From assembly GCA_913053845.1 (NCBI GenBank), contig CAJXGD010000009.1, positions 1 through 54,936 on the forward strand: a stretch of DNA of 54,936 nt, written 5' to 3'. The DNA is from an uncultured bacterium (lineage in GTDB: Bacteria > Bipolaricaulota > Bipolaricaulia > RBG-16-55-9 > DRJF01). Within the stretch, counting starts at the first letter, position 1. Each line of letters starts with the position of its first letter. Position numbers and translations under genes: made by a program. Positions 1 through 54,936 of the stretch are shown here, one piece after another. Under the pieces are notes generated by a model, which saw nothing but the letters and a program-made list of their open reading frames with translations, searched no databases and was not told the origin of the DNA.

Positions 1-1173
1 ACCTGCCTTATTCACAGTCAACGTGAACTGCTGGGACGACGCGGGCAAAATGTCAATGATGACAGTATCGCTAGAGCTAGCCCCTTGGTTATCGGTAACG
101 GTAAGTGTAACCGTATGCGTGCCCACTGATAGGGACACCGTCGGGTTGAGGCCGGTGGCAATCTGATTCCCATTCTCGGCCCAAACATAGCTGGCAATGG
201 AACCATCAGGGTCAGAGGATCCACTGCCATCGAGAGTAACACTCTCTGAGCCGTTATTATCAGTATCTGTGACGGTCTGATCGGGGCCGGCGTTGGCAAT
301 AGGGGGTTGGTTAGAGGGACTCCCACTCTGTATGTTCAGGTTGTCAATGAATACTGCACTGTCTAGAGCGGGATCAGAGGCATCTCCTATTTGAAGCTTT
401 AGTGCTATATCTGTAAGAGTATACTGGGACACGTCAATAGAAGCGTGGAGAACACCTGTGCAAGCGTTGTAAACGACATCATTAGGCGTAGGAAATGGAG
501 GTCCTGGAATACCTGAGGAGCCAGTGACGATGTTTGAGAAAGGAGCAGTATTATCTACAGTAACTGGTTTCTCGTTAGGAAGGAGCGCAAAATTACTTGA
601 ATTCCCAATCTTCGCAGTGAAGAAATCTTGAAATGGACTGTTAAGCCACGTTGGGTTCTCTTCGGTGCAAAATTTAAAGTCAAATGTCAGGGATTGCGCA
701 CTGGCAGGTATAGAAAGGTTCAACTGCAACGTGGCCACATCAAAAGCATTGAATCCATCAGGGCTCCCACCAGGAATAGAGATTCCGCCATTGCCTTCCA
801 GGTCAACACTAAGAAAAGTTGAGGCCTGTCCAGAGGTTGAGTTAGCTTCCCCAGTGCTAAGCACTGTGTAAGAATTGCCTGACGTAGGGAAACCTTGCAG
901 GGGACTTTGATATACGGAGCCTTGAACAGGAGAGCCGGTCAAAATAGCGCCTTGCAAGAACCCCGCTGACTGTGAGCTTACTATTGCCTGGGCCAGTTCC
1001 AATGGGGTCACCGCCTGTGCCCTCACAAGTTTCGATGATCCCAATGAGACTACTGAATGGTTTATTGGAGGCCTGCTTGGCCTGTCCAGCGAAAACTGTT
1101 GTGCTGTCTCCTGAGCAAGCACACCACTGGACGGGATACCGGCCAGGATGAGCGCCAGACACGCCAACGACAA
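1..1173 (-). CDS. Secreted choice-of-anchor L-like protein with PKD domain (5' part of gene)
   Basis: Continuous minus-strand reading frame of about 390 codons that runs off the left edge, so the C-terminus is missing. It starts with a hydrophobic stretch (LACLALILAG) ending in GVLAQE, a likely signal peptide. A region resembling choice-of-anchor L domains follows (TPLELAQAI, VLSTGEAN, LTFDFKFCTEE, then SAVFIDNLNI), and a PKD domain begins at IANAGPDQTV with the hallmark GSSDPDGSIASYVW and VTLTVTDNQG. A surface or extracellular adhesive/structural role is inferred. No ATG exists in this frame; TTG at 1173 is the first possible start. An ATG at 1211 in another frame would give a better, positively charged signal peptide if one base were restored in the G-run at 1186-1189, so the gene may be frameshifted. 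Confidence 0.7.
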   Translation of the reverse strand, partial: MSLACLALILAGIPSSGVLAQETAQQFSLDRPSRPPINHSVVSLGSSKLVRAQAVTPLELAQAIVSSQSAGFLQGAILTGSPVQGSVYQSPLQGFPTSGNSYTVLSTGEANSTSGQASTFLSVDLEGNGGISIPGGSPDGFNAFDVATLQLNLSIPASAQSLTFDFKFCTEENPTWLNSPFQDFFTAKIGNSSNFALLPNEKPVTVDNTAPFSNIVTGSSGIPGPPFPTPNDVVYNACTGVLHASIDVSQYTLTDIALKLQIGDASDPALDSAVFIDNLNIQSGSPSNQPPIANAGPDQTVTDTDNNGSESVTLDGSGSSDPDGSIASYVWAENGNQIATGLNPTVSLSVGTHTVTLTVTDNQGASSSDTVIIDILPASSQQFTLTVNKAG

Positions 1174-1494
1174 AGCTACCTTATACCCCTGAAATCCTTA
1201 CCCTTCCCCATTTCCTATGCACAACCTAGCTTCAGGTGAAACCTCCCAATATTGGAATGGCAACAACCATCCTTTTAAAAGACGTGGCATCATACCACCC
1301 AAACCTTCTACAGAACTACTAAACCGGGAAAGTCTTGAAGAGACAAGGGTTTCTAACAGCCTAAAATGGTCCCAACGGAGCGTTTTTGATGCTGAGCGTA
1401 CTCAGCGATTCTTGATGAAGCACATCACCTGTGGATCGCGACGATCATCTGAGCGCTCAGGTTGAAGAGCTGTTGCACTTGGCTGCTAACGTCC

Positions 1495-1761
1495 CTAAGG
1501 GTCAATTTGAATCCTCTGTCCTCGATCAAATAAGAAACCTAAAGCCTGGAAGCCGACCCGGCGAAAGGCAAACTTCCCCGAGCCGAAGAGCTCCAGTGCT
1601 TGCTTGAGCACCTCAACGTCATCTTGTCCTAAGATTATCTGGCCGTCTTTCCCAATGGCGACGAACTCTCCCTGATGCTGCCCCTCTAGCGGTTTGCCAT
1701 ATCGCTCATAGAGAAGATCATCCTCGTGTGCCAGCTTCAGTAAACTTTGCACTCCAGGCAT
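1495..1761 (-). CDS. Conserved hypothetical protein, 88 aa
   Basis: Small soluble protein with no membrane segment. I recognise no named family; the central pattern (YGKPLEGQHQGEFVAI, then ILGQDDVEVLKQAL and GSGKFAFRRVG) looks like short proteins seen near toxin-antitoxin genes in thermophilic bacteria, but that is only an impression. The start is supported by GGAG upstream of the ATG and by a near-perfect promoter at 1792-1821. It is transcribed divergently from a broken HicB-like gene, and the shared intergenic region is duplicated at 3131-3329, where the HEPN/MNT pair takes its place. This suggests it belongs to the same kind of small defence or addiction module. Confidence 0.6.
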   Translation of the reverse strand: MPGVQSLLKLAHEDDLLYERYGKPLEGQHQGEFVAIGKDGQIILGQDDVEVLKQALELFGSGKFAFRRVGFQALGFLFDRGQRIQIDP

Positions 1762-1791
1762 CTCGCTTCAGCTCCGTTGCCCAACATTTTT

Positions 1792-1821
1792 ATTATAGCT
1801 AAGGTGAGAAAACTCTGTCAA
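1792..1821 (-). promoter_or_regulatory. Sigma-70 type promoter of the 88-aa gene
   Basis: On the minus strand TTGACA (1821-1816) and TATAAT (1797-1792) are separated by 18 bases, both hexamers being perfect consensus. The predicted transcript starts shortly before the ribosome binding site of the 88-aa gene. Confidence 0.75.
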
Positions 1822-1878
1822 CCGCGGGCGAGTAGGCCTCTTGGGCAGAATCTTTCGAGCAGGCTAGAGGACACCCTG

Positions 1879-1908
1879 TTGCCCATCGTATCATATCCAT
1901 GCTAAACT
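1879..1908 (+). promoter_or_regulatory. Promoter of first HicB-like gene
   Basis: TTGCCC (1879-1884), an 18-base spacer, then TAAACT (1903-1908) preceded by TGC, which makes an extended -10. The same hexamers and spacing are kept in the second copy at 3221-3250, which supports function. Confidence 0.5.
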
Positions 1909-1961
1909 GAAGTCATCGTTTGGCTGGATGAACAACTCATCTCAGTGGAGGCAGACGTGCC

Positions 1962-2254
1962 ATGAAAACCTACCTCTTCAAAGTTGTGATCGAAGAGGAC
2001 CCTTATGAAGATGGAGAGATGGCTTATCATGCCTATATCCCTGCGCTCAAAGGATGTCGTTCTGGGGATACACCCAAGAAGAGGCGATAAAGAACATCCA
2101 AGCAGCAGTCGAGGCGTATATCGAAGACCTGAAGAAGCACCATGAACCGATCCCTCAAGAGCCTAAAGAGATGGTAACCGTCTTTTCAGAGCCTCTGGTG
2201 ACTGCCAATGTATGGAGCGCCAAGGATCTCCGACGGTTGAAGCTCATCAAGTGA
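1962..2254 (+). pseudogene. HicB-family antitoxin, frameshifted
   Basis: The frame opens with MKTYLFKVVIEEDPYEDG, a HicB-like start almost identical to the intact gene at 3304, but meets TAA after 42 codons. From about 2054 the rest of the protein (FWGYTQEEAIKNIQAAVE, then HHEPIPQEPKE) continues in another frame. Aligned with the 3304 copy, one missing base around 2053-2060 explains the break, because the spacing between PAL and the conserved WG then matches exactly. HicB antitoxins normally neutralise the HicA mRNA interferase; no hicA is visible here. It is probably a decaying copy, although a single-base assembly error is possible. Confidence 0.75.
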
Positions 2255-2381
2255 TCCCTAGCCCCCGTAACGATCCCCACGCTCGGGGATCGCAGCGGCC
2301 GATCCGGTGCTCTTACAGAATACGCCCTATGCGCTCACCCCCTGCTACGATGCTCCGAAGCTGGTTGTGGCTGTTGGGGAC

Positions 2382-2750
2382 TCACTGTTGGTCTTGAACG
2401 TACACCCAAACGATCTCTTTGTCCAGCGTTTGAGCAAACCCAGCCGGCCGGCTGAGCGAGCACCACTCGGCCGCCGTATAAACCAAGCAGTCCGTCGGAA
2501 CCGGAAGTTCGCTGACATCCCACTCTGCCGCTCGTCTAATGAAATGGCAGCCTGAATCCTCCACTACGATAATCAGGTCCAAATCACTCCCAACCCCCCA
2601 GTCCCCGCGCGCGTAGGAGCCGAAGTAACCGATGCGCAGGACCTCCGGATGCTGCTGGATGACTTCAGCGGTCCAACGACGTAGCGCTGAGCTGACCGTT
2701 TGCGCATCAGGCCATTTGAAGACGGACGAAGTCAAGGATCTCACCGGCAT
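2382..2750 (-). CDS. MNT-type minimal nucleotidyltransferase (antitoxin of HEPN/MNT pair)
   Basis: Protein of 122 aa with the polymerase-beta-like nucleotidyltransferase signature GSYARGD at residues 44-50 followed by SDLDL at 55-59, which supplies the metal-binding aspartates. Proteins of this family modify and silence a partner HEPN ribonuclease by transferring AMP to it (known for MntA/HepT). The start chosen is ATG at 2750, inside the end of the HEPN gene, giving a 44-bp overlap that implies translational coupling. A longer open frame to 2876 exists but would cover much of the HEPN coding region. Confidence 0.8.
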   Translation of the reverse strand: MPVRSLTSSVFKWPDAQTVSSALRRWTAEVIQQHPEVLRIGYFGSYARGDWGVGSDLDLIIVVEDSGCHFIRRAAEWDVSELPVPTDCLVYTAAEWCSLSRPAGFAQTLDKEIVWVYVQDQQ

Positions 2751-3096
2751 AACGGAGGGCCTCCTCGCTTTGCAGTGGGCCGTAGTGTTCAAACGGCGCG
2801 CCTTGGGGATGACTGTTGGGGTAGCGAGATGGAATGTAAAAATTGTCCAAGACGCGGGCTTTTTCGATAAGATCATCGGGAATCGTCATCCCCTCGGGTA
2901 GCCCACCAAGAAGTTGGGCGATCACATGACCCCACGCCTCCTGGCCTAAGTGTAGATGCAACGCCTTGACCGCCTTCTCTGCGGCTTGCTGCGCGGCAAA
3001 ACAGGCCCACTCGTGACGCTTCGCCTGCTGCGAGTCTTTCGCCTGCTCCCAGTCTCGCTCGGCTTGCTTGAACCAGTCTTGAGCACGGTTGGTCAT
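2707..3096 (-). CDS. HEPN-domain protein (toxin of HEPN/MNT pair)
   Basis: All-helical HEPN protein of 129 aa with FAAQQAAEKAVKAL in the first half and the catalytic-type pattern R-x4-H (RYPNSH, residues 91-96) in the context YIPSRYPNS typical of the HEPN family. It is probably an RNase toxin held in check by the MNT protein encoded immediately downstream and overlapping it. ATG at 3096 is preferred because of GAGG seven to ten bases upstream; the in-frame ATG at 3123 lies at the predicted transcription start. The promoter at 3131-3160 is consensus-like. Confidence 0.8.
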   Translation of the reverse strand: MTNRAQDWFKQAERDWEQAKDSQQAKRHEWACFAAQQAAEKAVKALHLHLGQEAWGHVIAQLLGGLPEGMTIPDDLIEKARVLDNFYIPSRYPNSHPQGAPFEHYGPLQSEEALRYAGEILDFVRLQMA

Positions 3097-3130
3097 GGCA
3101 ACCTCTTCGGCTCCTTTGCTCATCTCATTT

Positions 3131-3160
3131 ATTGTAGCCAAGGCAAGCAAGCCCTGTCAA
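3131..3160 (-). promoter_or_regulatory. Sigma-70 type promoter of HEPN/MNT operon
   Basis: TTGACA (3160-3155), 18-base spacer, TACAAT (3136-3131) on the minus strand. It is the counterpart of the promoter at 1792-1821 in the repeated segment. Confidence 0.7.
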
Positions 3161-3220
3161 TAGCGAGCGAGTCTGGTTCTCTTCGCCAGAATCTTTCGAG
3201 CAGGCTAGAGAACCACCATG

Positions 3221-3250
3221 TTGCCCATCGTACCGTATCCATGCTAAACT
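3221..3250 (+). promoter_or_regulatory. Promoter of intact HicB-like gene
   Basis: TTGCCC (3221-3226), 18-base spacer, extended -10 TGC-TAAACT (3245-3250), conserved with 1879-1908. Confidence 0.5.
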
Positions 3251-3303
3251 GAAGCCATCGTTTGGTTGGATTAATAACTCATCTCAGTGGAGGAAGATGT
3301 GCG

Positions 3304-3582
3304 ATGAAAACTTACCTCTTCAAAGTTGTCTTGGAGAAAGATAAGTGGCCAGATGAAGCGGAAGAGAACGCCGTTTGGCGCGCCTATGTGCCCGCCCTGT
3401 CGGCGGCTCATGCCTGGGGCGATACAGCTCAGGAAGCCCTAGAAAACTTGCGAAATGCCGTTGATTTGATCCTCGAAGATCTGCTAGAACAAGGTGAACC
3501 CATTCCCGAGGAGCCGGTGGTCGCTGTACCGAAGCTCACAGCTCTCCACTCCCCCGATATGCCTCCGCTATCTCCCGGTTGA
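3304..3582 (+). CDS. HicB-family antitoxin
   Basis: A 92-aa protein starting MKTYLFKVVLEKD with the HicB-type core YVPALSAAHAWGDTAQEAL and the tail LLEQGEPIPEEP. HicB proteins adopt a partial RNase-H fold and block the HicA toxin. No HicA-like reading frame flanks it, so it is either an orphan or works with the divergent HEPN/MNT pair. The ATG follows GGAGG by about ten bases. Its last 47 bases overlap the 3' end of the convergent regulator gene. Confidence 0.75.
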   Translation: MKTYLFKVVLEKDKWPDEAEENAVWRAYVPALSAAHAWGDTAQEALENLRNAVDLILEDLLEQGEPIPEEPVVAVPKLTALHSPDMPPLSPG

Positions 3583-5851
3583 ACGGAATATTGAGATAAT
3601 CCTCGCTCAACTCCATCCCCTCCAACTGCCTGGCCCGTCGCTTGATCTCGTCGTAAGCCTGGGCGAAAAAGCTTGCGGCTTCGTCGCTTCGCCCGGCCCG
3701 GCGCAGCGCCTGTCCATGATAGTAGTAAACTCCCTCCGGATGCTGATAGCCGATGCCATCGTTGAGCATCTCGACCGCCTCGGACGAACAGGTCAAGGCC
3801 TCCTCGCTGCTGCCCTGCTCCAGATAGGCGATCGCCTGATACATCAGGCATTCTATCTCCATATCCCGTGCCTTGAGCTCGATGACCAGCGGCTCAGCAC
3901 GCTCAAAGCGCTCGAACGCCTGGTCAAAACGCGCCAGTCGCGTCAACACATAACCCTGATTGAGCAGGGCCAAGGCCGCATGGCGACGATTGCCGTTCTG
4001 TTCCGCCAGCTCCTGCGCTCGCCGCTGGCAATCGAGCGCCTCTTGGTACTCGCCCAACTCCGTGTGCACCAGCCCGCGGTTGATCCAGTAGACCTGCTCG
4101 CCAGCCCGCGCGCCCAGCTCTTTGGCCAACTTATAGGCCCGCTCAAAGTGCGCCCGCGCCTGCCGATACTGACCGACGTTCAGGGCGAATACGCCCAATA
4201 GCTGTGAGGTCATCCGCTGGCCGCGCCGATTCTGGACCTTCTCATTGAGCTCATCAGCTTCGCTCAACTGCCGCGCCGCCGCTCCCCAGCGTCCAACCCG
4301 CCACTGCATCGCGCCCAGGTTGTAAAGCGCCGCCGAGAGCGCCGCCTCATCGCGCAGCTCGCGCAAGAGTGCGATGGTCTGCTCATAGGCCTCGATCGCC
4401 TCAGCATAATCACCCTGATAGGCCAGCGCCGAGGCCATATTCATCGAGCAGCGCGCCAGGTCCCGTTTGAGACCGTGGCGCTCGAAGAGGCGATAGGCCC
4501 GGCGATAGAGGCGCAGCGTCTGGGCATTGCTCTTTAAGCGCATCTGAGCGCACGCCTGCTGGTGAATCGCCCGCGCCCGACCCGGCTCATCGCCCGCCGC
4601 CCGCAGGAGCAGCTCTGCCTGCCGGGCTGCTTGGTAGGCTTCCTGATATTGGCCCTGACGGATGCGCAGCTCGGCCAGCAGGCTGAGCACCTGGCCCTCG
4701 CCGACCTCATCCTGCATTTGCTGCGCCGAGGTCAACAGCGCTTGCAAGCGCGACTCGGCCTGAGCGGTCGCCCCGGTGACCAGCCAATAGCGCACCTGCG
4801 CCAGGGCCACTTGAAACACTCGCGCCGGATCATCCAAGCGGCCTGCCAGCACCTCCAGCTCTACCAGGCATTCGGCCTGCTTAGCCCGCTGGCCGCGCGC
4901 CTCGTAGACGCTGAGCGCCTTGATCAGCAGCCCGAAATGCCCGATGTTTTCCAGGCGCCGCGTCCGCTCGGCCAGCACCAGCGCCCGGTCATAATCGTAA
5001 CGGGCCAGCGCGGCATCCAGAGCCGCTTCGCAAGATTCCAGTGAGTTGGCAGCTTGAGCCCCAGGAGTGATCTGCCGCGAAGCCGCTTGAGCCAAGCTTT
5101 GCCGGTGCAATTGCTCAATCTGTGCCGAGGGCACCCGCCCCAGAGATTGCAGGTTTTTTAGGCAATCATCGTAGGCCTCAAGCGCCGCGTCCGCTCCTCC
5201 GCTGAGCAGGCAGACACGCATCAGCAGGCGATAGAGCTGCTCATCGCCCGGAGCGATCCGCAGCCCTCGTTGATAGACGCTCAGGGCTTGGTCATAACGC
5301 TTGCTCTTGATCAGACAGGCGGCATAGCTGCGCACCGCCTTCAAAGCCTGCTGGCGATAGCGCTCTCGGGGCTCGAAACTCCAACTCTCCAGGCTATCTT
5401 CGCTCAGGAAATCCTCCCGGTAGAGCTCGAGGGCGGCCCGATAGACCTCAAGAGCTCTGGCGAGCTGCCCTTCCTGCAGGTGCGCTTCGGCCTGGCGAAT
5501 GCGCCTGGCAAACTCGAGCGTGTCGAGCCAACAGGCGCTCTTGACGCTGAAGGCATAGGTGGCCGGGCGGCCCCGGCGCAAGATATAGCTCGACCGTCCG
5601 TTTTCACCTGAAGTCGGTTCCAGAACGCGGCGCAGCTCGCTCAGGCGACTGTGCAGGCTACTTAGAGCTCTCTTCCTTTCAACCTCCGGCCAGAGGAGAG
5701 TGGCCAGCTCTTCTTGCGAGCAAGCCTTCCCCGGCTCGCGGAGCAAGAGCTTGAAAAGCTGAAGGGTCTTGCGCTGCGGCCATACCTCGGCGGCGATCTC
5801 TTGGCCGTCGCGCACCAGCTCAAAATGACCGAAAAGATGGATCTCCAGCAC
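3536..5851 (-). CDS. BTAD/SARP-like transcriptional regulator with TPR repeats
   Basis: Large regulator of 771 aa from the preferred start. Residues 1 to about 105 form an OmpR/PhoB-like winged helix (LEIHLFGHFELVRDG, then RKTLQLFKLLL and LLWPEVERKRALSSL), followed by a bacterial transcriptional activation domain (ALEVYRAALELYREDFL, then LMRVCLLSGGADAALEAYDD) and a long array of tetratricopeptide-like helical pairs (for example DYAEAIEAYEQTIALLREL). Such proteins act as DNA-binding activators whose TPR domain senses partners. GTG at 5851 is chosen because AGGGGGTGG lies six bases upstream and homologues begin at this point; the frame stays open to a GTG at 6064 but without a ribosome binding site. 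Its targets are unknown. Confidence 0.8.
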   Translation of the reverse strand: MLEIHLFGHFELVRDGQEIAAEVWPQRKTLQLFKLLLREPGKACSQEELATLLWPEVERKRALSSLHSRLSELRRVLEPTSGENGRSSYILRRGRPATYAFSVKSACWLDTLEFARRIRQAEAHLQEGQLARALEVYRAALELYREDFLSEDSLESWSFEPRERYRQQALKAVRSYAACLIKSKRYDQALSVYQRGLRIAPGDEQLYRLLMRVCLLSGGADAALEAYDDCLKNLQSLGRVPSAQIEQLHRQSLAQAASRQITPGAQAANSLESCEAALDAALARYDYDRALVLAERTRRLENIGHFGLLIKALSVYEARGQRAKQAECLVELEVLAGRLDDPARVFQVALAQVRYWLVTGATAQAESRLQALLTSAQQMQDEVGEGQVLSLLAELRIRQGQYQEAYQAARQAELLLRAAGDEPGRARAIHQQACAQMRLKSNAQTLRLYRRAYRLFERHGLKRDLARCSMNMASALAYQGDYAEAIEAYEQTIALLRELRDEAALSAALYNLGAMQWRVGRWGAAARQLSEADELNEKVQNRRGQRMTSQLLGVFALNVGQYRQARAHFERAYKLAKELGARAGEQVYWINRGLVHTELGEYQEALDCQRRAQELAEQNGNRRHAALALLNQGYVLTRLARFDQAFERFERAEPLVIELKARDMEIECLMYQAIAYLEQGSSEEALTCSSEAVEMLNDGIGYQHPEGVYYYHGQALRRAGRSDEAASFFAQAYDEIKRRARQLEGMELSEDYLNIPFNREIAEAYRGSGEL

Positions 5852-6130
5852 GGCAGGCCACCCCCTTGTCGCAGCACAGCCTAGCGGAAGCCAATCTAGC
5901 GCCTGGGGATAAGTGAAAGCAAATAGAGGCTCTGGCGCCGCGAAGACGTCACCCCCCGGCGATGCCCGTCGCACTTGCCAGGTGCCAGGCCGCAGCAGCA
6001 ATTCCAGATGGCTTTGCTCATCCTTGGGGGTGGTTTTTCGACGAGCCAATTCGACAACTTGCACATCGTGCTATCTATTTGAATAATAGCCGCATGAGCG
6101 ATTCGTAACGATCAGCTCGGAGGGAAGAGC

Positions 6131-9100
6131 TTGAAAGTCTTTCATGCCATTTGGGATCATCTCAACCTGCTCCATATTTGGGCGGAGTCCTCCGGCTTGC
6201 CCCTGGTCATCTCCAGACGCAGAGGACGACCGCCCAAGAGGCCAAAACCTCGACCTCATCCCTTTGCGCTCGATAGTGATTCTTTGCGGGAAGCCATCGG
6301 TGAGATAACCGGGAGCTTGATCGCCCGGAGCGCCAATTCAGGCGCGGTGACGATCAGGCTGCCCTCATTCTCCCAGGGGCCACTACCCTCTCCGGAGCTC
6401 ATTCTGGAGACGGTGCGTGGGGATGAGCAGGCAACTGCTCTGTTGCCGTGGAAGCTCGCAACCTCGACCCTCGACCCCCATTCCGCCCTGGACCTGCTCC
6501 TCTCGCTGCCCATCCGGCCGCCTCATGGCATTGCCCTTGGAGGGTCGCTACGTTTTTGGGCCGAAGTGGCCAAGTTCTCGCTGGAGCTGATCGTCAGGCA
6601 GTGCTTTGTGCCGACCGTGCAGCAGATTCAACCAGAGGGCAGCACCTCCGCTCGCGCCAGTTGGGAGGTAGCCTTGGGGGAAGAAGACCGGGAGCGGCTG
6701 CGCCTGTTGGCCGCGGCCATGCCTCCGCTTTGTCGAGCGCTCGTGCCATCTGAGGATGAGCCGTCCGCGCCGCCGCTGTCGCTCATCTCTCATTTTCTCA
6801 ATCGCACCGTAGACGCCTTTGTGCGAGAACGCCTGTCTGCGACCAAGTTCCGCTCCCCGCGCCGGGGGCGTCGTCCCAAGGTCATTCCTCTGGCGGAACA
6901 GTGGCTGCGGGCGCTCTCATCTGCCGATGCGACGCTGAGGGCCCCTGATAAAGAACTGACCGCTTTCACCAAGGGAATTGACTCCTGGCTGGCCCACATT
7001 CGACCGGCAGGTTCAGAGGCCCCCTTTCGCACCTGCTTCAGGGTTGAACCCCCTGAAGATGCTGAAGACGGTTCAGAGTGGCGCATCAGTTTTTACCTTC
7101 AGGCCAACGATGATCGCAGCCTGCTGGTCCCGGCAGAGCTGGTCTGGAAGGCGCGCTCGCGGGTCGTCACCTTCCTCAAGCGCAACTTTGAAAACCCGCA
7201 GGAGCGACTGCTGGCAGACCTGGGGAGGGCCTCACGTCTGTTCCCGGACCTGGAAGAGAGCCTGCAGGCGTCCCATCCGACCGCACTGGAGCTAGGCACT
7301 GAACAAGCTTACGCCTTCTTACGTCGGTCAGCGCCACTGCTGGAACAGAGCGGCTATGGGGTGCTGCTGCCGTCCTGGTGGGGTCAGCCGACCACGCGTC
7401 TGGGCGTGAAGCTGGCGTTGAAACCGAAAGCCAAAGCGAAAGCGGCTGCCAAGACCGGCTCCGGGATCATGGGGCTGGACGCCGTTCTCTCCTATGACTG
7501 GCAGATCGCGCTGGGGGAGAGAACTCTCTCTCGGAAAGAGTTCCAGCAATTGGTCCAATTAAAGATTCCTCTAGTTAAGGTCCGTGGCCAATGGGTGGAG
7601 CTGCGGCCCGAGGAGATCGAGAAAGCGGTCGAGTTTTTCCAGAAGAAGCGCGCCGGTCAGGAGATGCAACTGGGAGAGGCGCTGCGGATTGGCTTGGGGC
7701 AAGGAGAATCCGCAGTCGGTCTGCCGGTGATGGACATAGAAGGCCAGGGATCTTTCAAGGATCTCCTGGACAAACTCACGGGAGACATGAAGATCTCGCT
7801 GATCAAGACGCCCCGAGCCTTCCGCGGGAAACTCCGTCCCTACCAGCGGCTGGGCGTCTCCTGGCTGGCCTTTCTCAGGCAATTCGGGCTGGGCGCCTGC
7901 TTGGCGGACGATATGGGATTGGGCAAGACAATAGAATTAATCGCACTGCTATTGCATGAAAGAGCTGGCAAGAAAAACAAGCTGAGGCCCGATCCCACGC
8001 TGCTGATCTGCCCCATGTCCATCGTGGGCAATTGGCACAGGGAGATCCAGCGCTTTGCCCCATCGCTCAACGTCATGGTCCACCACGGCGCGGAGCGGCT
8101 CTCCGGTCGGGCATTCAAGCGGGCCGCAAAACAGCACGACGTCGTCATCACCACCTATGCCCTGATCCATCGCGACGAGAAGCACCTTGCCGCCGTGGAG
8201 TGGGACTCTGTTGTTCTCGATGAGGCGCAGAACATCAAGAACCCGGCGGCCAAACAGACACAGGCGATAAGAAGACTCAGCGCTCAGCACAGGATCGCTC
8301 TGACGGGCACCCCGGTGGAGAATCGCTTGTCCGAGCTCTGGTCCATCATCTCCTTCCTCAACCCGGGATATTTGGGATCGGCCAAGGATTTCCGCAGCAG
8401 CTATGCCCTTCCCATCGAAAAGTACCGCGATTCACAGCGCGCAGCGGCGCTCAGGCGCTTGATTGGGCCCTTCGTCCTACGCCGCCTGAAGTCAGATAAG
8501 TCCATCATCAAGGACCTGCCGGAAAAGCTGGAGATGAAGGTCCTGTGCAACCTGGTGCAGGAGCAGGCATCGCTGTACGAAGCGGTGGTGAAGGAGATGT
8601 TGGCGGTGATAGAGAGCTCGGAGGGGATCGAGCGTAAGGGGCTGGTGCTGGCAACGTTGATGAAGCTCAAGCAGGTGTGCAACCATCCTGCACAGTTCGT
8701 TCGCGATGGCAGCCCCTTGCGGGGTCGTTCGGGCAAACTGGCGCGCCTGGAGGAGATGCTGGAAGAGGCCCTGGCCGCAGGGGACAAAGCGCTGATCTTC
8801 ACCCAGTTTGCGGAGATGGGCGGACTGCTCCGCCCTTACCTCCAGGAGAGGCTGGGCTGTGAGGTGCTCTACCTGCACGGCGGCACGCCCCAGAAGCAGC
8901 GCGATGGAATGGTGCAGCGGTTTCAGGAGGAGCACCGCGGGCCGCCGCTCTTCATCCTCTCGCTCAAGGCCGGTGGGGTGGGGCTGAACCTCACCGCGGC
9001 CAACCACGTCTTCCACTTCGACCGCTGGTGGAATCCGGCGGTAGAAAATCAGGCCACGGACAGGGCTTTCCGCATTGGACAGAGGAAGAACGTCCAGGTG

Positions 9101-9271
9101 TACAAGTTCGTCTGCGTGGGCACGTTGGAGGAACGCATCGACCAGATGATCGAAAGCAAGCAAGAGTTGGCCGAGAGCATTGTCGGCGGCGGCGAGAACT
9201 GGATCACAGAGATGTCCACGGGCCAACTCAAGGAGCTGTTCGCCCTGAGCCGCGATGCCGTATCGCTATAG
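6131..9271 (+). CDS. SNF2-family DEAD/DEAH-box helicase
   Basis: Protein of 1046 aa. The N-terminal half is the bacterial SNF2-associated region; the ATPase core has Walker A DDMGLGKT (about residue 592), DEAQ box (DEAQNIKNP, about 696), motif III LTGTPVENR, and the C-terminal lobe with LSLKAGGVGLNLTAANHV and motif VI QATDRAFRIGQ (about 973). These ATP-dependent translocases remodel nucleoprotein complexes, as RapA does for RNA polymerase. The TTG start is supported by GGAGG seven bases upstream; no ATG lies nearby in frame. The SWIM gene follows after 14 bases, so the two are presumably co-transcribed and work together. Confidence 0.9.
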   Translation: MKVFHAIWDHLNLLHIWAESSGLPLVISRRRGRPPKRPKPRPHPFALDSDSLREAIGEITGSLIARSANSGAVTIRLPSFSQGPLPSPELILETVRGDEQATALLPWKLATSTLDPHSALDLLLSLPIRPPHGIALGGSLRFWAEVAKFSLELIVRQCFVPTVQQIQPEGSTSARASWEVALGEEDRERLRLLAAAMPPLCRALVPSEDEPSAPPLSLISHFLNRTVDAFVRERLSATKFRSPRRGRRPKVIPLAEQWLRALSSADATLRAPDKELTAFTKGIDSWLAHIRPAGSEAPFRTCFRVEPPEDAEDGSEWRISFYLQANDDRSLLVPAELVWKARSRVVTFLKRNFENPQERLLADLGRASRLFPDLEESLQASHPTALELGTEQAYAFLRRSAPLLEQSGYGVLLPSWWGQPTTRLGVKLALKPKAKAKAAAKTGSGIMGLDAVLSYDWQIALGERTLSRKEFQQLVQLKIPLVKVRGQWVELRPEEIEKAVEFFQKKRAGQEMQLGEALRIGLGQGESAVGLPVMDIEGQGSFKDLLDKLTGDMKISLIKTPRAFRGKLRPYQRLGVSWLAFLRQFGLGACLADDMGLGKTIELIALLLHERAGKKNKLRPDPTLLICPMSIVGNWHREIQRFAPSLNVMVHHGAERLSGRAFKRAAKQHDVVITTYALIHRDEKHLAAVEWDSVVLDEAQNIKNPAAKQTQAIRRLSAQHRIALTGTPVENRLSELWSIISFLNPGYLGSAKDFRSSYALPIEKYRDSQRAAALRRLIGPFVLRRLKSDKSIIKDLPEKLEMKVLCNLVQEQASLYEAVVKEMLAVIESSEGIERKGLVLATLMKLKQVCNHPAQFVRDGSPLRGRSGKLARLEEMLEEALAAGDKALIFTQFAEMGGLLRPYLQERLGCEVLYLHGGTPQKQRDGMVQRFQEEHRGPPLFILSLKAGGVGLNLTAANHVFHFDRWWNPAVENQATDRAFRIGQRKNVQVYKFVCVGTLEERIDQMIESKQELAESIVGGGENWITEMSTGQLKELFALSRDAVSL

Positions 9272-9285
9272 AGAGGAGGGAGTCT

Positions 9286-10179
9286 ATGGCCAGGCGCAAA
9301 AAATATTGGGAAGACAGATATTACCCCTCATCTACAGCTAAGCCGGTAAAGGATGGGATCAAGGCCAAGAGCCAACGGGGAGCGATCGGCGAGACCTGGT
9401 GGTCCAAGCGCTGGGTGAGCGTGCTAGAGTCCTTTAACATGGGAGCCCGACTGGGCCGCGGGCGCTCCTACGCCCGTCGAGGGCAGGTGATCTCCATCGC
9501 CGTTCAACCCGGCAGGGTGAAGGCCAAGGTGCAGGGGTCACGCTCCAAGCCCTACGCCGTCGAGATCAGGCTGCAGCCGCTTGCGGACCGGGATTGGGAG
9601 CTGGTCACGGAGGCGATGGCTGCTCAGGCCATCTTTGCCGCGAAGCTGCTTTCCGGCGAGATGCCCCAAAAGATAGAGCAGGCCTTCGATGCCGCGAAGG
9701 TATCGCTCTTTCCAACCTCAAGAAGCGCGCTGGATACCGACTGCTCTTGCCCAGACTGGGCGAACCCTTGCAAGCACATTGCCGCCGTCTATTACCTGCT
9801 GGCAGAGCGTTTCGACGAGGACCCCTTTCTGATCTTCAAACTGCGCGGTCGAACCAAGGATGAGATCATCGAGGTGATGAGGGAGAAGCGCGCCGCCAGG
9901 CTCCCGGAGGAGAGCGTGCCATCCCCCGCCGACGCGGGCCTCATGTCAGACGAGGAGGTCACACCGCTTGAAGAGCAACTGGAGAGGTTCTGGCAAGTGG
10001 GGGATTTAGATACCTTTGAAGTGAGACTCAGGCCGCCCGAGGTGGACGGTGCTATCCTCAAGCGACTGGGAGAGGCCCCGTTCACGATTGGGGGGAAGAA
10101 TCTCGCCTCTCTGCTCGGGAAAGCCTACGAAGCCGCCGGCGCCGCCGCGTTGCGAAAGGCGTCGGAGGACAAGGCTTAA
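9286..10179 (+). CDS. SWIM zinc-finger protein
   Basis: Protein of 297 aa. The SWIM motif CxCx(n)CxH is seen as CSCPDWANPCKH near residues 150-161, preceded by a basic N-terminal part with WWSKRWV and an MGARLGRGRSYARRGQV segment typical of the helicase-associated SWIM family. SWIM fingers bind DNA or proteins. Placed directly after the SNF2 gene with GGAGG seven bases before the ATG, it is a recurrent partner of such helicases, so an accessory role in DNA or chromatin remodelling is inferred. Confidence 0.85.
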   Translation: MARRKKYWEDRYYPSSTAKPVKDGIKAKSQRGAIGETWWSKRWVSVLESFNMGARLGRGRSYARRGQVISIAVQPGRVKAKVQGSRSKPYAVEIRLQPLADRDWELVTEAMAAQAIFAAKLLSGEMPQKIEQAFDAAKVSLFPTSRSALDTDCSCPDWANPCKHIAAVYYLLAERFDEDPFLIFKLRGRTKDEIIEVMREKRAARLPEESVPSPADAGLMSDEEVTPLEEQLERFWQVGDLDTFEVRLRPPEVDGAILKRLGEAPFTIGGKNLASLLGKAYEAAGAAALRKASEDKA

Positions 10180-10366
10180 GTGGCGACATGGCGTGACCTG
10201 TCCCTACAATCACGGTGACCGCTCCCAGCCGGCGCTCGATCGCCCGCGCCAGGAAGAAGAGCAGCCGCATAAAGGGCAAACCGCTCTCCCAGTTGGCCGC
10301 GGCGCGGGCGGAGCGGTGGAAATGCTGTTCTTACCGGTAAGTCCCGCTTAAGGGGGTCATTGTGAT

Positions 10367-10679
10367 CTACTGAGAGTTGATAAAGGGAGATTCCGCGAGT
10401 TCTTCTAGCTCCTCAACAGCCACAGGGATCACCGAGAAGACCACACCCGCTTCAAACCCCACCTCCCAAGCGACTTCAAGGAGCAGGTCCAGGGTCCCCT
10501 TATCCAGCTTGGGGACGATCACGAGAAGGTCTATATCCGATTCCTCGGTCTCGTCGCCCCGTGCATAGGAGCCGTAAGAGGGTAACCTGAACCTGGGCGT
10601 TGAGGAGCTTCTGGACCCTCTCCCGAAACCGGCGGCCCCATTGCTCAAGCTCAGATCTCTGCTCCTTCATCTGTCTCAT
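10367..10679 (-). pseudogene. MNT-type nucleotidyltransferase, frameshifted
   Basis: The N-terminal part (MRQMKEQRSELEQW, then VQKLLNAQVQVTL) and the catalytic part (YGSYARGDETEESDIDLLVI) lie in different frames. Removing the single base at 10577 joins them as VTLYGSYARGD, the usual layout of minimal nucleotidyltransferases. The GSYARGD and DIDL aspartates are intact. Downstream of a HEPN gene, it was probably the antitoxin half of a HEPN/MNT pair. It may be dead, or this may be a single-base error. Confidence 0.65.
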
Positions 10680-10837
10680 GCTATTCATCCACACCTACTC
10701 TGGTCTCATCTACTCTTCTACATGATACGCGGCCCTTCGGCCGATACCGGCTGGCCTTCTCGATAGTCCCAGTAGCAAGCCGGTTCTTCCAAGGACGAAT
10801 TGGAAGGGGATCATCGACGAAATAGGGGTATAGTAGC

Positions 10838-11206
10838 TTACTTGCATTGTTCAATAACTTCGTGTGCGCCCCTAAGAGCAGACTGGACCAAGATTCTGAG
10901 ATTGTGGACGGAATCATTATAATCACACTTGTTGCGCCATTTCCTTAACTCGTCAAGATCAGCTTCCACGTTAATCCACCCTCCTCCCAAGCGTTGGAAA
11001 TGTTCCCTAAGAAGCTTATGGTCTTCACTTGTTCGGGTGAGCCTAAACCCCTGATGTGCTGCTGCATAATTACGGGCATGACAGAAAGCTGCATAATAGG
11101 CTCGGCTTACAGAGGTTCGCTCCGCAGCTTCCGCTGAATAGCCGGAGCCGGTTTGTCCCTGCAGATCGCGCGCTAACTCAAGAAACTCTCTCCAATCAAA
11201 GGGCAT
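10838..11206 (-). CDS. HEPN-like helical protein, 122 aa
   Basis: Contains the helix signature SRAYYAAFCHARNYA (residues 34-48) and RKWRNKCDYND near residues 88-98, a pattern seen in HEPN-superfamily proteins where R-x4-6-H/Y residues form the RNase centre; here R91-x4-Y96 is present but no histidine. A toxin or RNA-binding effector role is inferred. The ATG lies six bases after the stop of the preceding gene with GAGTGA as ribosome binding site, so it is the last intact gene of an operon with 11213-11797 and 11772-12539, with the broken nucleotidyltransferase downstream. Confidence 0.6.
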   Translation of the reverse strand: MPFDWREFLELARDLQGQTGSGYSAEAAERTSVSRAYYAAFCHARNYAAAHQGFRLTRTSEDHKLLREHFQRLGGGWINVEADLDELRKWRNKCDYNDSVHNLRILVQSALRGAHEVIEQCK

Positions 11207-11212
11207 CGGAAA

Positions 11213-11797
11213 TCACTCTGCAGGCTGAAAATCAGTTGTGAACAAAAGCCACCCTTCCTTCCCAACAAGTCTCTCGCTATGTCCCCTTCGAATTGCCTTG
11301 ATCTTGTCCATTACGGATTCGTCATATTCCCTAAATCTTGCGTAAAGTGCTAAATATTCATCTTCCACCTCTGGGTCTCGATAGACTTCCAACAAGAGCT
11401 GAGCTTCAGGGAGACGCTGGTGTGCTGATCCGGCGATTTCTACTGTTACATCTGTAATGCCAGAGAATCGAAGTAAATAATCAAACACCTCGTTAGGCTT
11501 TGTGATTCGAACCCCCATATTCTGGATCTCCACCATAGCATTTTGCACTTCTCCAGTTAGATCAATCGGTTCATGTAGAGAAACTCTGGAAATACCCTCA
11601 CCTTCTACAGCCGTGACGATCTCTGCCCCTAGGTTAGGTAAGAGATCAGATGGTATCTTGCTCCCTCTAAATTGGAGAATCCGTTGAATCCAAAAGGGGG
11701 GCTTATCTTCTTCTTGAGCGAAAGGCAGCATTTCCTGAGATACCTCCCATGAACCTCGCTCCTGAGGAGCCTCACCCTGCACTCTCACCTGAGGCAT
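11213..11797 (-). CDS. Conserved protein of unknown function, 194 aa
   Basis: Soluble protein with no signal or membrane segment. I cannot assign a family. Its C-terminal half (LLLEVYRDPEVEDEYLALY, then YDESVMDKIKAIRR and GWLLFTTDFQ) looks like a compact conserved domain. It has a strong ribosome binding site (AGGAGGTGA six bases before ATG), overlaps the TIGR04255-type gene upstream by 26 bases and is followed six bases later by the HEPN gene. The arrangement indicates a three-gene functional unit. Confidence 0.6.
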   Translation of the reverse strand: MPQVRVQGEAPQERGSWEVSQEMLPFAQEEDKPPFWIQRILQFRGSKIPSDLLPNLGAEIVTAVEGEGISRVSLHEPIDLTGEVQNAMVEIQNMGVRITKPNEVFDYLLRFSGITDVTVEIAGSAHQRLPEAQLLLEVYRDPEVEDEYLALYARFREYDESVMDKIKAIRRGHSERLVGKEGWLLFTTDFQPAE

Positions 11798-12539
11798 TTT
11801 CTTTCACCTCCTGAAAAAGCTCCCTCAAACGGTCAGTAATACACCCTTCAAAAACCTCTTCCACTCTATTATGGGCCTCTTCTACCCAATCAATGGCACT
11901 TTCTACCTCCACACCTCGTGGTTTTGCCAGGAAATAGTCAATGTCCAGGTTCAGGGTAGGATGTCCAGAAGAGGCTGATGGAGCAGGTGTAAGTTGGACT
12001 CTACACCGATCCCGGTCAATGGCGTACTGGAATTCGCATCCAGCTATGAAATGTGCCATATTCTGAGAGAGTCGAGGACCAAGGAATAAGTAAAACTCAA
12101 AGTAATCCTCCAATCTTACCAGCGAGCTCGGCATCTCGATTAGGTTAATGTACCGTAAACCAATCCTTTGCAAACCTTTGACTTCCACGATGTCAGTGAG
12201 AGCTTTAAAAGCCTTTCCTATATTCTGCTTGAACCCAGCCCAGGTCGGATAGGGCTTTAAACAGTTAATCGCCAAGAGGCGAGGTCCTAATTGGACAAAC
12301 ATTCCTCTGTCCTTGGTGAAAAAGAGGACACGTTCGCTCGTACGAACTTGCTGTTGCAACCCTTCTTGAGTCCTCGAAATTTCCATGTCCTGCATTAAGC
12401 GCTGCTCCCGATGAGGGAATTCGTTCTTGATTTTCTCGTAAACCAGACCGGGGATAGTAAGATCCCAGCTAGAATCCTGTGCCAGTCTGAATTCACAAAC
12501 AGCCTCAATGAGAGGCGGATGCGGGTATCTCCTACCCAT
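11772..12539 (-). CDS. TIGR04255-like family protein
   Basis: Protein of 255 aa beginning RRYPHPPLIEAVCEFRL, the start typical of the sporadically distributed TIGR04255 family, with the later stretches VLFFTKDRGMFVQLGPRLLA, GLQRIGLRYINLIEMP and LNLDIDYFLAKPRGVEVES also fitting. The molecular function is not known. ATG at 12539 is chosen over 12566 because AAGGAGGT lies eight bases upstream. The start overlaps the stop of the methyltransferase remnant, so the gene was once translationally coupled to it, which suggests a role linked to restriction-modification or another defence function. Confidence 0.65.
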   Translation of the reverse strand: MGRRYPHPPLIEAVCEFRLAQDSSWDLTIPGLVYEKIKNEFPHREQRLMQDMEISRTQEGLQQQVRTSERVLFFTKDRGMFVQLGPRLLAINCLKPYPTWAGFKQNIGKAFKALTDIVEVKGLQRIGLRYINLIEMPSSLVRLEDYFEFYLFLGPRLSQNMAHFIAGCEFQYAIDRDRCRVQLTPAPSASSGHPTLNLDIDYFLAKPRGVEVESAIDWVEEAHNRVEEVFEGCITDRLRELFQEVKENASGESAG

Positions 12540-12994
12540 AACGGTTGACCTCCTTATTGTCGCCAATTTTGCTCACCCTCACCACCTCATTCCCTCGAAA
12601 ATCAATCACCTTCACCGCGATCCGCTTGTGCTTGCCAGGCTCGAACGGGAAAGATACTGTGCTGCGCATCTGTTCAAATGCCTCGGGATCGATCTGGGCC
12701 TTTAGAGCACGCTGGAGCTTCCCCCATGCCTTGCCGTTTCCGGGGAAGAATCGCTTGGCAGATGTGGAAGGTCATGCCGTCGTAGTCGGTGTCTAAGAAC
12801 CAGGCAGCTACGTTCTCCCCACAGTCAGAATGCACCTCACCTGTAAGCGAATCGTAGGTATAGCAGGTGGCCTGGCGCTCTCGCGCCTCATAGGTGGGTG
12901 CGATGCCTGCCGGTGGGTTATTCTTCCGCCTGGCATCGTCGTGGCGACAGTTACCCACTTGCCTCTGATTACGCGCTTTTCGTTTGCTAGTCAT
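12532..12994 (-). pseudogene. Remnant of a DNA methyltransferase (Mod-like), internally deleted and frameshifted
   Basis: The N-terminus (KNNPPAGIAPTYE) resembles the start of large Mod-type DNA methyltransferases, and it runs after a few residues into their C-terminal end (GENVAAWFLDTDYDGMTFHI). One extra base at 12751 then breaks the frame; beyond it the tail continues as FFPGNGKAWGKLQRALKA and RIAVKVIDFRGNEVVRV. The SAM-binding and catalytic core is absent, so several hundred codons have been lost. Family assignment rests on remembered C-terminal patterns. Confidence 0.55.
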
Positions 12995-13088
12995 TAGCTC
13001 ACATCCCTATTCCCCACAAACTCCTGATAATCTTTAGCTATCTTAATCACAAGGTTAGCACAGGTTGATAGCCATAGTCAAATGACGC

Positions 13089-13769
13089 TCAGCGCCGCCC
13101 CCGCAGCCGGACGAGCAACCGCTCGGCGTTCTCCCCGACCACCCGCTGCGCTTCCTCTTCAGAGAGCCCCGCCCCGCGCGCGAGTCGAACGGCCCGCTCG
13201 GCGCCGATCAGATCATCCGGCCGGTGCGCATCGGTGTTTAGCAGCAAGAGCGACAGCGCTCCGGCTGCCCGCGCCAGCCGCACCAGGTGACCGTTCGCCG
13301 GACAGTGACCGCCTCGTGCGCTCAGCTCCAAAAAAATCCCCTTGCGCAAGGCCAATTCGGCCTCCTCACCAGAGAGCAAGCCCGGATGGGCCAGCAGGTC
13401 CACCTGGGGACATTCGAGCGCCGCGCGGTTCGTCCCCGGCTCCACCGGCTCGGAGAGCGTCTCACCATGCACCAGAACGATCTCTGCGCCCGCACGGCGC
13501 GCCCGCAGGGCTACCTCGGCGATCGCCCCCACAGGCACCTGAGTGATCTCCACACCGACAAACACTTCAATCTCTGACCAGGCACACGTCGCGTCCCGTT
13601 CGCGCCGCAACGCTTCCAGCACAGCTTCCACATTGGAGAGACTCACATGATCGGTCAAGGCCAGGACCGCTTGAGCGCGTTCCCGCGCACAGCGGATCAT
13701 CTCCAGCGGTGACCAGTTGCCATCATGACTTAGACTGGTGTGGCTGTGATACTCAATTCGCCTCATCAT
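13089..13769 (-). CDS. PHP-domain phosphatase, probable histidinol-phosphatase
   Basis: PHP-type metallohydrolase of 226 aa with the metal-binding motifs [10 protein letters not shown] (N-terminus), LTDH, GVEI, HGE, LAHPG and NTDAH in order. It is the last gene of the histidine operon, overlapping hisIE by four bases. The operon has no HisN or bifunctional HisB phosphatase, so this protein most likely removes phosphate from histidinol phosphate. It is shorter than classical HisK/HisJ (about 260-280 aa). The substrate is inferred from context. Confidence 0.75.
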
Positions 13770-14353
13770 CGCCTCCGCTCCAGCTCGGCTAACACCTCAG
13801 GCCAGCTCAATGAGCGTGCGAACAGCAGCAGGCATAGATGAAAGACCAGGTCCGCTGCTTCGTAGATCAGCTCCTCGCTCGAGGCAGCCAGCGCGACCTC
13901 AACGCCCTCCTCGCCGACCTTCTGACGCAGGTGGCGCTCGTCGCCGAGCAGACGATTGACGTACGAACCCGTCTGGGGATTCGCTGCCCGATCGGCGAAG
14001 ACGGCCCATAGCTCGTCGAGGATATTTGCGCTGAGATTGCCGAAACAGGTGGGCGAACCCAGATGACAGGCCGGGCCGGTCTGCACCACTCGTACCAGCA
14101 CGGCGTCCCGATCGCAGTCCAGCTGCAGCGAGAGGGCGCGCTGGACATGCCCCGAGGTTTCGCCCTTCTGCCATAGCTTCCGTCGCGAGCGGCTCCAGTA
14201 GTGCATTAAGCCGCTCTCCAGAGTTTTTTGCAGCGCCTCCCGATTGGCGTAAGCCAGCATGAGCACCCGTCCATCGGCGTCTTGAGCTATGACTGGCACC
14301 AGCCCCTCGGCGTTCCAACGAATCTCTTCCAGATCGAGCTTGAGCTCGCTCAT
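13766..14353 (-). CDS. hisIE: Phosphoribosyl-AMP cyclohydrolase / phosphoribosyl-ATP pyrophosphatase
   Basis: Bifunctional 195-aa enzyme for steps two and three of histidine synthesis. The N-terminal HisI domain shows [30 protein letters not shown] and the zinc/substrate cysteines in [14 protein letters not shown]; the C-terminal HisE domain shows [20 protein letters not shown] and [17 protein letters not shown] overlaps with hisF upstream and the PHP phosphatase downstream indicate tight coupling. Length is typical of the fused enzyme. Confidence 0.95.
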
Positions 14354-15108
14354 CGTACGATCACCCCTTTCCGGCGCAAGTAAGCTTTAACCTGGGCCAC
14401 GGTATACCGGCCGTAGTGAAAGATCGAGGCAGCCAGCGCCGCCTGTGCGCCACCCGCGCTCAGCGCCAGATAGAGATCTTCCGGCCTGCCTCCGCCGCCG
14501 GAGGCGATGACCGGCACACTTACGGCCTCGACGACCGCCCGCGTCAGCTCCAGATCGTAGCCATATGCCGTGCCGTCGGCGTCCATGCTGGTGAGCAAAA
14601 TCTCCCCCGCGCCCAACTTGACAACACGCTTGGCCCAGTCGATGGCATCCAGACCGGTTGGATTTCGTCCGCCATGGGTGTAGACCTCCCATTGAGCCGG
14701 ACCGGTCCGCTTGGCGTCGATGGCCAGCACCACGCATTGACACCCGAAGCGCTCGGCACAGTCAGCGATCAACCGGGGATTGCTCACCGCGTTCGTATTG
14801 ATCGCAACCTTATCGGCCCCGGCACGCAACGCCTGGTACATCTCGTCCACCGAGGAGATCCCGCCGCCCACGGTTAGCGGGATGAACAGCCGCTCGGCGG
14901 TGCGCTGCACGGCAGAGAGCAGCGTCTTGCGCCCTGCGACCGAAGCGCTGATGTCCAAGAAGACCATCTCATCGGCTCCTTGGGCTTCGTATCGTGTGGC
15001 CAGCTCGGCCGGATCGCCGATTGCTCGCAAATCCTGAAACCTTACTCCCTTGACCACCCGCCTGTCCTGCACGTCCAGACAGGGGATGATCCGCTTGGCC
15101 AGGCTCAT
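14350..15108 (-). CDS. hisF: Imidazole glycerol phosphate synthase subunit HisF
   Basis: Cyclase half of the HisFH glutamine amidotransferase complex, which converts PRFAR plus ammonia to IGP and AICAR. TIM barrel of 252 aa with the catalytic aspartates in IIPCLDVQ and SMDADGT, the first-half motif TVGGGI and the late motif [11 protein letters not shown] at 15108 is chosen since it forms the same four-base ATGA overlap (with hisB) seen at most other junctions of this operon; a GTG two codons earlier is an alternative. Its partner hisH is two genes upstream. Confidence 0.95.
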
Positions 15109-15656
15109 CGCCACTCGGCCTCCCCCTTAGCGCTGGCAACTCGGCCCATAGGCAGCACGGCCTGGCGCAGCGCCCGAGCGAGCCCCTTGAAGGCCGCTTC
15201 GACCAGGTGATGAGGGTCCTCGCCGGCCAGCGGGCGCACGTGCAGCGTGAATCTGCCCTCCAGAGCCATCGAGCGTAGGAAGTGTACATATAAGCCATCG
15301 GGCAACTCGACTTGCGCGTAAGGCCGCTCGACCAGATCGAGCGCCACCAGCACCAGCGCCTCATCCATCGGCACGACGACGTGAGCAAAGCGTTCGATCT
15401 TCAAGTCCGGTACAGCTTGGCGAATGGCCTGACCCAAGCAGAGGCCCACATCCTCGATGAGATGATGCTCATCTTCGCCGCTAGCAGTTACCTCAAGGTC
15501 GAGCCCACCGTGAATCGAAAAGCTCTCCAGCATGTGACGCAGAAAGTACGGTTCACAGCTCAGCTTCGCTCGACCGGCCCCCTGGAGGCGCAGCTTGAGC
15601 CCGACTTCAGTCTCGCGCGTGCGCCGTTGGACTTGAATCCAACTCTTCTCGGTCAT
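15105..15656 (-). CDS. hisB: Imidazoleglycerol-phosphate dehydratase, divergent
   Basis: Monofunctional HisB of 183 aa (family about 195). [10 protein letters not shown] at the N-terminus, [14 protein letters not shown] and [20 protein letters not shown] preserve the two HHxxE manganese sites. Departures from the family are visible: the usual FFDHML reads FLRHML, and the RYG before VPMDEA reads [13 protein letters not shown]. It still fits because its position between hisA and hisF fills the missing dehydratase step. Overlaps neighbours by four bases on each side. Confidence 0.9.
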
Positions 15657-16363
15657 CTTCTCGCTCCCTTCGTCTTGAGCTCTTTCAGATGAACGGTCCC
15701 CGCGTAGAGCGCCGTGCCCAGCACCACACCCGCCGCGCCCAGTTGATACGCTCTATAGACATCTTGGGCCCCGCGCAGGCCGCCGGCAACCAGCACCGGC
15801 GTCCGCACGGCCCGGCATAGGGCCGCGATGGGTTGCGGGTCCAGCCCCCGGAGCGAGCCCTCGATCTTCACATTGGTGTAGAGCAAGGCGGCCAAGCCAA
15901 GCGGGTCCACCTGACGGGCCAGCTCGAGCGCCCGCAGGCCCGAACCTCGCCTCCATCCTGAAGTTACGATCTCCTCGCCCCGCACGTCGAGCGCCAACAC
16001 GATGCGCTGCGGGAATCGTGCGGCTATCATCCGGAGCCATTCCGGGTCTTCGGCCCCGCGGGTGCCCACAATCACCCGTTCGGCTCCTATGTCGAGCCAA
16101 CGTGTGATGGCCCTCACCGCGTGCACCCCACCGCCGATCTGGACCGGAACGGACGCCGCCCGCACGATCTCTTCCAGCAGTTCGCGATTATCCCCCTGTC
16201 CCAAGGCCGCATCGAGATCGATCAGGTGCAGTCCGTCGGCGCCCTCTGCGGCGAAGCGCTGAGCCGCTTCCAAGGGATCCTGTGCGAAGCGCGCCGTGGC
16301 CGGATCGCCGCCTAGCAACTGGACGCAGCGCCCACCCAGCAGGTCAACCGCCGCCCAGATCAT
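15653..16363 (-). CDS. hisA: ProFAR isomerase HisA
   Basis: Opens the ribose ring of 5'-ProFAR by Amadori rearrangement. Barrel of 236 aa with AAVDLLGG (catalytic Asp), HLIDLDAALG, VQIGGGV, ALDVRG and VLVAGGL, ending VVLGTALYAG. The second catalytic position, normally in a DGT motif after strand 6, reads EGS here (NVKIEGSLRG), a conservative Asp-to-Glu change worth noting. Four-base overlaps with hisH and hisB. Confidence 0.92.
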   Translation of the reverse strand: MIWAAVDLLGGRCVQLLGGDPATARFAQDPLEAAQRFAAEGADGLHLIDLDAALGQGDNRELLEEIVRAASVPVQIGGGVHAVRAITRWLDIGAERVIVGTRGAEDPEWLRMIAARFPQRIVLALDVRGEEIVTSGWRRGSGLRALELARQVDPLGLAALLYTNVKIEGSLRGLDPQPIAALCRAVRTPVLVAGGLRGAQDVYRAYQLGAAGVVLGTALYAGTVHLKELKTKGARR

Positions 16364-16959
16364 CGCGCCCCCTCGGCCAGAGAGAGGAAGTTCTCCAAGA
16401 GCTTCAGCCCCCGGCGGCCGCTCTTCTCCGGATGAAACTGCACCGCGTAGCTCCAGGGACCGGCACGCACTGCGGCCACCAACCGGCCCTCGTACTCCGT
16501 CCAGGCCAGAGCACCCTCCGAGCGGGTGATCCCATAACTGTGAACGAAGTAGAAATATGCCCCTTGAGGAATGCCTGTAAAGAGCGTATCTTTCGCGTGC
16601 TCAACGGTGTTCCAGCCCATGTGGGGCAGGCGCCGGGCCGGCAGCTTGACCACCCTGCCGGGGAGCAGGCCCAAGCCGGCCACATCCGGCGCCTCCTCGC
16701 TCTGCTCGAAGAGCAATTGCATGCCGATGCAAATGCCCAGGGCAGGCTTTTCGCAGACGCGCTGCCGTAGCGCCTCGCGGTGATCTTCAATCCTGTGCAT
16801 CATGGGGCCAAACGCCCCGTCGCCCGGCAAGATCAGCACTTGGGCCTCAAGCCAGCGCACGATCTCCGGCGTCACCTCGACTCTTGCGCCCAGCCGCTCC
16901 AGTGCCTTCTTCAAGCTGTGCAGGTTGCCCACTCCTAGATCGGCCACGGTCACCTGCAT
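16360..16959 (-). CDS. hisH: Imidazole glycerol phosphate synthase subunit HisH
   Basis: Class I glutamine amidotransferase of 199 aa that feeds ammonia to HisF. The nucleophile is in ALGICIGMQLLF, the oxyanion strand in LILPGDGAFG (usual LPGVGAF, here with D), and the catalytic His/Glu in VQFHPEKSG. The Y-[FV]-x-H element reads YFVHSYG. Overlaps hisC by ten bases upstream and hisA by four downstream. Confidence 0.95.
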   Translation of the reverse strand: MQVTVADLGVGNLHSLKKALERLGARVEVTPEIVRWLEAQVLILPGDGAFGPMMHRIEDHREALRQRVCEKPALGICIGMQLLFEQSEEAPDVAGLGLLPGRVVKLPARRLPHMGWNTVEHAKDTLFTGIPQGAYFYFVHSYGITRSEGALAWTEYEGRLVAAVRAGPWSYAVQFHPEKSGRRGLKLLENFLSLAEGAR

Positions 16960-17984
16960 GGCAGCACCTCGTCCAGCGCGGTCAGCAGCACTTCGAGATC
17001 GTCCGGCGTGCCCACGGTGATCCGAACGCAGCGTTGCAGGCGCGGATGCGAGCCGGCCGAGCGCACCAGGACGCGCCGGTCGGCCAATTCACGGACCAAG
17101 GTATCACGGTCGAACCCTTGAGGGACCGCGGCCAGGAGGAAATTCGCCTGCGAGGGCCAGACCCGAAATCCCCTCCGAGAGAGGGCCTGCGCCCAGCGGG
17201 GGCGCTCCCGGCGGATGAGCGCCAGATAATCGCGCACGAATGGCTGTTCATTCAGCGCCGCCGTGGCCAGGGCTTGGCTCAGGGCGTTCAGGTTGTAAGG
17301 CAGCCGTGCCCGCTCGATTTGCTCGATCAGCTCGGGGCACGCAGCGAGATAACCCACGCGCAGCCCCGCCAGGCCATAGGCCTTGGAGAAGGTGCGCGTC
17401 ACCAATAGATTGGGAAACTCACACGCCCGCTCGATCCAATTAGCCCCTGCGAACTCGCCGTAGGCTTCGTCGATCACCACCGGATGGCCGGAGCGCAGCA
17501 CGGCCTCAATTGAGTTGGGACTTAGCGTGTTACCCGTGGGGTTATTCGGCGTGCAGAGCACGATCAGCTCCGCGTCGACGCCCAAGATCGCATCAGCCTT
17601 CAGGTCGAAGGCCGCATCGAGCGGCACCTCAATAGGACGGGCAGCGTTGATTAGCGCGTAATGACGGTACATGGCGTAACTCGGGTTGGGGAAGACTACC
17701 GGGTCCCCGGGATTCAAAAACGTCTTGAAGATCAGGTCGAAGACCTCGTTCGAGCCGTTGGCCACCAGAAAATTCTCCGGCTGTAGTCCATAGCGCACGG
17801 CCAGCGCCCGACGCAGCGTTTGGGCTCGGCTGTTGGGATAGTCGCTCAGGTCGATCCCGGCGAAGAGCCGGGCCATCTGACCCGCGGCCGGGTTCGTCCC
17901 CAGACGGTTGGTGTTGCGGTGCAGCGCCAACCCTTTGGCCTCCGGCGGGCGATATGGCTTCAGAGAACGCAAGCTCTCTCTCAT
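16950..17984 (-). CDS. hisC: Histidinol-phosphate aminotransferase
   Basis: PLP-dependent fold-type I aminotransferase of 344 aa. The pyridoxal lysine lies in TRTFSKAYGLAGLRVGY; NPNSYAMYR, CTPNNPTGN and VIDEAYGEF are the family anchors. It transfers the amino group from glutamate to imidazole acetol phosphate. ATG at 17984 forms ATGA with the end of hisD. Confidence 0.95.
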   Translation of the reverse strand: MRESLRSLKPYRPPEAKGLALHRNTNRLGTNPAAGQMARLFAGIDLSDYPNSRAQTLRRALAVRYGLQPENFLVANGSNEVFDLIFKTFLNPGDPVVFPNPSYAMYRHYALINAARPIEVPLDAAFDLKADAILGVDAELIVLCTPNNPTGNTLSPNSIEAVLRSGHPVVIDEAYGEFAGANWIERACEFPNLLVTRTFSKAYGLAGLRVGYLAACPELIEQIERARLPYNLNALSQALATAALNEQPFVRDYLALIRRERPRWAQALSRRGFRVWPSQANFLLAAVPQGFDRDTLVRELADRRVLVRSAGSHPRLQRCVRITVGTPDDLEVLLTALDEVLPCR

Positions 17985-19273
17985 CGCCCTTCCTCCTGCA
18001 ACCTCATCCGGATGGAGGCCGCATGGGCGCGCATCCCCTCGGCCTGAGCCAGCGCGATGGCCGTGGGAGCCAATGCTTGCAAACCCTGAGGGCTAACCCG
18101 CTGGTAGGAGATGGTCTTGACGAAGTCGCGGACGCTCAGACCGCCGCCGAAGCGCGCTCGGCCCGCCGTGGGTAGAATATGATTGGTCCCCGAGGCGTAG
18201 TCGCCCAGCGCCACCGGCGACCAGGGCCCCAAGAAGACCGAGCCGGCGTTCTCGATCTGCTCCAGCCAATGCTCCGCACCGTCGCTCCATAGGCATAAAT
18301 GCTCCGGCGCGTAAGCGTTGACGAAGTCGAGAGCAACCGGCTGTTTCTGATAATGCAGCACGGTCACCTGGCGATCTCTTACTTCATCAGGGTCCAACCC
18401 CTGAGCTACCTCTCGGGCTAACTTCGGTAGGCTCGTGAGGAGCAGCGCCGAGCTCCCCGACCCATGCTCCAATTGTGCTCTGAGCTCCGAGAGTGACCAG
18501 CGGGCCAAGGTCGCTTCAGAGAGCTTGGCCACGCGGTCGACAATTAGAAGGATCTCGCTCGGTCCGGCGAGCAGGTCAATGCCCACTTCACCCTGTACCA
18601 GTGCCTTGGCCGCGGTGACGTAGGCGTTGCCCGGCCCGGCGATCTTCTGAACGCGTCCGATCGATTCAGTTCCGTAGGCCAAAGCGGCAATCGCTTGAGC
18701 GCCGCCGACGGCGTAGAGCTCATTTATCTCAAGCAGGGCCGCAGCCGCCTGCACGATTTGGGGGATGCGGCCATCGGGGCCCGGAGGCGTACAGACGGCG
18801 AGCTCAGCTACTCCGGCGAGGCGCGCAGGGACCGCCGCCATCAATAGTGAGGAGGGCAAATTGCGTGGAACATAAAGCCCTACCCTTCGGAAGGGCTTCA
18901 CCAGTTGTCCCAGCTCGCTACCCGGCGCGACCTCCAGGTGATAACTTGAGAGGTGCTGGTGCTCATGGAAGCGCTCGATCTGCCGCTTGGCTGTTTCTAG
19001 CGCCGCTTGGAGTTCAGGATCAAGTGCTTGGAGCGCCCGGCGCTGCGCCTCCTGAGAAACACGCAGATCGTTCAACCGCACGCCGTCGAAGCGCTCGGTG
19101 AGTTCCCGCAGAGCCGCGTCGCCTCGTCGGCGCACTTCGGCCAAGATCTCGGCAACCTGGTCGCTCAGTAAGGGCATATCGCCATACGTCCCTACATCCC
19201 AGGGGACGGGCCGACTCAACAGTCGCCCTTTTTCAGCTTCACTTAAGCTTTCCAATTGAACGATGTCGGTCAT
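17981..19273 (-). CDS. hisD: Histidinol dehydrogenase
   Basis: NAD-dependent zinc enzyme of 430 aa carrying out the last two oxidations to L-histidine. Family signatures: GLYVPRNLPSSLLMAAVPA, GGAQAIAALAYGTESI, KIAGPGNAYVTAAK, GIDLLAGPSEILLIVD, the catalytic Glu/His in APEHL and LGDYASGTNHILPT. It is the second gene of the operon, ATGA-overlapping both hisG and hisC. Confidence 0.96.
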   Translation of the reverse strand: MTDIVQLESLSEAEKGRLLSRPVPWDVGTYGDMPLLSDQVAEILAEVRRRGDAALRELTERFDGVRLNDLRVSQEAQRRALQALDPELQAALETAKRQIERFHEHQHLSSYHLEVAPGSELGQLVKPFRRVGLYVPRNLPSSLLMAAVPARLAGVAELAVCTPPGPDGRIPQIVQAAAALLEINELYAVGGAQAIAALAYGTESIGRVQKIAGPGNAYVTAAKALVQGEVGIDLLAGPSEILLIVDRVAKLSEATLARWSLSELRAQLEHGSGSSALLLTSLPKLAREVAQGLDPDEVRDRQVTVLHYQKQPVALDFVNAYAPEHLCLWSDGAEHWLEQIENAGSVFLGPWSPVALGDYASGTNHILPTAGRARFGGGLSVRDFVKTISYQRVSPQGLQALAPTAIALAQAEGMRAHAASIRMRLQEEGR

Positions 19274-20130
19274 GGCACCATCCTTTCGATGGGTAAGACG
19301 AGCAAGCCCTCCGCGCCATAACGCTTGAGCGCCGGGATCAGGCCGTTGATCTGATCCTCAGGTACCACGGCGTGCAGGGCGACCCAGTCCTCTCGGCCGA
19401 GCAGGTGCATCACCGTGGGCGCAGTCGCGCCGGGCAGCAGCGCCTTGACCTCCTCTAGCCGGGCTTGGGGCAGGTTGACCATCAGGTAGCGCTTGGTCTG
19501 AGCGTCAAGTACGCTCTTGAGCGCGGCCTGCAGTTCGTAGAACAGGGGCTTTCGAGCATCTGAACTCTGGGGATTGGCGATCAACACGGCCTCCGACCGG
19601 AGCAGCGTCTCCAGCTCGACGAGGCCGTTCTGGCGCAAGGTGGAACCGGTCTCCACCAGATCGGTGATCGCCTCGGCCACCCCCACCTGAGGGGCCACCT
19701 CGGTCGCGCCGGAGAGCGGCACGATCTCCACCGAGATGCCCCGCTGGGCGAAGAAACGGGCCGTCAGTCGAGGGAAGATCGTGGCCACCCGCTTCCCTGC
19801 CAACTGGGCCGGCTCACTGATCCCGCTCAGGCGCGGGACGGCCACGACCAAGCGACAGCGACCGAAGCCCAGCGGAAGAAGTGTTTGCACCGGTAGGTCG
19901 CTCTCGGCCACCTGATCGAGTCCGGTGATGCCGGCGTCGGCGGTGCCGGTAGCCACGTATTCCGGGATGTCTCCCGTGCGCACGAAGAGCAAGCGCCAGC
20001 GACCGTTGACGTCGGCGAGCAGCCGACGCGCGTGGCGTGGGACGTGCAGACCTGCCTTGGAGAGCAGTTCTAACGTCCGGTCGCTCAAGCGTCCCTTACT
20101 GGGCACGGCGATCTTCAATAGATCGGTCAT
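19270..20130 (-). CDS. hisG: ATP phosphoribosyltransferase, long form
   Basis: First and committed enzyme of histidine synthesis (ATP + PRPP). At 286 aa it is the long HisG form with its own C-terminal regulatory domain, here YLMVNLPQARLEEVKALLPG onward, which normally binds histidine for feedback inhibition; no hisZ is needed or seen. Catalytic-core landmarks: AVPSKGRL, DAGITGLDQV and the PRPP loop EAITDLVETGSTLRQNGL. The ribosome binding site AGGGTG lies five to ten bases before ATG 20130 and is part of an inverted repeat (20134-20141 with 20188-20195), so translation may be gated by the leader RNA. Confidence 0.95.
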   Translation of the reverse strand: MTDLLKIAVPSKGRLSDRTLELLSKAGLHVPRHARRLLADVNGRWRLLFVRTGDIPEYVATGTADAGITGLDQVAESDLPVQTLLPLGFGRCRLVVAVPRLSGISEPAQLAGKRVATIFPRLTARFFAQRGISVEIVPLSGATEVAPQVGVAEAITDLVETGSTLRQNGLVELETLLRSEAVLIANPQSSDARKPLFYELQAALKSVLDAQTKRYLMVNLPQARLEEVKALLPGATAPTVMHLLGREDWVALHAVVPEDQINGLIPALKRYGAEGLLVLPIERMVP

Positions 20131-20133
20131 AGC

Positions 20134-20195
20134 CGCACCCTGCGCTTAAAATAAACGCCGGAAACGTTGTTGCAGGACGCTGGAATGAGGGTGCG
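20134..20195 (-). promoter_or_regulatory. Leader inverted repeat that can mask the hisG ribosome binding site
   Basis: In the transcript CGCACCCT (20195-20188) is perfectly complementary to AGGGTGCG (20141-20134), which contains the hisG Shine-Dalgarno. A second hairpin, GAGCC-TCA-GGCTC, sits right after the leader-peptide stop and competes with a GGGTTC/GAGCCT pairing in the last leader codons. A weak hairpin GCGTTTA-TTT-TAAGCGC precedes the ribosome binding site. Mutually exclusive structures controlled by ribosome position are inferred. Confidence 0.5.
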
Positions 20196-20214
20196 CGAGG
20201 TTAGAGCCTGAGGC

Positions 20215-20301
20215 TCAATGAACCCAGTGGCAGGGATGATGATGCGCGGTGAGACTACTCAGGAAGAAGTTCGTCAAGCTGCTAGACATTTGACTACGCA
20301 T
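20215..20301 (-). CDS. hisL: His operon leader peptide, 28 aa
   Basis: Small frame of 28 codons starting at ATG 20301 with AGGGG nine bases upstream and ending at TGA 20217-20215. The peptide ends TAHHHPCHWVH: histidine at residues 20, 21, 22, 25 and 28, five of the last nine residues. It lies between a promoter and hisG, about 85 bases upstream of hisG. This is the classic arrangement of a histidine attenuator, in which ribosome stalling at His codons when charged tRNA-His is scarce switches the RNA structure that follows. Function is inferred from this arrangement. Confidence 0.75.
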   Translation of the reverse strand: MRSQMSSSLTNFFLSSLTAHHHPCHWVH

Positions 20302-20334
20302 TTGCTATCACCCCTATAGACAAGATTGGGCAAC

Positions 20335-20363
20335 AGTATACCGGCCTCGGCGAACCGTTGCAA
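20335..20363 (-). promoter_or_regulatory. Promoter of the histidine operon
   Basis: TTGCAA (20363-20358), 17-base spacer, TATACT (20340-20335) on the minus strand, directly downstream of the thrS stop and about 34 bases before the leader peptide ATG. Confidence 0.7.
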
Positions 20364-20391
20364 ATCGTCCTCACCTACGTGCTGAGGGCGA

Positions 20392-22356
20392 TCAGAGCGG
20401 GGGTGGTTGCTCCGAGGCTGACAGCTCACTGCTCCTGCTGGCGATGGTTTGACTGATCTTTTGAATGAATTCCTCCAGCGACTGGGCTCCCAGATCGTGC
20501 CCATCTCTCAGGCGAACCGCCACCTGCTGCGCCTGTTGCTCCCGATCGCCCATGACCAGCATATAGGGGACCTTGAAGAGCTGCGCCTGGCGGATGCGAT
20601 AGCTGAGCGTATTGCTGGAATCATCCAGCTCGGCGCGCACCCCGGCGGCAGTGAGCTGCGCGAGCACCTGCTGCGCATAGTCCTGATGGCGCTCGGCGAT
20701 CGGCAGCACGGCTGCCTGCACCGGCGAGAGCCAGACCGGGAGGGCCCCGGCGTAATGCTCGATCAGAAAGCCGATGAAGCGCTCATGGGTGCTCAAAGGC
20801 GCTCGGTGGATGCAGAGGGGCGTCTCCTCTTGCCCTTGGGCGCTCTTGTAGGTGAGCTCGAAGCGGCGCGGCTGGGCGAAGTCCACCTGATTGGTCGCCA
20901 GAGTAAACTCCCGCCCGATGGCGCTCCAGACCTGCACGTCTATCTTGGGGCCGTAGAAGGCAGCTTCGTCCGGAACTTCGACGTAATTGATCCCGCCGTG
21001 CTCCAGCGCCCGCCGGACCATCGCCTCGGTCTGGAGCCATAGCTCCGGCTCATTGACATATTTTTGCCCCAGCTTCTCCGGCGCATGGATGCTAAAGCGC
21101 ATCAGATATTTTTCGATGCCAAATAACTCGAAATAACTGAGATACATCCCGATGACAGCCAGAAATTCCTCCTCGAACTGCTCCAGTGTGCAATAGATAT
21201 GCGCATCGTTCATCTGCAGCGAGCGCACCCGCATCAGGCCGAAGAGCTCGCCCGACTTCTCGTAGCGATAGCAGGTGCCATATTCGGCCAGACGCAGCGG
21301 TAGGTCGCGATAGCTGCGCGGTAGGGCGGCGAAGATCTTATGATGATGAGGACAGTTCATCGGCTTGAGGTAGTACTTGACCCCTTCAGCCTCCATCGCC
21401 GGGTACATCGAGCCGGCATAATAGGGCAGGTGCCCAGAGCGCAGATAGAGCGACTCCTTGGCCAGATGAGGTGTGCGTACTCGCTGGTAGCCGGCGGCCC
21501 GCTCGGTCTCCACGGCCAGCTTCTCCAGCTCTTCAATGATAATCTCTCCTCGCGGCAGCCAGAGCGGCAGTCCCGGGCCGACCTCCTCATCAAAGGTAAA
21601 TAGCTGCAACTGCTTGCCCAGCTTGCGATGATCGCGCTTCTTGGCCTCTTCCCTCTGCCAGAGATATTTGTCCAGCTCCTCACGGGTGCGAAAGGCCGTG
21701 CCGTAGATGCGTTGCAGCATTTTATTATGCTCATCCCCGCGCCAGTAGGCCCCGGCCACCTCGAGCAGTTTGAACTGCTTGACCCAGCCGGTTGAGGGCA
21801 TGTGCGGTCCGCGGCAGAGATCGAGAAATTCGCCGTCCCGGTAGCAGGAGATACTTTCGCCGCGGCCGGCGAACTCCTCCAAAAGCTCCAGTTTATAAGG
21901 CTCATCGTGCTCTTGAAGCAGCCGGCGCGCCTCTGCGGCTGGTAGTTCCAGGCGCTCGAAGGCATAATCTTCCTTGATGATTTTTTTCATCTCTTGGGAG
22001 ATCTGCTTCAAGTCATCGGGGGTAAAGCTTTCCGGGACATCGAAGTCATAATAGAAGCCGTCCTTGATCACCGGCCCGATGGCCAGTTTGGCCTGGGGAA
22101 TGAGCCGTTTGACCGCTTGTGCCAGCAGGTGGGACATGCTATGGCGATAGAGCAGTGCGGCTTCTTCCGCTTCCAGGGTCAAGAGCTGCACTTGGGCATC
22201 TGGAGACAGAGGAGTTTGGCGATCTACGATTGTACCGTTCAGTTCGCCCCCAATGACCGAACCCAGCAGCTCGGGGGCCAGTTGGCGCAGCGCTTCCTCC
22301 AACGAAGCAGTTTTATCGTATTCCAGTTTCTTGCCTTGGGGTGTCTTGATAATCAT
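20392..22356 (-). CDS. thrS: Threonyl-tRNA synthetase
   Basis: Class II aminoacyl-tRNA synthetase of 654 aa charging tRNA-Thr. Order seen: N-terminal TGS domain (IIKTPQGKKLEYDK), the editing domain (RHSMSHLLAQAVKRL with HxxxH, and DLCRGPHMPSTG with the CxxxH metal site), then the catalytic core with MNCPHHHKIF, YRYEKSGELFGLMRVRSL and the zinc/ATP motif HRAPLSTHERFIGFLIEH, followed by the anticodon-binding domain. ATG at 22356 is preferred (AGGTGA nine bases upstream) over GTG at 22368. It is upstream of the his operon but separated by that operon's own promoter. Confidence 0.96.
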   Translation of the reverse strand: MIIKTPQGKKLEYDKTASLEEALRQLAPELLGSVIGGELNGTIVDRQTPLSPDAQVQLLTLEAEEAALLYRHSMSHLLAQAVKRLIPQAKLAIGPVIKDGFYYDFDVPESFTPDDLKQISQEMKKIIKEDYAFERLELPAAEARRLLQEHDEPYKLELLEEFAGRGESISCYRDGEFLDLCRGPHMPSTGWVKQFKLLEVAGAYWRGDEHNKMLQRIYGTAFRTREELDKYLWQREEAKKRDHRKLGKQLQLFTFDEEVGPGLPLWLPRGEIIIEELEKLAVETERAAGYQRVRTPHLAKESLYLRSGHLPYYAGSMYPAMEAEGVKYYLKPMNCPHHHKIFAALPRSYRDLPLRLAEYGTCYRYEKSGELFGLMRVRSLQMNDAHIYCTLEQFEEEFLAVIGMYLSYFELFGIEKYLMRFSIHAPEKLGQKYVNEPELWLQTEAMVRRALEHGGINYVEVPDEAAFYGPKIDVQVWSAIGREFTLATNQVDFAQPRRFELTYKSAQGQEETPLCIHRAPLSTHERFIGFLIEHYAGALPVWLSPVQAAVLPIAERHQDYAQQVLAQLTAAGVRAELDDSSNTLSYRIRQAQLFKVPYMLVMGDREQQAQQVAVRLRDGHDLGAQSLEEFIQKISQTIASRSSELSASEQPPPL

Positions 22357-22448
22357 GCCAATGGTCACCTCATCATAAAAAATACCGGATAATTTGGGGG
22401 CAGTTTAACCCATAGATTGGCATGTCGCAAACGCGCTTAGCGCGAATC

Positions 22449-23237
22449 TTATCCCCGGTAGAGCTCCGGTCGGCGATCCTCGAAGAGATCGTTGAGCTCG
22501 GTCACTCGTTTATCAGCGGCCTGCTCAGGCTCGATATCCACCAGGCGCAGCATTTCCTCGTCGGCGGGTGCCTCGGCGAGAATCGTCCCTTGTGGCGCGG
22601 TGATCTGGCTGCAACCGGTATAGGTCAACTTTTTAACCCCGCGGTCTTCTGTGCCACAACGATTGGCCAGCACCCAAAAGATGCGGTTCTCGATCGAGCG
22701 CACCCGTGTAGTCAACTGGCCGTAGGTGGGTAGGACTAGATTGGAGGGATGACAGATGATCTGGGCGCCCGCCAGGGCCAGCGTCCGAGCCGCTTCCGGA
22801 AAGAGATGATCGAAGCAGATCAAGACTCCCAGCTTCACGCCCTTCAGGTCGAAGAGCGGAAAACCAAGATCGCCCGGTTGGAAATAACGCTTTTCTTCGT
22901 AGAAGAGATGCGCCTTGCGATAAGTGCCGCTTAGGCCCTCTGGGCCGACGAGCACCGCGCTGTTATAAAAAACATCTCCTGAGCGCTCCGGCAGGCCCAG
23001 CAGCAGATGGGTCTGTAGACGCGCGGCTAAGCCTGTCAGAAATTCGGTGGTAGGACCGGGAATGGGCTCAGCTAGGGCTGCGACCTCGGCCTGGCTAAGA
23101 AAGAGATAGCCGCTGTTGGCCAGCTCCGGCAGGACGATCAGGTCAGCGCGGGCGCCCTCCAGCGCCTCGGCGATCTGCGCCAAGTTGGCCTGGGGCTCTC
23201 CAAATCTCGGGGCGAACTGGTAGAATCCAATGCGCAT
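22449..23237 (-). CDS. Carbon-nitrogen hydrolase (nitrilase superfamily)
   Basis: Protein of 262 aa with the Glu-Lys-Cys catalytic triad of the superfamily: PELANSGY, TYRKAHLF and GVLICFDHLFPEAAR. It hydrolyses a non-peptide C-N bond such as an amide, carbamoyl or omega-amidase substrate; the particular substrate is not evident. ATG 23237 follows GGAGG by seven bases. It is on the thrS strand, 93 bases upstream of thrS, and divergent from the DUF2227-like gene. Confidence 0.88.
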   Translation of the reverse strand: MRIGFYQFAPRFGEPQANLAQIAEALEGARADLIVLPELANSGYLFLSQAEVAALAEPIPGPTTEFLTGLAARLQTHLLLGLPERSGDVFYNSAVLVGPEGLSGTYRKAHLFYEEKRYFQPGDLGFPLFDLKGVKLGVLICFDHLFPEAARTLALAGAQIICHPSNLVLPTYGQLTTRVRSIENRIFWVLANRCGTEDRGVKKLTYTGCSQITAPQGTILAEAPADEEMLRLVDIEPEQAADKRVTELNDLFEDRRPELYRG

Positions 23238-23401
23238 TTTCTCGCCTCCTTGCGGATGGGTTGTGCCTATTCAAGCAGCTCTTGGCCGGAGATGCAAACC
23301 TGCGCCCCGCTTATCCCCATGCCAGGGGACAACCTTCCTAGCCGGCAGGCCCGGCTATCGCCTAAGATCGGCCAGATTTCTAGACCGGGAGTGAGAAACC
23401 C

Positions 23402-23854
23402 GTGCCCTCAGGGAAGACGCACTTTGCCTTTGAACTCGTGCTCTGGCCACTCTTTCTCGCCGGCTATGACTGGTTTCTCCAACCGACTACAACAGAGTTG
23501 ACCCTCTTCACCGGCGCCTATATCTTCTCCAGCCTGCTGCTCAGCCCCGACCTCGATCTCTATCGGAACCGGGCCCGGCGACGCTGGGGACCGTTGGGCT
23601 TCATCTGGACCCCTTACGCCAAGCTCTTCAAACATCGCGGACTCAGCCACAGTTTACTATTTGGCACCATGACCCGCTTGCTCTATCTAACACTGCTCTT
23701 CAGTCTGGTCGCGGTGGGCCTGGCCTACGCGGGGCTGGCCCTGCCGGGCAAGCTGCAGATCGAGCCGCGCCTGCTGCTCATCGCCTATGCAGGCCTCGCC
23801 CTGCCTAACCTGCTCCATGTCTTGCTCGATCGCCTGGTGAGCGCGTTCAAGTAA
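23402..23854 (+). CDS. DUF2227-like metal-binding membrane protein
   Basis: Protein of 150 aa with three to four hydrophobic segments. It starts PSGKTHFAFELVLWPLF, then has LLSPDLDLYRNRARRRWGPL and FKHRGLSHSLLFG; the conserved H, SPDLD and HRGLSHS residues point to a membrane-associated metal site like that of the LexA-binding/YdjM and DUF2227 families. Function unknown. GTG start with GGGAGTGA about seven bases upstream. Confidence 0.65.
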   Translation: MPSGKTHFAFELVLWPLFLAGYDWFLQPTTTELTLFTGAYIFSSLLLSPDLDLYRNRARRRWGPLGFIWTPYAKLFKHRGLSHSLLFGTMTRLLYLTLLFSLVAVGLAYAGLALPGKLQIEPRLLLIAYAGLALPNLLHVLLDRLVSAFK

Positions 23855-23942
23855 TTACCGGACCTCCCTGGTGAGGGGTTTGCACCTTTCAGAGCCAGAG
23901 CGCTATAATTCACCGGTGCTCCGGCGGAGGGCTGATTAACCC

Positions 23943-24323
23943 ATGCGAACGATCCTTCTCTTGACTATCACTGCTTTGCTGGTTGCCATCGGTCTGGTCA
24001 ACTATTTCAGCTATGACCAGATCGGCATCGCCTCCTGGTACGGCCCCAAGTTCCAAGGACGCCGCACCAGCAGCGGCGAGCGCTTCGACATGAATCAGAT
24101 GACCGCCGCCCACAAGAGCCTGCCCTTCGGCACCATCGTCCGGGTGGTGGACTTAAAGACCCAACGTAGCGTGGTGGTGCGCATCAACGACCGCGGGCCG
24201 TTCATCCCCGGTCGGATCATAGATCTTTCCTATGCAGCGGCCAAAAAACTGGGTATCATCGGACCGGGCACCGCGCTGGTAGGGCTGAAAATCATCTCCA
24301 GGCCGGCGGAGAAAGCTAGATGA
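23943..24323 (+). CDS. rlpA: RlpA-like septal ring lytic transglycosylase family protein
   Basis: Protein of 126 aa with an N-terminal hydrophobic signal or anchor (ILLLTITALLVAIGLV) and the double-psi beta-barrel domain of RlpA: GIASWYGPKFQGRRTSSGE, MTAAHKSLPFGTIVRV, VVVRINDRGPF and RIIDLSYAAAKKLG. The Asp in INDRGP, catalytic in the family, is present. It probably acts on glycan strands in the cell wall. No lipobox cysteine and no SPOR domain are present, so it is a minimal form. Its stop overlaps the helicase start by ATGA. Confidence 0.85.
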   Translation: MRTILLLTITALLVAIGLVNYFSYDQIGIASWYGPKFQGRRTSSGERFDMNQMTAAHKSLPFGTIVRVVDLKTQRSVVVRINDRGPFIPGRIIDLSYAAAKKLGIIGPGTALVGLKIISRPAEKAR

Positions 24324-26968
24324 TTCGCACTCAGGAAAATGACTGCTCCGATGAGGAGCTCTACCGGCTGCTCCATCCCTGGGTGGCCGACTGGTTTCGC
24401 AGCTCTTTTCAAACTTTCAGCCCACCGCAGCGTGGAGCCATCCCCCTGATCCAGGCGCGCCAGAACTGTCTCATCTCGGCGCCTACCGGCTCCGGCAAGA
24501 CCCTTTCCGCCTTTCTGGCCGTCCTGAGCGAGCTGGTGAGCCTCTCCGAGCGTGGCCGGTTGGAGGAGCGCATCTATGCCATCTATATCTCGCCCCTGAA
24601 AGCCCTGGGCAATGATATCGAGCGCAATCTCAATGAGCCATTGCGGGCCATCACTCGATTGGCTGGGCGAGAGCTGGGCATCCGCCTGGCGGTGCGCACC
24701 GGCGACAGCACCGCTTACCAAAAACAGCGAATGCTACACAATCCTCCGCATATTTTGATCACCACTCCGGAATCGCTGGCGATCAGTCTGACTGCAAAAG
24801 GCTTCTCTCGGCATCTCACCCAGGTCCAATGGGTGATCGTCGATGAGATACATGCCTTGGCCGAGAACAAGCGCGGCACCCATCTGGCGCTCTCGCTGGA
24901 GCGACTGCAAGAGCTCGGCGACTTCACCCGGGTGGGCCTCTCGGCGACCATTAACCCCCTCGAAGAGGTAGCCAAGTTTCTGGTGGGCCGCCGCTGGGGG
25001 CGCGAGCTGGCCGAGGTCGCCCCGGCTGGAGCCGATCCCTGGCGCGATTGCTGGATAGTAGACCGTCGCTTCGATAAACAGCTTGATCTGCAAGTACTCA
25101 GCCCGGTGACAGATTTTATTCGCGCCTCGGCCGAGCAGTTGAGCGGCAATCTCTACGGGTTGCTCCATCGCCTGATCGCAGCGCACCGCACCACGCTGAT
25201 CTTTACCAACACCCGCTCCGGCACCGAGCGGGTGGTCCATTTCCTCAAGGAGCACTATCCTCGCTATACAAAGCTCATCGGCGCCCATCACGGCTCGCTC
25301 TCCAAGGAGCTGCGTCAGCAGATCGAAGGACAGCTCAAGGAGGGCAAATTACGGGTGGTGGTCTGCTCTACTTCGCTGGAGCTGGGCATTGACATCGGCT
25401 ACATAGACCTGGTGATTCTCCTCGGCTCGCCCAAGAGCGTCACCCGCGCCCTACAACGGGTGGGCCGCTCCGGCCACAAGCTGCACGATCGGGTGATGGG
25501 GCGCATTCTGGTCACCGGCCGCGACGATCTGGTCGAGTGCGCCGTGATGCTAAAATGTGCCATGGAGCACCAGCTCGACCGGCTGCACATCCCCACCAAT
25601 GCGCTCGACGTCTTGGCCCAGCAGATCTTCGGCCTACTGATGGACCGGCGTTACTATCTCGAAGACCTCTGGGAGCTGGTCACCCGTGCTTATCCCTATG
25701 CCACGCTCGATTATGCTGACTTCGAGCGGGTGTTGGAGTATCTGGCCGGCGAATACAGCTCGCTGGAGGATCGCTGGGTCTACGCCAAGATTTATTATGA
25801 CCGAGAGCAACGGCTGATCGGCAAGCGCGGCCGGCTGGCGCGGGTGATCTACATGACCAACGTGGGGACGATTCCCGATGAGTCCTATATCACCGTCAAG
25901 GTGGGCGAGCGGCGCATCGGCCAGATCGAAGAGTCGTTTCTAGAACGCTTGCGCAAGGGCGACATATTCGTGCTGGGCGGCTCCGGTTATCGCTTTCGCT
26001 ATTCGCGGGGGATGACCGTGCAGGTCGAGCCGGCCAGCGGGCGCAGTCCCACCGTGCCCTCCTGGTACTCGGAGATGCTGCCGCTCAGCTTCGGCCTGGC
26101 GCTGGAGATCCAGGGCTTTCGCGCGCAGTTGTCCCAGATGTTCGCCCGCGGTGAGCCGGGGGAGGTCATCCGTAAGTTCATCAAGAACTATCTCTATCTG
26201 GACCGGCAGGGGGTCGAGTCGCTCTGGCGCTACTTCGCCGAGCAGCAGCGCTATGCTCAGATACCCCACCGGCACAAGATCCTGATCGAGTACTATCAGG
26301 AGGAGCTGCACCCGGAGCTCTGGCGCAGCCCGATCAAGACCTGGGTGATCTTTCATACCCTGTTCGGTCGGAGGGTGAACGACGCGCTCAGCCGAGCGCT
26401 GGCCTGGCTGATTGCCCGTCGTGAGGATCAGGACGTGGAGATCGGCATAACCGATCACGGTTTTTATCTGGCCTATGAGGGCCAAATCAAAGTGATGGAA
26501 GCCTTTGAGCTCCTCAAAGATCGCCCGTTGCGCGAGGTGCTGCGCGACGCCCTGGCCGACTCGGAGATCCTCAAGCGCCGCTTCCGCCACTGCGCCACCC
26601 GCTCGCTGATGATCCTGCGCAACTATAAAGGGCGGCATAAGTCGGTGGGTCGCCAGCAGATGAAGTCGCTGATTTTGCAGAGCCTGGTGCTGCGCATGGA
26701 CGAGTATTTCCCGGTTTTGCAGGAGGCCTATCGCGAGGTACTGGAAGACGCCATGGACATCGAGAATGCGGAGCGGGTGCTGGCCGAGATTCGGGCCGGG
26801 GTGATCGAGATACAGGGTCAGGTCAGCGCCACCCCTAGCCCCTTTGCCTTTCACATTGTGATGCAGGGTCGCTCCGATCTGGTGAAAGCCGAAGACCGCC
26901 AAGCTTTCCTGCTGCGGATGTACCGACAATTGTTGGAGCAGAAGGCCGAGGCGTCAGGTGCGAGATAG
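24320..26968 (+). CDS. Lhr-type DEAD/DEAH-box helicase
   Basis: ATP-dependent superfamily 2 helicase of 882 aa matching the Lhr core. Walker A SAPTGSGKT (near residue 57), DEIHAL (near 174), SATI, the helicase C-lobe motif VVCSTSLELGIDIG and QRVGRSGH (near 379), then the winged-helix and DUF1998-like-free Lhr C-terminal region (YMTNVGTIPDESYITVKVG, RYSRGMTVQVEPASGR). Involved in nucleic-acid repair or remodelling in related bacteria. ATGA overlap with rlpA makes them co-translated, an unexpected functional pairing. Confidence 0.88.
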   Translation: MIRTQENDCSDEELYRLLHPWVADWFRSSFQTFSPPQRGAIPLIQARQNCLISAPTGSGKTLSAFLAVLSELVSLSERGRLEERIYAIYISPLKALGNDIERNLNEPLRAITRLAGRELGIRLAVRTGDSTAYQKQRMLHNPPHILITTPESLAISLTAKGFSRHLTQVQWVIVDEIHALAENKRGTHLALSLERLQELGDFTRVGLSATINPLEEVAKFLVGRRWGRELAEVAPAGADPWRDCWIVDRRFDKQLDLQVLSPVTDFIRASAEQLSGNLYGLLHRLIAAHRTTLIFTNTRSGTERVVHFLKEHYPRYTKLIGAHHGSLSKELRQQIEGQLKEGKLRVVVCSTSLELGIDIGYIDLVILLGSPKSVTRALQRVGRSGHKLHDRVMGRILVTGRDDLVECAVMLKCAMEHQLDRLHIPTNALDVLAQQIFGLLMDRRYYLEDLWELVTRAYPYATLDYADFERVLEYLAGEYSSLEDRWVYAKIYYDREQRLIGKRGRLARVIYMTNVGTIPDESYITVKVGERRIGQIEESFLERLRKGDIFVLGGSGYRFRYSRGMTVQVEPASGRSPTVPSWYSEMLPLSFGLALEIQGFRAQLSQMFARGEPGEVIRKFIKNYLYLDRQGVESLWRYFAEQQRYAQIPHRHKILIEYYQEELHPELWRSPIKTWVIFHTLFGRRVNDALSRALAWLIARREDQDVEIGITDHGFYLAYEGQIKVMEAFELLKDRPLREVLRDALADSEILKRRFRHCATRSLMILRNYKGRHKSVGRQQMKSLILQSLVLRMDEYFPVLQEAYREVLEDAMDIENAERVLAEIRAGVIEIQGQVSATPSPFAFHIVMQGRSDLVKAEDRQAFLLRMYRQLLEQKAEASGAR

Positions 26969-27002
26969 ACAGTCCACTACCCCAGCGATAGGTTGGTTCT
27001 TC

Positions 27003-27078
27003 TGGTTGCGGGGACCGGATTCGAACCGGCAGCCTCCGGGTTATGAGCCCGACGAGCTTCCTGTTGCTCCACCCCGCA
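27003..27078 (-). tRNA. Initiator tRNA-Met (CAT)
   Basis: Cloverleaf of 76 nt including an encoded CCA. The anticodon loop is CTCATAA, flanked by a stem with three consecutive G-C pairs (GGG/CCC), and the D stem is GAGC/GCTC giving A11-U24; both are hallmarks of initiator tRNA. The T loop is TTCGAAT. Position 1 is T opposite A72, a pair, where most bacteria have a C-A mismatch. Confidence 0.95.
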
Positions 27079-27088
27079 CGTTGAAGGG

Positions 27089-27117
27089 ATTATACCGCGC
27101 CCGACGGGCGACTGCAA
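27089..27117 (-). promoter_or_regulatory. Promoter of initiator tRNA gene
   Basis: TTGCAG (27117-27112), 17-base spacer, TATAAT (27094-27089) on the minus strand, only ten bases before the mature tRNA 5' end. Confidence 0.75.
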
Positions 27118-27219
27118 GGCTCGAATTGTCTCAGCAATAAAGTGCTCGAAACTGGAGGTGAGCTTCAGGGTATTGATGCTCATGCGATCGGTAACGAGAC
27201 CTCACGTTCTTCGACTCGC

Positions 27220-27436
27220 CATGCGGTTGCACCTGATAATCTGGCGTATCCTACAGCAAGCCGGTGTAGCTCTGCTCCCTGGTAATGGGATCGCTGCCCT
27301 AGATGTCTCCAGCTGGGACTGTGCTCATACCAGCCGCTACTACTGCCAACGGGTCAAGCTCAAAATCCGAGCCATTAAAACAACCCTGTGGGTAGATACC
27401 GGAGCCCAGACCATCTGGAACTTTATACCCTGCTAG
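27220..27436 (+). pseudogene. Fragment of an IS5/ISH-like DDE transposase
   Basis: Short frame ending at 27436 that encodes LDVSSWDCAHTSRYYCQR followed by IKTTLWVDTGAQTIWNF. The pattern (D-[ST]-[TS]-[GW]-x5-SRYY, then KTT-x-[LV]VD) matches the middle of IS5-group/haloarchaeal-type transposases. Both ends of the gene are missing, and no inverted repeats are evident. An old insertion relic. Confidence 0.5.
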
Positions 27437-27620
27437 GCGGCCTGGCCGTGTGCGCCTGAGGCTTAGCTTACTTCACGGTCATTCGCCCCACCCGCCGTGA
27501 GCGCCGGCATCACTAACCCGCGAATCCTGCTAGACGGGGGCGCTCTAGCGAGCCTAGAGTGAGCCGTCACCCTCTGGCACGGTTCCCCAGACCCGATCGG
27601 GTTGCGTGTCTCAGTTGGTG

Positions 27621-27886
27621 CACGTGGTGGTCATCGAAGAGAATCACCGGTTCGATCAGATCATCTGATGAGAGTAGCTTCGGCCTCTCCAACCAGATTC
27701 CTGTGGTGGGGTGGAGGCCGGCAGTGCGTCCGGGTCGCTACGACCAGAGGTGGATCACTTCAACGTCATGCGCACTGTGGGCGACGCGCTGGGCCTCGGT
27801 CCGCTGAGCCTTGGAATCTTCGCGATTGGGCGGGAGGCCTTTTTAGGTTATGAGGTTCCCAGCCCGGCTCGATCTCGGCTCTAGTC
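27621..27886 (+). pseudogene. Degraded phosphoesterase-like gene (two fragments)
   Basis: HVVVIEENHRFDQII then a stop (27621-27668) resembles the active-site start of the phosphoesterase/phospholipase C family (compare [18 protein letters not shown] of the intact gene at 46462). From 27756, in another frame, HFNVMRTVGDALGLGPLS resembles the C-terminal end of the same family. The roughly 250 residues in between are gone. Read as a remnant of a deleted exported phosphoesterase; the short matches make this tentative. Confidence 0.4.
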
Positions 27887-28135
27887 CGCCGCTGGCGTCT
27901 CGCTATTGCCCTCGTCTGCCTTTCTCAGCGCCTCGATCACCTGGCCAACCAGCTCCGGCCTCAAGGCGATTCCTTTGCGAGTCGGCTTCCACTCTTCGCC
28001 CGCGTCGTAATAGACCCGAATGTCAACGTACTTATTGCCCTTGAAGGTCGTCCTCTTGACCACGATCTTCTCCCCTTCACTCTTCACGATCTCGGCCAAG
28101 ACCTCATCGCCCGCGTCGCTCTTCTCAACAGTCAT
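27881..28135 (-). CDS. PC4/YdbC-like ssDNA-binding protein
   Basis: Protein of 84 aa matching the C-terminal domain of transcriptional coactivator PC4: KIVVKRTTFKGNKYVDIRVYY followed by EEWKPTRKGIALRPELVG. Members bind single-stranded DNA as dimers and act in transcription or genome maintenance. GGAGG lies eight bases before ATG 28135, and an extended -10 (TGGTATACT) is at 28193-28188 with only a weak -35. Confidence 0.88.
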   Translation of the reverse strand: MTVEKSDAGDEVLAEIVKSEGEKIVVKRTTFKGNKYVDIRVYYDAGEEWKPTRKGIALRPELVGQVIEALRKADEGNSETPAAD

Positions 28136-28187
28136 ATCAGCTACCTCCGATTAAAATCCTGATTAATTTCGGTTGGCTCATGCTTTA

Positions 28188-28196
28188 AGTATACCA
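28188..28196 (-). promoter_or_regulatory. Extended -10 promoter of the PC4-like gene
   Basis: TGG-TATACT on the minus strand (TATACT at 28193-28188). The best -35 match, TTGCAT, is at a 19-base spacing, so recognition probably depends on the extended -10. Confidence 0.45.
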
Positions 28197-28249
28197 CCGG
28201 CAGCGTTGTCCAATGCAATATGAGCACGAGCGCTCCACACTCGAGATGA

Positions 28250-29596
28250 TCAACTAGGTAGCGTGAAGGAGAAGGTCGCTCCCTCTCCCGGCCGGCTCTC
28301 CGCCCAGATGCGCCCTCCGTGGGCCAGGACCAATGCCTGGGCGATCGCCAAGCCCAAGCCAGCCCCTCCGCTGGACCGCGCCCGGGATTTGTCGCCGCGA
28401 TAGAAGCGCTCAAAGATATGGGGCAGCTCCTCGGCAGCGATGCCCGGCCCGCTGTCCGAAACGCTGAATTGCACCTCGTCTTGTCTCACCTGAGCCGAGA
28501 GGCAGATTCGCCCGCCGGCCGGGGTAGCGCGCGCCGCATTGCTCAGCAGGTTAAGCAGCACCTGCTCGAGGCGCTGCGCGTCGGCTTCCAGTTTGGGCAA
28601 GCGGGCCGGCAGCTCCAGCTCGAGGGTGATGCCCTTCTCGGTCAACCGGGATTTGATCGCCAGGCCGGCCTGCGAGAGCAACTGGGCCGGATCGAGTGGG
28701 GCCCGCTCTAAGGAGAGCTCGCCAGCCTCGGCCAGCGCCAGCTCACGGAGATCGCGCACCAGCCGGCTGAGCAGCAGCGTCTTGGCGTGCAGCGCGCTCA
28801 GGTTCTCGTTGGAAGGGGCCAGCACGCCATCAATGAAAGCCTCCAGCCCCCCTTGCACGATCATCAGCGGCGTGCGCAGCTCGTGCGAGACGTCGGCCAG
28901 CATCTGGCGCCGCGCCCGCTCGGAACGCTCCAGATTGGCGGCCATGCGATTGAAAGAGCGCCCCAACTGGCCCAGCTCATCCTCGCGGCGCAGCTCCACC
29001 CGTTGATCCAGCTTGCCCCCGGCAATCCTCTCCGAGGCCCGCGCCAGCGCCCGCAGCGGCCAGGTGACCTGGCGCACCAGTCCGGCCCCAAGCAACAGCG
29101 CCAGCAGCGCCGTCAGACCGCCGGCCAGCAGGATGGCGCGATTGATCGAGCTCATGAAGCCCTGTTCCAGCGGGGAGCCCCCCGGCTGAAAAGGCCCTAT
29201 GAGCAACACTCCCACCGACCGATCTTCCACCTTGATCTGGGTGCCCCGCGCCAGCTCTTCAGGCGAGAGCTGCCGGTCTTTCAACTTGGCCACGGAGCTA
29301 AAACGCACTCGGCCGCTCCGATCGGCCAGCAAGAAGGGTCGCCCCATCCGACGACTCATCAGGATCAGCCAATGCAAATTGAGCTTATCCCAACCGCCCT
29401 GACGGGTATAGTACTCCCCCAGCGCCCCACTCAGCACATGGGCGATGCGGGCGTTGCTGCGCGCACTGAACTCCTCAAAAACCTGAATAATCGCCCGATC
29501 AGCCAGCGAATAACTGATCGCCGAGGCGAGCAGCACGATGATCAGAAACGCACCGATTAGCTTAGCCCCAAATGGTATCTTGCCCCATAAGCGCAT
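28250..29596 (-). CDS. Sensor histidine kinase
   Basis: Two-component kinase of 448 aa. Membrane segments near residues 12-32 and 155-174 enclose an extracytoplasmic sensor of about 120 residues; then a HAMP linker (about 176-225), HisKA with the phospho-acceptor in ADVSHELRTP (H238), and the ATPase domain with NLLSNAARATP, SDSGPGIAAEELPHIFERF and GGAGLGLAIAQAL. ATG 29596 is preferred since AGGTGA precedes it by five bases; a GTG at 29605 is the alternative. It follows its response regulator after 63 bases. The stimulus is unknown. Confidence 0.93.
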   Translation of the reverse strand: MRLWGKIPFGAKLIGAFLIIVLLASAISYSLADRAIIQVFEEFSARSNARIAHVLSGALGEYYTRQGGWDKLNLHWLILMSRRMGRPFLLADRSGRVRFSSVAKLKDRQLSPEELARGTQIKVEDRSVGVLLIGPFQPGGSPLEQGFMSSINRAILLAGGLTALLALLLGAGLVRQVTWPLRALARASERIAGGKLDQRVELRREDELGQLGRSFNRMAANLERSERARRQMLADVSHELRTPLMIVQGGLEAFIDGVLAPSNENLSALHAKTLLLSRLVRDLRELALAEAGELSLERAPLDPAQLLSQAGLAIKSRLTEKGITLELELPARLPKLEADAQRLEQVLLNLLSNAARATPAGGRICLSAQVRQDEVQFSVSDSGPGIAAEELPHIFERFYRGDKSRARSSGGAGLGLAIAQALVLAHGGRIWAESRPGEGATFSFTLPS

Positions 29597-29659
29597 CGAA
29601 GTCACCTCGCAACGTCTGATGATAGCCCAAGAATGTGAAGAAGCGATGAGCGTCCCCGC

Positions 29660-30340
29660 TCAGCCACGGAATCTATAGCCTACACCGTAGACGGTGATAA
29701 TATATTGCGGATCTTCCGGGGAACGCGACAGCTTGCGGCGCAAGTTCTTGACGTGGGCGTCTATGGTGCGCTCGAAGCTCTCATAGGTCGAGCCCTGCAA
29801 GCGCTGCAACAGTTGCAGCCGGCTGAAGACCCGTCCCGGATGCTCGGCCAGAGTGGTCAGCAGCCGAAACTCGGTGGGAGTAAGCGTGAGGGGTTGGCCA
29901 CCTAGGCTGGCCTGGTGGCGCTCGATGTCAATAAGCAACTCGCCACGCTCCAGGCGCTGAGGCTTCTTGGCGGAGCCGAGGCTGCGCCGCAGCACGGCGC
30001 GCACCCGCGAGACCAGCTCGCGCGGACTAAAAGGCTTGACCAGGTAATCATCGGCGCCCAGCTCTAGGCCGGCCACCCGATCGGACTCGCTCACCTTAGC
30101 GGTGAGCATGATGATCGGCACCTGCGAAGTGGCACGCAGCCGACGGGCGACCTCCAGACCGTCCAATTTGGGCAACATCAGGTCGAGCACCACCAGCGCG
30201 GGCTGCACCTCTTGAAAACGCAACAGTGCCTGCTCCCCGTCGCCGGCGCAGGCGACCCGGTAGCCGGCCTGCTGCAAATAGCCGCGCACCAGCTTGACCA
30301 CCCACTCCTCATCGTCAACGACCAAGATCATCTGTGTCAT
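29660..30340 (-). CDS. OmpR/PhoB-family response regulator
   Basis: Protein of 226 aa: receiver domain with the acidic pocket VVDDEEW, phospho-acceptor Asp in LVVLDLMLPKLDG, conserved Lys in MLTAKVSESD and the switch region GADDYLVKPFSPREL, then a C-terminal winged-helix DNA-binding domain (LTPTEFRLLTTLAEHPG, IDAHVKNLRRKLSRSPEDP, VYGVGYRF). Partner of the downstream kinase. GGAGG is four bases before the ATG. It lies 17 bases after murE, so it may be part of the gyrB-murE transcript. Confidence 0.94.
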   Translation of the reverse strand: MTQMILVVDDEEWVVKLVRGYLQQAGYRVACAGDGEQALLRFQEVQPALVVLDLMLPKLDGLEVARRLRATSQVPIIMLTAKVSESDRVAGLELGADDYLVKPFSPRELVSRVRAVLRRSLGSAKKPQRLERGELLIDIERHQASLGGQPLTLTPTEFRLLTTLAEHPGRVFSRLQLLQRLQGSTYESFERTIDAHVKNLRRKLSRSPEDPQYIITVYGVGYRFRG

Positions 30341-30357
30341 AGAACCTCCGGCCAGTT

Positions 30358-31827
30358 CTAGCTGATCAGACCTCGCTCCAACAAGAAGAGCCGATCGTTG
30401 AATGGCAGGACCCGATCGGCGAATATCTGTGTCTCTTCATGACCTTTGCCCGCAATCAGGATCGCCTCACCAGGTCCGCTCAGCTCGAAGGCCCGCAGGA
30501 TGGCCGCCCGGCGATCGGGAATGGTCTCATAATGGTAGGGTAGACCTGCCAGACCGGCGGCGATCTGGGAGATGATCGCCTGAGGATCTTCCTCTTTAGG
30601 GTTATCGCTGGTAATGATGGTGTAATCGCTCAGCCGCCCACTGATCGCCCCCATCAGCGGCCGTTTATAAGGATCGGAGTCACCGCCGCAGCCGAAGACG
30701 GTAATCAGCCTGGTATAAAACGGTTTGAGGGCCAGAATTGCCTGCTCCAGCGAGTCCGGAGAGTGGGCGAAGTCTATGATCACCGTCTGGCCGGATACGG
30801 CACGAAAACGCTCAAAACGCCCGGTTATCCGTCGCACCGACTCGATGCCGGTTTTGATCGCTGCGAGGGAGAGGCCCCGAACTAGACCGACCCCCAGGGC
30901 GGCTAGCGCATTATAGACCGATAGCCGACCGGGGAAATGGCTCGTCAATGGCAGCCGACCTTGGGGAGTATGGGCCAGGAAGCGCACCCCCTGCGGCGAA
31001 AGTTGTAGCTCGTCGGCCCAGATGTCAGAGCGAGCCGAGAGGCCGAAGCGCAGTGTTTGAGCCCGCGTAGCCTGGCAAACCTGCCGCCCATAAGAATCAT
31101 CTCCGTTGACCAGCGCGGTGGCCTCCGGTTCCAGGGATTGAAATAGCCTGAGCTTGGCCGCCAAATAGTCGGCGAATCCACTGTAGTAATCAAAATGATC
31201 CTGGCTGAGATTGGTAAAGACCGCCAGATCAAAGTGGCAGCCGCTCACCCGCTCCAGCGAGAGCGCGTGCGCCGAGACCTCCAAGATCAGATGGGTGTGG
31301 CCGCTTTGCCACGCTTGCCAGGCGAGCTGCTGAATCTGTGGGGACTCCGGGGTGGTGCAGCTCAGGCCGCGTCGGCAGGCGTTGCTAACCGTGGAGATCA
31401 GCTCAGTTTGCGCCGTGCCGAGCACCGCGGCGCTCAGGTGGGCCACAGAGGTCTTGCCCTTGGTGCCGGTGATCCCCACCGTAAAGAGCCGCCGAGTGGG
31501 AAAGCGGTAAAAAGCACAGGCCAACTCGGCCAGCGCGCGGCGGGCATTGACCACGCGCAGATAAGGCACATCATCGGGAAGCTCAGGCTGTGGAGTTTGG
31601 CCCACAACGGCTCCGGCTCCGCTTTGCAGCGCTGCGCCGATGTACTCCCCGCCGTCATGATGATAACCGGGAATGGCCACGAAAAGATCGCCCGGCTGCA
31701 CCTGCCGCGAATCGTAGGCGATGCCGCTGATCTCCAGCTTAGGCAGCGCGGCGTGCGCCCAGAGGCCGGCAGAGTGCAAGCTCTCGGCCAATTGCCTCAA
31801 GTTGGCTCTCGGTCGTTTGGCTGACAT
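30358..31827 (-). CDS. murE: UDP-N-acetylmuramoyl-tripeptide synthetase MurE
   Basis: Cytoplasmic Mur ligase of about 489 aa adding the third residue of the peptidoglycan stem. ATP loop GITGTKGKTS, carbamoylated-lysine region YLAAKLRLF, VFTNLSQDHFDYY, and the C-terminal IIDFAHSPDSLEQ and LIAGKGHE. The specificity motif that reads DNPR in meso-diaminopimelate enzymes reads DNPK here (SDNPKEEDP), so the amino acid added is uncertain. ATG 31827 is taken as start; TTG at 31839 is possible. It sits 40 bases after gyrB on the same strand. Confidence 0.92.
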   Translation of the reverse strand: MSAKRPRANLRQLAESLHSAGLWAHAALPKLEISGIAYDSRQVQPGDLFVAIPGYHHDGGEYIGAALQSGAGAVVGQTPQPELPDDVPYLRVVNARRALAELACAFYRFPTRRLFTVGITGTKGKTSVAHLSAAVLGTAQTELISTVSNACRRGLSCTTPESPQIQQLAWQAWQSGHTHLILEVSAHALSLERVSGCHFDLAVFTNLSQDHFDYYSGFADYLAAKLRLFQSLEPEATALVNGDDSYGRQVCQATRAQTLRFGLSARSDIWADELQLSPQGVRFLAHTPQGRLPLTSHFPGRLSVYNALAALGVGLVRGLSLAAIKTGIESVRRITGRFERFRAVSGQTVIIDFAHSPDSLEQAILALKPFYTRLITVFGCGGDSDPYKRPLMGAISGRLSDYTIITSDNPKEEDPQAIISQIAAGLAGLPYHYETIPDRRAAILRAFELSGPGEAILIAGKGHEETQIFADRVLPFNDRLFLLERGLIS

Positions 31828-31867
31828 GGCCCGAATCAAGTGGCCGGCCTGGGAAACTTCGCTAGGC

Positions 31868-33814
<1,947 letters not shown>

Positions 33815-33822
33815 TTATCCGA

Positions 33823-33851
33823 ATTGTAACATATTGACCTGCGCACTTCAA
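33823..33851 (-). promoter_or_regulatory. Promoter of gyrB
   Basis: TTGAAG (33851-33846), 17-base spacer, TACAAT (33828-33823) on the minus strand, giving an untranslated leader of roughly 40 bases before the proposed start. Confidence 0.55.
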
Positions 33852-33991
33852 AGGTTGGCGGTCGCCTCTGTGATGGACCATAGAGACCGGTACCAGGATG
33901 AGCAAGGGAATAACCCGTATTCCTAGGCATTTCTACCTCCTACTGGTCACCTTAAAGCACTAACATGGTCATGTACTGGCCCGCCGACCGT

Positions 33992-34021
33992 TTGTCTGCC
34001 GGGCGGGCGATCACTTATACT
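33992..34021 (+). promoter_or_regulatory. Possible promoter of the molybdenum hydroxylase genes
   Basis: TTGTCT (33992-33997), 18-base spacer, TATACT (34016-34021), 67 bases before the Fe-S subunit start. Together with the gyrB promoter this accounts for most of the 300-base gap from 33779 to 34087, which holds no gene. Confidence 0.45.
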
Positions 34022-34087
34022 CCTATGCATACGCGCTCGGCCGGCCAGACCCGGAGAGCAATTTGCGCCTAAAGGGGGAGAGTTCGG

Positions 34088-34585
34088 TTGGAAGCTGAAA
34101 AAACAGTATTACGGCTCAAAATCAACGGCGAGATATTTGACCTCGTGGCTCCGGTGCACAAGAGCTTGTTAGAAGTGCTGCGCGAGGAATTGGGGCTTAC
34201 CGGTACTAAACACGGCTGCGAGCTGGGCGAATGCGGCACCTGCACGGTGTTGGTCAATGGGAGACCCGTGCTGTCCTGCCTGACCTTGCCCATTGAGGTA
34301 CAGGGCCAAGAGATCACTACCATCGAAGGGGTGGCCCATAACGGCCGACCACATCCCTTGCAAACCGCCTTCACCGAACTGGGCGCGGCGCAGTGCGGCT
34401 ACTGCACGCCGGGCATGATCTTGACTGCCAAGGCGCTGCTAGAGCAAACACCCCACCCCAGTCGCGAGCAGATTCAGGAGGCGCTCTCCGGCAATCTTTG
34501 CCGCTGCACCGGTTATCTGAAAATCTTTGAGGCGGTCGAGCTGGCCGCCGCACAGCTCGGGCGGAGCGAAGGAGGCAACGCATGA
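34088..34585 (+). CDS. Molybdenum hydroxylase, 2Fe-2S subunit
   Basis: Small subunit of a xanthine dehydrogenase-family enzyme, 165 aa. A plant-type [2Fe-2S] ferredoxin domain (HGCELGECGTCTVLVNG plus C at VLSC) is followed by the helical 2Fe-2S domain (QCGYCTPGM, then NLCRCTGY). It carries electrons from the molybdenum site. TTG start with GGGGGAG upstream. The stop overlaps the large-subunit ATG by four bases. Confidence 0.93.
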   Translation: MEAEKTVLRLKINGEIFDLVAPVHKSLLEVLREELGLTGTKHGCELGECGTCTVLVNGRPVLSCLTLPIEVQGQEITTIEGVAHNGRPHPLQTAFTELGAAQCGYCTPGMILTAKALLEQTPHPSREQIQEALSGNLCRCTGYLKIFEAVELAAAQLGRSEGGNA

Positions 34586-36972
34586 GCACCAGGGAATTTT
34601 CGTTCGTGGGCAAACCCGGACCCAAGGTGGACGGCTTGGCCAAGTGCATGGGTCTGACCAAGTATGCCGATGACCTGAGTCTGCCGCGCATGGCCTACGG
34701 TAAACTGCTGCGCTCCAGCGAGGCGCACGCCCGCATCGTTGCTCTTGATACCAGCGCTGCCGAAGCGCTGCCCGGCGTCTACGCCGTGCTCACCGGCGAG
34801 GCGCTGCCGACGCAGTTCGGCATCATGCCCGTCAGCCAGGATGAGTTGACGCTGGCCACCCACAAGGTGCGCTACGTGGGCGATCCGGTCGCCGCGGTGG
34901 CAGCGATAGACGAAGAGACGGCCGAGGCAGCCTGTGAACTGATCAAGGTAGAATATCAACCCTTGCCATCGGTCTTCTCGATCGCAAAGGCGCTGGCCCC
35001 GGTCCAGCATGCTCAGGACCGAATTCATGAGGATTTCGGTCAGGGGGGCAATATTCACAAGGTTGTCGCCCTGGAGTTCGGTGATACCGTAGCGGGCTTC
35101 CGTCAGGCCGATCATATCGCAGAAGATCTTTTCTTCTATGAGGGAAATACCCATCTGCCCATGGAGCAGCACAGCGTGCTGGCCCAATACGAGGCCAATG
35201 GCAAGTTGACCGTCTGGTCTGCCACTCAGACGCCGCACTATCTGCACCGGGCCTTGGGTGTGGTCCTGGACATCCCCATGAGCCGGATGCGGGTGATCGC
35301 CCCGCCGGTGGGCGGCGGTTTCGGCGGCAAGGACGATCCCTTCTCGCACGAGCTGGCGGCGGCCAAATTGGCCATGATCACTGGGCGCCCGGTGAAGATC
35401 ACCCTCACCCGCGAGGAGGTCTTCTATGCCCACCGCGGGCGCCATCCCACCTTGATGTGGATCAAGACCGGCTGGAAGCGCGATGGCACCATCGCTGCCA
35501 TGCACTGTAAGTCGTATTTGGACGGCGGGGCGCACGGCAGCTATGGTCCGGCGAGCATCTACTATACCGGCGCTCTGCAGACCTCCACTTATCAGGTGCC
35601 GGCCTACAAGTTCGAGGGAGTGCGGGTTTTCACCAACAAGCCGCCCTGCGGTCCCAAGCGGGGACACGGCACGCCGCAGGCCCGCTATGCGGTGGAGATC
35701 CATCTGGACAAGGTGGCCCGGCAGTTGGGCCTGAACCCGGCAGAGCTGCGCCGGCGCAACCTGATCGAGCCCCATTCGGTCACGGTCAACTGGCTGGAGA
35801 TCACCACCTGTGGCTTGCGAGAGTGCCTGGAGAAGGTCAGCAAGTCCTCAGGCTTCAATGAAAAACATGGCCGGCTACCCGAAGGTCAAGGGGTGGGCCT
35901 GGCGGTGGGGGCCTATATCTGCGGGGCGGGTTTGCCGATCTATTGGAACGCGCTGCCCCACTCCGAGGTGCAGCTCAAGGTGGATCGCTCCGGCACAGTC
36001 ACTGCCTATTCGGGGGCGATAGATATCGGGCAGGGCTCCGACACCGTGCTGGCGACCATCGTGGCGGAAGTGTTGGGCCTGCGGCCCGGTGAGATTCATT
36101 TGGTCACTGCGGACACCGACCTGACGCCGATTGATCTGGGCAGTTATGCCAGTCGGGTGACGATGATGATGGGCAACGCGGCCCTCCAGGCCGCCCGGCG
36201 GATGCGGGATAAGCTGCTGGCCCCGGTGTCCCGGCAGTTGGGTCTTGCGGCCGAGCAACTGGTCATGAAAAACGGTCGCGTCTATGATCGGGATAACCCG
36301 CAGCAGGGCGTCAGTTTTCTCGAAACGGTCCAACTGGCCGAAGCCGAGCAAGGACCTCTGACCTCTGTAGGCAGCTACACACCGCCACCCAAGCTGGGCG
36401 ATTACAAGGGTTCTGGCGTGGGTCCCTCGCCCGCCTACAGCTACTCGGCCTGTGTGGCCCAGGTGCACTGCGACCGGGAGACCGGTGAGGTGCGGGTGGA
36501 AAAGATCTGGCTGGCGCACGACATCGGTCAAGCGATCAACGAGACGCTGGTGATCGGTCAAGTAGAGGGTGGGGTCTACATGGGCTTGGGTGAGGCATTG
36601 ATGGAAGAGTATCCTTTCCGCACCAAGCTGGGGACGCACAAGATACCTTCGATGCTCGATTATAAGAGCCCCACCGCGAAAGACATGCCGCCGGTAGAGA
36701 CGATTTTGGTCAAGGAGTACGAGGAGCGTGGGCCATTTGGGGCCAAGGAGGTGGGGCAGGGACCGCTCTTGGTAGTGATGCCGGCGGTGGCCAACGCGGT
36801 CTATGATGCGCTGGGCGTGCGCATAGACGAGCTGCCGCTGACCGCCGAAAAAGTTCTCCAGGCCCTGGAAAAGCAGGCCAAGGGTGGTCTGGGCCGCGTG
36901 GGACCCAAGGAGCTGCCGCCATTTGAGTTCCCTGCGGCCATTCGGGTCGAGCCGCCGGAGGAGAGTCCTTAA
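34582..36972 (+). CDS. Molybdenum hydroxylase, molybdopterin-binding subunit
   Basis: Large catalytic subunit of 796 aa. Aldehyde oxidase/xanthine dehydrogenase hammerhead domain (GLTKYADDLSLPRMAYGKL), then the Moco-binding region: PPVGGGFGGKDD, CGPKRGHGTPQARYAVE, IDIGQGSDTVLATIVAE and the catalytic Glu in ERGPFGAKEVGQGPLL. The GHGTPQ variant is reminiscent of 4-hydroxybenzoyl-CoA reductase alpha subunits, but substrate cannot be told from sequence. No FAD (medium) subunit gene is adjacent, so an external acceptor or a distant flavoprotein is implied. Confidence 0.92.
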   Translation: MSTREFSFVGKPGPKVDGLAKCMGLTKYADDLSLPRMAYGKLLRSSEAHARIVALDTSAAEALPGVYAVLTGEALPTQFGIMPVSQDELTLATHKVRYVGDPVAAVAAIDEETAEAACELIKVEYQPLPSVFSIAKALAPVQHAQDRIHEDFGQGGNIHKVVALEFGDTVAGFRQADHIAEDLFFYEGNTHLPMEQHSVLAQYEANGKLTVWSATQTPHYLHRALGVVLDIPMSRMRVIAPPVGGGFGGKDDPFSHELAAAKLAMITGRPVKITLTREEVFYAHRGRHPTLMWIKTGWKRDGTIAAMHCKSYLDGGAHGSYGPASIYYTGALQTSTYQVPAYKFEGVRVFTNKPPCGPKRGHGTPQARYAVEIHLDKVARQLGLNPAELRRRNLIEPHSVTVNWLEITTCGLRECLEKVSKSSGFNEKHGRLPEGQGVGLAVGAYICGAGLPIYWNALPHSEVQLKVDRSGTVTAYSGAIDIGQGSDTVLATIVAEVLGLRPGEIHLVTADTDLTPIDLGSYASRVTMMMGNAALQAARRMRDKLLAPVSRQLGLAAEQLVMKNGRVYDRDNPQQGVSFLETVQLAEAEQGPLTSVGSYTPPPKLGDYKGSGVGPSPAYSYSACVAQVHCDRETGEVRVEKIWLAHDIGQAINETLVIGQVEGGVYMGLGEALMEEYPFRTKLGTHKIPSMLDYKSPTAKDMPPVETILVKEYEERGPFGAKEVGQGPLLVVMPAVANAVYDALGVRIDELPLTAEKVLQALEKQAKGGLGRVGPKELPPFEFPAAIRVEPPEESP

Positions 36973-37000
36973 ATTGGCTGGTTGCCCCTGCAAATGCCAC

Positions 37001-38260
37001 CTATTCCAGTCGCCGCAACTGGGGTTTCTTGAGCAGGATCACCAGGCCAAAGAGCAAGCAGATCAGCGCCCCCGCCGCCACGGCCACCGGTGCCCCGTAA
37101 GCATTGGCCACCGCGCCGGCCTGTAAGCTGCCCAAGGGCAGCATGCCCATGAAAGTCAGGGCATAGAGGCTCATCACCCGCCCGCGATATCTCTCCGGGC
37201 TGAGTGTCTGCAAGAGCACATTGACATTGGCGTTCTGGAGTACCAGCCCAAAGCCCACCCCGAAGAGTGCCAGCCAAGAGAGTAGAAATAGCCGCGATGC
37301 CGCCAGCAGCAACAGCATGCTGGGGAAGAGCAGGTTGCCCAGAGTGAGCCAACGCCCCTTGTCTCTCGATCTGCGGCGTGAGGCGAGCAGCAGGGCAGCC
37401 AAGAGCGCCCCTAGACCAGTGCCACTCAGCAGTAGGCCATAGCCTGAAGGGCCGGCATGGAGCAGATCGCGGGCGAAGACGGGCAGAAGGGTCCCGTAGG
37501 AGATCCCGAAGACGCTGGAGACGATGACCAAACTGAGCAATACCAGGAGGGTCCGGTTGCTCCGCGCGTAGCGCAGGCCATCCTTCAGCCGCGCCCAGAC
37601 GCTGCCGGAGAGATCGGCATATCGCCCGGCAGGAATCCGCATCCGCAGGAGTGCACCGATGACGACCGAGAAACCGAGGGCATTGAGATAAAAAGAAGCG
37701 GCCTCACCGATTGTGCTGACTAGGATACCAGCGATGGCTGGTCCGAGAGTACGCGCGGCGTTGAAGGCGGAGGAGTTGAGGGCAATGGCGTTCAGCAGAT
37801 CGTCCTGACCGACCATTTCCATCACGATCGCCTGGCGGGTCGGGATATCGAAGGCCTGAACTGTGCCCAGCAGGAAGGCCAAGCCGATGATCTGCCAGAC
37901 CTGAATCTGCCCCGTAGAGGTCAGGATGGCCAGGGCTAGGGCCTGTAGCAGCGCCCCGGCGTTGGTGAAGATGAGCAGGTTGCGCTTGGGAAAGCGGTCG
38001 GCCAGCACGCCGCCGAAGAGGGCGAAGAGCAGCACCGGCAAGTACTGAGCAAAGCCCACCAATCCCAGATAGAGCGGCGAATCGGTCAGCCGATAGACCA
38101 ACCAACCTTGGGCCACCGTCTGCATCCAGTTGCCGGTCAGTGAGATGATGCGGCTGGTCCAGAAGAGCCGGAAATTGCGGTGCTTCAGCGCCCTAAAGGT
38201 ATGGGGCAAGCGGGTCGCACCGTCTAAATCCTCATAAGAAAAGCGCAAGAAGCGACGCAC
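37001..38260 (-). CDS. MFS transporter (EntS/MFS_3-like)
   Basis: Integral membrane protein of 419 aa with about 11-12 hydrophobic helices. RNFRLFWTSRIISLTGNWMQ at the N-terminus and VLADRFPKRNLLIF after the second helix fit the enterobactin exporter-like MFS_3 group; DIPTRQAIVMEMVG and ARTLGPAIAGIL are further family motifs. An exporter of small molecules is likely. GTG 38260 is preferred because AGGAG lies seven bases upstream; TTG 38281 would place that site within the coding region. It follows prfA on the same strand after 31 bases. Confidence 0.88.
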   Translation of the reverse strand: MRRFLRFSYEDLDGATRLPHTFRALKHRNFRLFWTSRIISLTGNWMQTVAQGWLVYRLTDSPLYLGLVGFAQYLPVLLFALFGGVLADRFPKRNLLIFTNAGALLQALALAILTSTGQIQVWQIIGLAFLLGTVQAFDIPTRQAIVMEMVGQDDLLNAIALNSSAFNAARTLGPAIAGILVSTIGEAASFYLNALGFSVVIGALLRMRIPAGRYADLSGSVWARLKDGLRYARSNRTLLVLLSLVIVSSVFGISYGTLLPVFARDLLHAGPSGYGLLLSGTGLGALLAALLLASRRRSRDKGRWLTLGNLLFPSMLLLLAASRLFLLSWLALFGVGFGLVLQNANVNVLLQTLSPERYRGRVMSLYALTFMGMLPLGSLQAGAVANAYGAPVAVAAGALICLLFGLVILLKKPQLRRLE

Positions 38261-38291
38261 CGGAAAGCTCCTTTCGGACAACCGGTTCAGC

Positions 38292-39374
38292 CTAGCTCAC
38301 GATGCCGGCCAACTGCTCCTCGCGATAGGCCAGAGAGAGCGGTTCCAGGAGTAGGTCCAAGTTGCCGTCCAGGATCTCTGCCAGGCGATAGAGGGTTAGG
38401 TCAATCCGATGATCGGTCACCCGGTTCTGAGGGAAGTTGTAGGTGCGAATCTTCTCCGCACGGGCGGCGCTGCCGATCAGGATGCGCCTGGTGGAGGCCC
38501 GCTCCTGCTCGGCCTTGCTCGTGGCGCCTGCCATCAGCTTGGCCCGCAGCAGGCGTAGCGCCTTCTCCTTATTCTTGTGCTGCGAGCGTTCCTCGCGACA
38601 GGTGACCGCCAAGCCGCTGGGTTTGTGCACGATGCGCACCGCCGAGTTGACCTTGTTGACATTCTGTCCGCCCGGACCGCCGGCGCGGAAGGCCTCGACC
38701 TCTAGGTCGGAATCCTTGATATTGATCTCCAGCGGCTCCACTTCGGGAAGCACCGCCACGGTGACGGTGGAGGTATGCACCCGTCCGGCGCTCTCCGTCT
38801 TGGGCACCCGCTGCACCCGGTGGACGCCAGACTCGAACTTGAAGCGGCCGTGAACCCCACCCCGCCCGGAGACGGAGAAGACCACGCTCTTGAAGCCCCC
38901 AATGGGGGTGGGATGCGCGTCCATCAGCTCCAGCTTGAAGGCGCAACGCTCGGCATAGCGGTCGTACATGCGCAGCAGGTCCGCGGCAAAGAGGGTGGAT
39001 TCGTCGCCGCCGGTGCCGGCGCGGATCTCGATGATCGTCCCCCTGGCATCCTGCGGCTCCTGGGGGATCAACAACTGCTTGGCTTCGGCCAGCAGAGCCT
39101 GGCGTTGCTCCCGCTGGGCGACGAGCTCCTCACGGATCAGCTCCAGCATTGCCTCGTCGGTTTCTTCACGCTGCAACTGCTCAGTCTCACCGATCTGCCG
39201 CTCCAGCACTTGGAGAGCCTGATGAGCGTCAGCCGCCCGCTTCAGTCGGGCGTACCGCTGAGATAGCTCGATATAATGCGGGTCGGCTATGGCCTGGGGC
39301 CGGCTAAGCTGCTCTGCTAGCGCTTGGCTCTGGTGGGCCAACTCGGCCAGTTTAGCTAAGATCGTTTCGCTCAC
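38292..39374 (-). CDS. prfA: Peptide chain release factor 1
   Basis: Class I release factor of 360 aa recognising UAA/UAG. The recognition tripeptide region reads VQRVPKTESAGRVHTST, a PxT motif (PKT), confirming RF1 instead of RF2. The catalytic GGQ is in RAGGPGGQNVNKVNSAV; EIRAGTGGDESTLFAADLLR and the N-terminal coiled helices are also present. GTG 39374 is chosen since GGAGG is five bases upstream; the ATG at 39386 would overlap that site. Confidence 0.95.
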   Translation of the reverse strand: MSETILAKLAELAHQSQALAEQLSRPQAIADPHYIELSQRYARLKRAADAHQALQVLERQIGETEQLQREETDEAMLELIREELVAQREQRQALLAEAKQLLIPQEPQDARGTIIEIRAGTGGDESTLFAADLLRMYDRYAERCAFKLELMDAHPTPIGGFKSVVFSVSGRGGVHGRFKFESGVHRVQRVPKTESAGRVHTSTVTVAVLPEVEPLEINIKDSDLEVEAFRAGGPGGQNVNKVNSAVRIVHKPSGLAVTCREERSQHKNKEKALRLLRAKLMAGATSKAEQERASTRRILIGSAARAEKIRTYNFPQNRVTDHRIDLTLYRLAEILDGNLDLLLEPLSLAYREEQLAGIVS

Positions 39375-39758
39375 GATTGCCTCCATCTCACAGTGAGGAA
39401 TTTAGCACTGGATCAACGAGCCAGTTTACCCGACCCGCTAGCCAGATGGCAAGCGCAGTGTTCTTGCGTCTATGAGAGCTTAGCATAAGGGCATATAGGA
39501 CCGGCTTTAAGAATATGCCGTCTGAGAGGCTATCAATTTGCTTTCGAGGCGGGTGGCACTTTCCTAAACACTGGCCAACCGGTGCTGTCGGGACTGAGCG
39601 ACTCTGGGTGCGATATCGCCCTCTAGGTCCGTTAAATGCAGAGATAACAACGCATTGGCCCCGACCGCCCCGCCGATAACCCGCTCGCTTTGGGCCTAGG
39701 CCCCCGAGCTCCGACTTTCCTTTCTATTGATCTTCGTTGTTGGAAGGGGACGGGGTAG
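39375..39758. other. Intergenic stretch with no recognised feature
   Basis: About 380 bases between prfA and the IS630 remnant. I see no gene, RNA or clear terminal inverted repeat. It may hold the lost left end of the insertion sequence. Confidence 0.5.
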
Positions 39759-40311
39759 GTATAATCACTGGAATGAGACCTAAAGGCAGTGCAGCAGAGT
39801 TGGAAGTACGTCGTCGGATTGGGGGCAGATTGCTGCAGCAAGGCAAGGGCGTGCGCGAGGTAGCGCGTCTGGTGGGGGCCTGGCCCTCTTCGGTCAGTCG
39901 CTGGAAACAGGCCCTGGAGCAAGGGGGCCTGGAGGCGCTGAAGGCCAAGCCACATCAGGGGCGTCGGCCCCGACTGCAGCCGGAGCAGAAGCAGCAGCTG
40001 GTACAGGTTCTGCGGGCCGGTCCACAGGCGGCGGGATTTGCCACCGATCTGTGGACACTGGCGCGGGTGGCACAACTGATCGAGCGTTTGTTTGGAGTGA
40101 GCTATCATCCGGGCTATGTTTGGTATTTGCTGCGCGCTATGGGCTGGAGTTGCCAGAAGCCGGAGCGGCGGGCGCGAGAGCGGGACGAAGCGACCATTGG
40201 CACCTGGCGCCAGGAGGAGTGGCCCCGGATCAAAAAAAAGCCCGGCGCGAGGGGGAAAGCATCGTTTTGATCGACGAAAGTGGCTTTATGCTCCAGCCGG
40301 TGGTGCGCCGC
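39759..40311 (+). mobile_element. IS630-family transposase, 3' truncated, with programmed -1 frameshift
   Basis: ATG 39773 opens a frame with the IS630 helix-turn-helix half (GKGVREVARLVGAWPSSVSRW, then FGVSYHPGYVWYLLRAMGW) ending at 40270. The DDE half continues in the -1 frame (IVLIDESGFMLQPVVRR), reached through the slippery A-AAA-AAG at 40234-40240. After VVRR the transposase is cut off at about 40311 and runs into unrelated toxin-antitoxin sequence, so the catalytic domain is incomplete and the element is dead. A TATAAT lies just upstream of the ATG. Confidence 0.8.
40234..40240 (+). promoter_or_regulatory. -1 ribosomal frameshift signal of the transposase
   Basis: The heptamer A-AAA-AAG is positioned in the zero frame as X-XXY-YYZ, at the end of a run of eight A. 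Slipping back by one joins the helix-turn-helix frame to the DDE frame, as in other two-frame insertion sequences. Confidence 0.6.
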
Positions 40312-40431
40312 AGCCGGCAGGCCTCCCACGCCGAGGCGGCCCAGGACCTGCTCAGCCTGAACGTGGGACCGCTGCCTCCACTGGAAGAGCTCCAAGAGGA
40401 GATCACCGATGCCTTTGCCGCGGAGGACTGA
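40312..40431 (+). pseudogene. C-terminal remnant of a VapB-like antitoxin
   Basis: In frame with the truncated transposase, the last codons read AAQDLLSLNVGP and EELQEEITDAFAAED before TGA, resembling the acidic tail of an antitoxin. Its end overlaps the ATG of the PIN-domain remnant by 23 bases, the spacing usual for vapBC pairs. The DNA-binding N-terminus has been replaced by the insertion sequence. Confidence 0.45.
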
Positions 40432-40656
40432 AGCCAAGCTCTACTTCCTCGATACCAACCTGATCGTCTACGCCCTGGGGCGCTCGCCGGTTACCAGCAG
40501 AAACAGCAGGATTTCAACGATCGGCTGATTGCCCAGGCCATGCGGGTGCAGGGGATCACGAAGATCGTGACCGCCGATCGCCGCTTTACCTGGATCAAGG
40601 GAATCCGACGCCTCGATCCACCAGCGCTAGCCGCACAACTGGAAAAGGCCTCCTAG
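40409..40656 (+). pseudogene. PIN-domain (VapC-like) toxin, internally deleted
   Basis: The N-terminus AKLYFLDTNLIVYALGR carries the first PIN aspartate, then the frame changes. In another frame the C-terminal part continues as DFNDRLIAQAMRVQGITKIV, then TADRRFTWIKGIRRLDPPAL, which holds the later PIN acidic residues. About 70-80 central residues are missing. VapC toxins are RNases; this copy cannot fold into one. Confidence 0.7.
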
Positions 40657-40695
40657 GCCCGGGGGGACCTGTCCTTATCGCCTGGCCGAGGACAT

Positions 40696-41181
40696 CTACG
40701 GCACCAGCTCAGAGAAGCCATCGGCCGCTTGCTGCCAGTAAGAAAGACCGGCTTCGGCCTGCCAGCCGGGCTCTCGAACGCGGCGCAGATAGACCAGCGT
40801 GCCCAAATGATAGAAAACGTGTTGGGTGACCCGCTTCACCGTCCAGGCCAAGCTCAGCGGCCCTCGCTTCGTCGCAACTTGTTGCTTGGACGCTTCCGGA
40901 CCGGCTTCTTCCACCGAGCGCACCAGCAATGTCTCCATATCACGGAGAAAAGCCAGAGTATTCTCCAAAGCATCGCCCTCCGGCCAGTCGGGCACGCTAT
41001 AGCCCAATATACTCAGCCAGTAGCGCTCGGCTCCGCCTAAGTGCACCAACAGTCCCTGAATAGACTTCACCTGCTCGGCCGGCTTCCAAACAGCATCCTG
41101 CTGCGCCAAGCCCTCCGCAGCTTGATAGACGCACTGCCTGGCCAGCCGGTAGGTCGCCAAGAGTTCCGCTGAAGCTGCCAT
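40696..41181 (-). CDS. DinB-family protein
   Basis: Four-helix DinB/YfiT-like protein of 161 aa. Putative metal-ligand histidines are in LLVHLGGAERYW and VFYHLGTLVYLRR, near their usual places. Members are metal-dependent hydrolases or thiol transferases; the specific reaction is unknown. It is on its own, minus strand, next to the IS630/VapBC wreck. Confidence 0.75.
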   Translation of the reverse strand: MAASAELLATYRLARQCVYQAAEGLAQQDAVWKPAEQVKSIQGLLVHLGGAERYWLSILGYSVPDWPEGDALENTLAFLRDMETLLVRSVEEAGPEASKQQVATKRGPLSLAWTVKRVTQHVFYHLGTLVYLRRVREPGWQAEAGLSYWQQAADGFSELVP

Positions 41182-41363
41182 GATGAACAGGATAGCACAG
41201 ATTGGCCGCCGCCGTCTAGACTGCTTATATGACTAGACTCAACCGGAAACATGACGGCGATCATAGCCAAACCGGGCGCGGGCGACTATTATTACCTTGA
41301 CTCCTAGGCAGCCTGCCTGCCCAAGAGCCAAGCTACTGACAACTCACCTCCTTGGAGGGCTTG

Positions 41364-41442
41364 GGGTGAGCCAGAAGCTCCGAGAGGAGCGCTGGCGGTT
41401 TTTACTCGCGCCCGCGAGGTTTTTCCCGCCGGTGGCTCATCC
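41364..41442 (+). ncRNA. Unclassified structured RNA followed by a terminator
   Basis: A nested fold is visible. P1 pairs GGGTGAGCCA (41364-41373) with TGGCTCATCC (41433-41442), with one G-U pair. Inside are P2, GCTCC-GAGA-GGAGC (41377-41390, GNRA-type loop), and P3, GGCGG/CCGCC (41394-41398 with 41426-41430), which through a symmetric U-rich internal loop holds P4, CTCGC-GCCC-GCGAG (41405-41418). An intrinsic terminator follows at 41459-41492. I match no riboswitch or known RNA class. It lies upstream of the stress-protein gene, which has its own promoter after the terminator, so a free-standing small RNA is as likely as a cis-regulator. Confidence 0.5.
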
Positions 41443-41458
41443 TACGTGTAAGCCTTCG

Positions 41459-41492
41459 GCCGGGCGACCTCGCGGTCGCCCGGCTCCTTTTT
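41459..41492 (+). terminator. Intrinsic terminator
   Basis: Perfect 11-bp stem GCCGGGCGACC/GGTCGCCCGGC (41459-41469 and 41474-41484) with TCGC loop, then TCCTTTTT. Oriented to the plus strand, ending the structured RNA. Confidence 0.85.
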
Positions 41493-41517
41493 GTCATCCA
41501 GCCGCCGCCAATTGGAT

Positions 41518-41546
41518 TAGACAAGACAGCTTGAATCGGGGATAAT
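41518..41546 (+). promoter_or_regulatory. Promoter of the universal stress protein gene
   Basis: TAGACA (41518-41523), 17-base spacer, GATAAT (41541-41546), 47 bases before the ATG and downstream of the terminator. Confidence 0.55.
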
Positions 41547-41593
41547 AGTCAAGCCTCACTTCAAGTGGGGCAGTTCAGCTGAAAGGGGTTGCC

Positions 41594-42037
41594 ATGTTTA
41601 AGCGAATTCTCTTGCCGACCGACGGTTCACAGGGAGCCTCTGAGGCGCTCAACTGTGCTACGGCGATCGCGCGCAAGTTCGATAGTGAACTGGAAGTGGT
41701 CTTCGTCACCGAGCCTCACCTCATGCTCACCGCGCCTTACTCCGAATCCATCTTGATGGACGCGCTGCAAGCCACCCGCGAGGAGGGCGAGAACGTCTTG
41801 GCCCAGGCGACCGAGACGGCACGCCAATCGGGAATTGATCAGGTCAAAAGTGCGATGCTGGAGGGCCATCCGGCCGAAGAGATCGTCCGCTATGCCCGCG
41901 AGCACCAGATGGATATCATCATCATGGGCACCCATGGGCGCCGAGGGATCAATCGGATGCTCTTGGGCAGTATCGCCGAAGAGGTCGTGCGCACGGCCTC
42001 TATGCCGGTGATGACCGTGCGGGTGAGCGGTGGTTAA
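41594..42037 (+). CDS. Universal stress protein (UspA family)
   Basis: Single-domain Usp of 147 aa. N-terminal RILLPTDGSQGASEAL and the C-terminal ATP-binding signature IMGTHGRRGINRMLLGSIAEEVVR, ending MPVMTVR. These dimeric proteins bind ATP and support stress survival. ATG has AAAGGGG upstream. It is followed 27 bases later by a DsbA-like gene, probably in the same transcript. Confidence 0.92.
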   Translation: MFKRILLPTDGSQGASEALNCATAIARKFDSELEVVFVTEPHLMLTAPYSESILMDALQATREEGENVLAQATETARQSGIDQVKSAMLEGHPAEEIVRYAREHQMDIIIMGTHGRRGINRMLLGSIAEEVVRTASMPVMTVRVSGG

Positions 42038-42064
42038 TATCTAGTTGTGAGGAGGAACCAGTAG

Positions 42065-42796
42065 ATGCCCAAGCAGCGCAAAAAGAACCGAGTTTCATCC
42101 AAGCTGATGTTCAAGCCTATTCAACTGATGATCGGCGCGGTCGCCTTAGCGGTCATCGCGGTGATCGTCTTGATTGCAATTAGCCAATTCTCAGCCCGGG
42201 GACCCCAGGAGGCCTCGACCCCCAACGGAGCGATAGTGACGGCGAAAAGCGAATGCCCCAACCTGATCTCCGGCTACACCAGGACTATGGGCTCGCTGGA
42301 GGCACCCGTTCAGTTCATCGAGTTCTCCGACTTCCAATGTCCGGTCTGCGGGCGCTTCGCCCGTGATTACGAGGCGCGCATGATCAAAAATTTTGTCTGC
42401 ACCGGCAAGGTGCGCTTCACCTATAAAGACTTCGCCTTCATCGGTCCTGAATCCAAGCTGGCGGCCCAAGCGGCCAACTGCGCCACTGACCAGGGCAAGT
42501 TCTGGGAATATCACGATAAGCTGTTTACCAGCCAGCGCGGTGAGAATAGCGGAAACTTCAGCGAAAAGCGACTCAAGGGCTTCGCCCGTGATCTGAAACT
42601 CGATATGGGCACCTTCTCCCAGTGCCTCGATTCGGGCAAATATGCGACCCAAGTGCAGAGTGAATTCCAAGAGGGCAAGGGGCGAGGGGTCAATGCCACC
42701 CCGACCTTTTTCCTCGATGGCAAAGAGATTCGTGGGCTGCCGGCCAGCTACGATGTCCTGAGCCGCTTGCTCAAGAAGGCGCTCAGCAATCAGTAG
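42065..42796 (+). CDS. DsbA-family thiol-disulfide oxidoreductase
   Basis: Membrane-anchored protein of 243 aa: one N-terminal transmembrane helix (about residues 18-40) and an external thioredoxin-like domain with the active site CPVC (92-95) in [28 protein letters not shown], and the cis-proline region [16 protein letters not shown]. It resembles BdbD-type oxidases that form disulfides in secreted proteins. GAGGA precedes the ATG. Additional cysteines (C64, C112, C138, C200 region) could form structural disulfides. No DsbB/VKOR partner is adjacent. Confidence 0.9.
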
Positions 42797-42842
42797 TTAG
42801 CGGGAGCCGTTTGGCCAGACACCGGCTGCGTCCCAGCCGAGC

Positions 42843-44015
42843 TCAGGCCGCGCGGCGCACCGCTAGCGAGATCCCATTGCCACCGCCCATGCAGATGGTG
42901 GCCAGGCCGGTCTGGGCCTCTCGATCGTGCATGGCCCAGACCAGCGTGGCCAGGATGCGCGCCCCCGAGGCCCCCAGCGGGTGCCCCAGGGCGATCGCTC
43001 CGCCGTTGACATTGACCCGCTCCCAGTCCCACTCCAGCTCCCGGCCATCGGCCAGCGTCTGGGCGGCGAAGGCCTCGTTGGCTTCGATCAGATCAAAATA
43101 ATTGATCTCAACGTTCATTTTGGCCAGCAGGTGGCGGGTCGAATAGATCGGGGCGTAGAAGAGCTCCAAGGGCTCTGTGCCGGAGATGGCATAGTCGGAG
43201 ATGATGGCTAAGGGCTGCCAGCCCCGCTTGGCCGCTTCCTCCTGAGTGCTGAGCAGCAAGACTGCAGCACCATCGTTCAGGCCGGGCGCGTTGCCGGCGG
43301 TGACCGTGCCCTGCGCTACGAACGCCGGGCGCAGCTGAGCCAGTTTCTCTAAAGAAGTGTCTGGCCGAGGAGTCTCGTCGGCCTCGATCGGACCGTCCTT
43401 GCCCTGAAGCGGGATCAGCTCATGGGCGAAGCGGCCCTCACGGGCTGCCCGCACCGCTTTCATGTGGCTCTGGTAGGCATAGCGATCTTGATCTTCGCGG
43501 GAGATCCCGGATTTCTCGGCGGTATATTCGGCCGAGTTGCCCATGTGCTGCCCGGCGAAACTGCACCACAGGCCATCATGGATCAGCATGTCCACCAGCT
43601 TGCGGTCACCGTATTTGAAGCCGCGACGAGCGCCATAGAGCAGATAGGGCGCGTTGCTCATCGCCTCCATCCCTCCGGCGATGATCAGCCGAGCGTCGCC
43701 GGCCTTGAGCGCCTGGGCCGCCAACAGCACCGCTTTCAGGCCGGAGCCGCAGACCTTGTTCACCGTCAGCGCCGGGACAGCCGGGCTCACCCCGCCGCGA
43801 ATGGCCGCCTGACGGGCAGGTGCCTGGCCCTCGCCACCCTGCAGCACGTTGCCCAGGATCACCTCGTCGGGCTCATCGCCCTGCAGGCCATTGCGTTTCA
43901 GCAGCGCCCCGATGGCCTGAGCTCCTAGCTCGGTGGCGCTAAATTGGGCCAGTCGGCCACCGAAGCGGCCGATCGGGGTGCGCAAGGCATCTACGATCAC
44001 AATCTCACTCTTCAT
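42843..44015 (-). CDS. Acetyl-CoA acetyltransferase (thiolase)
   Basis: Thiolase of 390 aa. Active-site Cys in [31 protein letters not shown], the His loop NEAFAAQ and [19 protein letters not shown], and the second Cys in [14 protein letters not shown]. It condenses or cleaves acetyl/acyl-CoA. The direction (ketone/acetoacetyl-CoA formation or beta-oxidation) is not shown, as no related genes adjoin. ATG 44015 has AGAGG eight bases upstream; the frame extends further upstream without a better start. Confidence 0.94.
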
Positions 44016-44034
44016 GGGAATCGCCTCTTGGTTA

Positions 44035-44064
44035 AGTAGGGGCGTATAGCTATATGTCCCTACT
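44035..44064. repeat. Small palindromic repeat, copy 1
   Basis: AGTAGGG...CCCTACT, a 7-bp inverted repeat around a 16-base centre, in the leader of the thiolase gene. Similar GTAGGGGCG...CGCCC units occur at 50981-51010 and 52060-52086. Confidence 0.5.
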
Positions 44065-44180
44065 GATGCTCGCAGTATAAGCATCGGGGTTGGCGCTCGC
44101 CACGGGCTTGACGGCCTGACCTGCGGTGGCTTATAGTTACTCTAGGGCAAGGAGCATAGCGAGCAGATAAGCTATCCAGC

Positions 44181-44975
44181 ATGAAAGAAAGACTCGACCA
44201 TCTATTGGTGAAGCGAAAGCTCTTCAAGAGCGGCAGCGCGGCTCAGCGGGCTATCCTGGCCGGCGAGGTCAGGGTAAATGGTCGGCTGGTGGATAAGGCC
44301 GGAGCCCAAATTCTCGAGGAGGCCAAGATTACCCTGACGAAGAAAAATCCCTATGTGGGACAAGGCGGCCTCAAGCTGGAGGCCGCCCTGAACGCTTTTG
44401 ACGTTGACCCGGCCAAGCAGACCTGCCTGGATGTCGGCGCCTCGACCGGTGGCTTCACCGACTGTCTCCTGCAACACGGGGCGCACAAGGTCTACGCCGT
44501 GGACGTGGGGACCGGCCAATTGGCTTGGAAGCTGCGTCAGGACAAGCAGCGGGTGATCAACATTGAAGACTTCAACGCACGCTATCTCAAGCCGGTGGAC
44601 ATCGGCGAGCCGGTGGACCTGGCCACGGTGGATGTGGCCTTCATCTCGCTGAAGCTGATCCTGCCGCCCCTGGCGGTGATCGTGCGACCTAAAGGGAAGA
44701 TCATCGCGCTGGTCAAACCGCAGTTTGAGGCCGGGCGGACCCAGGTGGGGCGCGGTGGGGTGGTGCGCGAGGCCAAGGTTCATCTGGCCGTCTTGGAGCA
44801 AATCGCCCACTTGACGCAGGAGGAGCTGCAGATGTCGCTGCAGGCGGTGATCACCTGTCCGGTGCGGGGACCGGCGGGCAACCTGGAGTTCTTCTTCTAT
44901 CTGCTCAATGCACCCGATCTGGCCAAGCCGATAGATTTGGAACGGTTGGTGAGCGAAGCGCACCAAGAGCCATGA
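44181..44975 (+). CDS. tlyA: TlyA-family rRNA (cytidine-2'-O)-methyltransferase
   Basis: Protein of 264 aa: N-terminal S4 RNA-binding domain (RLDHLLVKRKLFKSGSAAQR) and FtsJ-like methyltransferase (SAM loop LDVGASTGGFTDCLLQ, catalytic region VDVAFISLKLILPPL and VKPQFEAGR). TlyA methylates 16S and, in some species, 23S rRNA. It forms an operon with the exonuclease (four-base overlap) and coaE. Confidence 0.92.
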   Translation: MKERLDHLLVKRKLFKSGSAAQRAILAGEVRVNGRLVDKAGAQILEEAKITLTKKNPYVGQGGLKLEAALNAFDVDPAKQTCLDVGASTGGFTDCLLQHGAHKVYAVDVGTGQLAWKLRQDKQRVINIEDFNARYLKPVDIGEPVDLATVDVAFISLKLILPPLAVIVRPKGKIIALVKPQFEAGRTQVGRGGVVREAKVHLAVLEQIAHLTQEELQMSLQAVITCPVRGPAGNLEFFFYLLNAPDLAKPIDLERLVSEAHQEP

Positions 44976-45700
44976 GCCAGACCCACACGGTCGTCTTCGA
45001 CATCGAGACGGCTGCTCTGCCCTTCGAATCGTTCGATCAGGCTCAGCAGGATTATCTGCTCAAGCTGGCCGAGTTGGAGCCGGACGAGGAGAAGAAAAAG
45101 CTCAAAGCGGAAGAGCTCAAGGCGAAACTGAGCTTATACCCGTACACAGCTCAAATTATCATCATCGGGATGCTCAACGTGGAGAGCCGACGCGGGGTGG
45201 TCTACTATCAGGAGAGCGATCCGAGCGCTGACCGGAGCCGCTGGCGCTCGGCCGATGGCTTGATAGAGTTTCTACCCGGCTCCGAGGTGGAGATCTTGCA
45301 GGCCTTCTGGCAGGCGATCCCCAAGTATCGGCGCTTTGTAACTTTCAATGGTCGTAGATTCGACTGCCCATTTGTGCTGCTGCGCTCGGCGCTCTTGGGC
45401 GTTCAGCCCACGCGCAATCTGATGCCCTACCGCTATGATTTCAAGCTCCACTGCGATCTGATGGAGCAACTGGACTTCTACGGGGCGACGCGCAAATACA
45501 CCCTGGATTTCCTCTGCAAGGCCTTTGGGATCGACAGTCCCAAGGCCGGAGGGATCAACGGCACCGAAGTGGGGCAATACTTCGCCGAGGGCCGCTGCCG
45601 CGAACTGGCCGAATACTGTCTGGGGGATGTGCAGGCCACCGCCGAGCTCTATCGGCACTGGCGGCAGTATCTCAGCTTCGAGCGCCAGGCGGCCGGCTAG
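44972..45700 (+). CDS. Predicted 3'-5' exonuclease (DnaQ-like/PolB-type RNase H fold)
   Basis: Protein of 242 aa with the exonuclease motifs VFDIETA (Exo I, residues 8-14), TFNGRRFDCPFVLLRS (Exo II) and YCLGDVQATAELYRHW (Exo III), supplying the DEDD acidic residues. It resembles the stand-alone PolB-like exonuclease family. A nuclease role in DNA or RNA processing is inferred. It overlaps tlyA by ATGA, and coaE starts five bases after its stop. Confidence 0.82.
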   Translation: MSQTHTVVFDIETAALPFESFDQAQQDYLLKLAELEPDEEKKKLKAEELKAKLSLYPYTAQIIIIGMLNVESRRGVVYYQESDPSADRSRWRSADGLIEFLPGSEVEILQAFWQAIPKYRRFVTFNGRRFDCPFVLLRSALLGVQPTRNLMPYRYDFKLHCDLMEQLDFYGATRKYTLDFLCKAFGIDSPKAGGINGTEVGQYFAEGRCRELAEYCLGDVQATAELYRHWRQYLSFERQAAG

Positions 45701-45705
45701 ATCCC

Positions 45706-46329
45706 ATGCTCATCGTGGGCTTGACTGGTGGCATCGCCAGCGGCAAGAGCGTGGTAGCCCGCGCCTGGATGCACCAGCCCGGCGTGCTGGTCATCGATGC
45801 CGATCAGGTGGTGCATTCTCTCTATCGTCCGGGTACCCCGATCTATCACCGGCTGGTCGAAGCTTTTGGGGAAGGGATCATAGACTCACAGGGCCAGCTA
45901 GACCGGCGGGCGCTGAGCCGACTGGTCTTTGGCGATGAGCGGGCGCGCCGGCGACTCAACGCCATCGTTCATCCGGCTGTGCGCGAGCGGTTGCGCGAGC
46001 TGGCCGAGCGGGCGCGCGCCAAAGGCACGGAGATTTTGGTAATTGAGGCGGCGCTGCTGTTAGAGTCCGATCCGGTGGAGCGCAGCTTTTACGACTGCTA
46101 TGTACTTGTTACTGTAGATGCCCCCAGTCAGCTTGAGCGGCTGATGGCCCGCGACCGGCTGAGCCGCGAGCAGGCGTTGGCGCGCATCGAGTCCCAGAGC
46201 TCGCAAGCGGAGAAGATCGGCCGGGCCGATTATCTGATCTCGACCTCGGGCAGAGTGGAAGATACGGCTAAGCGAGCCAAAGAGCTGCTGGCCAAGCTGC
46301 GGGCTAGGGGGTCAGAGTTTGCCTTTTGA
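45706..46329 (+). CDS. coaE: Dephospho-CoA kinase
   Basis: Last enzyme of coenzyme A synthesis, 207 aa. P-loop GLTGGIASGKSVVAR, then VIDADQVVHSLY, the lid region DRRALSRLVFGD with HPAVRERL, and VIEAALLLES. P-loop kinase of usual length. Third gene of the tlyA-exonuclease-coaE unit. Confidence 0.95.
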   Translation: MLIVGLTGGIASGKSVVARAWMHQPGVLVIDADQVVHSLYRPGTPIYHRLVEAFGEGIIDSQGQLDRRALSRLVFGDERARRRLNAIVHPAVRERLRELAERARAKGTEILVIEAALLLESDPVERSFYDCYVLVTVDAPSQLERLMARDRLSREQALARIESQSSQAEKIGRADYLISTSGRVEDTAKRAKELLAKLRARGSEFAF

Positions 46330-46332
46330 TAT

Positions 46333-46440
46333 CTGATGACTCCCTTCCACCCGTTTCACTATATAACGCGCCGCCTCCAAATAGATGATTCTCCTTCTCC
46401 ACCAGCAGATGATAGTGATTGGTCATCACAAGCTCTGACC
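46333..46440 (-). pseudogene. Fragment of a REP-associated tyrosine (Y1) transposase
   Basis: The minus strand encodes VMTNHYHLLVEKENHLF, the HUH signature of Y1 transposases (MTNHYHLL), then shifts frame and reads LEAARYIVKRVEG, like the usual RYIVLNPVR element. Both ends are missing. The relic fills the gap between coaE and the convergent phosphoesterase gene. Confidence 0.6.
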
Positions 46441-46461
46441 CTCTGCACACTCGCAGAATAA

Positions 46462-47703
46462 CTAGCGGATCAGCGGCGGCAGCGGCTTTTGCTCGAAGTC
46501 AAAGCAGTCGGTCATGTCGTTGGCCTGGACGTCCCGTTGGCCCAGCGAGCCCAGCTCAAAGTTCACTTCCAGAAATTTGACCAGCGAAGAGTGCTCAAAC
46601 TGCGTCTTGCAGATGAAGCCCGGCTTGGCGAAGGGCGAGATCACCAGCGTGGGCACCCGGGGTCCCAGGCCGATGGCGTCAACCTGCGGTGGGGGCAGAT
46701 GATCGTAGAAGCCGCCGAAGTCATCCCAGGTGAGCAAGATCGCGCTGCTCTGCCACAGCGGGCTCTTGCCCAGGGCATTGATCAGACGCACCGTGTCCAG
46801 CTCACCCTGGCTGACCGACATCGGCGGGTGATCGCTAAAGAAGACCTCCGGAATGTACCAACTGACCTGGGGCAATGACCCTCGCCTCACATCTTGGAAG
46901 AAATTGCGGGTGGAGACGACGTTGGTTGCCCACTGCTTGGACCGGCGGATATGGCGGATCGCGTCGAACGCTTCCACGCTGATCGTCTTGTCCTGCGGGG
47001 CGTACATCTTCCAGCTCAGCTTCTTCGCATTGAGCAGATCGGCGGCAGTCTGGAAATCGAAGCAGGGGAAGACTTTCTTCACCTTGCCCTCGGGAGTCAT
47101 GATGGGCATCAGCGTGCCCGGAGGGCTGTCACAACCCCAAAAGAGCGTGCCGATCGGATTATCGAAGCCCCCACCCGATTGGGCGGCAATCGTGTGCAGA
47201 TGGTTGGGAAAGCTGGGACCGAGCACCGAGGTGAAATAATGATCGCAAAGCGTAAAGGTCTTGGCGTAGGCCCAGTAGTGCGGCAGGGACTTTTCATCAT
47301 ACTGGGTATAGCCGAAATGGACGCCTTGGTAGGTACCGTTCTTGACCAGATCAAAGCCGTCCATCTTGCCCCCATCAACGGCCTTGAGCGCATCAGCGTG
47401 CGAATGGCCCAGGTCAAAAGGCAGGGCATCTCGGGCGTCGGCTAGCGGAATAGTCTCGCCGGTGGAAAGCTTGCCGCTGGTCGCCCCTTCGGCTCCAGGG
47501 AATCTGCCGAAATAATTATCAAAAGTGTGGTTCTCTTTGACGATGATGATCACATGCTCGATGGGACTCACCCCGGCGGCCGCGCTCTGCGGCCAAGAGC
47601 CGACCAGGCCGGCTCCCCAGAGAGCCAGGGTGCCCAGACCCATCCGACGCAAGAAACTCCGGCGGTTTAGCCGCTTATTCTCTGCTTGTGGCTTGCTCAG
47701 CAT
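46462..47703 (-). CDS. Tat-exported phosphoesterase (phospholipase C/acid phosphatase family)
   Basis: Protein of 413 aa with a twin-arginine signal ([16 protein letters not shown], cleavage after SAAAG) and the phosphoesterase domain: [20 protein letters not shown] (catalytic Asn/metal region), [32 protein letters not shown] and [16 protein letters not shown]. It probably removes phosphate from extracellular esters or phospholipids. AGGGGG lies four bases before the second of two adjacent ATGs. It follows the anchored unknown gene 47734-48318 after 30 bases. Confidence 0.88.
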
Positions 47704-47733
47704 CATGCCCCCTTAGTAAGTTATGCAAGTTAT

Positions 47734-48318
47734 CTATGGACTGGGAAAGGGTGGCCCGTACATCAGCTCGATCTGCTCTCGATCCTTGAGCACGATCTGG
47801 CGCGGGTCGCCCAAGTAACGCTGGCCATTGACAAAGGCTCGCACGCTATGCCCCTGATCGGCGACTTTATCCAGCAAATGCTGCGAGTCCAACCGTTGAC
47901 CCCAGATGTCGAAGAAATCACCCAGCGTGTAATCGCGCTGAATCGGAGACTCGATATGGATGACGCCGTTGGGTCTGTGGGTGTGCAGCCAGTAGAGGCA
48001 ACGAGGCAATATCCCAATATTGGCCGGGACCGTGCGCTCCTGGCCCTCGATCACGATGGTTAGCACGGGATGGATATGAAAGACCAGACTCTCCGAGGAT
48101 TCACAACGTATGCCGTCTATCACCTGGCCTTTAGCCGGAGCGAGCTTGCTATTGCTGTTGCTACTACTATTGTTGGCGCTGGCCTGCGCCGGAGCGCGGT
48201 TGCCGGCCAACCCGAAATATAGCCCCAGGGCGATGATGATCAGCAGCAGCGCGCCTGCCCCGTACCATAAGCCGCTCCTATGCTTTGTACCCTTCTGCTT
48301 GGCTTTACGCTTAGCCAT
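47734..48318 (-). CDS. Membrane-anchored histidine-rich protein of unknown function
   Basis: Protein of 194 aa: basic N-terminus, one transmembrane helix (GAGALLLIIIALGLYFGLAG), an Asn/Ser-rich linker, then an external domain with VFHIHPVLTIVIEGQERTVP, GILPRCLYWLHTHRPNGVIH and YTLGDFFDIWGQRL. The HxH, HTH and IH residues suggest metal binding, perhaps copper or another metal, but I do not recognise a characterised family. It is upstream of the phosphoesterase on the same strand and resembles small extracytoplasmic proteins found near DsbA-like genes. Confidence 0.65.
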   Translation of the reverse strand: MAKRKAKQKGTKHRSGLWYGAGALLLIIIALGLYFGLAGNRAPAQASANNSSSNSNSKLAPAKGQVIDGIRCESSESLVFHIHPVLTIVIEGQERTVPANIGILPRCLYWLHTHRPNGVIHIESPIQRDYTLGDFFDIWGQRLDSQHLLDKVADQGHSVRAFVNGQRYLGDPRQIVLKDREQIELMYGPPFPSP

Positions 48319-48393
48319 CGCTTGTCATGACCTCCTCTGCTGCGGCCAGCTTAACCGACCGGTCGGCCCCCGGTCAAGCTCTGGAAAAGCAGA

Positions 48394-48431
48394 GAGAGCC
48401 GCCTAGCCCTATCGGCAGTTTTGCGGCTCTC
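48394..48431 (-). terminator. Possible terminator downstream of the ribbon-helix-helix gene
   Basis: On the minus strand GAGAGCCGC (48431-48423) pairs with GCGGCTCTC (48402-48394) around a 20-base loop and is followed by TCTGCTTTT. The loop is long and the T-run short, so it is a moderate candidate. Confidence 0.4.
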
Positions 48432-48460
48432 CCCTAACTATCAAGCGCATATATGGGCGG

Positions 48461-48634
48461 TTAGCGTCGCCCAACTGTGCTTTTTTCCTCACGGTCCACG
48501 TAATCGAGAATTGCCTGGACCACCAGGTAGTTCACCGAACGATCACGCTTCCTGGCCAGCTTGGCCAAGCGCTCGATCGGCTTTTGCTGTCGCTTGTCCT
48601 GTGGGACATAGATGCTCAGCTTGTCCATCGGCAT
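48461..48634 (-). CDS. Ribbon-helix-helix protein, 57 aa
   Basis: Small frame with AAGGAGG about ten bases before ATG 48634. The protein reads as a short strand (KLSIYVPQDKRQQ) followed by two helices (IERLAKLARKRDRS, then NYLVVQAILDYVDREE), the MetJ/Arc/CopG fold. Likely a dimeric DNA-binding repressor or an orphan antitoxin. No toxin gene is adjacent. Confidence 0.75.
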   Translation of the reverse strand: MPMDKLSIYVPQDKRQQKPIERLAKLARKRDRSVNYLVVQAILDYVDREEKSTVGRR

Positions 48635-48797
48635 GGCTTATCATCCTCCTTTTCATAAGGAAGTGGACTGAGATCAGAGCCCAACTGCTACCTCCCTCTT
48701 CTCTCAGCCCGGCTCTCCCTTGGTTGGTATTGATTTAATTCTAAACCATGGGCCAGTCAAATGCAAGTGCCTGCGATCCATTTCCCCCAATCAATGC

Positions 48798-50312
48798 TCA
48801 GCCGGACAGCCTGGTTGCCTGGGCCCGGATCAGCAGTACTTGCACCCCCGGTTGATCCAAATGGCGCTTCAGCTTCGCGCTCAGTTCGCTCGGACCGGTC
48901 TGGGCCAACTGGAGTTGCTCTACCTCCGTTGCCCCGCAGGCCCGGGCCAGCTCCGCGATCCGCTCCAAGCCGGGGATCGCTTGCGCGCCCGGCGTCATGG
49001 CCGATATCCCATTCGAGAGCACGATCACCAGCAAATTGTGCCGCTGCTCGACCGCATTGAGCAGGGCGGTGATCCCCGAATGCACAAAGCCGGTATCCCC
49101 GATGATGGCGATGCCCTTTTGGCCGGCCAGCGACAGGCCGCCGGCGGTGGCGATCGAGGTGCCCAGCCCATAGGCGGTGGTGATGATCTTGGGAGGGAAA
49201 TAACCGTGTAGGATCGAACAGCCCACGTCGCCGGCCACCGGATAGCCTTCCGGCAATAGCTCAGCCAGCGCCCGGTAGAGCGGCTCGAAGCCGCCGCAGG
49301 GCAGTTCCATGATCGAGCTATTGGGCTGCGCTTGCACCCTCAGATCAGGTCCCTGAGGCTGGCGCTGCCAAGCCGCCTCGATCTGCTCCCGCTCCAGGCC
49401 ACCGAAGCGGGGCAGATGGCCGCTCAGGCGCCCGATGATCTCGGTTTCGTGCTGGGCCAGGCCCACCAGCGCCTGCGCGGCCCGCTCGATGATCGGGGCC
49501 ACCTCCTCGACGACCAGCACCCGCTGCAAGGGCCGCATGAACTCACTCAGTCGCGCTTGGGGCAGGGGATGGGCATAGCCCAGAGCGAAGTGATTTTCGT
49601 GCCCCACCAACGAGGAGACGAACCCGCAGGAGATCACGCCCTCTTTGGCCGGTCCTCGGGATATCCGGTGCAGCTCTGAGCGCTCAACTTGAGCTTGCAT
49701 CTCCGGCTGGATCTTCTGATAGAAGTATTGATAGCGCTCCAGGACCAACCTGTCCCAGGCGCGACCCCGCTCGAACTGGCCGCGGGTGCGGGCCCGGGAG
49801 TCAGGCAGCGCCGCCGAGCCCTTGCTGCCCAACAGGCGGGCGGTGATCTGCATCAGCACCGGCAGGCCTAATTGTTCGGACAGTTCGATGCCCTCACGCA
49901 CCGAGCGGGCCAGATGGGCCGGGTCCTGAGGGGTGAGCACCGGCAGCTCGCTGAGCAGGGCGTACCAGCGCGAATCGAGCTCGACGGTTGATTTCTGCGC
50001 CCCGGGGTCGTCGCCGACGACGACCAACAGGCCCGCACCGCTGCCGTGGGTCGTCGCGCCAACCAGCGGATCGGAGGCCACGTTGGCCCCCACCTGCTTG
50101 ATCACCACCGCCGCGCGCACCCCGGCGACCGAGGCGCCCAGCGCCTGGGCCAGCGCCGTCTTCTCCTCGACGCTGATCTCAACGTGCAGGCCGGTGCGGG
50201 CCAGCTCATCGAGCAGGACGGTGCAGGGGTCGCCGTAGACCCCGGTGATCAGCCCTAGCTCATTCTCTCTCAGCGCTCCGACCAGCGCTTTCAGGCCATC
50301 AGTCTCGCCCAT
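48798..50312 (-). CDS. IorA-like thiamine-diphosphate enzyme without ferredoxin domain
   Basis: Protein of 504 aa related to indolepyruvate ferredoxin oxidoreductase alpha. The N-terminal pyrimidine-binding domain has ISVEEKTALAQALGASVAG, KQVGANVASDP and LLVVVGDDPGAQKSTVELDS; the C-terminal diphosphate-binding domain has VAGDVGCSILHGYFPPK, IIGDTGFVHSGITALLNAV and SNGISAMTPGAQ. Family members end with two 4Fe-4S clusters, but this one stops right after the TPP domain, and no IorB gene is near. It may be a decarboxylase or use a separate electron carrier. ATG 50312 starts four bases after the preceding stop. Confidence 0.78.
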   Translation of the reverse strand: MGETDGLKALVGALRENELGLITGVYGDPCTVLLDELARTGLHVEISVEEKTALAQALGASVAGVRAAVVIKQVGANVASDPLVGATTHGSGAGLLVVVGDDPGAQKSTVELDSRWYALLSELPVLTPQDPAHLARSVREGIELSEQLGLPVLMQITARLLGSKGSAALPDSRARTRGQFERGRAWDRLVLERYQYFYQKIQPEMQAQVERSELHRISRGPAKEGVISCGFVSSLVGHENHFALGYAHPLPQARLSEFMRPLQRVLVVEEVAPIIERAAQALVGLAQHETEIIGRLSGHLPRFGGLEREQIEAAWQRQPQGPDLRVQAQPNSSIMELPCGGFEPLYRALAELLPEGYPVAGDVGCSILHGYFPPKIITTAYGLGTSIATAGGLSLAGQKGIAIIGDTGFVHSGITALLNAVEQRHNLLVIVLSNGISAMTPGAQAIPGLERIAELARACGATEVEQLQLAQTGPSELSAKLKRHLDQPGVQVLLIRAQATRLSG

Positions 50313-50316
50313 GGGC

Positions 50317-50961
50317 TCAGCCGGCGATCGGCCGGCGGAAGTGGAAGACGAAGTAAGAGAGCGTAGTTGCCGGCTTGCGCGCGATGTCAATGCTGACCAG
50401 AATGCTCATCGTCCCTTGGGCCTCCGCGAAGAGCCCGGAGCCGGAGGTGATCACCCCGGCCAGTTGATGTCGCAGAATACCTCTCACCGGCCGATCGCCG
50501 CCGCAGTTACAGATGGCCCAATCTTCGAGGGTGCTGCCATCGTTGAAGCTGTGACGGGTGCGCACCATCAGCCGCCCGCTGCCGGGGTCGGCGGGATCGG
50601 GAGAGATCTTCTCCTGAAAGGTGCCGGCCAGGCGCCCGTCCATCAGCCCTCCCACATAGAATATCTTGCCCTTCAGCATGTTTTTCCCGGTAAAGACGCC
50701 CTCTGAGCGCAGCACCAGGGTGGTGGAGGTGAGGAAGCTGAGCGAGCTGATCTGGGCGCGCGGCAAGCTGCGCATCCCACGCTCGGTGAGCAGCGAGAGG
50801 CCCTGGTCATTCACGATGAAGGGCTGGCCGATGACGAGCTGCCCGTCATTGAGTATGGCGATGGCCTGAGGGCCGAGGCCCACCGAGGCGCCGCCCACGG
50901 CCAGCAGGCCGCCTAACAGCAGCACGGCGACGGTCAAGACGGCTACGATGCGTCTGGTCAT
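50317..50961 (-). CDS. Secreted protein of unknown function, 214 aa
   Basis: N-terminal signal peptide (RRIVAVLTVAVLLLGGLLAV) and a predominantly beta-type mature part (QLVIGQPFIVNDQGLSLL, GKIFYVGGLMDGRLAGTF, ATTLSYFVFHFRRP) with a CNCGG motif. No family recognised. ATG 50961 is chosen because GGAGGAG lies seven bases upstream. It precedes the IorA-like gene by four bases, so the two are co-transcribed. Confidence 0.65.
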   Translation of the reverse strand: MTRRIVAVLTVAVLLLGGLLAVGGASVGLGPQAIAILNDGQLVIGQPFIVNDQGLSLLTERGMRSLPRAQISSLSFLTSTTLVLRSEGVFTGKNMLKGKIFYVGGLMDGRLAGTFQEKISPDPADPGSGRLMVRTRHSFNDGSTLEDWAICNCGGDRPVRGILRHQLAGVITSGSGLFAEAQGTMSILVSIDIARKPATTLSYFVFHFRRPIAG

Positions 50962-50980
50962 TAGAAAACTCCTCCTTATA

Positions 50981-51010
50981 GTAGGGGCGGATCTGAGCTT
51001 CGCCCTCCTG
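50981..51010. repeat. Small palindromic repeat, copy 2
   Basis: GTAGGGGCG, 12 bases, then CGCCCTC: an imperfect inverted repeat like those at 44035 and 52060. Confidence 0.45.
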
Positions 51011-51061
51011 GGTTTGATCATATCAGCCAAGACGATAGGTGTGCAATCTCAACTTGATGGC

Positions 51062-51787
51062 CTAGCGCTCGCCGTGCAACTCCTTGTGCTGGATAAACTG
51101 CATCCGGTTGGAAGTGATGACCAACAGGTCAATCGGCCCGCCCACGGCGGCATAGCGCGGCTCAAAGCGCAGTGCCTCTACAGTAGTGCGCATGAGAAAT
51201 AGGGCATAATCAACGGCGTCTTGCAGGGGCATGGCGTCGAAATACGGCGTGGACTGAGGATCTATCAGCCGGTTGGTGATGCTGGTCTCACCGCTGCGGG
51301 TGATCCCGTAGACGATTTGGCCCTGCTCATTGACATTGCGTCGCACGGGGAGCGGCTCGATCTGGGTGTGGCAACTGTAGACTTGTGGCAGCTGGCGATC
51401 GTGCTCCAGCCGATAGCCGGCCACGTGGAAACCGACGCTCACCTCGGGGAACTCCCGCTTGAAATACTCGATCAGTCTCAGGGCGATCGCTTGGACGCTC
51501 TCGGTGGGCCGCGGGCGCTCGCTCATGTCGAACTCCCGGATGTGGGTCTCGATCGCCTGTCCCTCGATGATCACCGAATCGAAGCAGGAGATGCCCACGC
51601 CAGCCTCATCGAGGGCGATCAGCTTCTGGGCATTGTCGGAGAAGGCCAACTGCTGCTGCAGCCGGACGGTCTGCGACAGACCCTCCGGCGAGCTCTGCTG
51701 TTCCTCGCGAGTCAGTGTGCCGGTCACCCGGCTGTCGGCGGTCATCACGATGCCCGCCGGCACGTAGATAGAGATGGCTAAAGACAT
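51062..51787 (-). CDS. Proteasome-like Ntn-hydrolase family protein
   Basis: Protein of 241 aa beginning SLAISIYVPAGIVMTADSRV, the first two strands of proteasome beta-type Ntn hydrolases, with FSDNAQKLIALDEAGVGIS and GGPIDLLVITSNR further in line with that fold. The residue after Met is Ser, which could be the nucleophile if Met is removed; otherwise there is no Thr/Cys at the start. Its substrate is unknown. AAGGGGG precedes the ATG, and TATAAT lies about 45 bases upstream. Confidence 0.6.
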   Translation of the reverse strand: MSLAISIYVPAGIVMTADSRVTGTLTREEQQSSPEGLSQTVRLQQQLAFSDNAQKLIALDEAGVGISCFDSVIIEGQAIETHIREFDMSERPRPTESVQAIALRLIEYFKREFPEVSVGFHVAGYRLEHDRQLPQVYSCHTQIEPLPVRRNVNEQGQIVYGITRSGETSITNRLIDPQSTPYFDAMPLQDAVDYALFLMRTTVEALRFEPRYAAVGGPIDLLVITSNRMQFIQHKELHGER

Positions 51788-51940
51788 AAAATTCCCCCTT
51801 GAGCGGTCAACTGGAGATTATAGCAGGTCACGCTGGCAAGGGGAAGCACAGTGCGCTATGATGAGATAAACCTAGCTCCTTAGTCCTCCTCCCGTTGCGG
51901 GCAGGGGCCAGATTAGCGAGCCAGCGAGGAGGTCACGCTG

Positions 51941-52054
51941 ATGGCCAAGATGAAGAAGCAATATATCCCCAAAGCCCGGCGCAAGCAGAAACGCAAATAT
52001 CGTGCCCAGCGGCGGATGCGCCGCCGGCTGGCCGCCCGACCGGGTCATCGTTAG
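51941..52054 (+). CDS. Small highly basic protein, 37 aa
   Basis: ATG preceded by GGAGG at eight bases. The product is almost half Lys and Arg (KKQYIPKARRKQKRKY, then RRMRRRLAARPGHR), like short ribosome-associated or nucleic-acid-binding proteins (for example AURKAIP1/COX24-type); no firm family assignment. A TATGAT with TGGCAA 17 bases upstream may be its promoter. It precedes the CPBP protease gene by 60 bases. Confidence 0.55.
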   Translation: MAKMKKQYIPKARRKQKRKYRAQRRMRRRLAARPGHR

Positions 52055-52059
52055 GTACC

Positions 52060-52086
52060 GTAGGGGCGAACCCGCTAATCGCCCTC
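52060..52086. repeat. Small palindromic repeat, copy 3
   Basis: GTAGGGGCG, 12 bases, then CGCCCTC, just after the 37-aa gene; same type as 44035 and 50981. Confidence 0.45.
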
Positions 52087-52113
52087 TGATGGCTTGCCTC
52101 TACCTCAAGATGG

Positions 52114-53049
52114 ATGCCGTACGTGCCTGATATTTTCTATAACTGGCGCAGATTGCGCGCCGGTTGGCGACTGCTGCTCTTCTTGTTCGTCACCGTGTTT
52201 ACCGGTCTGGCTTTTTTCTGGCCGGTGGCTACGCCGCTTCAGTGGCTACTGGTCAAGCTTTTCACTCCGGATCCCTCGCGCGCTCGGATATTATATGAGG
52301 GCATACTGGTGCCGGGGCTGCTGGCCGCTTCCTGGTACATGGTGGTGGTGATAGACCGGCGACCTTGGCGCTCGCTGGGGCTGCCCTGGGGGCGAGCCTA
52401 CCTGCGGCAATTCCTCTGGGGCGTCGCCCTGGGACTGGCCCTGATCGGCTCGGAGACGCTCTTTGTCCTGCTCTTTCAGGGTGCCAGTTGGGTACCCTTT
52501 GCGCTCGATATTAAAACGATCAAGCTCTTGATCTTCTCGTCGATCGCCTGGCTGGGGGTGGCTTTGCTGGAAGAGCTCTTCTTTCGCGGCTACCTCTTGC
52601 AGACGCTCATCGAGGGGCTGGGCGTCGTGCCGGCACTGCTGCTCAGCTCGCTGCTCTTCGGCCTGATGCACTACGAGAATGCGCCGCAGCATTGGCTCTA
52701 TGTGCTCGATGCCGGCACGCTGGGGCTGGTGATGGCCCTGATGGCCCTCAAGACCAAAGCGCTGTGGCTGCCGATCGGCTTCCACTTCGCCAATGATTTT
52801 TTCATCGATTTATTCACACTGTTCCCTCAGCCACTTCCTAAGTCCTTTCAGGTTAGCCTCTCCGGCGTGCTGCTTGACATTGCCTTCGCGCTGCCGCTGG
52901 CGGCCTTCGTCTTTTATTCCGGGCGCATTCGCCCTACCGAGGAGATGGCGCGGCTCTTCTCCACCTACCTCAAGCCGGCTCGTTGGCGCGGGCGGCGACC
53001 TGCCGAGGAGCCTGTCGCCGGCCCGACTGACCAAGGGCCGCCGATTTGA
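52114..53049 (+). CDS. CPBP-family intramembrane glutamic endopeptidase
   Basis: Integral membrane protein of 311 aa with about eight helices. The CPBP (CAAX protease/bacteriocin-processing) motifs are seen in order: EELFFRGYLLQTL (motif 1, catalytic Glu pair), FGLMHYEN (motif 2) and FHFANDF (motif 3). Such proteases cleave within the membrane or act in peptide maturation or immunity. No peptide substrate gene is evident, though a 37-aa basic protein is directly upstream. Confidence 0.88.
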   Translation: MPYVPDIFYNWRRLRAGWRLLLFLFVTVFTGLAFFWPVATPLQWLLVKLFTPDPSRARILYEGILVPGLLAASWYMVVVIDRRPWRSLGLPWGRAYLRQFLWGVALGLALIGSETLFVLLFQGASWVPFALDIKTIKLLIFSSIAWLGVALLEELFFRGYLLQTLIEGLGVVPALLLSSLLFGLMHYENAPQHWLYVLDAGTLGLVMALMALKTKALWLPIGFHFANDFFIDLFTLFPQPLPKSFQVSLSGVLLDIAFALPLAAFVFYSGRIRPTEEMARLFSTYLKPARWRGRRPAEEPVAGPTDQGPPI

Positions 53050-53115
53050 CTTTGGCCGGTCGGGGAAGCTATCCTAGCTGACAGTCCAACGCAGATGCGA
53101 AAGGAGCAACAAGCC

Positions 53116-53610
53116 ATGCTAAGCCAAAAAATTCAGGATGCGCTCAACGAACAGATCAAAGATGAGTTCTATTCAGCTTATTTGTATCTGGCCATGTCCG
53201 CCTACTCTGAGGCGACCAACCTGCCGGGCTTCGCCCGCTGGATGCGGTTGCAGGGTCAGGAGGAGGTCTCCCACGCCATGAAGCTCTTTGACTATATCAA
53301 TGATCGCGGCGGCCGCGCGCTGCTGGGAGCCATTGACAGGCCACCGGCCGAGTTTAAGTCGCCGCTGGACCTCTTTGAGCAGGCCCTGGAGCACGAGCGC
53401 CAGATAACCGGCAAGATCCATGCTCTCTACCAACTAGCCACCCAGACAAACGACTATCCCACCCAGGTGATGCTCCACTGGTTCATCGAAGAGCAGGTCG
53501 AAGAGGAGAAAAGCGCCTCCCAGATCGTAGCACAACTCAAGCTAGTCGGCGATCACATTCCGCCGATCCTCATGATGGACCATCGCCTGGGCCAGCGCGC
53601 TGGCGAGTAG
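53116..53610 (+). CDS. Non-haem ferritin
   Basis: Iron-storage protein of 164 aa (four-helix bundle). The di-iron centre is represented by [12 protein letters not shown] (first Glu), [14 protein letters not shown] (ExxH) and [13 protein letters not shown] with [10 protein letters not shown] (further Glu). ATG 53116 is preferred over 53095 because AGGAG precedes it by nine bases. Convergent with kbl; their 3' ends overlap by 41 bases. Confidence 0.93.
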
Positions 53611-54799
53611 GGGGCACAAGAGCCATGAGCTCCTGTCCCACCCTCTTGAAGGCCGCGATCGCTCGGTCGAGATCCTCGCGGCTGTGAGCGGCCGAGATCA
53701 TCACCCGGATGCGCGCTTTGCCGCGCGGCACGGTGGGATAACCCAGGGCCATGGCGAAGACACCTCCCTTAAAGAGCCGCCGGCTAAACTTCTGCGCCAG
53801 GGGAGCTTCACCCAGCATCACCGGCACGATCGGCGTCTCGCTCCGACCGATGTCGAAACCTAGCTCCTTCATCTGGCCCTTGAAATAGTGCGTGTTCTCC
53901 CAGAGTTTATCGACCAACTCGGTGGAGCGCTCCAATATCTCGACCGCCGTTAGGCAGGCGGCGGTGTCGGCCGGCGTGGTGGCAGATGAGAACAGAAAGG
54001 GCCGCGCCTGCTGCCGCAGATAATCAACGATCAGCACCGGGCCGGCCACATAGCCGCCCACCACCCCAAAGGCCTTGGAGAGCGTGCCGATCTCGATGTC
54101 CACCTGGCCCTGCAAATTGAAATGATCGGCGATGCCGCGGCCACCGCGGCCCAGCACCCCCTCGCCGTGGGCATCGTCCACCATGATCAGGGCGTTAGCG
54201 GGCCGGCAGAGCTCCACGATCCGGTCCAGCGGCGCGATATCCCCGTCCATGGAGAAAACCCCGTCGGAGACCACCAGGATTTTCTGATAGGCTTTCTGCC
54301 GCGCTTCGGTCAGACGAGCTTTGAGATCGTCCATATCGCAGTGGCGATAGACTGCCCGGTCGGCCTTGCTCAGCCGCACGCCGTCAATGATGGAAGCGTG
54401 GTTGAGCTCGTCGCTGATGATCAGGTCCCCCTGGCCCATCAGCAGCGGGATGACCGCCTGATTGGCGCAGAGGCCCGACTGCAAGACGATGGCCGCCTCC
54501 GCTCCCTTGAACCGGGCCAGGCGCTCTTCCAGTTGCAGGTGCAGCTCCATCGTGCCGGCGATGGTGCGCACCGCCGCCGGCCCCACCCCGTACTTTTCGA
54601 TGGCTTCGATTGCCGCCTGGCGCATCTGGGGATGGTTTGCCAAGCCCAGATAATTATTGGCACAAAAGTTGAGCACCTTCTGGCCATCAACTACGGTCCA
54701 GGCTCCTTGAGCCGATCCGATGGTGCGAATTCGAATGCCCAGTCCAGCCTGTTGCAACTGGGCGAGTTTATCGCTGATGAACTGGAGTTTATCGCTCAT
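53570..54799 (-). CDS. kbl: 2-amino-3-ketobutyrate CoA ligase (glycine C-acetyltransferase)
   Basis: PLP enzyme of the alpha-oxoamine synthase family, 409 aa. It splits 2-amino-3-ketobutyrate with CoA into glycine and acetyl-CoA in threonine breakdown. Motifs: [61 protein letters not shown] and the PLP lysine in [21 protein letters not shown] eight bases before the ATG. The usual partner threonine dehydrogenase (tdh) is not in the window. Confidence 0.93.
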
Positions 54800-54914
54800 A
54801 ACGCTGGCCTCCTGATTGAATTGGGCCTGGGCGGTGACGTCTAGGCCAAGTTCATTTTAGCACAACGGAGGGCTGAAATTATGTACATGTTTAGCGTTCA
54901 GCCATTGAGAGAGA

Positions 54915-54929
54915 TATTTAGGGAGGAGG
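54915..54929 (+). promoter_or_regulatory. Ribosome binding site at the right edge
   Basis: GGGAGGAGG at 54920-54928 faces right with only seven bases left in the window. It suggests a plus-strand gene starting just beyond the edge; the 120 bases before it hold no recognised gene. Confidence 0.35.
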
Positions 54930-54936
54930 GCGTTGC

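Follow-up and report, generated by a model that had tools for sequence, protein, structure and literature searches.

The his operon of this uncultured bacterium of the Bipolaricaulota is, in all likelihood, headed by a histidine-specific leader-peptide attenuator located before hisG. Because the His-run ending of the leader peptide is kept in distant relatives, it is very probable that histidine shortage is sensed here through ribosome stalling, as in the hisL leader of E. coli. By analogy with hisL, a ribosome translating the leader would be arrested at the His-His-His run under a shortage of charged tRNA-His, whereas an ample supply would let it reach the leader stop codon. The two positions would free different stretches of RNA, with the result that expression of the his operon would be raised or lowered, and we infer that it is a low level of charged tRNA-His that, via stalling, drives expression up.

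The Leader Peptide Gene and Its Signals

Within the window (that is, the whole stretch of 54,936 nucleotides that was analysed), the his operon is complete, with the order hisG-D-C-H-A-B-F-IE, hisG being the first gene and the genes overlapping. The relevant features, in the direction of transcription, are as follows.

20392, reverse strand: end of thrS, the upstream neighbour of the promoter
20335–20363, reverse strand: sigma-70-type promoter TTGCAA-17-TATACT (matches compared with shuffles; equivalents at the same place in relatives)
20307–20315, reverse strand: leader Shine-Dalgarno AGGGGTGAT, doubling as 5′ arm of the lock helix described below
20215–20301, reverse strand: histidine leader peptide gene, MRSQMSSSLTNFFLSSLTAHHHPCHWVH* (kept in four lineages; chance scan)
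20232–20240, reverse strand: ATCATCCCT, lying within codons His21–Cys24 and serving as the lock's 3′ arm opposite the leader Shine-Dalgarno
20204–20216, reverse strand: small hairpin GAGCC-TCA-GGCTC over the leader stop codon (RNA folding)
20188–20195, reverse strand: CGCACCCT, 5′ arm of a hairpin over the hisG ribosome site (folding; not conserved)
20134–20141, reverse strand: AGGGTGCG, 3′ arm of that hairpin, with the hisG Shine-Dalgarno (folding, pair counts)
19270–20130, reverse strand: hisG, ATP phosphoribosyltransferase, long form (Pfam HisG and HisG_C)
13766–19273, reverse strand: hisD, hisC, hisH, hisA, hisB, hisF and hisIE, the rest of the operon, with overlaps of a few bases throughout

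The initial annotation had described a His-rich frame of 28 codons with its own promoter and ribosome site, and all of these elements are present. The frame runs from an ATG at 20301 to a TGA at 20217–20215 and has histidine at five of its last nine positions. At 20363–20335, TTGCAA-17-TATACT gives two overlapping promoter matches, versus 0.2 expected from shuffles, and the transcript of the his leader presumably starts near 20328. The segment GGTGAT within AGGGGTGAT is the complement of the 16S 3′ end, TGGATCACCTCCTTT, as taken from the same genome. Rfam scans at the leader site returned no known RNA family, and a T-box covariance match, also sought there through Rfam, was absent.

A small frame of this kind could in principle be a functionless, chance His-rich sequence, as it is short. 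However, its place and sequence are kept in four lineages, and it is the sole frame end in the 55-kb window, among 3198 stop-terminated ends, with at least five His in the last 11 codons, where a mononucleotide shuffle of the window is expected to yield 0.017. We therefore regard a chance origin as very improbable.

Conservation across the Phylum

The conservation set consisted of 100 genomes of Bipolaricaulota (a phylum also called Acetothermia). HisG occurs in nine of them, five of which have the long form found in the window, and in four of these five a leader of the same type lies directly upstream of hisG. The leaders end in ...SSLTAHHHPCHWVH (window), ...SGLSAHHHPHHWVH (G094, locus L009), ...GVLAAHHHSAYWLH (G013, L010) and ...RGFSAHHHPVHHLH (G004, L005). 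The C-terminal runs of the relatives read ...AHHHPHHWVH, ...AHHHSAYWLH and ...AHHHPVHHLH, so that the search for conserved His codons upstream of hisG, which had been suggested as a check on the frame, uncovered the ending AHHH..(W/H)(V/L)H* in four lineages; the sample comprises only four sequences, two of them close to each other. Comparison of the window leader with that of G094 shows many substitutions in the N-terminal half and an unchanged AHHHP.HWVH. The gap from the leader stop codon to hisG is 84 bases in the window, 78 in L009, 96 in L010 and 71 in L005. Promoters are found at the equivalent place in the relatives (TTGATA-17-TATAAT, TTGCAA-17-TATGAT and, read in L009, TTGCAC-17-TATACT), while the 3′ arm of the small hairpin over the stop codon is not kept in L009.

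A degenerate DNA pattern for the leader ending matched at exactly four places in the 100 genomes, all of them these leaders, and this pattern search yielded no further copies in the set; the reversed pattern, used as a control on the same genomes, gave zero matches, and a scan of viral contigs with the leader pattern gave none. At the level of sequence, then, conservation demonstrates the sensing half of the system, namely the leader peptide, its His codons and its own promoter.

The relative G013 is placed in the same order as the window genome. The genome carrying L009 (JAJRTG010000079.1, i.e., contig G094:C34) is placed in another family, despite a HisG that is 88% identical to that of the window; the NCBI title assigns this contig to Neomarinimicrobiota. 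Given this likeness and the presence of HisG in only 9 of the 100 genomes, either horizontal transfer of the operon together with its leader or misbinning could be involved.

Other small frames were seen near his genes. In G006 (L004), the fifth genome with a long HisG, a different frame of 54 codons, located about 310–110 bases before hisG and behind GGGAGG, ends in HHLHPLHFAHRAVHRAHP*; its sequence is unrelated to the other leaders, and it is possibly an independent histidine leader. G035 and G023 encode a short HisG behind hisZ, and His-containing small frames precede hisZ (positions 413–503 of L007 in G035, and 409–493 of L006 in G023, reverse strand). These frames begin about 7 bases past a TTGACA-17-TATNAT promoter and seem to lack a ribosome site; their first codon apparently lies very close to the 5′ end of the transcript, and a conserved hairpin, GGAGATG...CATCTCC, then follows. 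In G023, a one-base deletion alters the end of the peptide, with HH and the hairpin being kept.

A Hairpin Covering the hisG Shine-Dalgarno

In the window, the hisG Shine-Dalgarno is covered by a perfect 8-bp complementarity, CGCACCCT:AGGGTGCG, as the initial annotation had pointed out. It had been taken to suggest translational attenuation, whereby the pairing would hide the hisG site when histidine is plentiful, and a stalled ribosome would promote an alternative fold that frees the site. This hairpin does exist, and it shuts the site by about 10 kcal/mol, a closure that is mildly unusual for the base composition, as 16 of 300 shuffles are at least as tight (approximately the upper 5%). Moreover, attenuators that sequester a ribosome binding site are named as an accepted type (PMC9413887), and no intrinsic terminator was found in the window leader.

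However, the pairing is not conserved. The duplex energy falls from –16.2 kcal/mol in the window to –6.8 kcal/mol in L009, the nearest relative, and to about –6 kcal/mol in the others, where the pairing is lost; over the leaders, 21 of the 32 cells of the masking pairing are paired, with a covariation no better than that of a slid control. The hisG sites of the relatives are open, since 288, 264 and 185 of 300 shuffles, respectively, are at least as closed. Masking of the hisG site as a conserved output was consequently rejected, on the basis of both folding against shuffles and pair counts.

Neither did the position of the ribosome affect the opening of the site in the window. When the ribosome was modeled with a footprint reaching 12 bases past the A-site codon's first base and the downstream RNA was folded, opening the hisG site cost 9.5 kcal/mol for a ribosome on the first His codon versus 10.6 kcal/mol for one on the stop codon, and opening the stretch up to the AUG cost 12.6 kcal/mol in both cases. 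In none of the five loci did equilibrium folding reveal a ribosome-position switch that opens the hisG site. The window RNA could form alternative pairings, between the leader Shine-Dalgarno and the masking arm (1:3, –11.7 kcal/mol) and between the His codons and the hisG site (2:4, –16.8 kcal/mol, weaker or absent in relatives), but the "competing" nature previously ascribed to the hairpins was an interpretation, and folding by ribosome position shows no competition for the hisG site. The equilibrium model leaves out folding during transcription, so a switch at the hisG site may still exist, but it gains no support from these data. Since the pairing is unconserved, the relatives' sites are open and accessibility hardly differs between a ribosome on the first His codon and one on the stop codon, we find translational attenuation rather doubtful as an account of the output. 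What stands of that proposal is the closure of the site by the hairpin, in the window only.

Terminators and a Predicted Antiterminator

Between the leader and hisG, no intrinsic terminator (a G+C-rich hairpin followed by a T-run) was detected in the window, L005 or L009, which for the window agrees with the earlier remark that a strong U-tract terminator is lacking. Classical transcription attenuation in the window would have to rely on a weak hairpin, AACG...CGTT, followed by TATTTT. A T-rich TTTATTTT does follow a short stem at 20168–20147, and a relative, G013, has a good terminator; but the stem in the window measures only 4 bp, the terminator scan was negative, and the T-run is absent in L009, making this mechanism quite improbable.

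The intrinsic terminator of G013 (L010), CAGTCGGTCTTCCACCGATTG-CTTTTG, lies between the leader and hisG. The transcript was folded at the point where it just reaches the 5′ arm of the terminator. If the ribosome occupied either of the first two His codons, ACUGGCU, which lies within the Tyr-Trp-Leu codons after the His run, paired with AGUCGGU at an energy of –4.0 kcal/mol; for a ribosome on the last His codon or the stop codon, this pairing was impossible. ACUGGCU is thus predicted to engage the 5′ arm of the terminator only if the ribosome is held at His, and the modeled logic is the classical one, in which a stalled ribosome leads to an antiterminator and hence to expression. Based on this model, the output in G013 is most likely transcription termination, although, at –4 kcal/mol, the antiterminator is outweighed by the completed terminator (–9.5 kcal/mol), implying that kinetics would matter. 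In the window, a terminator may be replaced by the strong hairpin that covers the ribosome site of hisG.

Attenuation could alternatively depend on Rho, which, once the ribosome leaves at the stop codon, would load on the C-rich, G-poor spacer and end transcription, stalled ribosomes altering this outcome. C exceeds G in the spacer at every locus checked (in L009, for instance, C makes up 47% and G 19%), the genome contains a rho gene, and the window showed no intrinsic terminator. Base composition alone is nonetheless weak evidence, the spacer would be left uncovered by a ribosome halted on the His codons, and G013 possesses an intrinsic terminator. A Rho-dependent output thus seems unlikely to us.

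A Helix between the Leader Ribosome Site and the His Codons

Each of the four leaders folds back on itself, the Shine-Dalgarno (GGRGTGAT) being paired to the His-His-Pro/Ser codons of the same leader, to form GGGGUGAU:AUCAUCCC in the window and L005, GGGGUGAU:AUCACCCC in L009, and GGAGUGAU:AUCACUCC in L010. In this helix, which we term the lock, 33 of the 36 cells are paired over the four sequences and there is one compensatory change, from G-C to A-U in L010, coinciding with the replacement of Pro by Ser after the His run; four sequences and a single compensatory change are few for an assessment of covariation. Opening the leader start costs 14.6–16.4 kcal/mol in the four leaders, values that rank in the upper 3–12% of codon permutations and in the upper 2–17% of synonymous recodings. 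For E. coli hisL the cost is 2.6 kcal/mol, with no excess.

Part of the lock may derive simply from the likeness of CAYCAY to the anti-Shine-Dalgarno, which readily lets a His run pair to some degree with an extended Shine-Dalgarno. Considering the anti-Shine-Dalgarno core, ATCACC, His runs could fold back on extended ribosome sites, and such a fold-back could matter for His-rich leaders generally.

The lock would limit translation of the leader to ribosomes that load during RNA synthesis, or block repeat loading, and it may shut any leader that is transcribed without a ribosome loading on it. Comparable closure was earlier described for the ribosome site of the trp leader in E. coli. We tentatively put forward, as a possibility short of a probable one, that the leader is self-locking: its sensor codons would act as the antisense of its own ribosome site, so that a stalled ribosome would keep the start open and a finishing ribosome would let it close.

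Comparison with Known Leaders

The window leader resembles enteric hisL (Rfam RF00514, His_leader) in having a short leader peptide with consecutive His codons, placed immediately ahead of hisG, its own promoter and proposed competing RNA folds. It differs in that a strong terminator is missing, in that the start of the leader is locked by its own His codons, and in that the peptides show no likeness outside the His run. RF00514 gave no match, the E-value limit being 10 for the window and 1 for the relatives, whereas E. coli K-12, the positive control, scored 131.6 bits.

Histidine leader peptides were found first in Proteobacteria and later in a few Firmicutes, where His-rich leader peptides precede his genes and an independent origin has been proposed (Naville and Gautheret 2010, PMC2965389; BMC Genomics 2022, PMC9413887). 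Like these, the Bipolaricaulota leaders encode a His-rich peptide before his genes outside the Proteobacteria; the Firmicutes leaders carry predicted terminator and antiterminator hairpins, whereas only one of the four Bipolaricaulota leaders does, in a comparison made by description and with another phylum. The window also shares with RBS-sequestering attenuators a strong hairpin over the ribosome site of the first gene, but its hairpin is unconserved and no ribosome-dependent switch was found. In the literature on Bipolaricaulota/Acetothermia we found no report of a histidine leader, and papers dealing with Bipolaricaulota and histidine are silent on regulation. As far as the literature searched shows, a histidine leader-peptide attenuator is therefore new for Bipolaricaulota, and the self-lock is possibly a new feature of such leaders.

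Implications

As conservation extends to the sensing half but not to the RNA downstream of it, the situation is most simply viewed as one shared sensor whose outputs differ by lineage: in G013 a terminator, and in the window possibly a masked hisG site or Rho. A sensing peptide that is kept while the RNA downstream changes supports a repeated origin, or a wide spread, of this type of control. If the self-lock is true, translation of the leader would be one-shot or self-limiting, the Pro/Ser residue of the peptide would be set by RNA pairing, and the lock would represent the conserved core of the system, with the output (terminator or masked ribosome site) being exchangeable among lineages. A leader folded onto its own His codons would be a concrete and testable design feature, one that is missing from E. 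coli hisL.

Follow-up and report, generated by a model that had tools for sequence, protein, structure and literature searches.

Non-coding RNAs with an anti-Shine-Dalgarno (anti-SD) sequence have arisen in unrelated lineages, as exemplified by the alpha-r14 RNAs and OLE RNA. The alpha-r14 or cuckoo small RNAs of Alphaproteobacteria (NfeR1, Rfam RF02344 ar14) are reported to be trans-acting, keep their anti-Shine-Dalgarno motif unpaired while the stems vary, and are composed of three hairpins, each with CCUCCUCCC (PMC10746234). In OLE RNA, which is also non-coding, bS21 is reported to bind a sequence that mimics the 16S anti-SD exactly (PMC12054373). Here, we analyzed an RNA encoded in a window of 54,936 nucleotides (the whole stretch of DNA under analysis). 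Judged from its sequence, this RNA belongs, as a divergent member, to a family of small non-coding RNAs that had not been recorded before. A covarying RNA family absent from Rfam is thereby added to a phylum in which little RNA biology is known. Like the alpha-r14 RNAs, the family shows an anti-SD element, and we propose the same working type. Unlike them, it has a core with a U-rich internal loop, and its element either precedes an outer helix on the 5' side or lies in a single apical loop. The Rfam model of ar14 matches neither the window RNA nor its relatives; a signal beside one copy from the deeper branch of the family reaches 20.6 bits against a cut-off of 58.8 and lies outside the core. 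Like OLE, the family carries the letters of the 16S anti-SD. Unlike the family, OLE is an RNA of about 600 nucleotides from another phylum with another fold, and no Rfam match to it was found here.

The window RNA is located between two divergent genes. The earlier note, made from the letters of the window, had placed a structured RNA at 41364-41492 in a gap of 410 bases without coding sequence. The gap between the starts of the DinB-like gene (41181) and of usp (41594) comprises 412 bases, and an 82-residue ORF with a TTG start, which covers it, is unconvincing as a gene. The features of the locus are given below, where R1 and R2 denote covariance models built from the single window sequence and from homologous copies, respectively.

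40696-41181, minus strand: DinB-like gene, divergent neighbor of the RNA
41264-41292, plus strand: weak candidate promoter of the sigma-70 type for the RNA, TAGCCA-17-TATTAT (9 of 12 consensus positions)
41346-41353, plus strand: anti-Shine-Dalgarno-like ACCUCCUU, conserved at the 5' side of the family RNAs (first positions of R2)
41355-41361, plus strand: 5' strand of the outer closing helix P0, GAGGGCU, forming seven pairs with 41451-41457, including a G-U pair
41362-41372, plus strand: 5' strand of P1, pairing with 41434-41444
41377-41390, plus strand: P2 hairpin with a GAGA tetraloop (fold)
41391-41398, plus strand: 5' strand of P3, pairing with 41426-41433
41399-41425, plus strand: family core, consisting of the U-rich internal loop (41399-41404 / 41419-41425) and the P4 hairpin (41405-41418) (fold, R1 and R2 matches)
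41434-41444, plus strand: 3' strand of P1 (fold)
41451-41457, plus strand: 3' strand of P0, AGCCUUC (R2 match, fold)
41458-41492, plus strand: intrinsic terminator, a 12-pair stem-loop (41458-41485) and a T run (terminator scan)
41518-41546: promoter-like site for usp, 3' of the terminator (10 of 12 consensus positions)
41594-42037, plus strand: usp, downstream of the RNA and followed by a DsbA-like gene

Two promoter-like sites were found in 1.3 kb, where 0.5 are expected. The second one is consistent with the suggestion that usp has its own promoter after the terminator, and the terminator itself was described correctly except for its stem, which has 12 pairs instead of 11. On the DinB side of the RNA, the gap also contains a near-perfect inverted repeat of 37 bases (41296-41332), which may serve the divergent promoters as an operator. 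We also observed that the P4 stretch 41408-41420 is complementary at 12 of 13 positions to the stem and loop of the terminator (41467-41479), a possible alternative pairing. Further upstream, at 39737-40463, overlapping plus-strand pieces with HTH_33/HTH_32 domains appear to be a broken transposase remnant.

The stable fold of the RNA is real. The stretch 41364-41500 folds at -75.1 kcal/mol, compared with a mean of -53.9 (sd 3.72) for shuffled sequences (z = -5.70), and none of the 200 shuffles was as stable. The four nested helices proposed previously, P1, the GAGA-capped P2, P3, and P4, are all present; P1 contains nine pairs (11 in a longer fold) rather than ten. The U-rich internal loop separating P3 and P4 was also recovered, with the strands UUUUUA and GUUUUUC forming a 6 × 7 loop that is not strictly symmetric. 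The proposed boundaries were too narrow, as the conserved unit begins earlier: 41364-41492 leaves out the 5' ACCUCCUU and the outer helix of seven pairs.

The sequence had been noted to fit no recognized riboswitch or RNA class, and a scan with Rfam together with a covariance model from homologues had been suggested. Rfam detected only a tRNA in the whole window and nothing near the cut-off in the gap, and no Rfam family corresponds to the window RNA or its relatives. Among other candidates, 6S RNA (RF00013) exceeded the cut-off in none of 40 genomes and was missing from the window, and no tmRNA was found by Rfam in the window or by ARAGORN and Rfam in the loci of the deeper branch, where ARAGORN made one odd "tRNA-???" call in L252. 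A DNA search of 60 relatives returned no copy of the window RNA outside its own genome. A mobile repeat was rejected, as the search of the own genome gave only the window RNA itself and the palindromic terminator. Over 100 genomes of the phylum (one class), R1 produced no convincing match. Its best match outside the own genome (L024) was taken as chance because it lies inside an SbcD-like coding gene and only the outer helices match. A relaxed R1 search of the order found a weak match in the own genome (L111, G000:C15) with the same U-rich internal loop hairpin. When searched with this G000:C15 stretch, most genomes of the order gave the hairpin at approximately 75-94% identity, several of them more than once, and the own genome yielded another full-length copy. 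The copies share a common plan: ACCUCCU(U), a long outer helix, e.g., GAAGAGCUUGGCC / GGCCAAGCUCUUC, variable hairpins, and the near-invariant core of CCAGGGUUUUGCCC, a hairpin and GGGAUUUUUCCCCAG, often with a final hairpin closed by a tetraloop or a T-loop (GGUUCGAAUCC). The exact core pattern had no match in viral contigs. Searches of the literature and Rfam found no published description of the family, a literature search on small RNAs in Bipolaricaulota returned no paper, and none of the papers listed for RNA in Acetothermia or Bipolaricaulota bore either name.

For the suggested covariance model (R2), we took 17 of the 26 available copies and excluded the window RNA. Nine copies (L137, L147, L148, L149, L151, L152, L153, L154, and L155) were left out mainly because their closing helix aligned badly. 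The best R2 match in the whole window is at 41346-41461 on the plus strand with 27.4 bits (E = 1.8e-4), followed by a runner-up of 8.0 bits, and the best score in 819 kb from 80 loci of other organisms was 14.2 bits. These control loci are distant ones taken from a search with the DsbA-like protein, which gave no close relative among the 80. Since the first base of the match is that of ACCUCCUU and its end lies beyond the outer helix, the window RNA almost certainly belongs to the family, as a divergent member. The outer helix of the family (GGCUUGG / AAGCC) has its counterpart at 41355-41361 / 41451-41457. The family shows ACCUCCU(U) immediately before this helix or CCUCC in the apical loop, and the window RNA has the former as ACCUCCUU. 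From the core, CCAGGG-UUUU-R ... RUUUUU-CCCCAG, the window RNA retains the U tracts and the flanking G/C, with continuous pairs in place of the 2 × 2 bulge. Its apical loop is GCCC and lacks CCUCC. The 3' hairpin (T-loop/T-arm-like or with a tetraloop) before the closure of the outer helix is missing, leaving only 41445-41450 there; some other copies (L131, L201) likewise lack it or have a shorter form. R3, the model of the deeper branch, does not match the window RNA.

This divergence raises the question of whether the window copy might be a decaying paralogue without present function in a family that itself works, which we regard as distinctly improbable. The losses of the bulge and the 3' hairpin would agree with decay, as would the score, which is among the lowest of the full-length R2 matches, and the lack of any orthologue in the DNA search of 60 relatives and the R1 searches of the 100 genomes and of the order. 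However, decay would be expected to break helices, and all of them are intact and unusually stable. ACCUCCUU, the outer helix including its G-U pair, and the strong terminator have also been kept. We consider the window RNA probably functional at present.

Covariation is present in the family. We aligned 17 copies by sequence alone, without fitting them to a model (A5). On this alignment, RNAalifold predicted 23 pairs, 9 of which have changed on both sides. With the named structure, 89.2% of the cells pair and 11 of 29 pairs show changes on both sides. The covariation score of 0.238 was reached by none of 500 shuffles (0.157 ± 0.012), and it dropped to 0.110 or less when the partner was slid. 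Against this, 395 of the 500 shuffles reached the number of further pair types, and 19 of the 500 reached the number of double-change pairs. In the model-fitted alignment of 59 rows (A6), which takes in a few antisense or doubtful rows (L158 plus, L182 minus, L184 plus, and L177), 26 of 29 pairs show changes on both sides, with a score of 0.401 versus 0.136 (0.097 or less when slid); in helix 1 of the family, these are 12 of 13 pairs.

ACCUCCUU spells the anti-Shine-Dalgarno tail of 16S rRNA, and TCACCTCCTT occurs once in the window versus 0.14 expected. In a transcript starting at 41342, the predicted probability of being unpaired is 0.93-1.0 for ACCUCCUU. For a transcript from 41299 (fold of 41299-41492), four of its eight bases fall below 0.12, i.e., the element would be half paired. 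A core related to 41399-41425 is present in 52 distinct copies, which were collected by a regular expression from the fetched loci of the deep and shallow branches, excluding the window and leaving copies that do not fit the expression uncounted. ACCUCC stands 5' of the core in 30 of these 52, CCUCC in the apical region also in 30, both in 12, and neither exact string in four. The anti-SD thus occurs at either position in 48 of the 52 copies compared with a shuffle mean of 10.3 and a maximum of 18, where the copies are related and are not 52 independent trials. That the element is kept while its position shifts between the 5' tail and the apical loop suggests that the element itself is functional, and so does the survival of CCUCCU in the deep-branch copies L252, L254, and L257, in which the U-rich loop is replaced. 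In the short copies L200, L201, and L203, the 5' ACCUCCUU is missing and the apical loop contains ACCUC(C), as though either position could serve. On the minus strand of 41317-41354, the complement of ACCUCCUU reads AAGGAGGUG / AAGGAGGU and is followed by TTG and a frame of 12 codons, possibly by chance; this reading from 41354 downwards was rejected, as the other copies give it no support.

The family shows the sequence with which the ribosome grips mRNA, and it may therefore control which messages get translated. Our main reading, to which we assign a probability of about 0.5, is that the window locus encodes a stand-alone trans-acting non-coding RNA that would pair with Shine-Dalgarno sequences. 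The divergent member of the multi-copy family of the order would be a transcript of approximately 150-195 nucleotides, whose structured body (the outer helix, the GNRA hairpin, and the hairpin with the U-rich internal loop) would present an unpaired ACCUCCUU. Through this element, the RNA could bind one or more mRNAs at their Shine-Dalgarno sequence and so keep the ribosome off, and the U-rich loop hairpin might be a docking place for a partner such as Hfq, which is encoded. Of the 36 long ORFs of the window, 28 have a Shine-Dalgarno-like motif ahead of one of their first four starts, compared with 15 of 36 in the control. The sequence data establish the fold, the place of the RNA in the family, the covariation, the scatter of the copies near dissimilar genes, and the retained anti-SD; that the RNA is transcribed, pairs with mRNAs, and has a protein partner is our inference.

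The main alternative, possible but unlikely, is that ACCUCCUU and the apical CCUCC mimic the 16S tail so as to titrate or dock a ribosomal protein or an assembly factor (bS21, Era) rather than mRNAs. Several copies carry AUCACCUCCUU, which exceeds the CCUCC core, and the tRNA-like D-arm/T-arm module around the apical CCUCC in the deeper branch hints at contact with the translation machinery. The reported binding of bS21 to the CCUCCU mimic of OLE (PMC12054373) would fit as well. However, the mimic of OLE is paired, whereas ACCUCCUU is predicted to be single-stranded in the shorter transcript.

The U-rich internal loop could also be considered the functional heart of the RNA. ENE triple-helix elements possess opposed U tracts between G-C stems. 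The family likewise opposes its U tracts between G-C stems, and U4-5 opposite U5 is the most conserved feature of the copies from the order, so that the loop might act as an ENE-like clamp on poly(A) or an A-rich strand, protecting the RNA or its target. Unlike ENEs, the family is bacterial and no A-rich partner was found in it, nor was a conserved one seen in the copies read. The loop is replaced in L252, L254, and L257 while CCUCC persists. We regard such a clamp as very improbable.

The RNA had been tied to the downstream stress-protein gene. A structured domain that, together with its terminator, precedes usp on the same strand would suit a cis-acting leader (riboswitch or attenuator) of a usp-dsbA operon, with 41408-41420 predicted to be capable of pairing with 41467-41479 as an antiterminator. 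We nevertheless find such a leader hardly credible, because the promoter-like site of usp follows the terminator, no Rfam riboswitch matches, and the upstream regions of usp differ from the window RNA at 15 further loci of the order and carry no such RNA. There is also no conserved association with one downstream gene. Among the 79 matches of the R2 genome search, we surveyed the gene context of 29 copies; their flanking genes are mutually unlike, and the relatives lie in either orientation, with the nearest crude downstream ORF on the strand of the RNA in 12 of 28. This dissimilarity speaks for action in trans rather than in cis and makes the adjacency to usp incidental; the family is not special to the stress gene, and its mechanism is testable. 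The stand-alone RNA of our main reading had been raised in the earlier note as an independent small RNA. The window RNA indeed looks like an independent gene, as far as sequence can indicate, because the neighbors of its relatives vary and the family covaries. Terminator-like signals follow 12 of the 52 family copies, compared with 4 of 52 in the control, so the clear terminator of the window RNA is not a family rule.

A c-di-GMP-I aptamer is located 38-128 bases upstream on the same strand in four of the 56 family copies scanned with Rfam, two of the four belonging to one genus:

L187:2751-2842 (G000:C15): c-di-GMP-I aptamer, with the RNA starting from 2970
L204:1692-1778 (G012:C23): c-di-GMP-I aptamer upstream of a family copy
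L155:1182-1264 (G005:C10): c-di-GMP-I aptamer upstream of a family copy
L208:512-600 (G010:C244): c-di-GMP-I aptamer upstream of a family copy

The Rfam scan of the window revealed no such aptamer at the window copy. Riboswitch control of a trans-acting RNA is known in principle from Rli55 and EutX.

R2 detected the family in all 19 genomes of the order, with at least 76 matches at E ≤ 0.01, including copies of the deeper branch, and with one to seven per genome (mostly three to six) among the matches listed. Outside the order, three weak matches were obtained. The window copy is not among the matches listed, 30 of the 1538 first-look candidates of its genome (G000) having been scored. Within the six genomes of genus g8, three sub-types (L141-L144; L133, L140, L145, L146, and L150; L147, L149, L151, L152, and L154) recur in four, five, and five genomes, respectively, a pattern that favors separate, vertically inherited genes. 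Some R2 matches span only positions 24-134 and represent the deeper branch (alignment A7), in which 13 of 39 pairs show changes on both sides. In its plan, a short acceptor-like helix is combined with a D-arm-like GGCAUGGUGCC, with a long arm that holds the U-loop core and has an apical loop containing CCUCC, and with a T-arm (GGGGUUCGAGUCCCC). R3 found this branch in every one of the nine families of the phylum and in 58 of its 100 genomes, which usually gave a single strong match. At a stricter cut-off and with up to 191 outgroup genomes added, 51 of 291 genomes had a match, all 51 within the phylum, and none of the sampled genomes outside it. Rfam recognized none of the deeper-branch and other family RNAs, and the call in L252 was the only one by ARAGORN.

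YrlA is a bacterial Y RNA with a tRNA-like module. Like YrlA, the deeper branch has an outer helix and a module of D-arm- and T-arm-like hairpins; unlike YrlA, the window RNA is without a T-arm, and no Rfam match was obtained. A Y RNA was rejected, as a TROVE/Ro (Ro60/Rsr) protein was detected in none of 30 genomes, including the own genome, with a positive Deinobacterium control. The deeper-branch RNA is perhaps both the ancestor of the window RNA family and a housekeeping RNA. A wider scenario, which we consider doubtful, would see phylum-specific RNAs that mimic the ribosome: a near single-copy ancestor with a tRNA-like elbow and an anti-SD loop might have given rise to the multi-copy regulatory set of one order, some members of which stand directly behind c-di-GMP riboswitches; a second messenger would then set the level of an RNA competing with 16S rRNA for mRNAs or initiation proteins. 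With a family whose anti-SD shifts in position and that includes a tRNA-like branch as well as copies linked to riboswitches, it would become possible to test directly whether translation is controlled by mimicry of the rRNA tail. The own genome also contains an RNA of the deeper branch, L248 (G000:C1:62662-62815, minus strand), which is tRNA-like and has the apical CCUCC loop.
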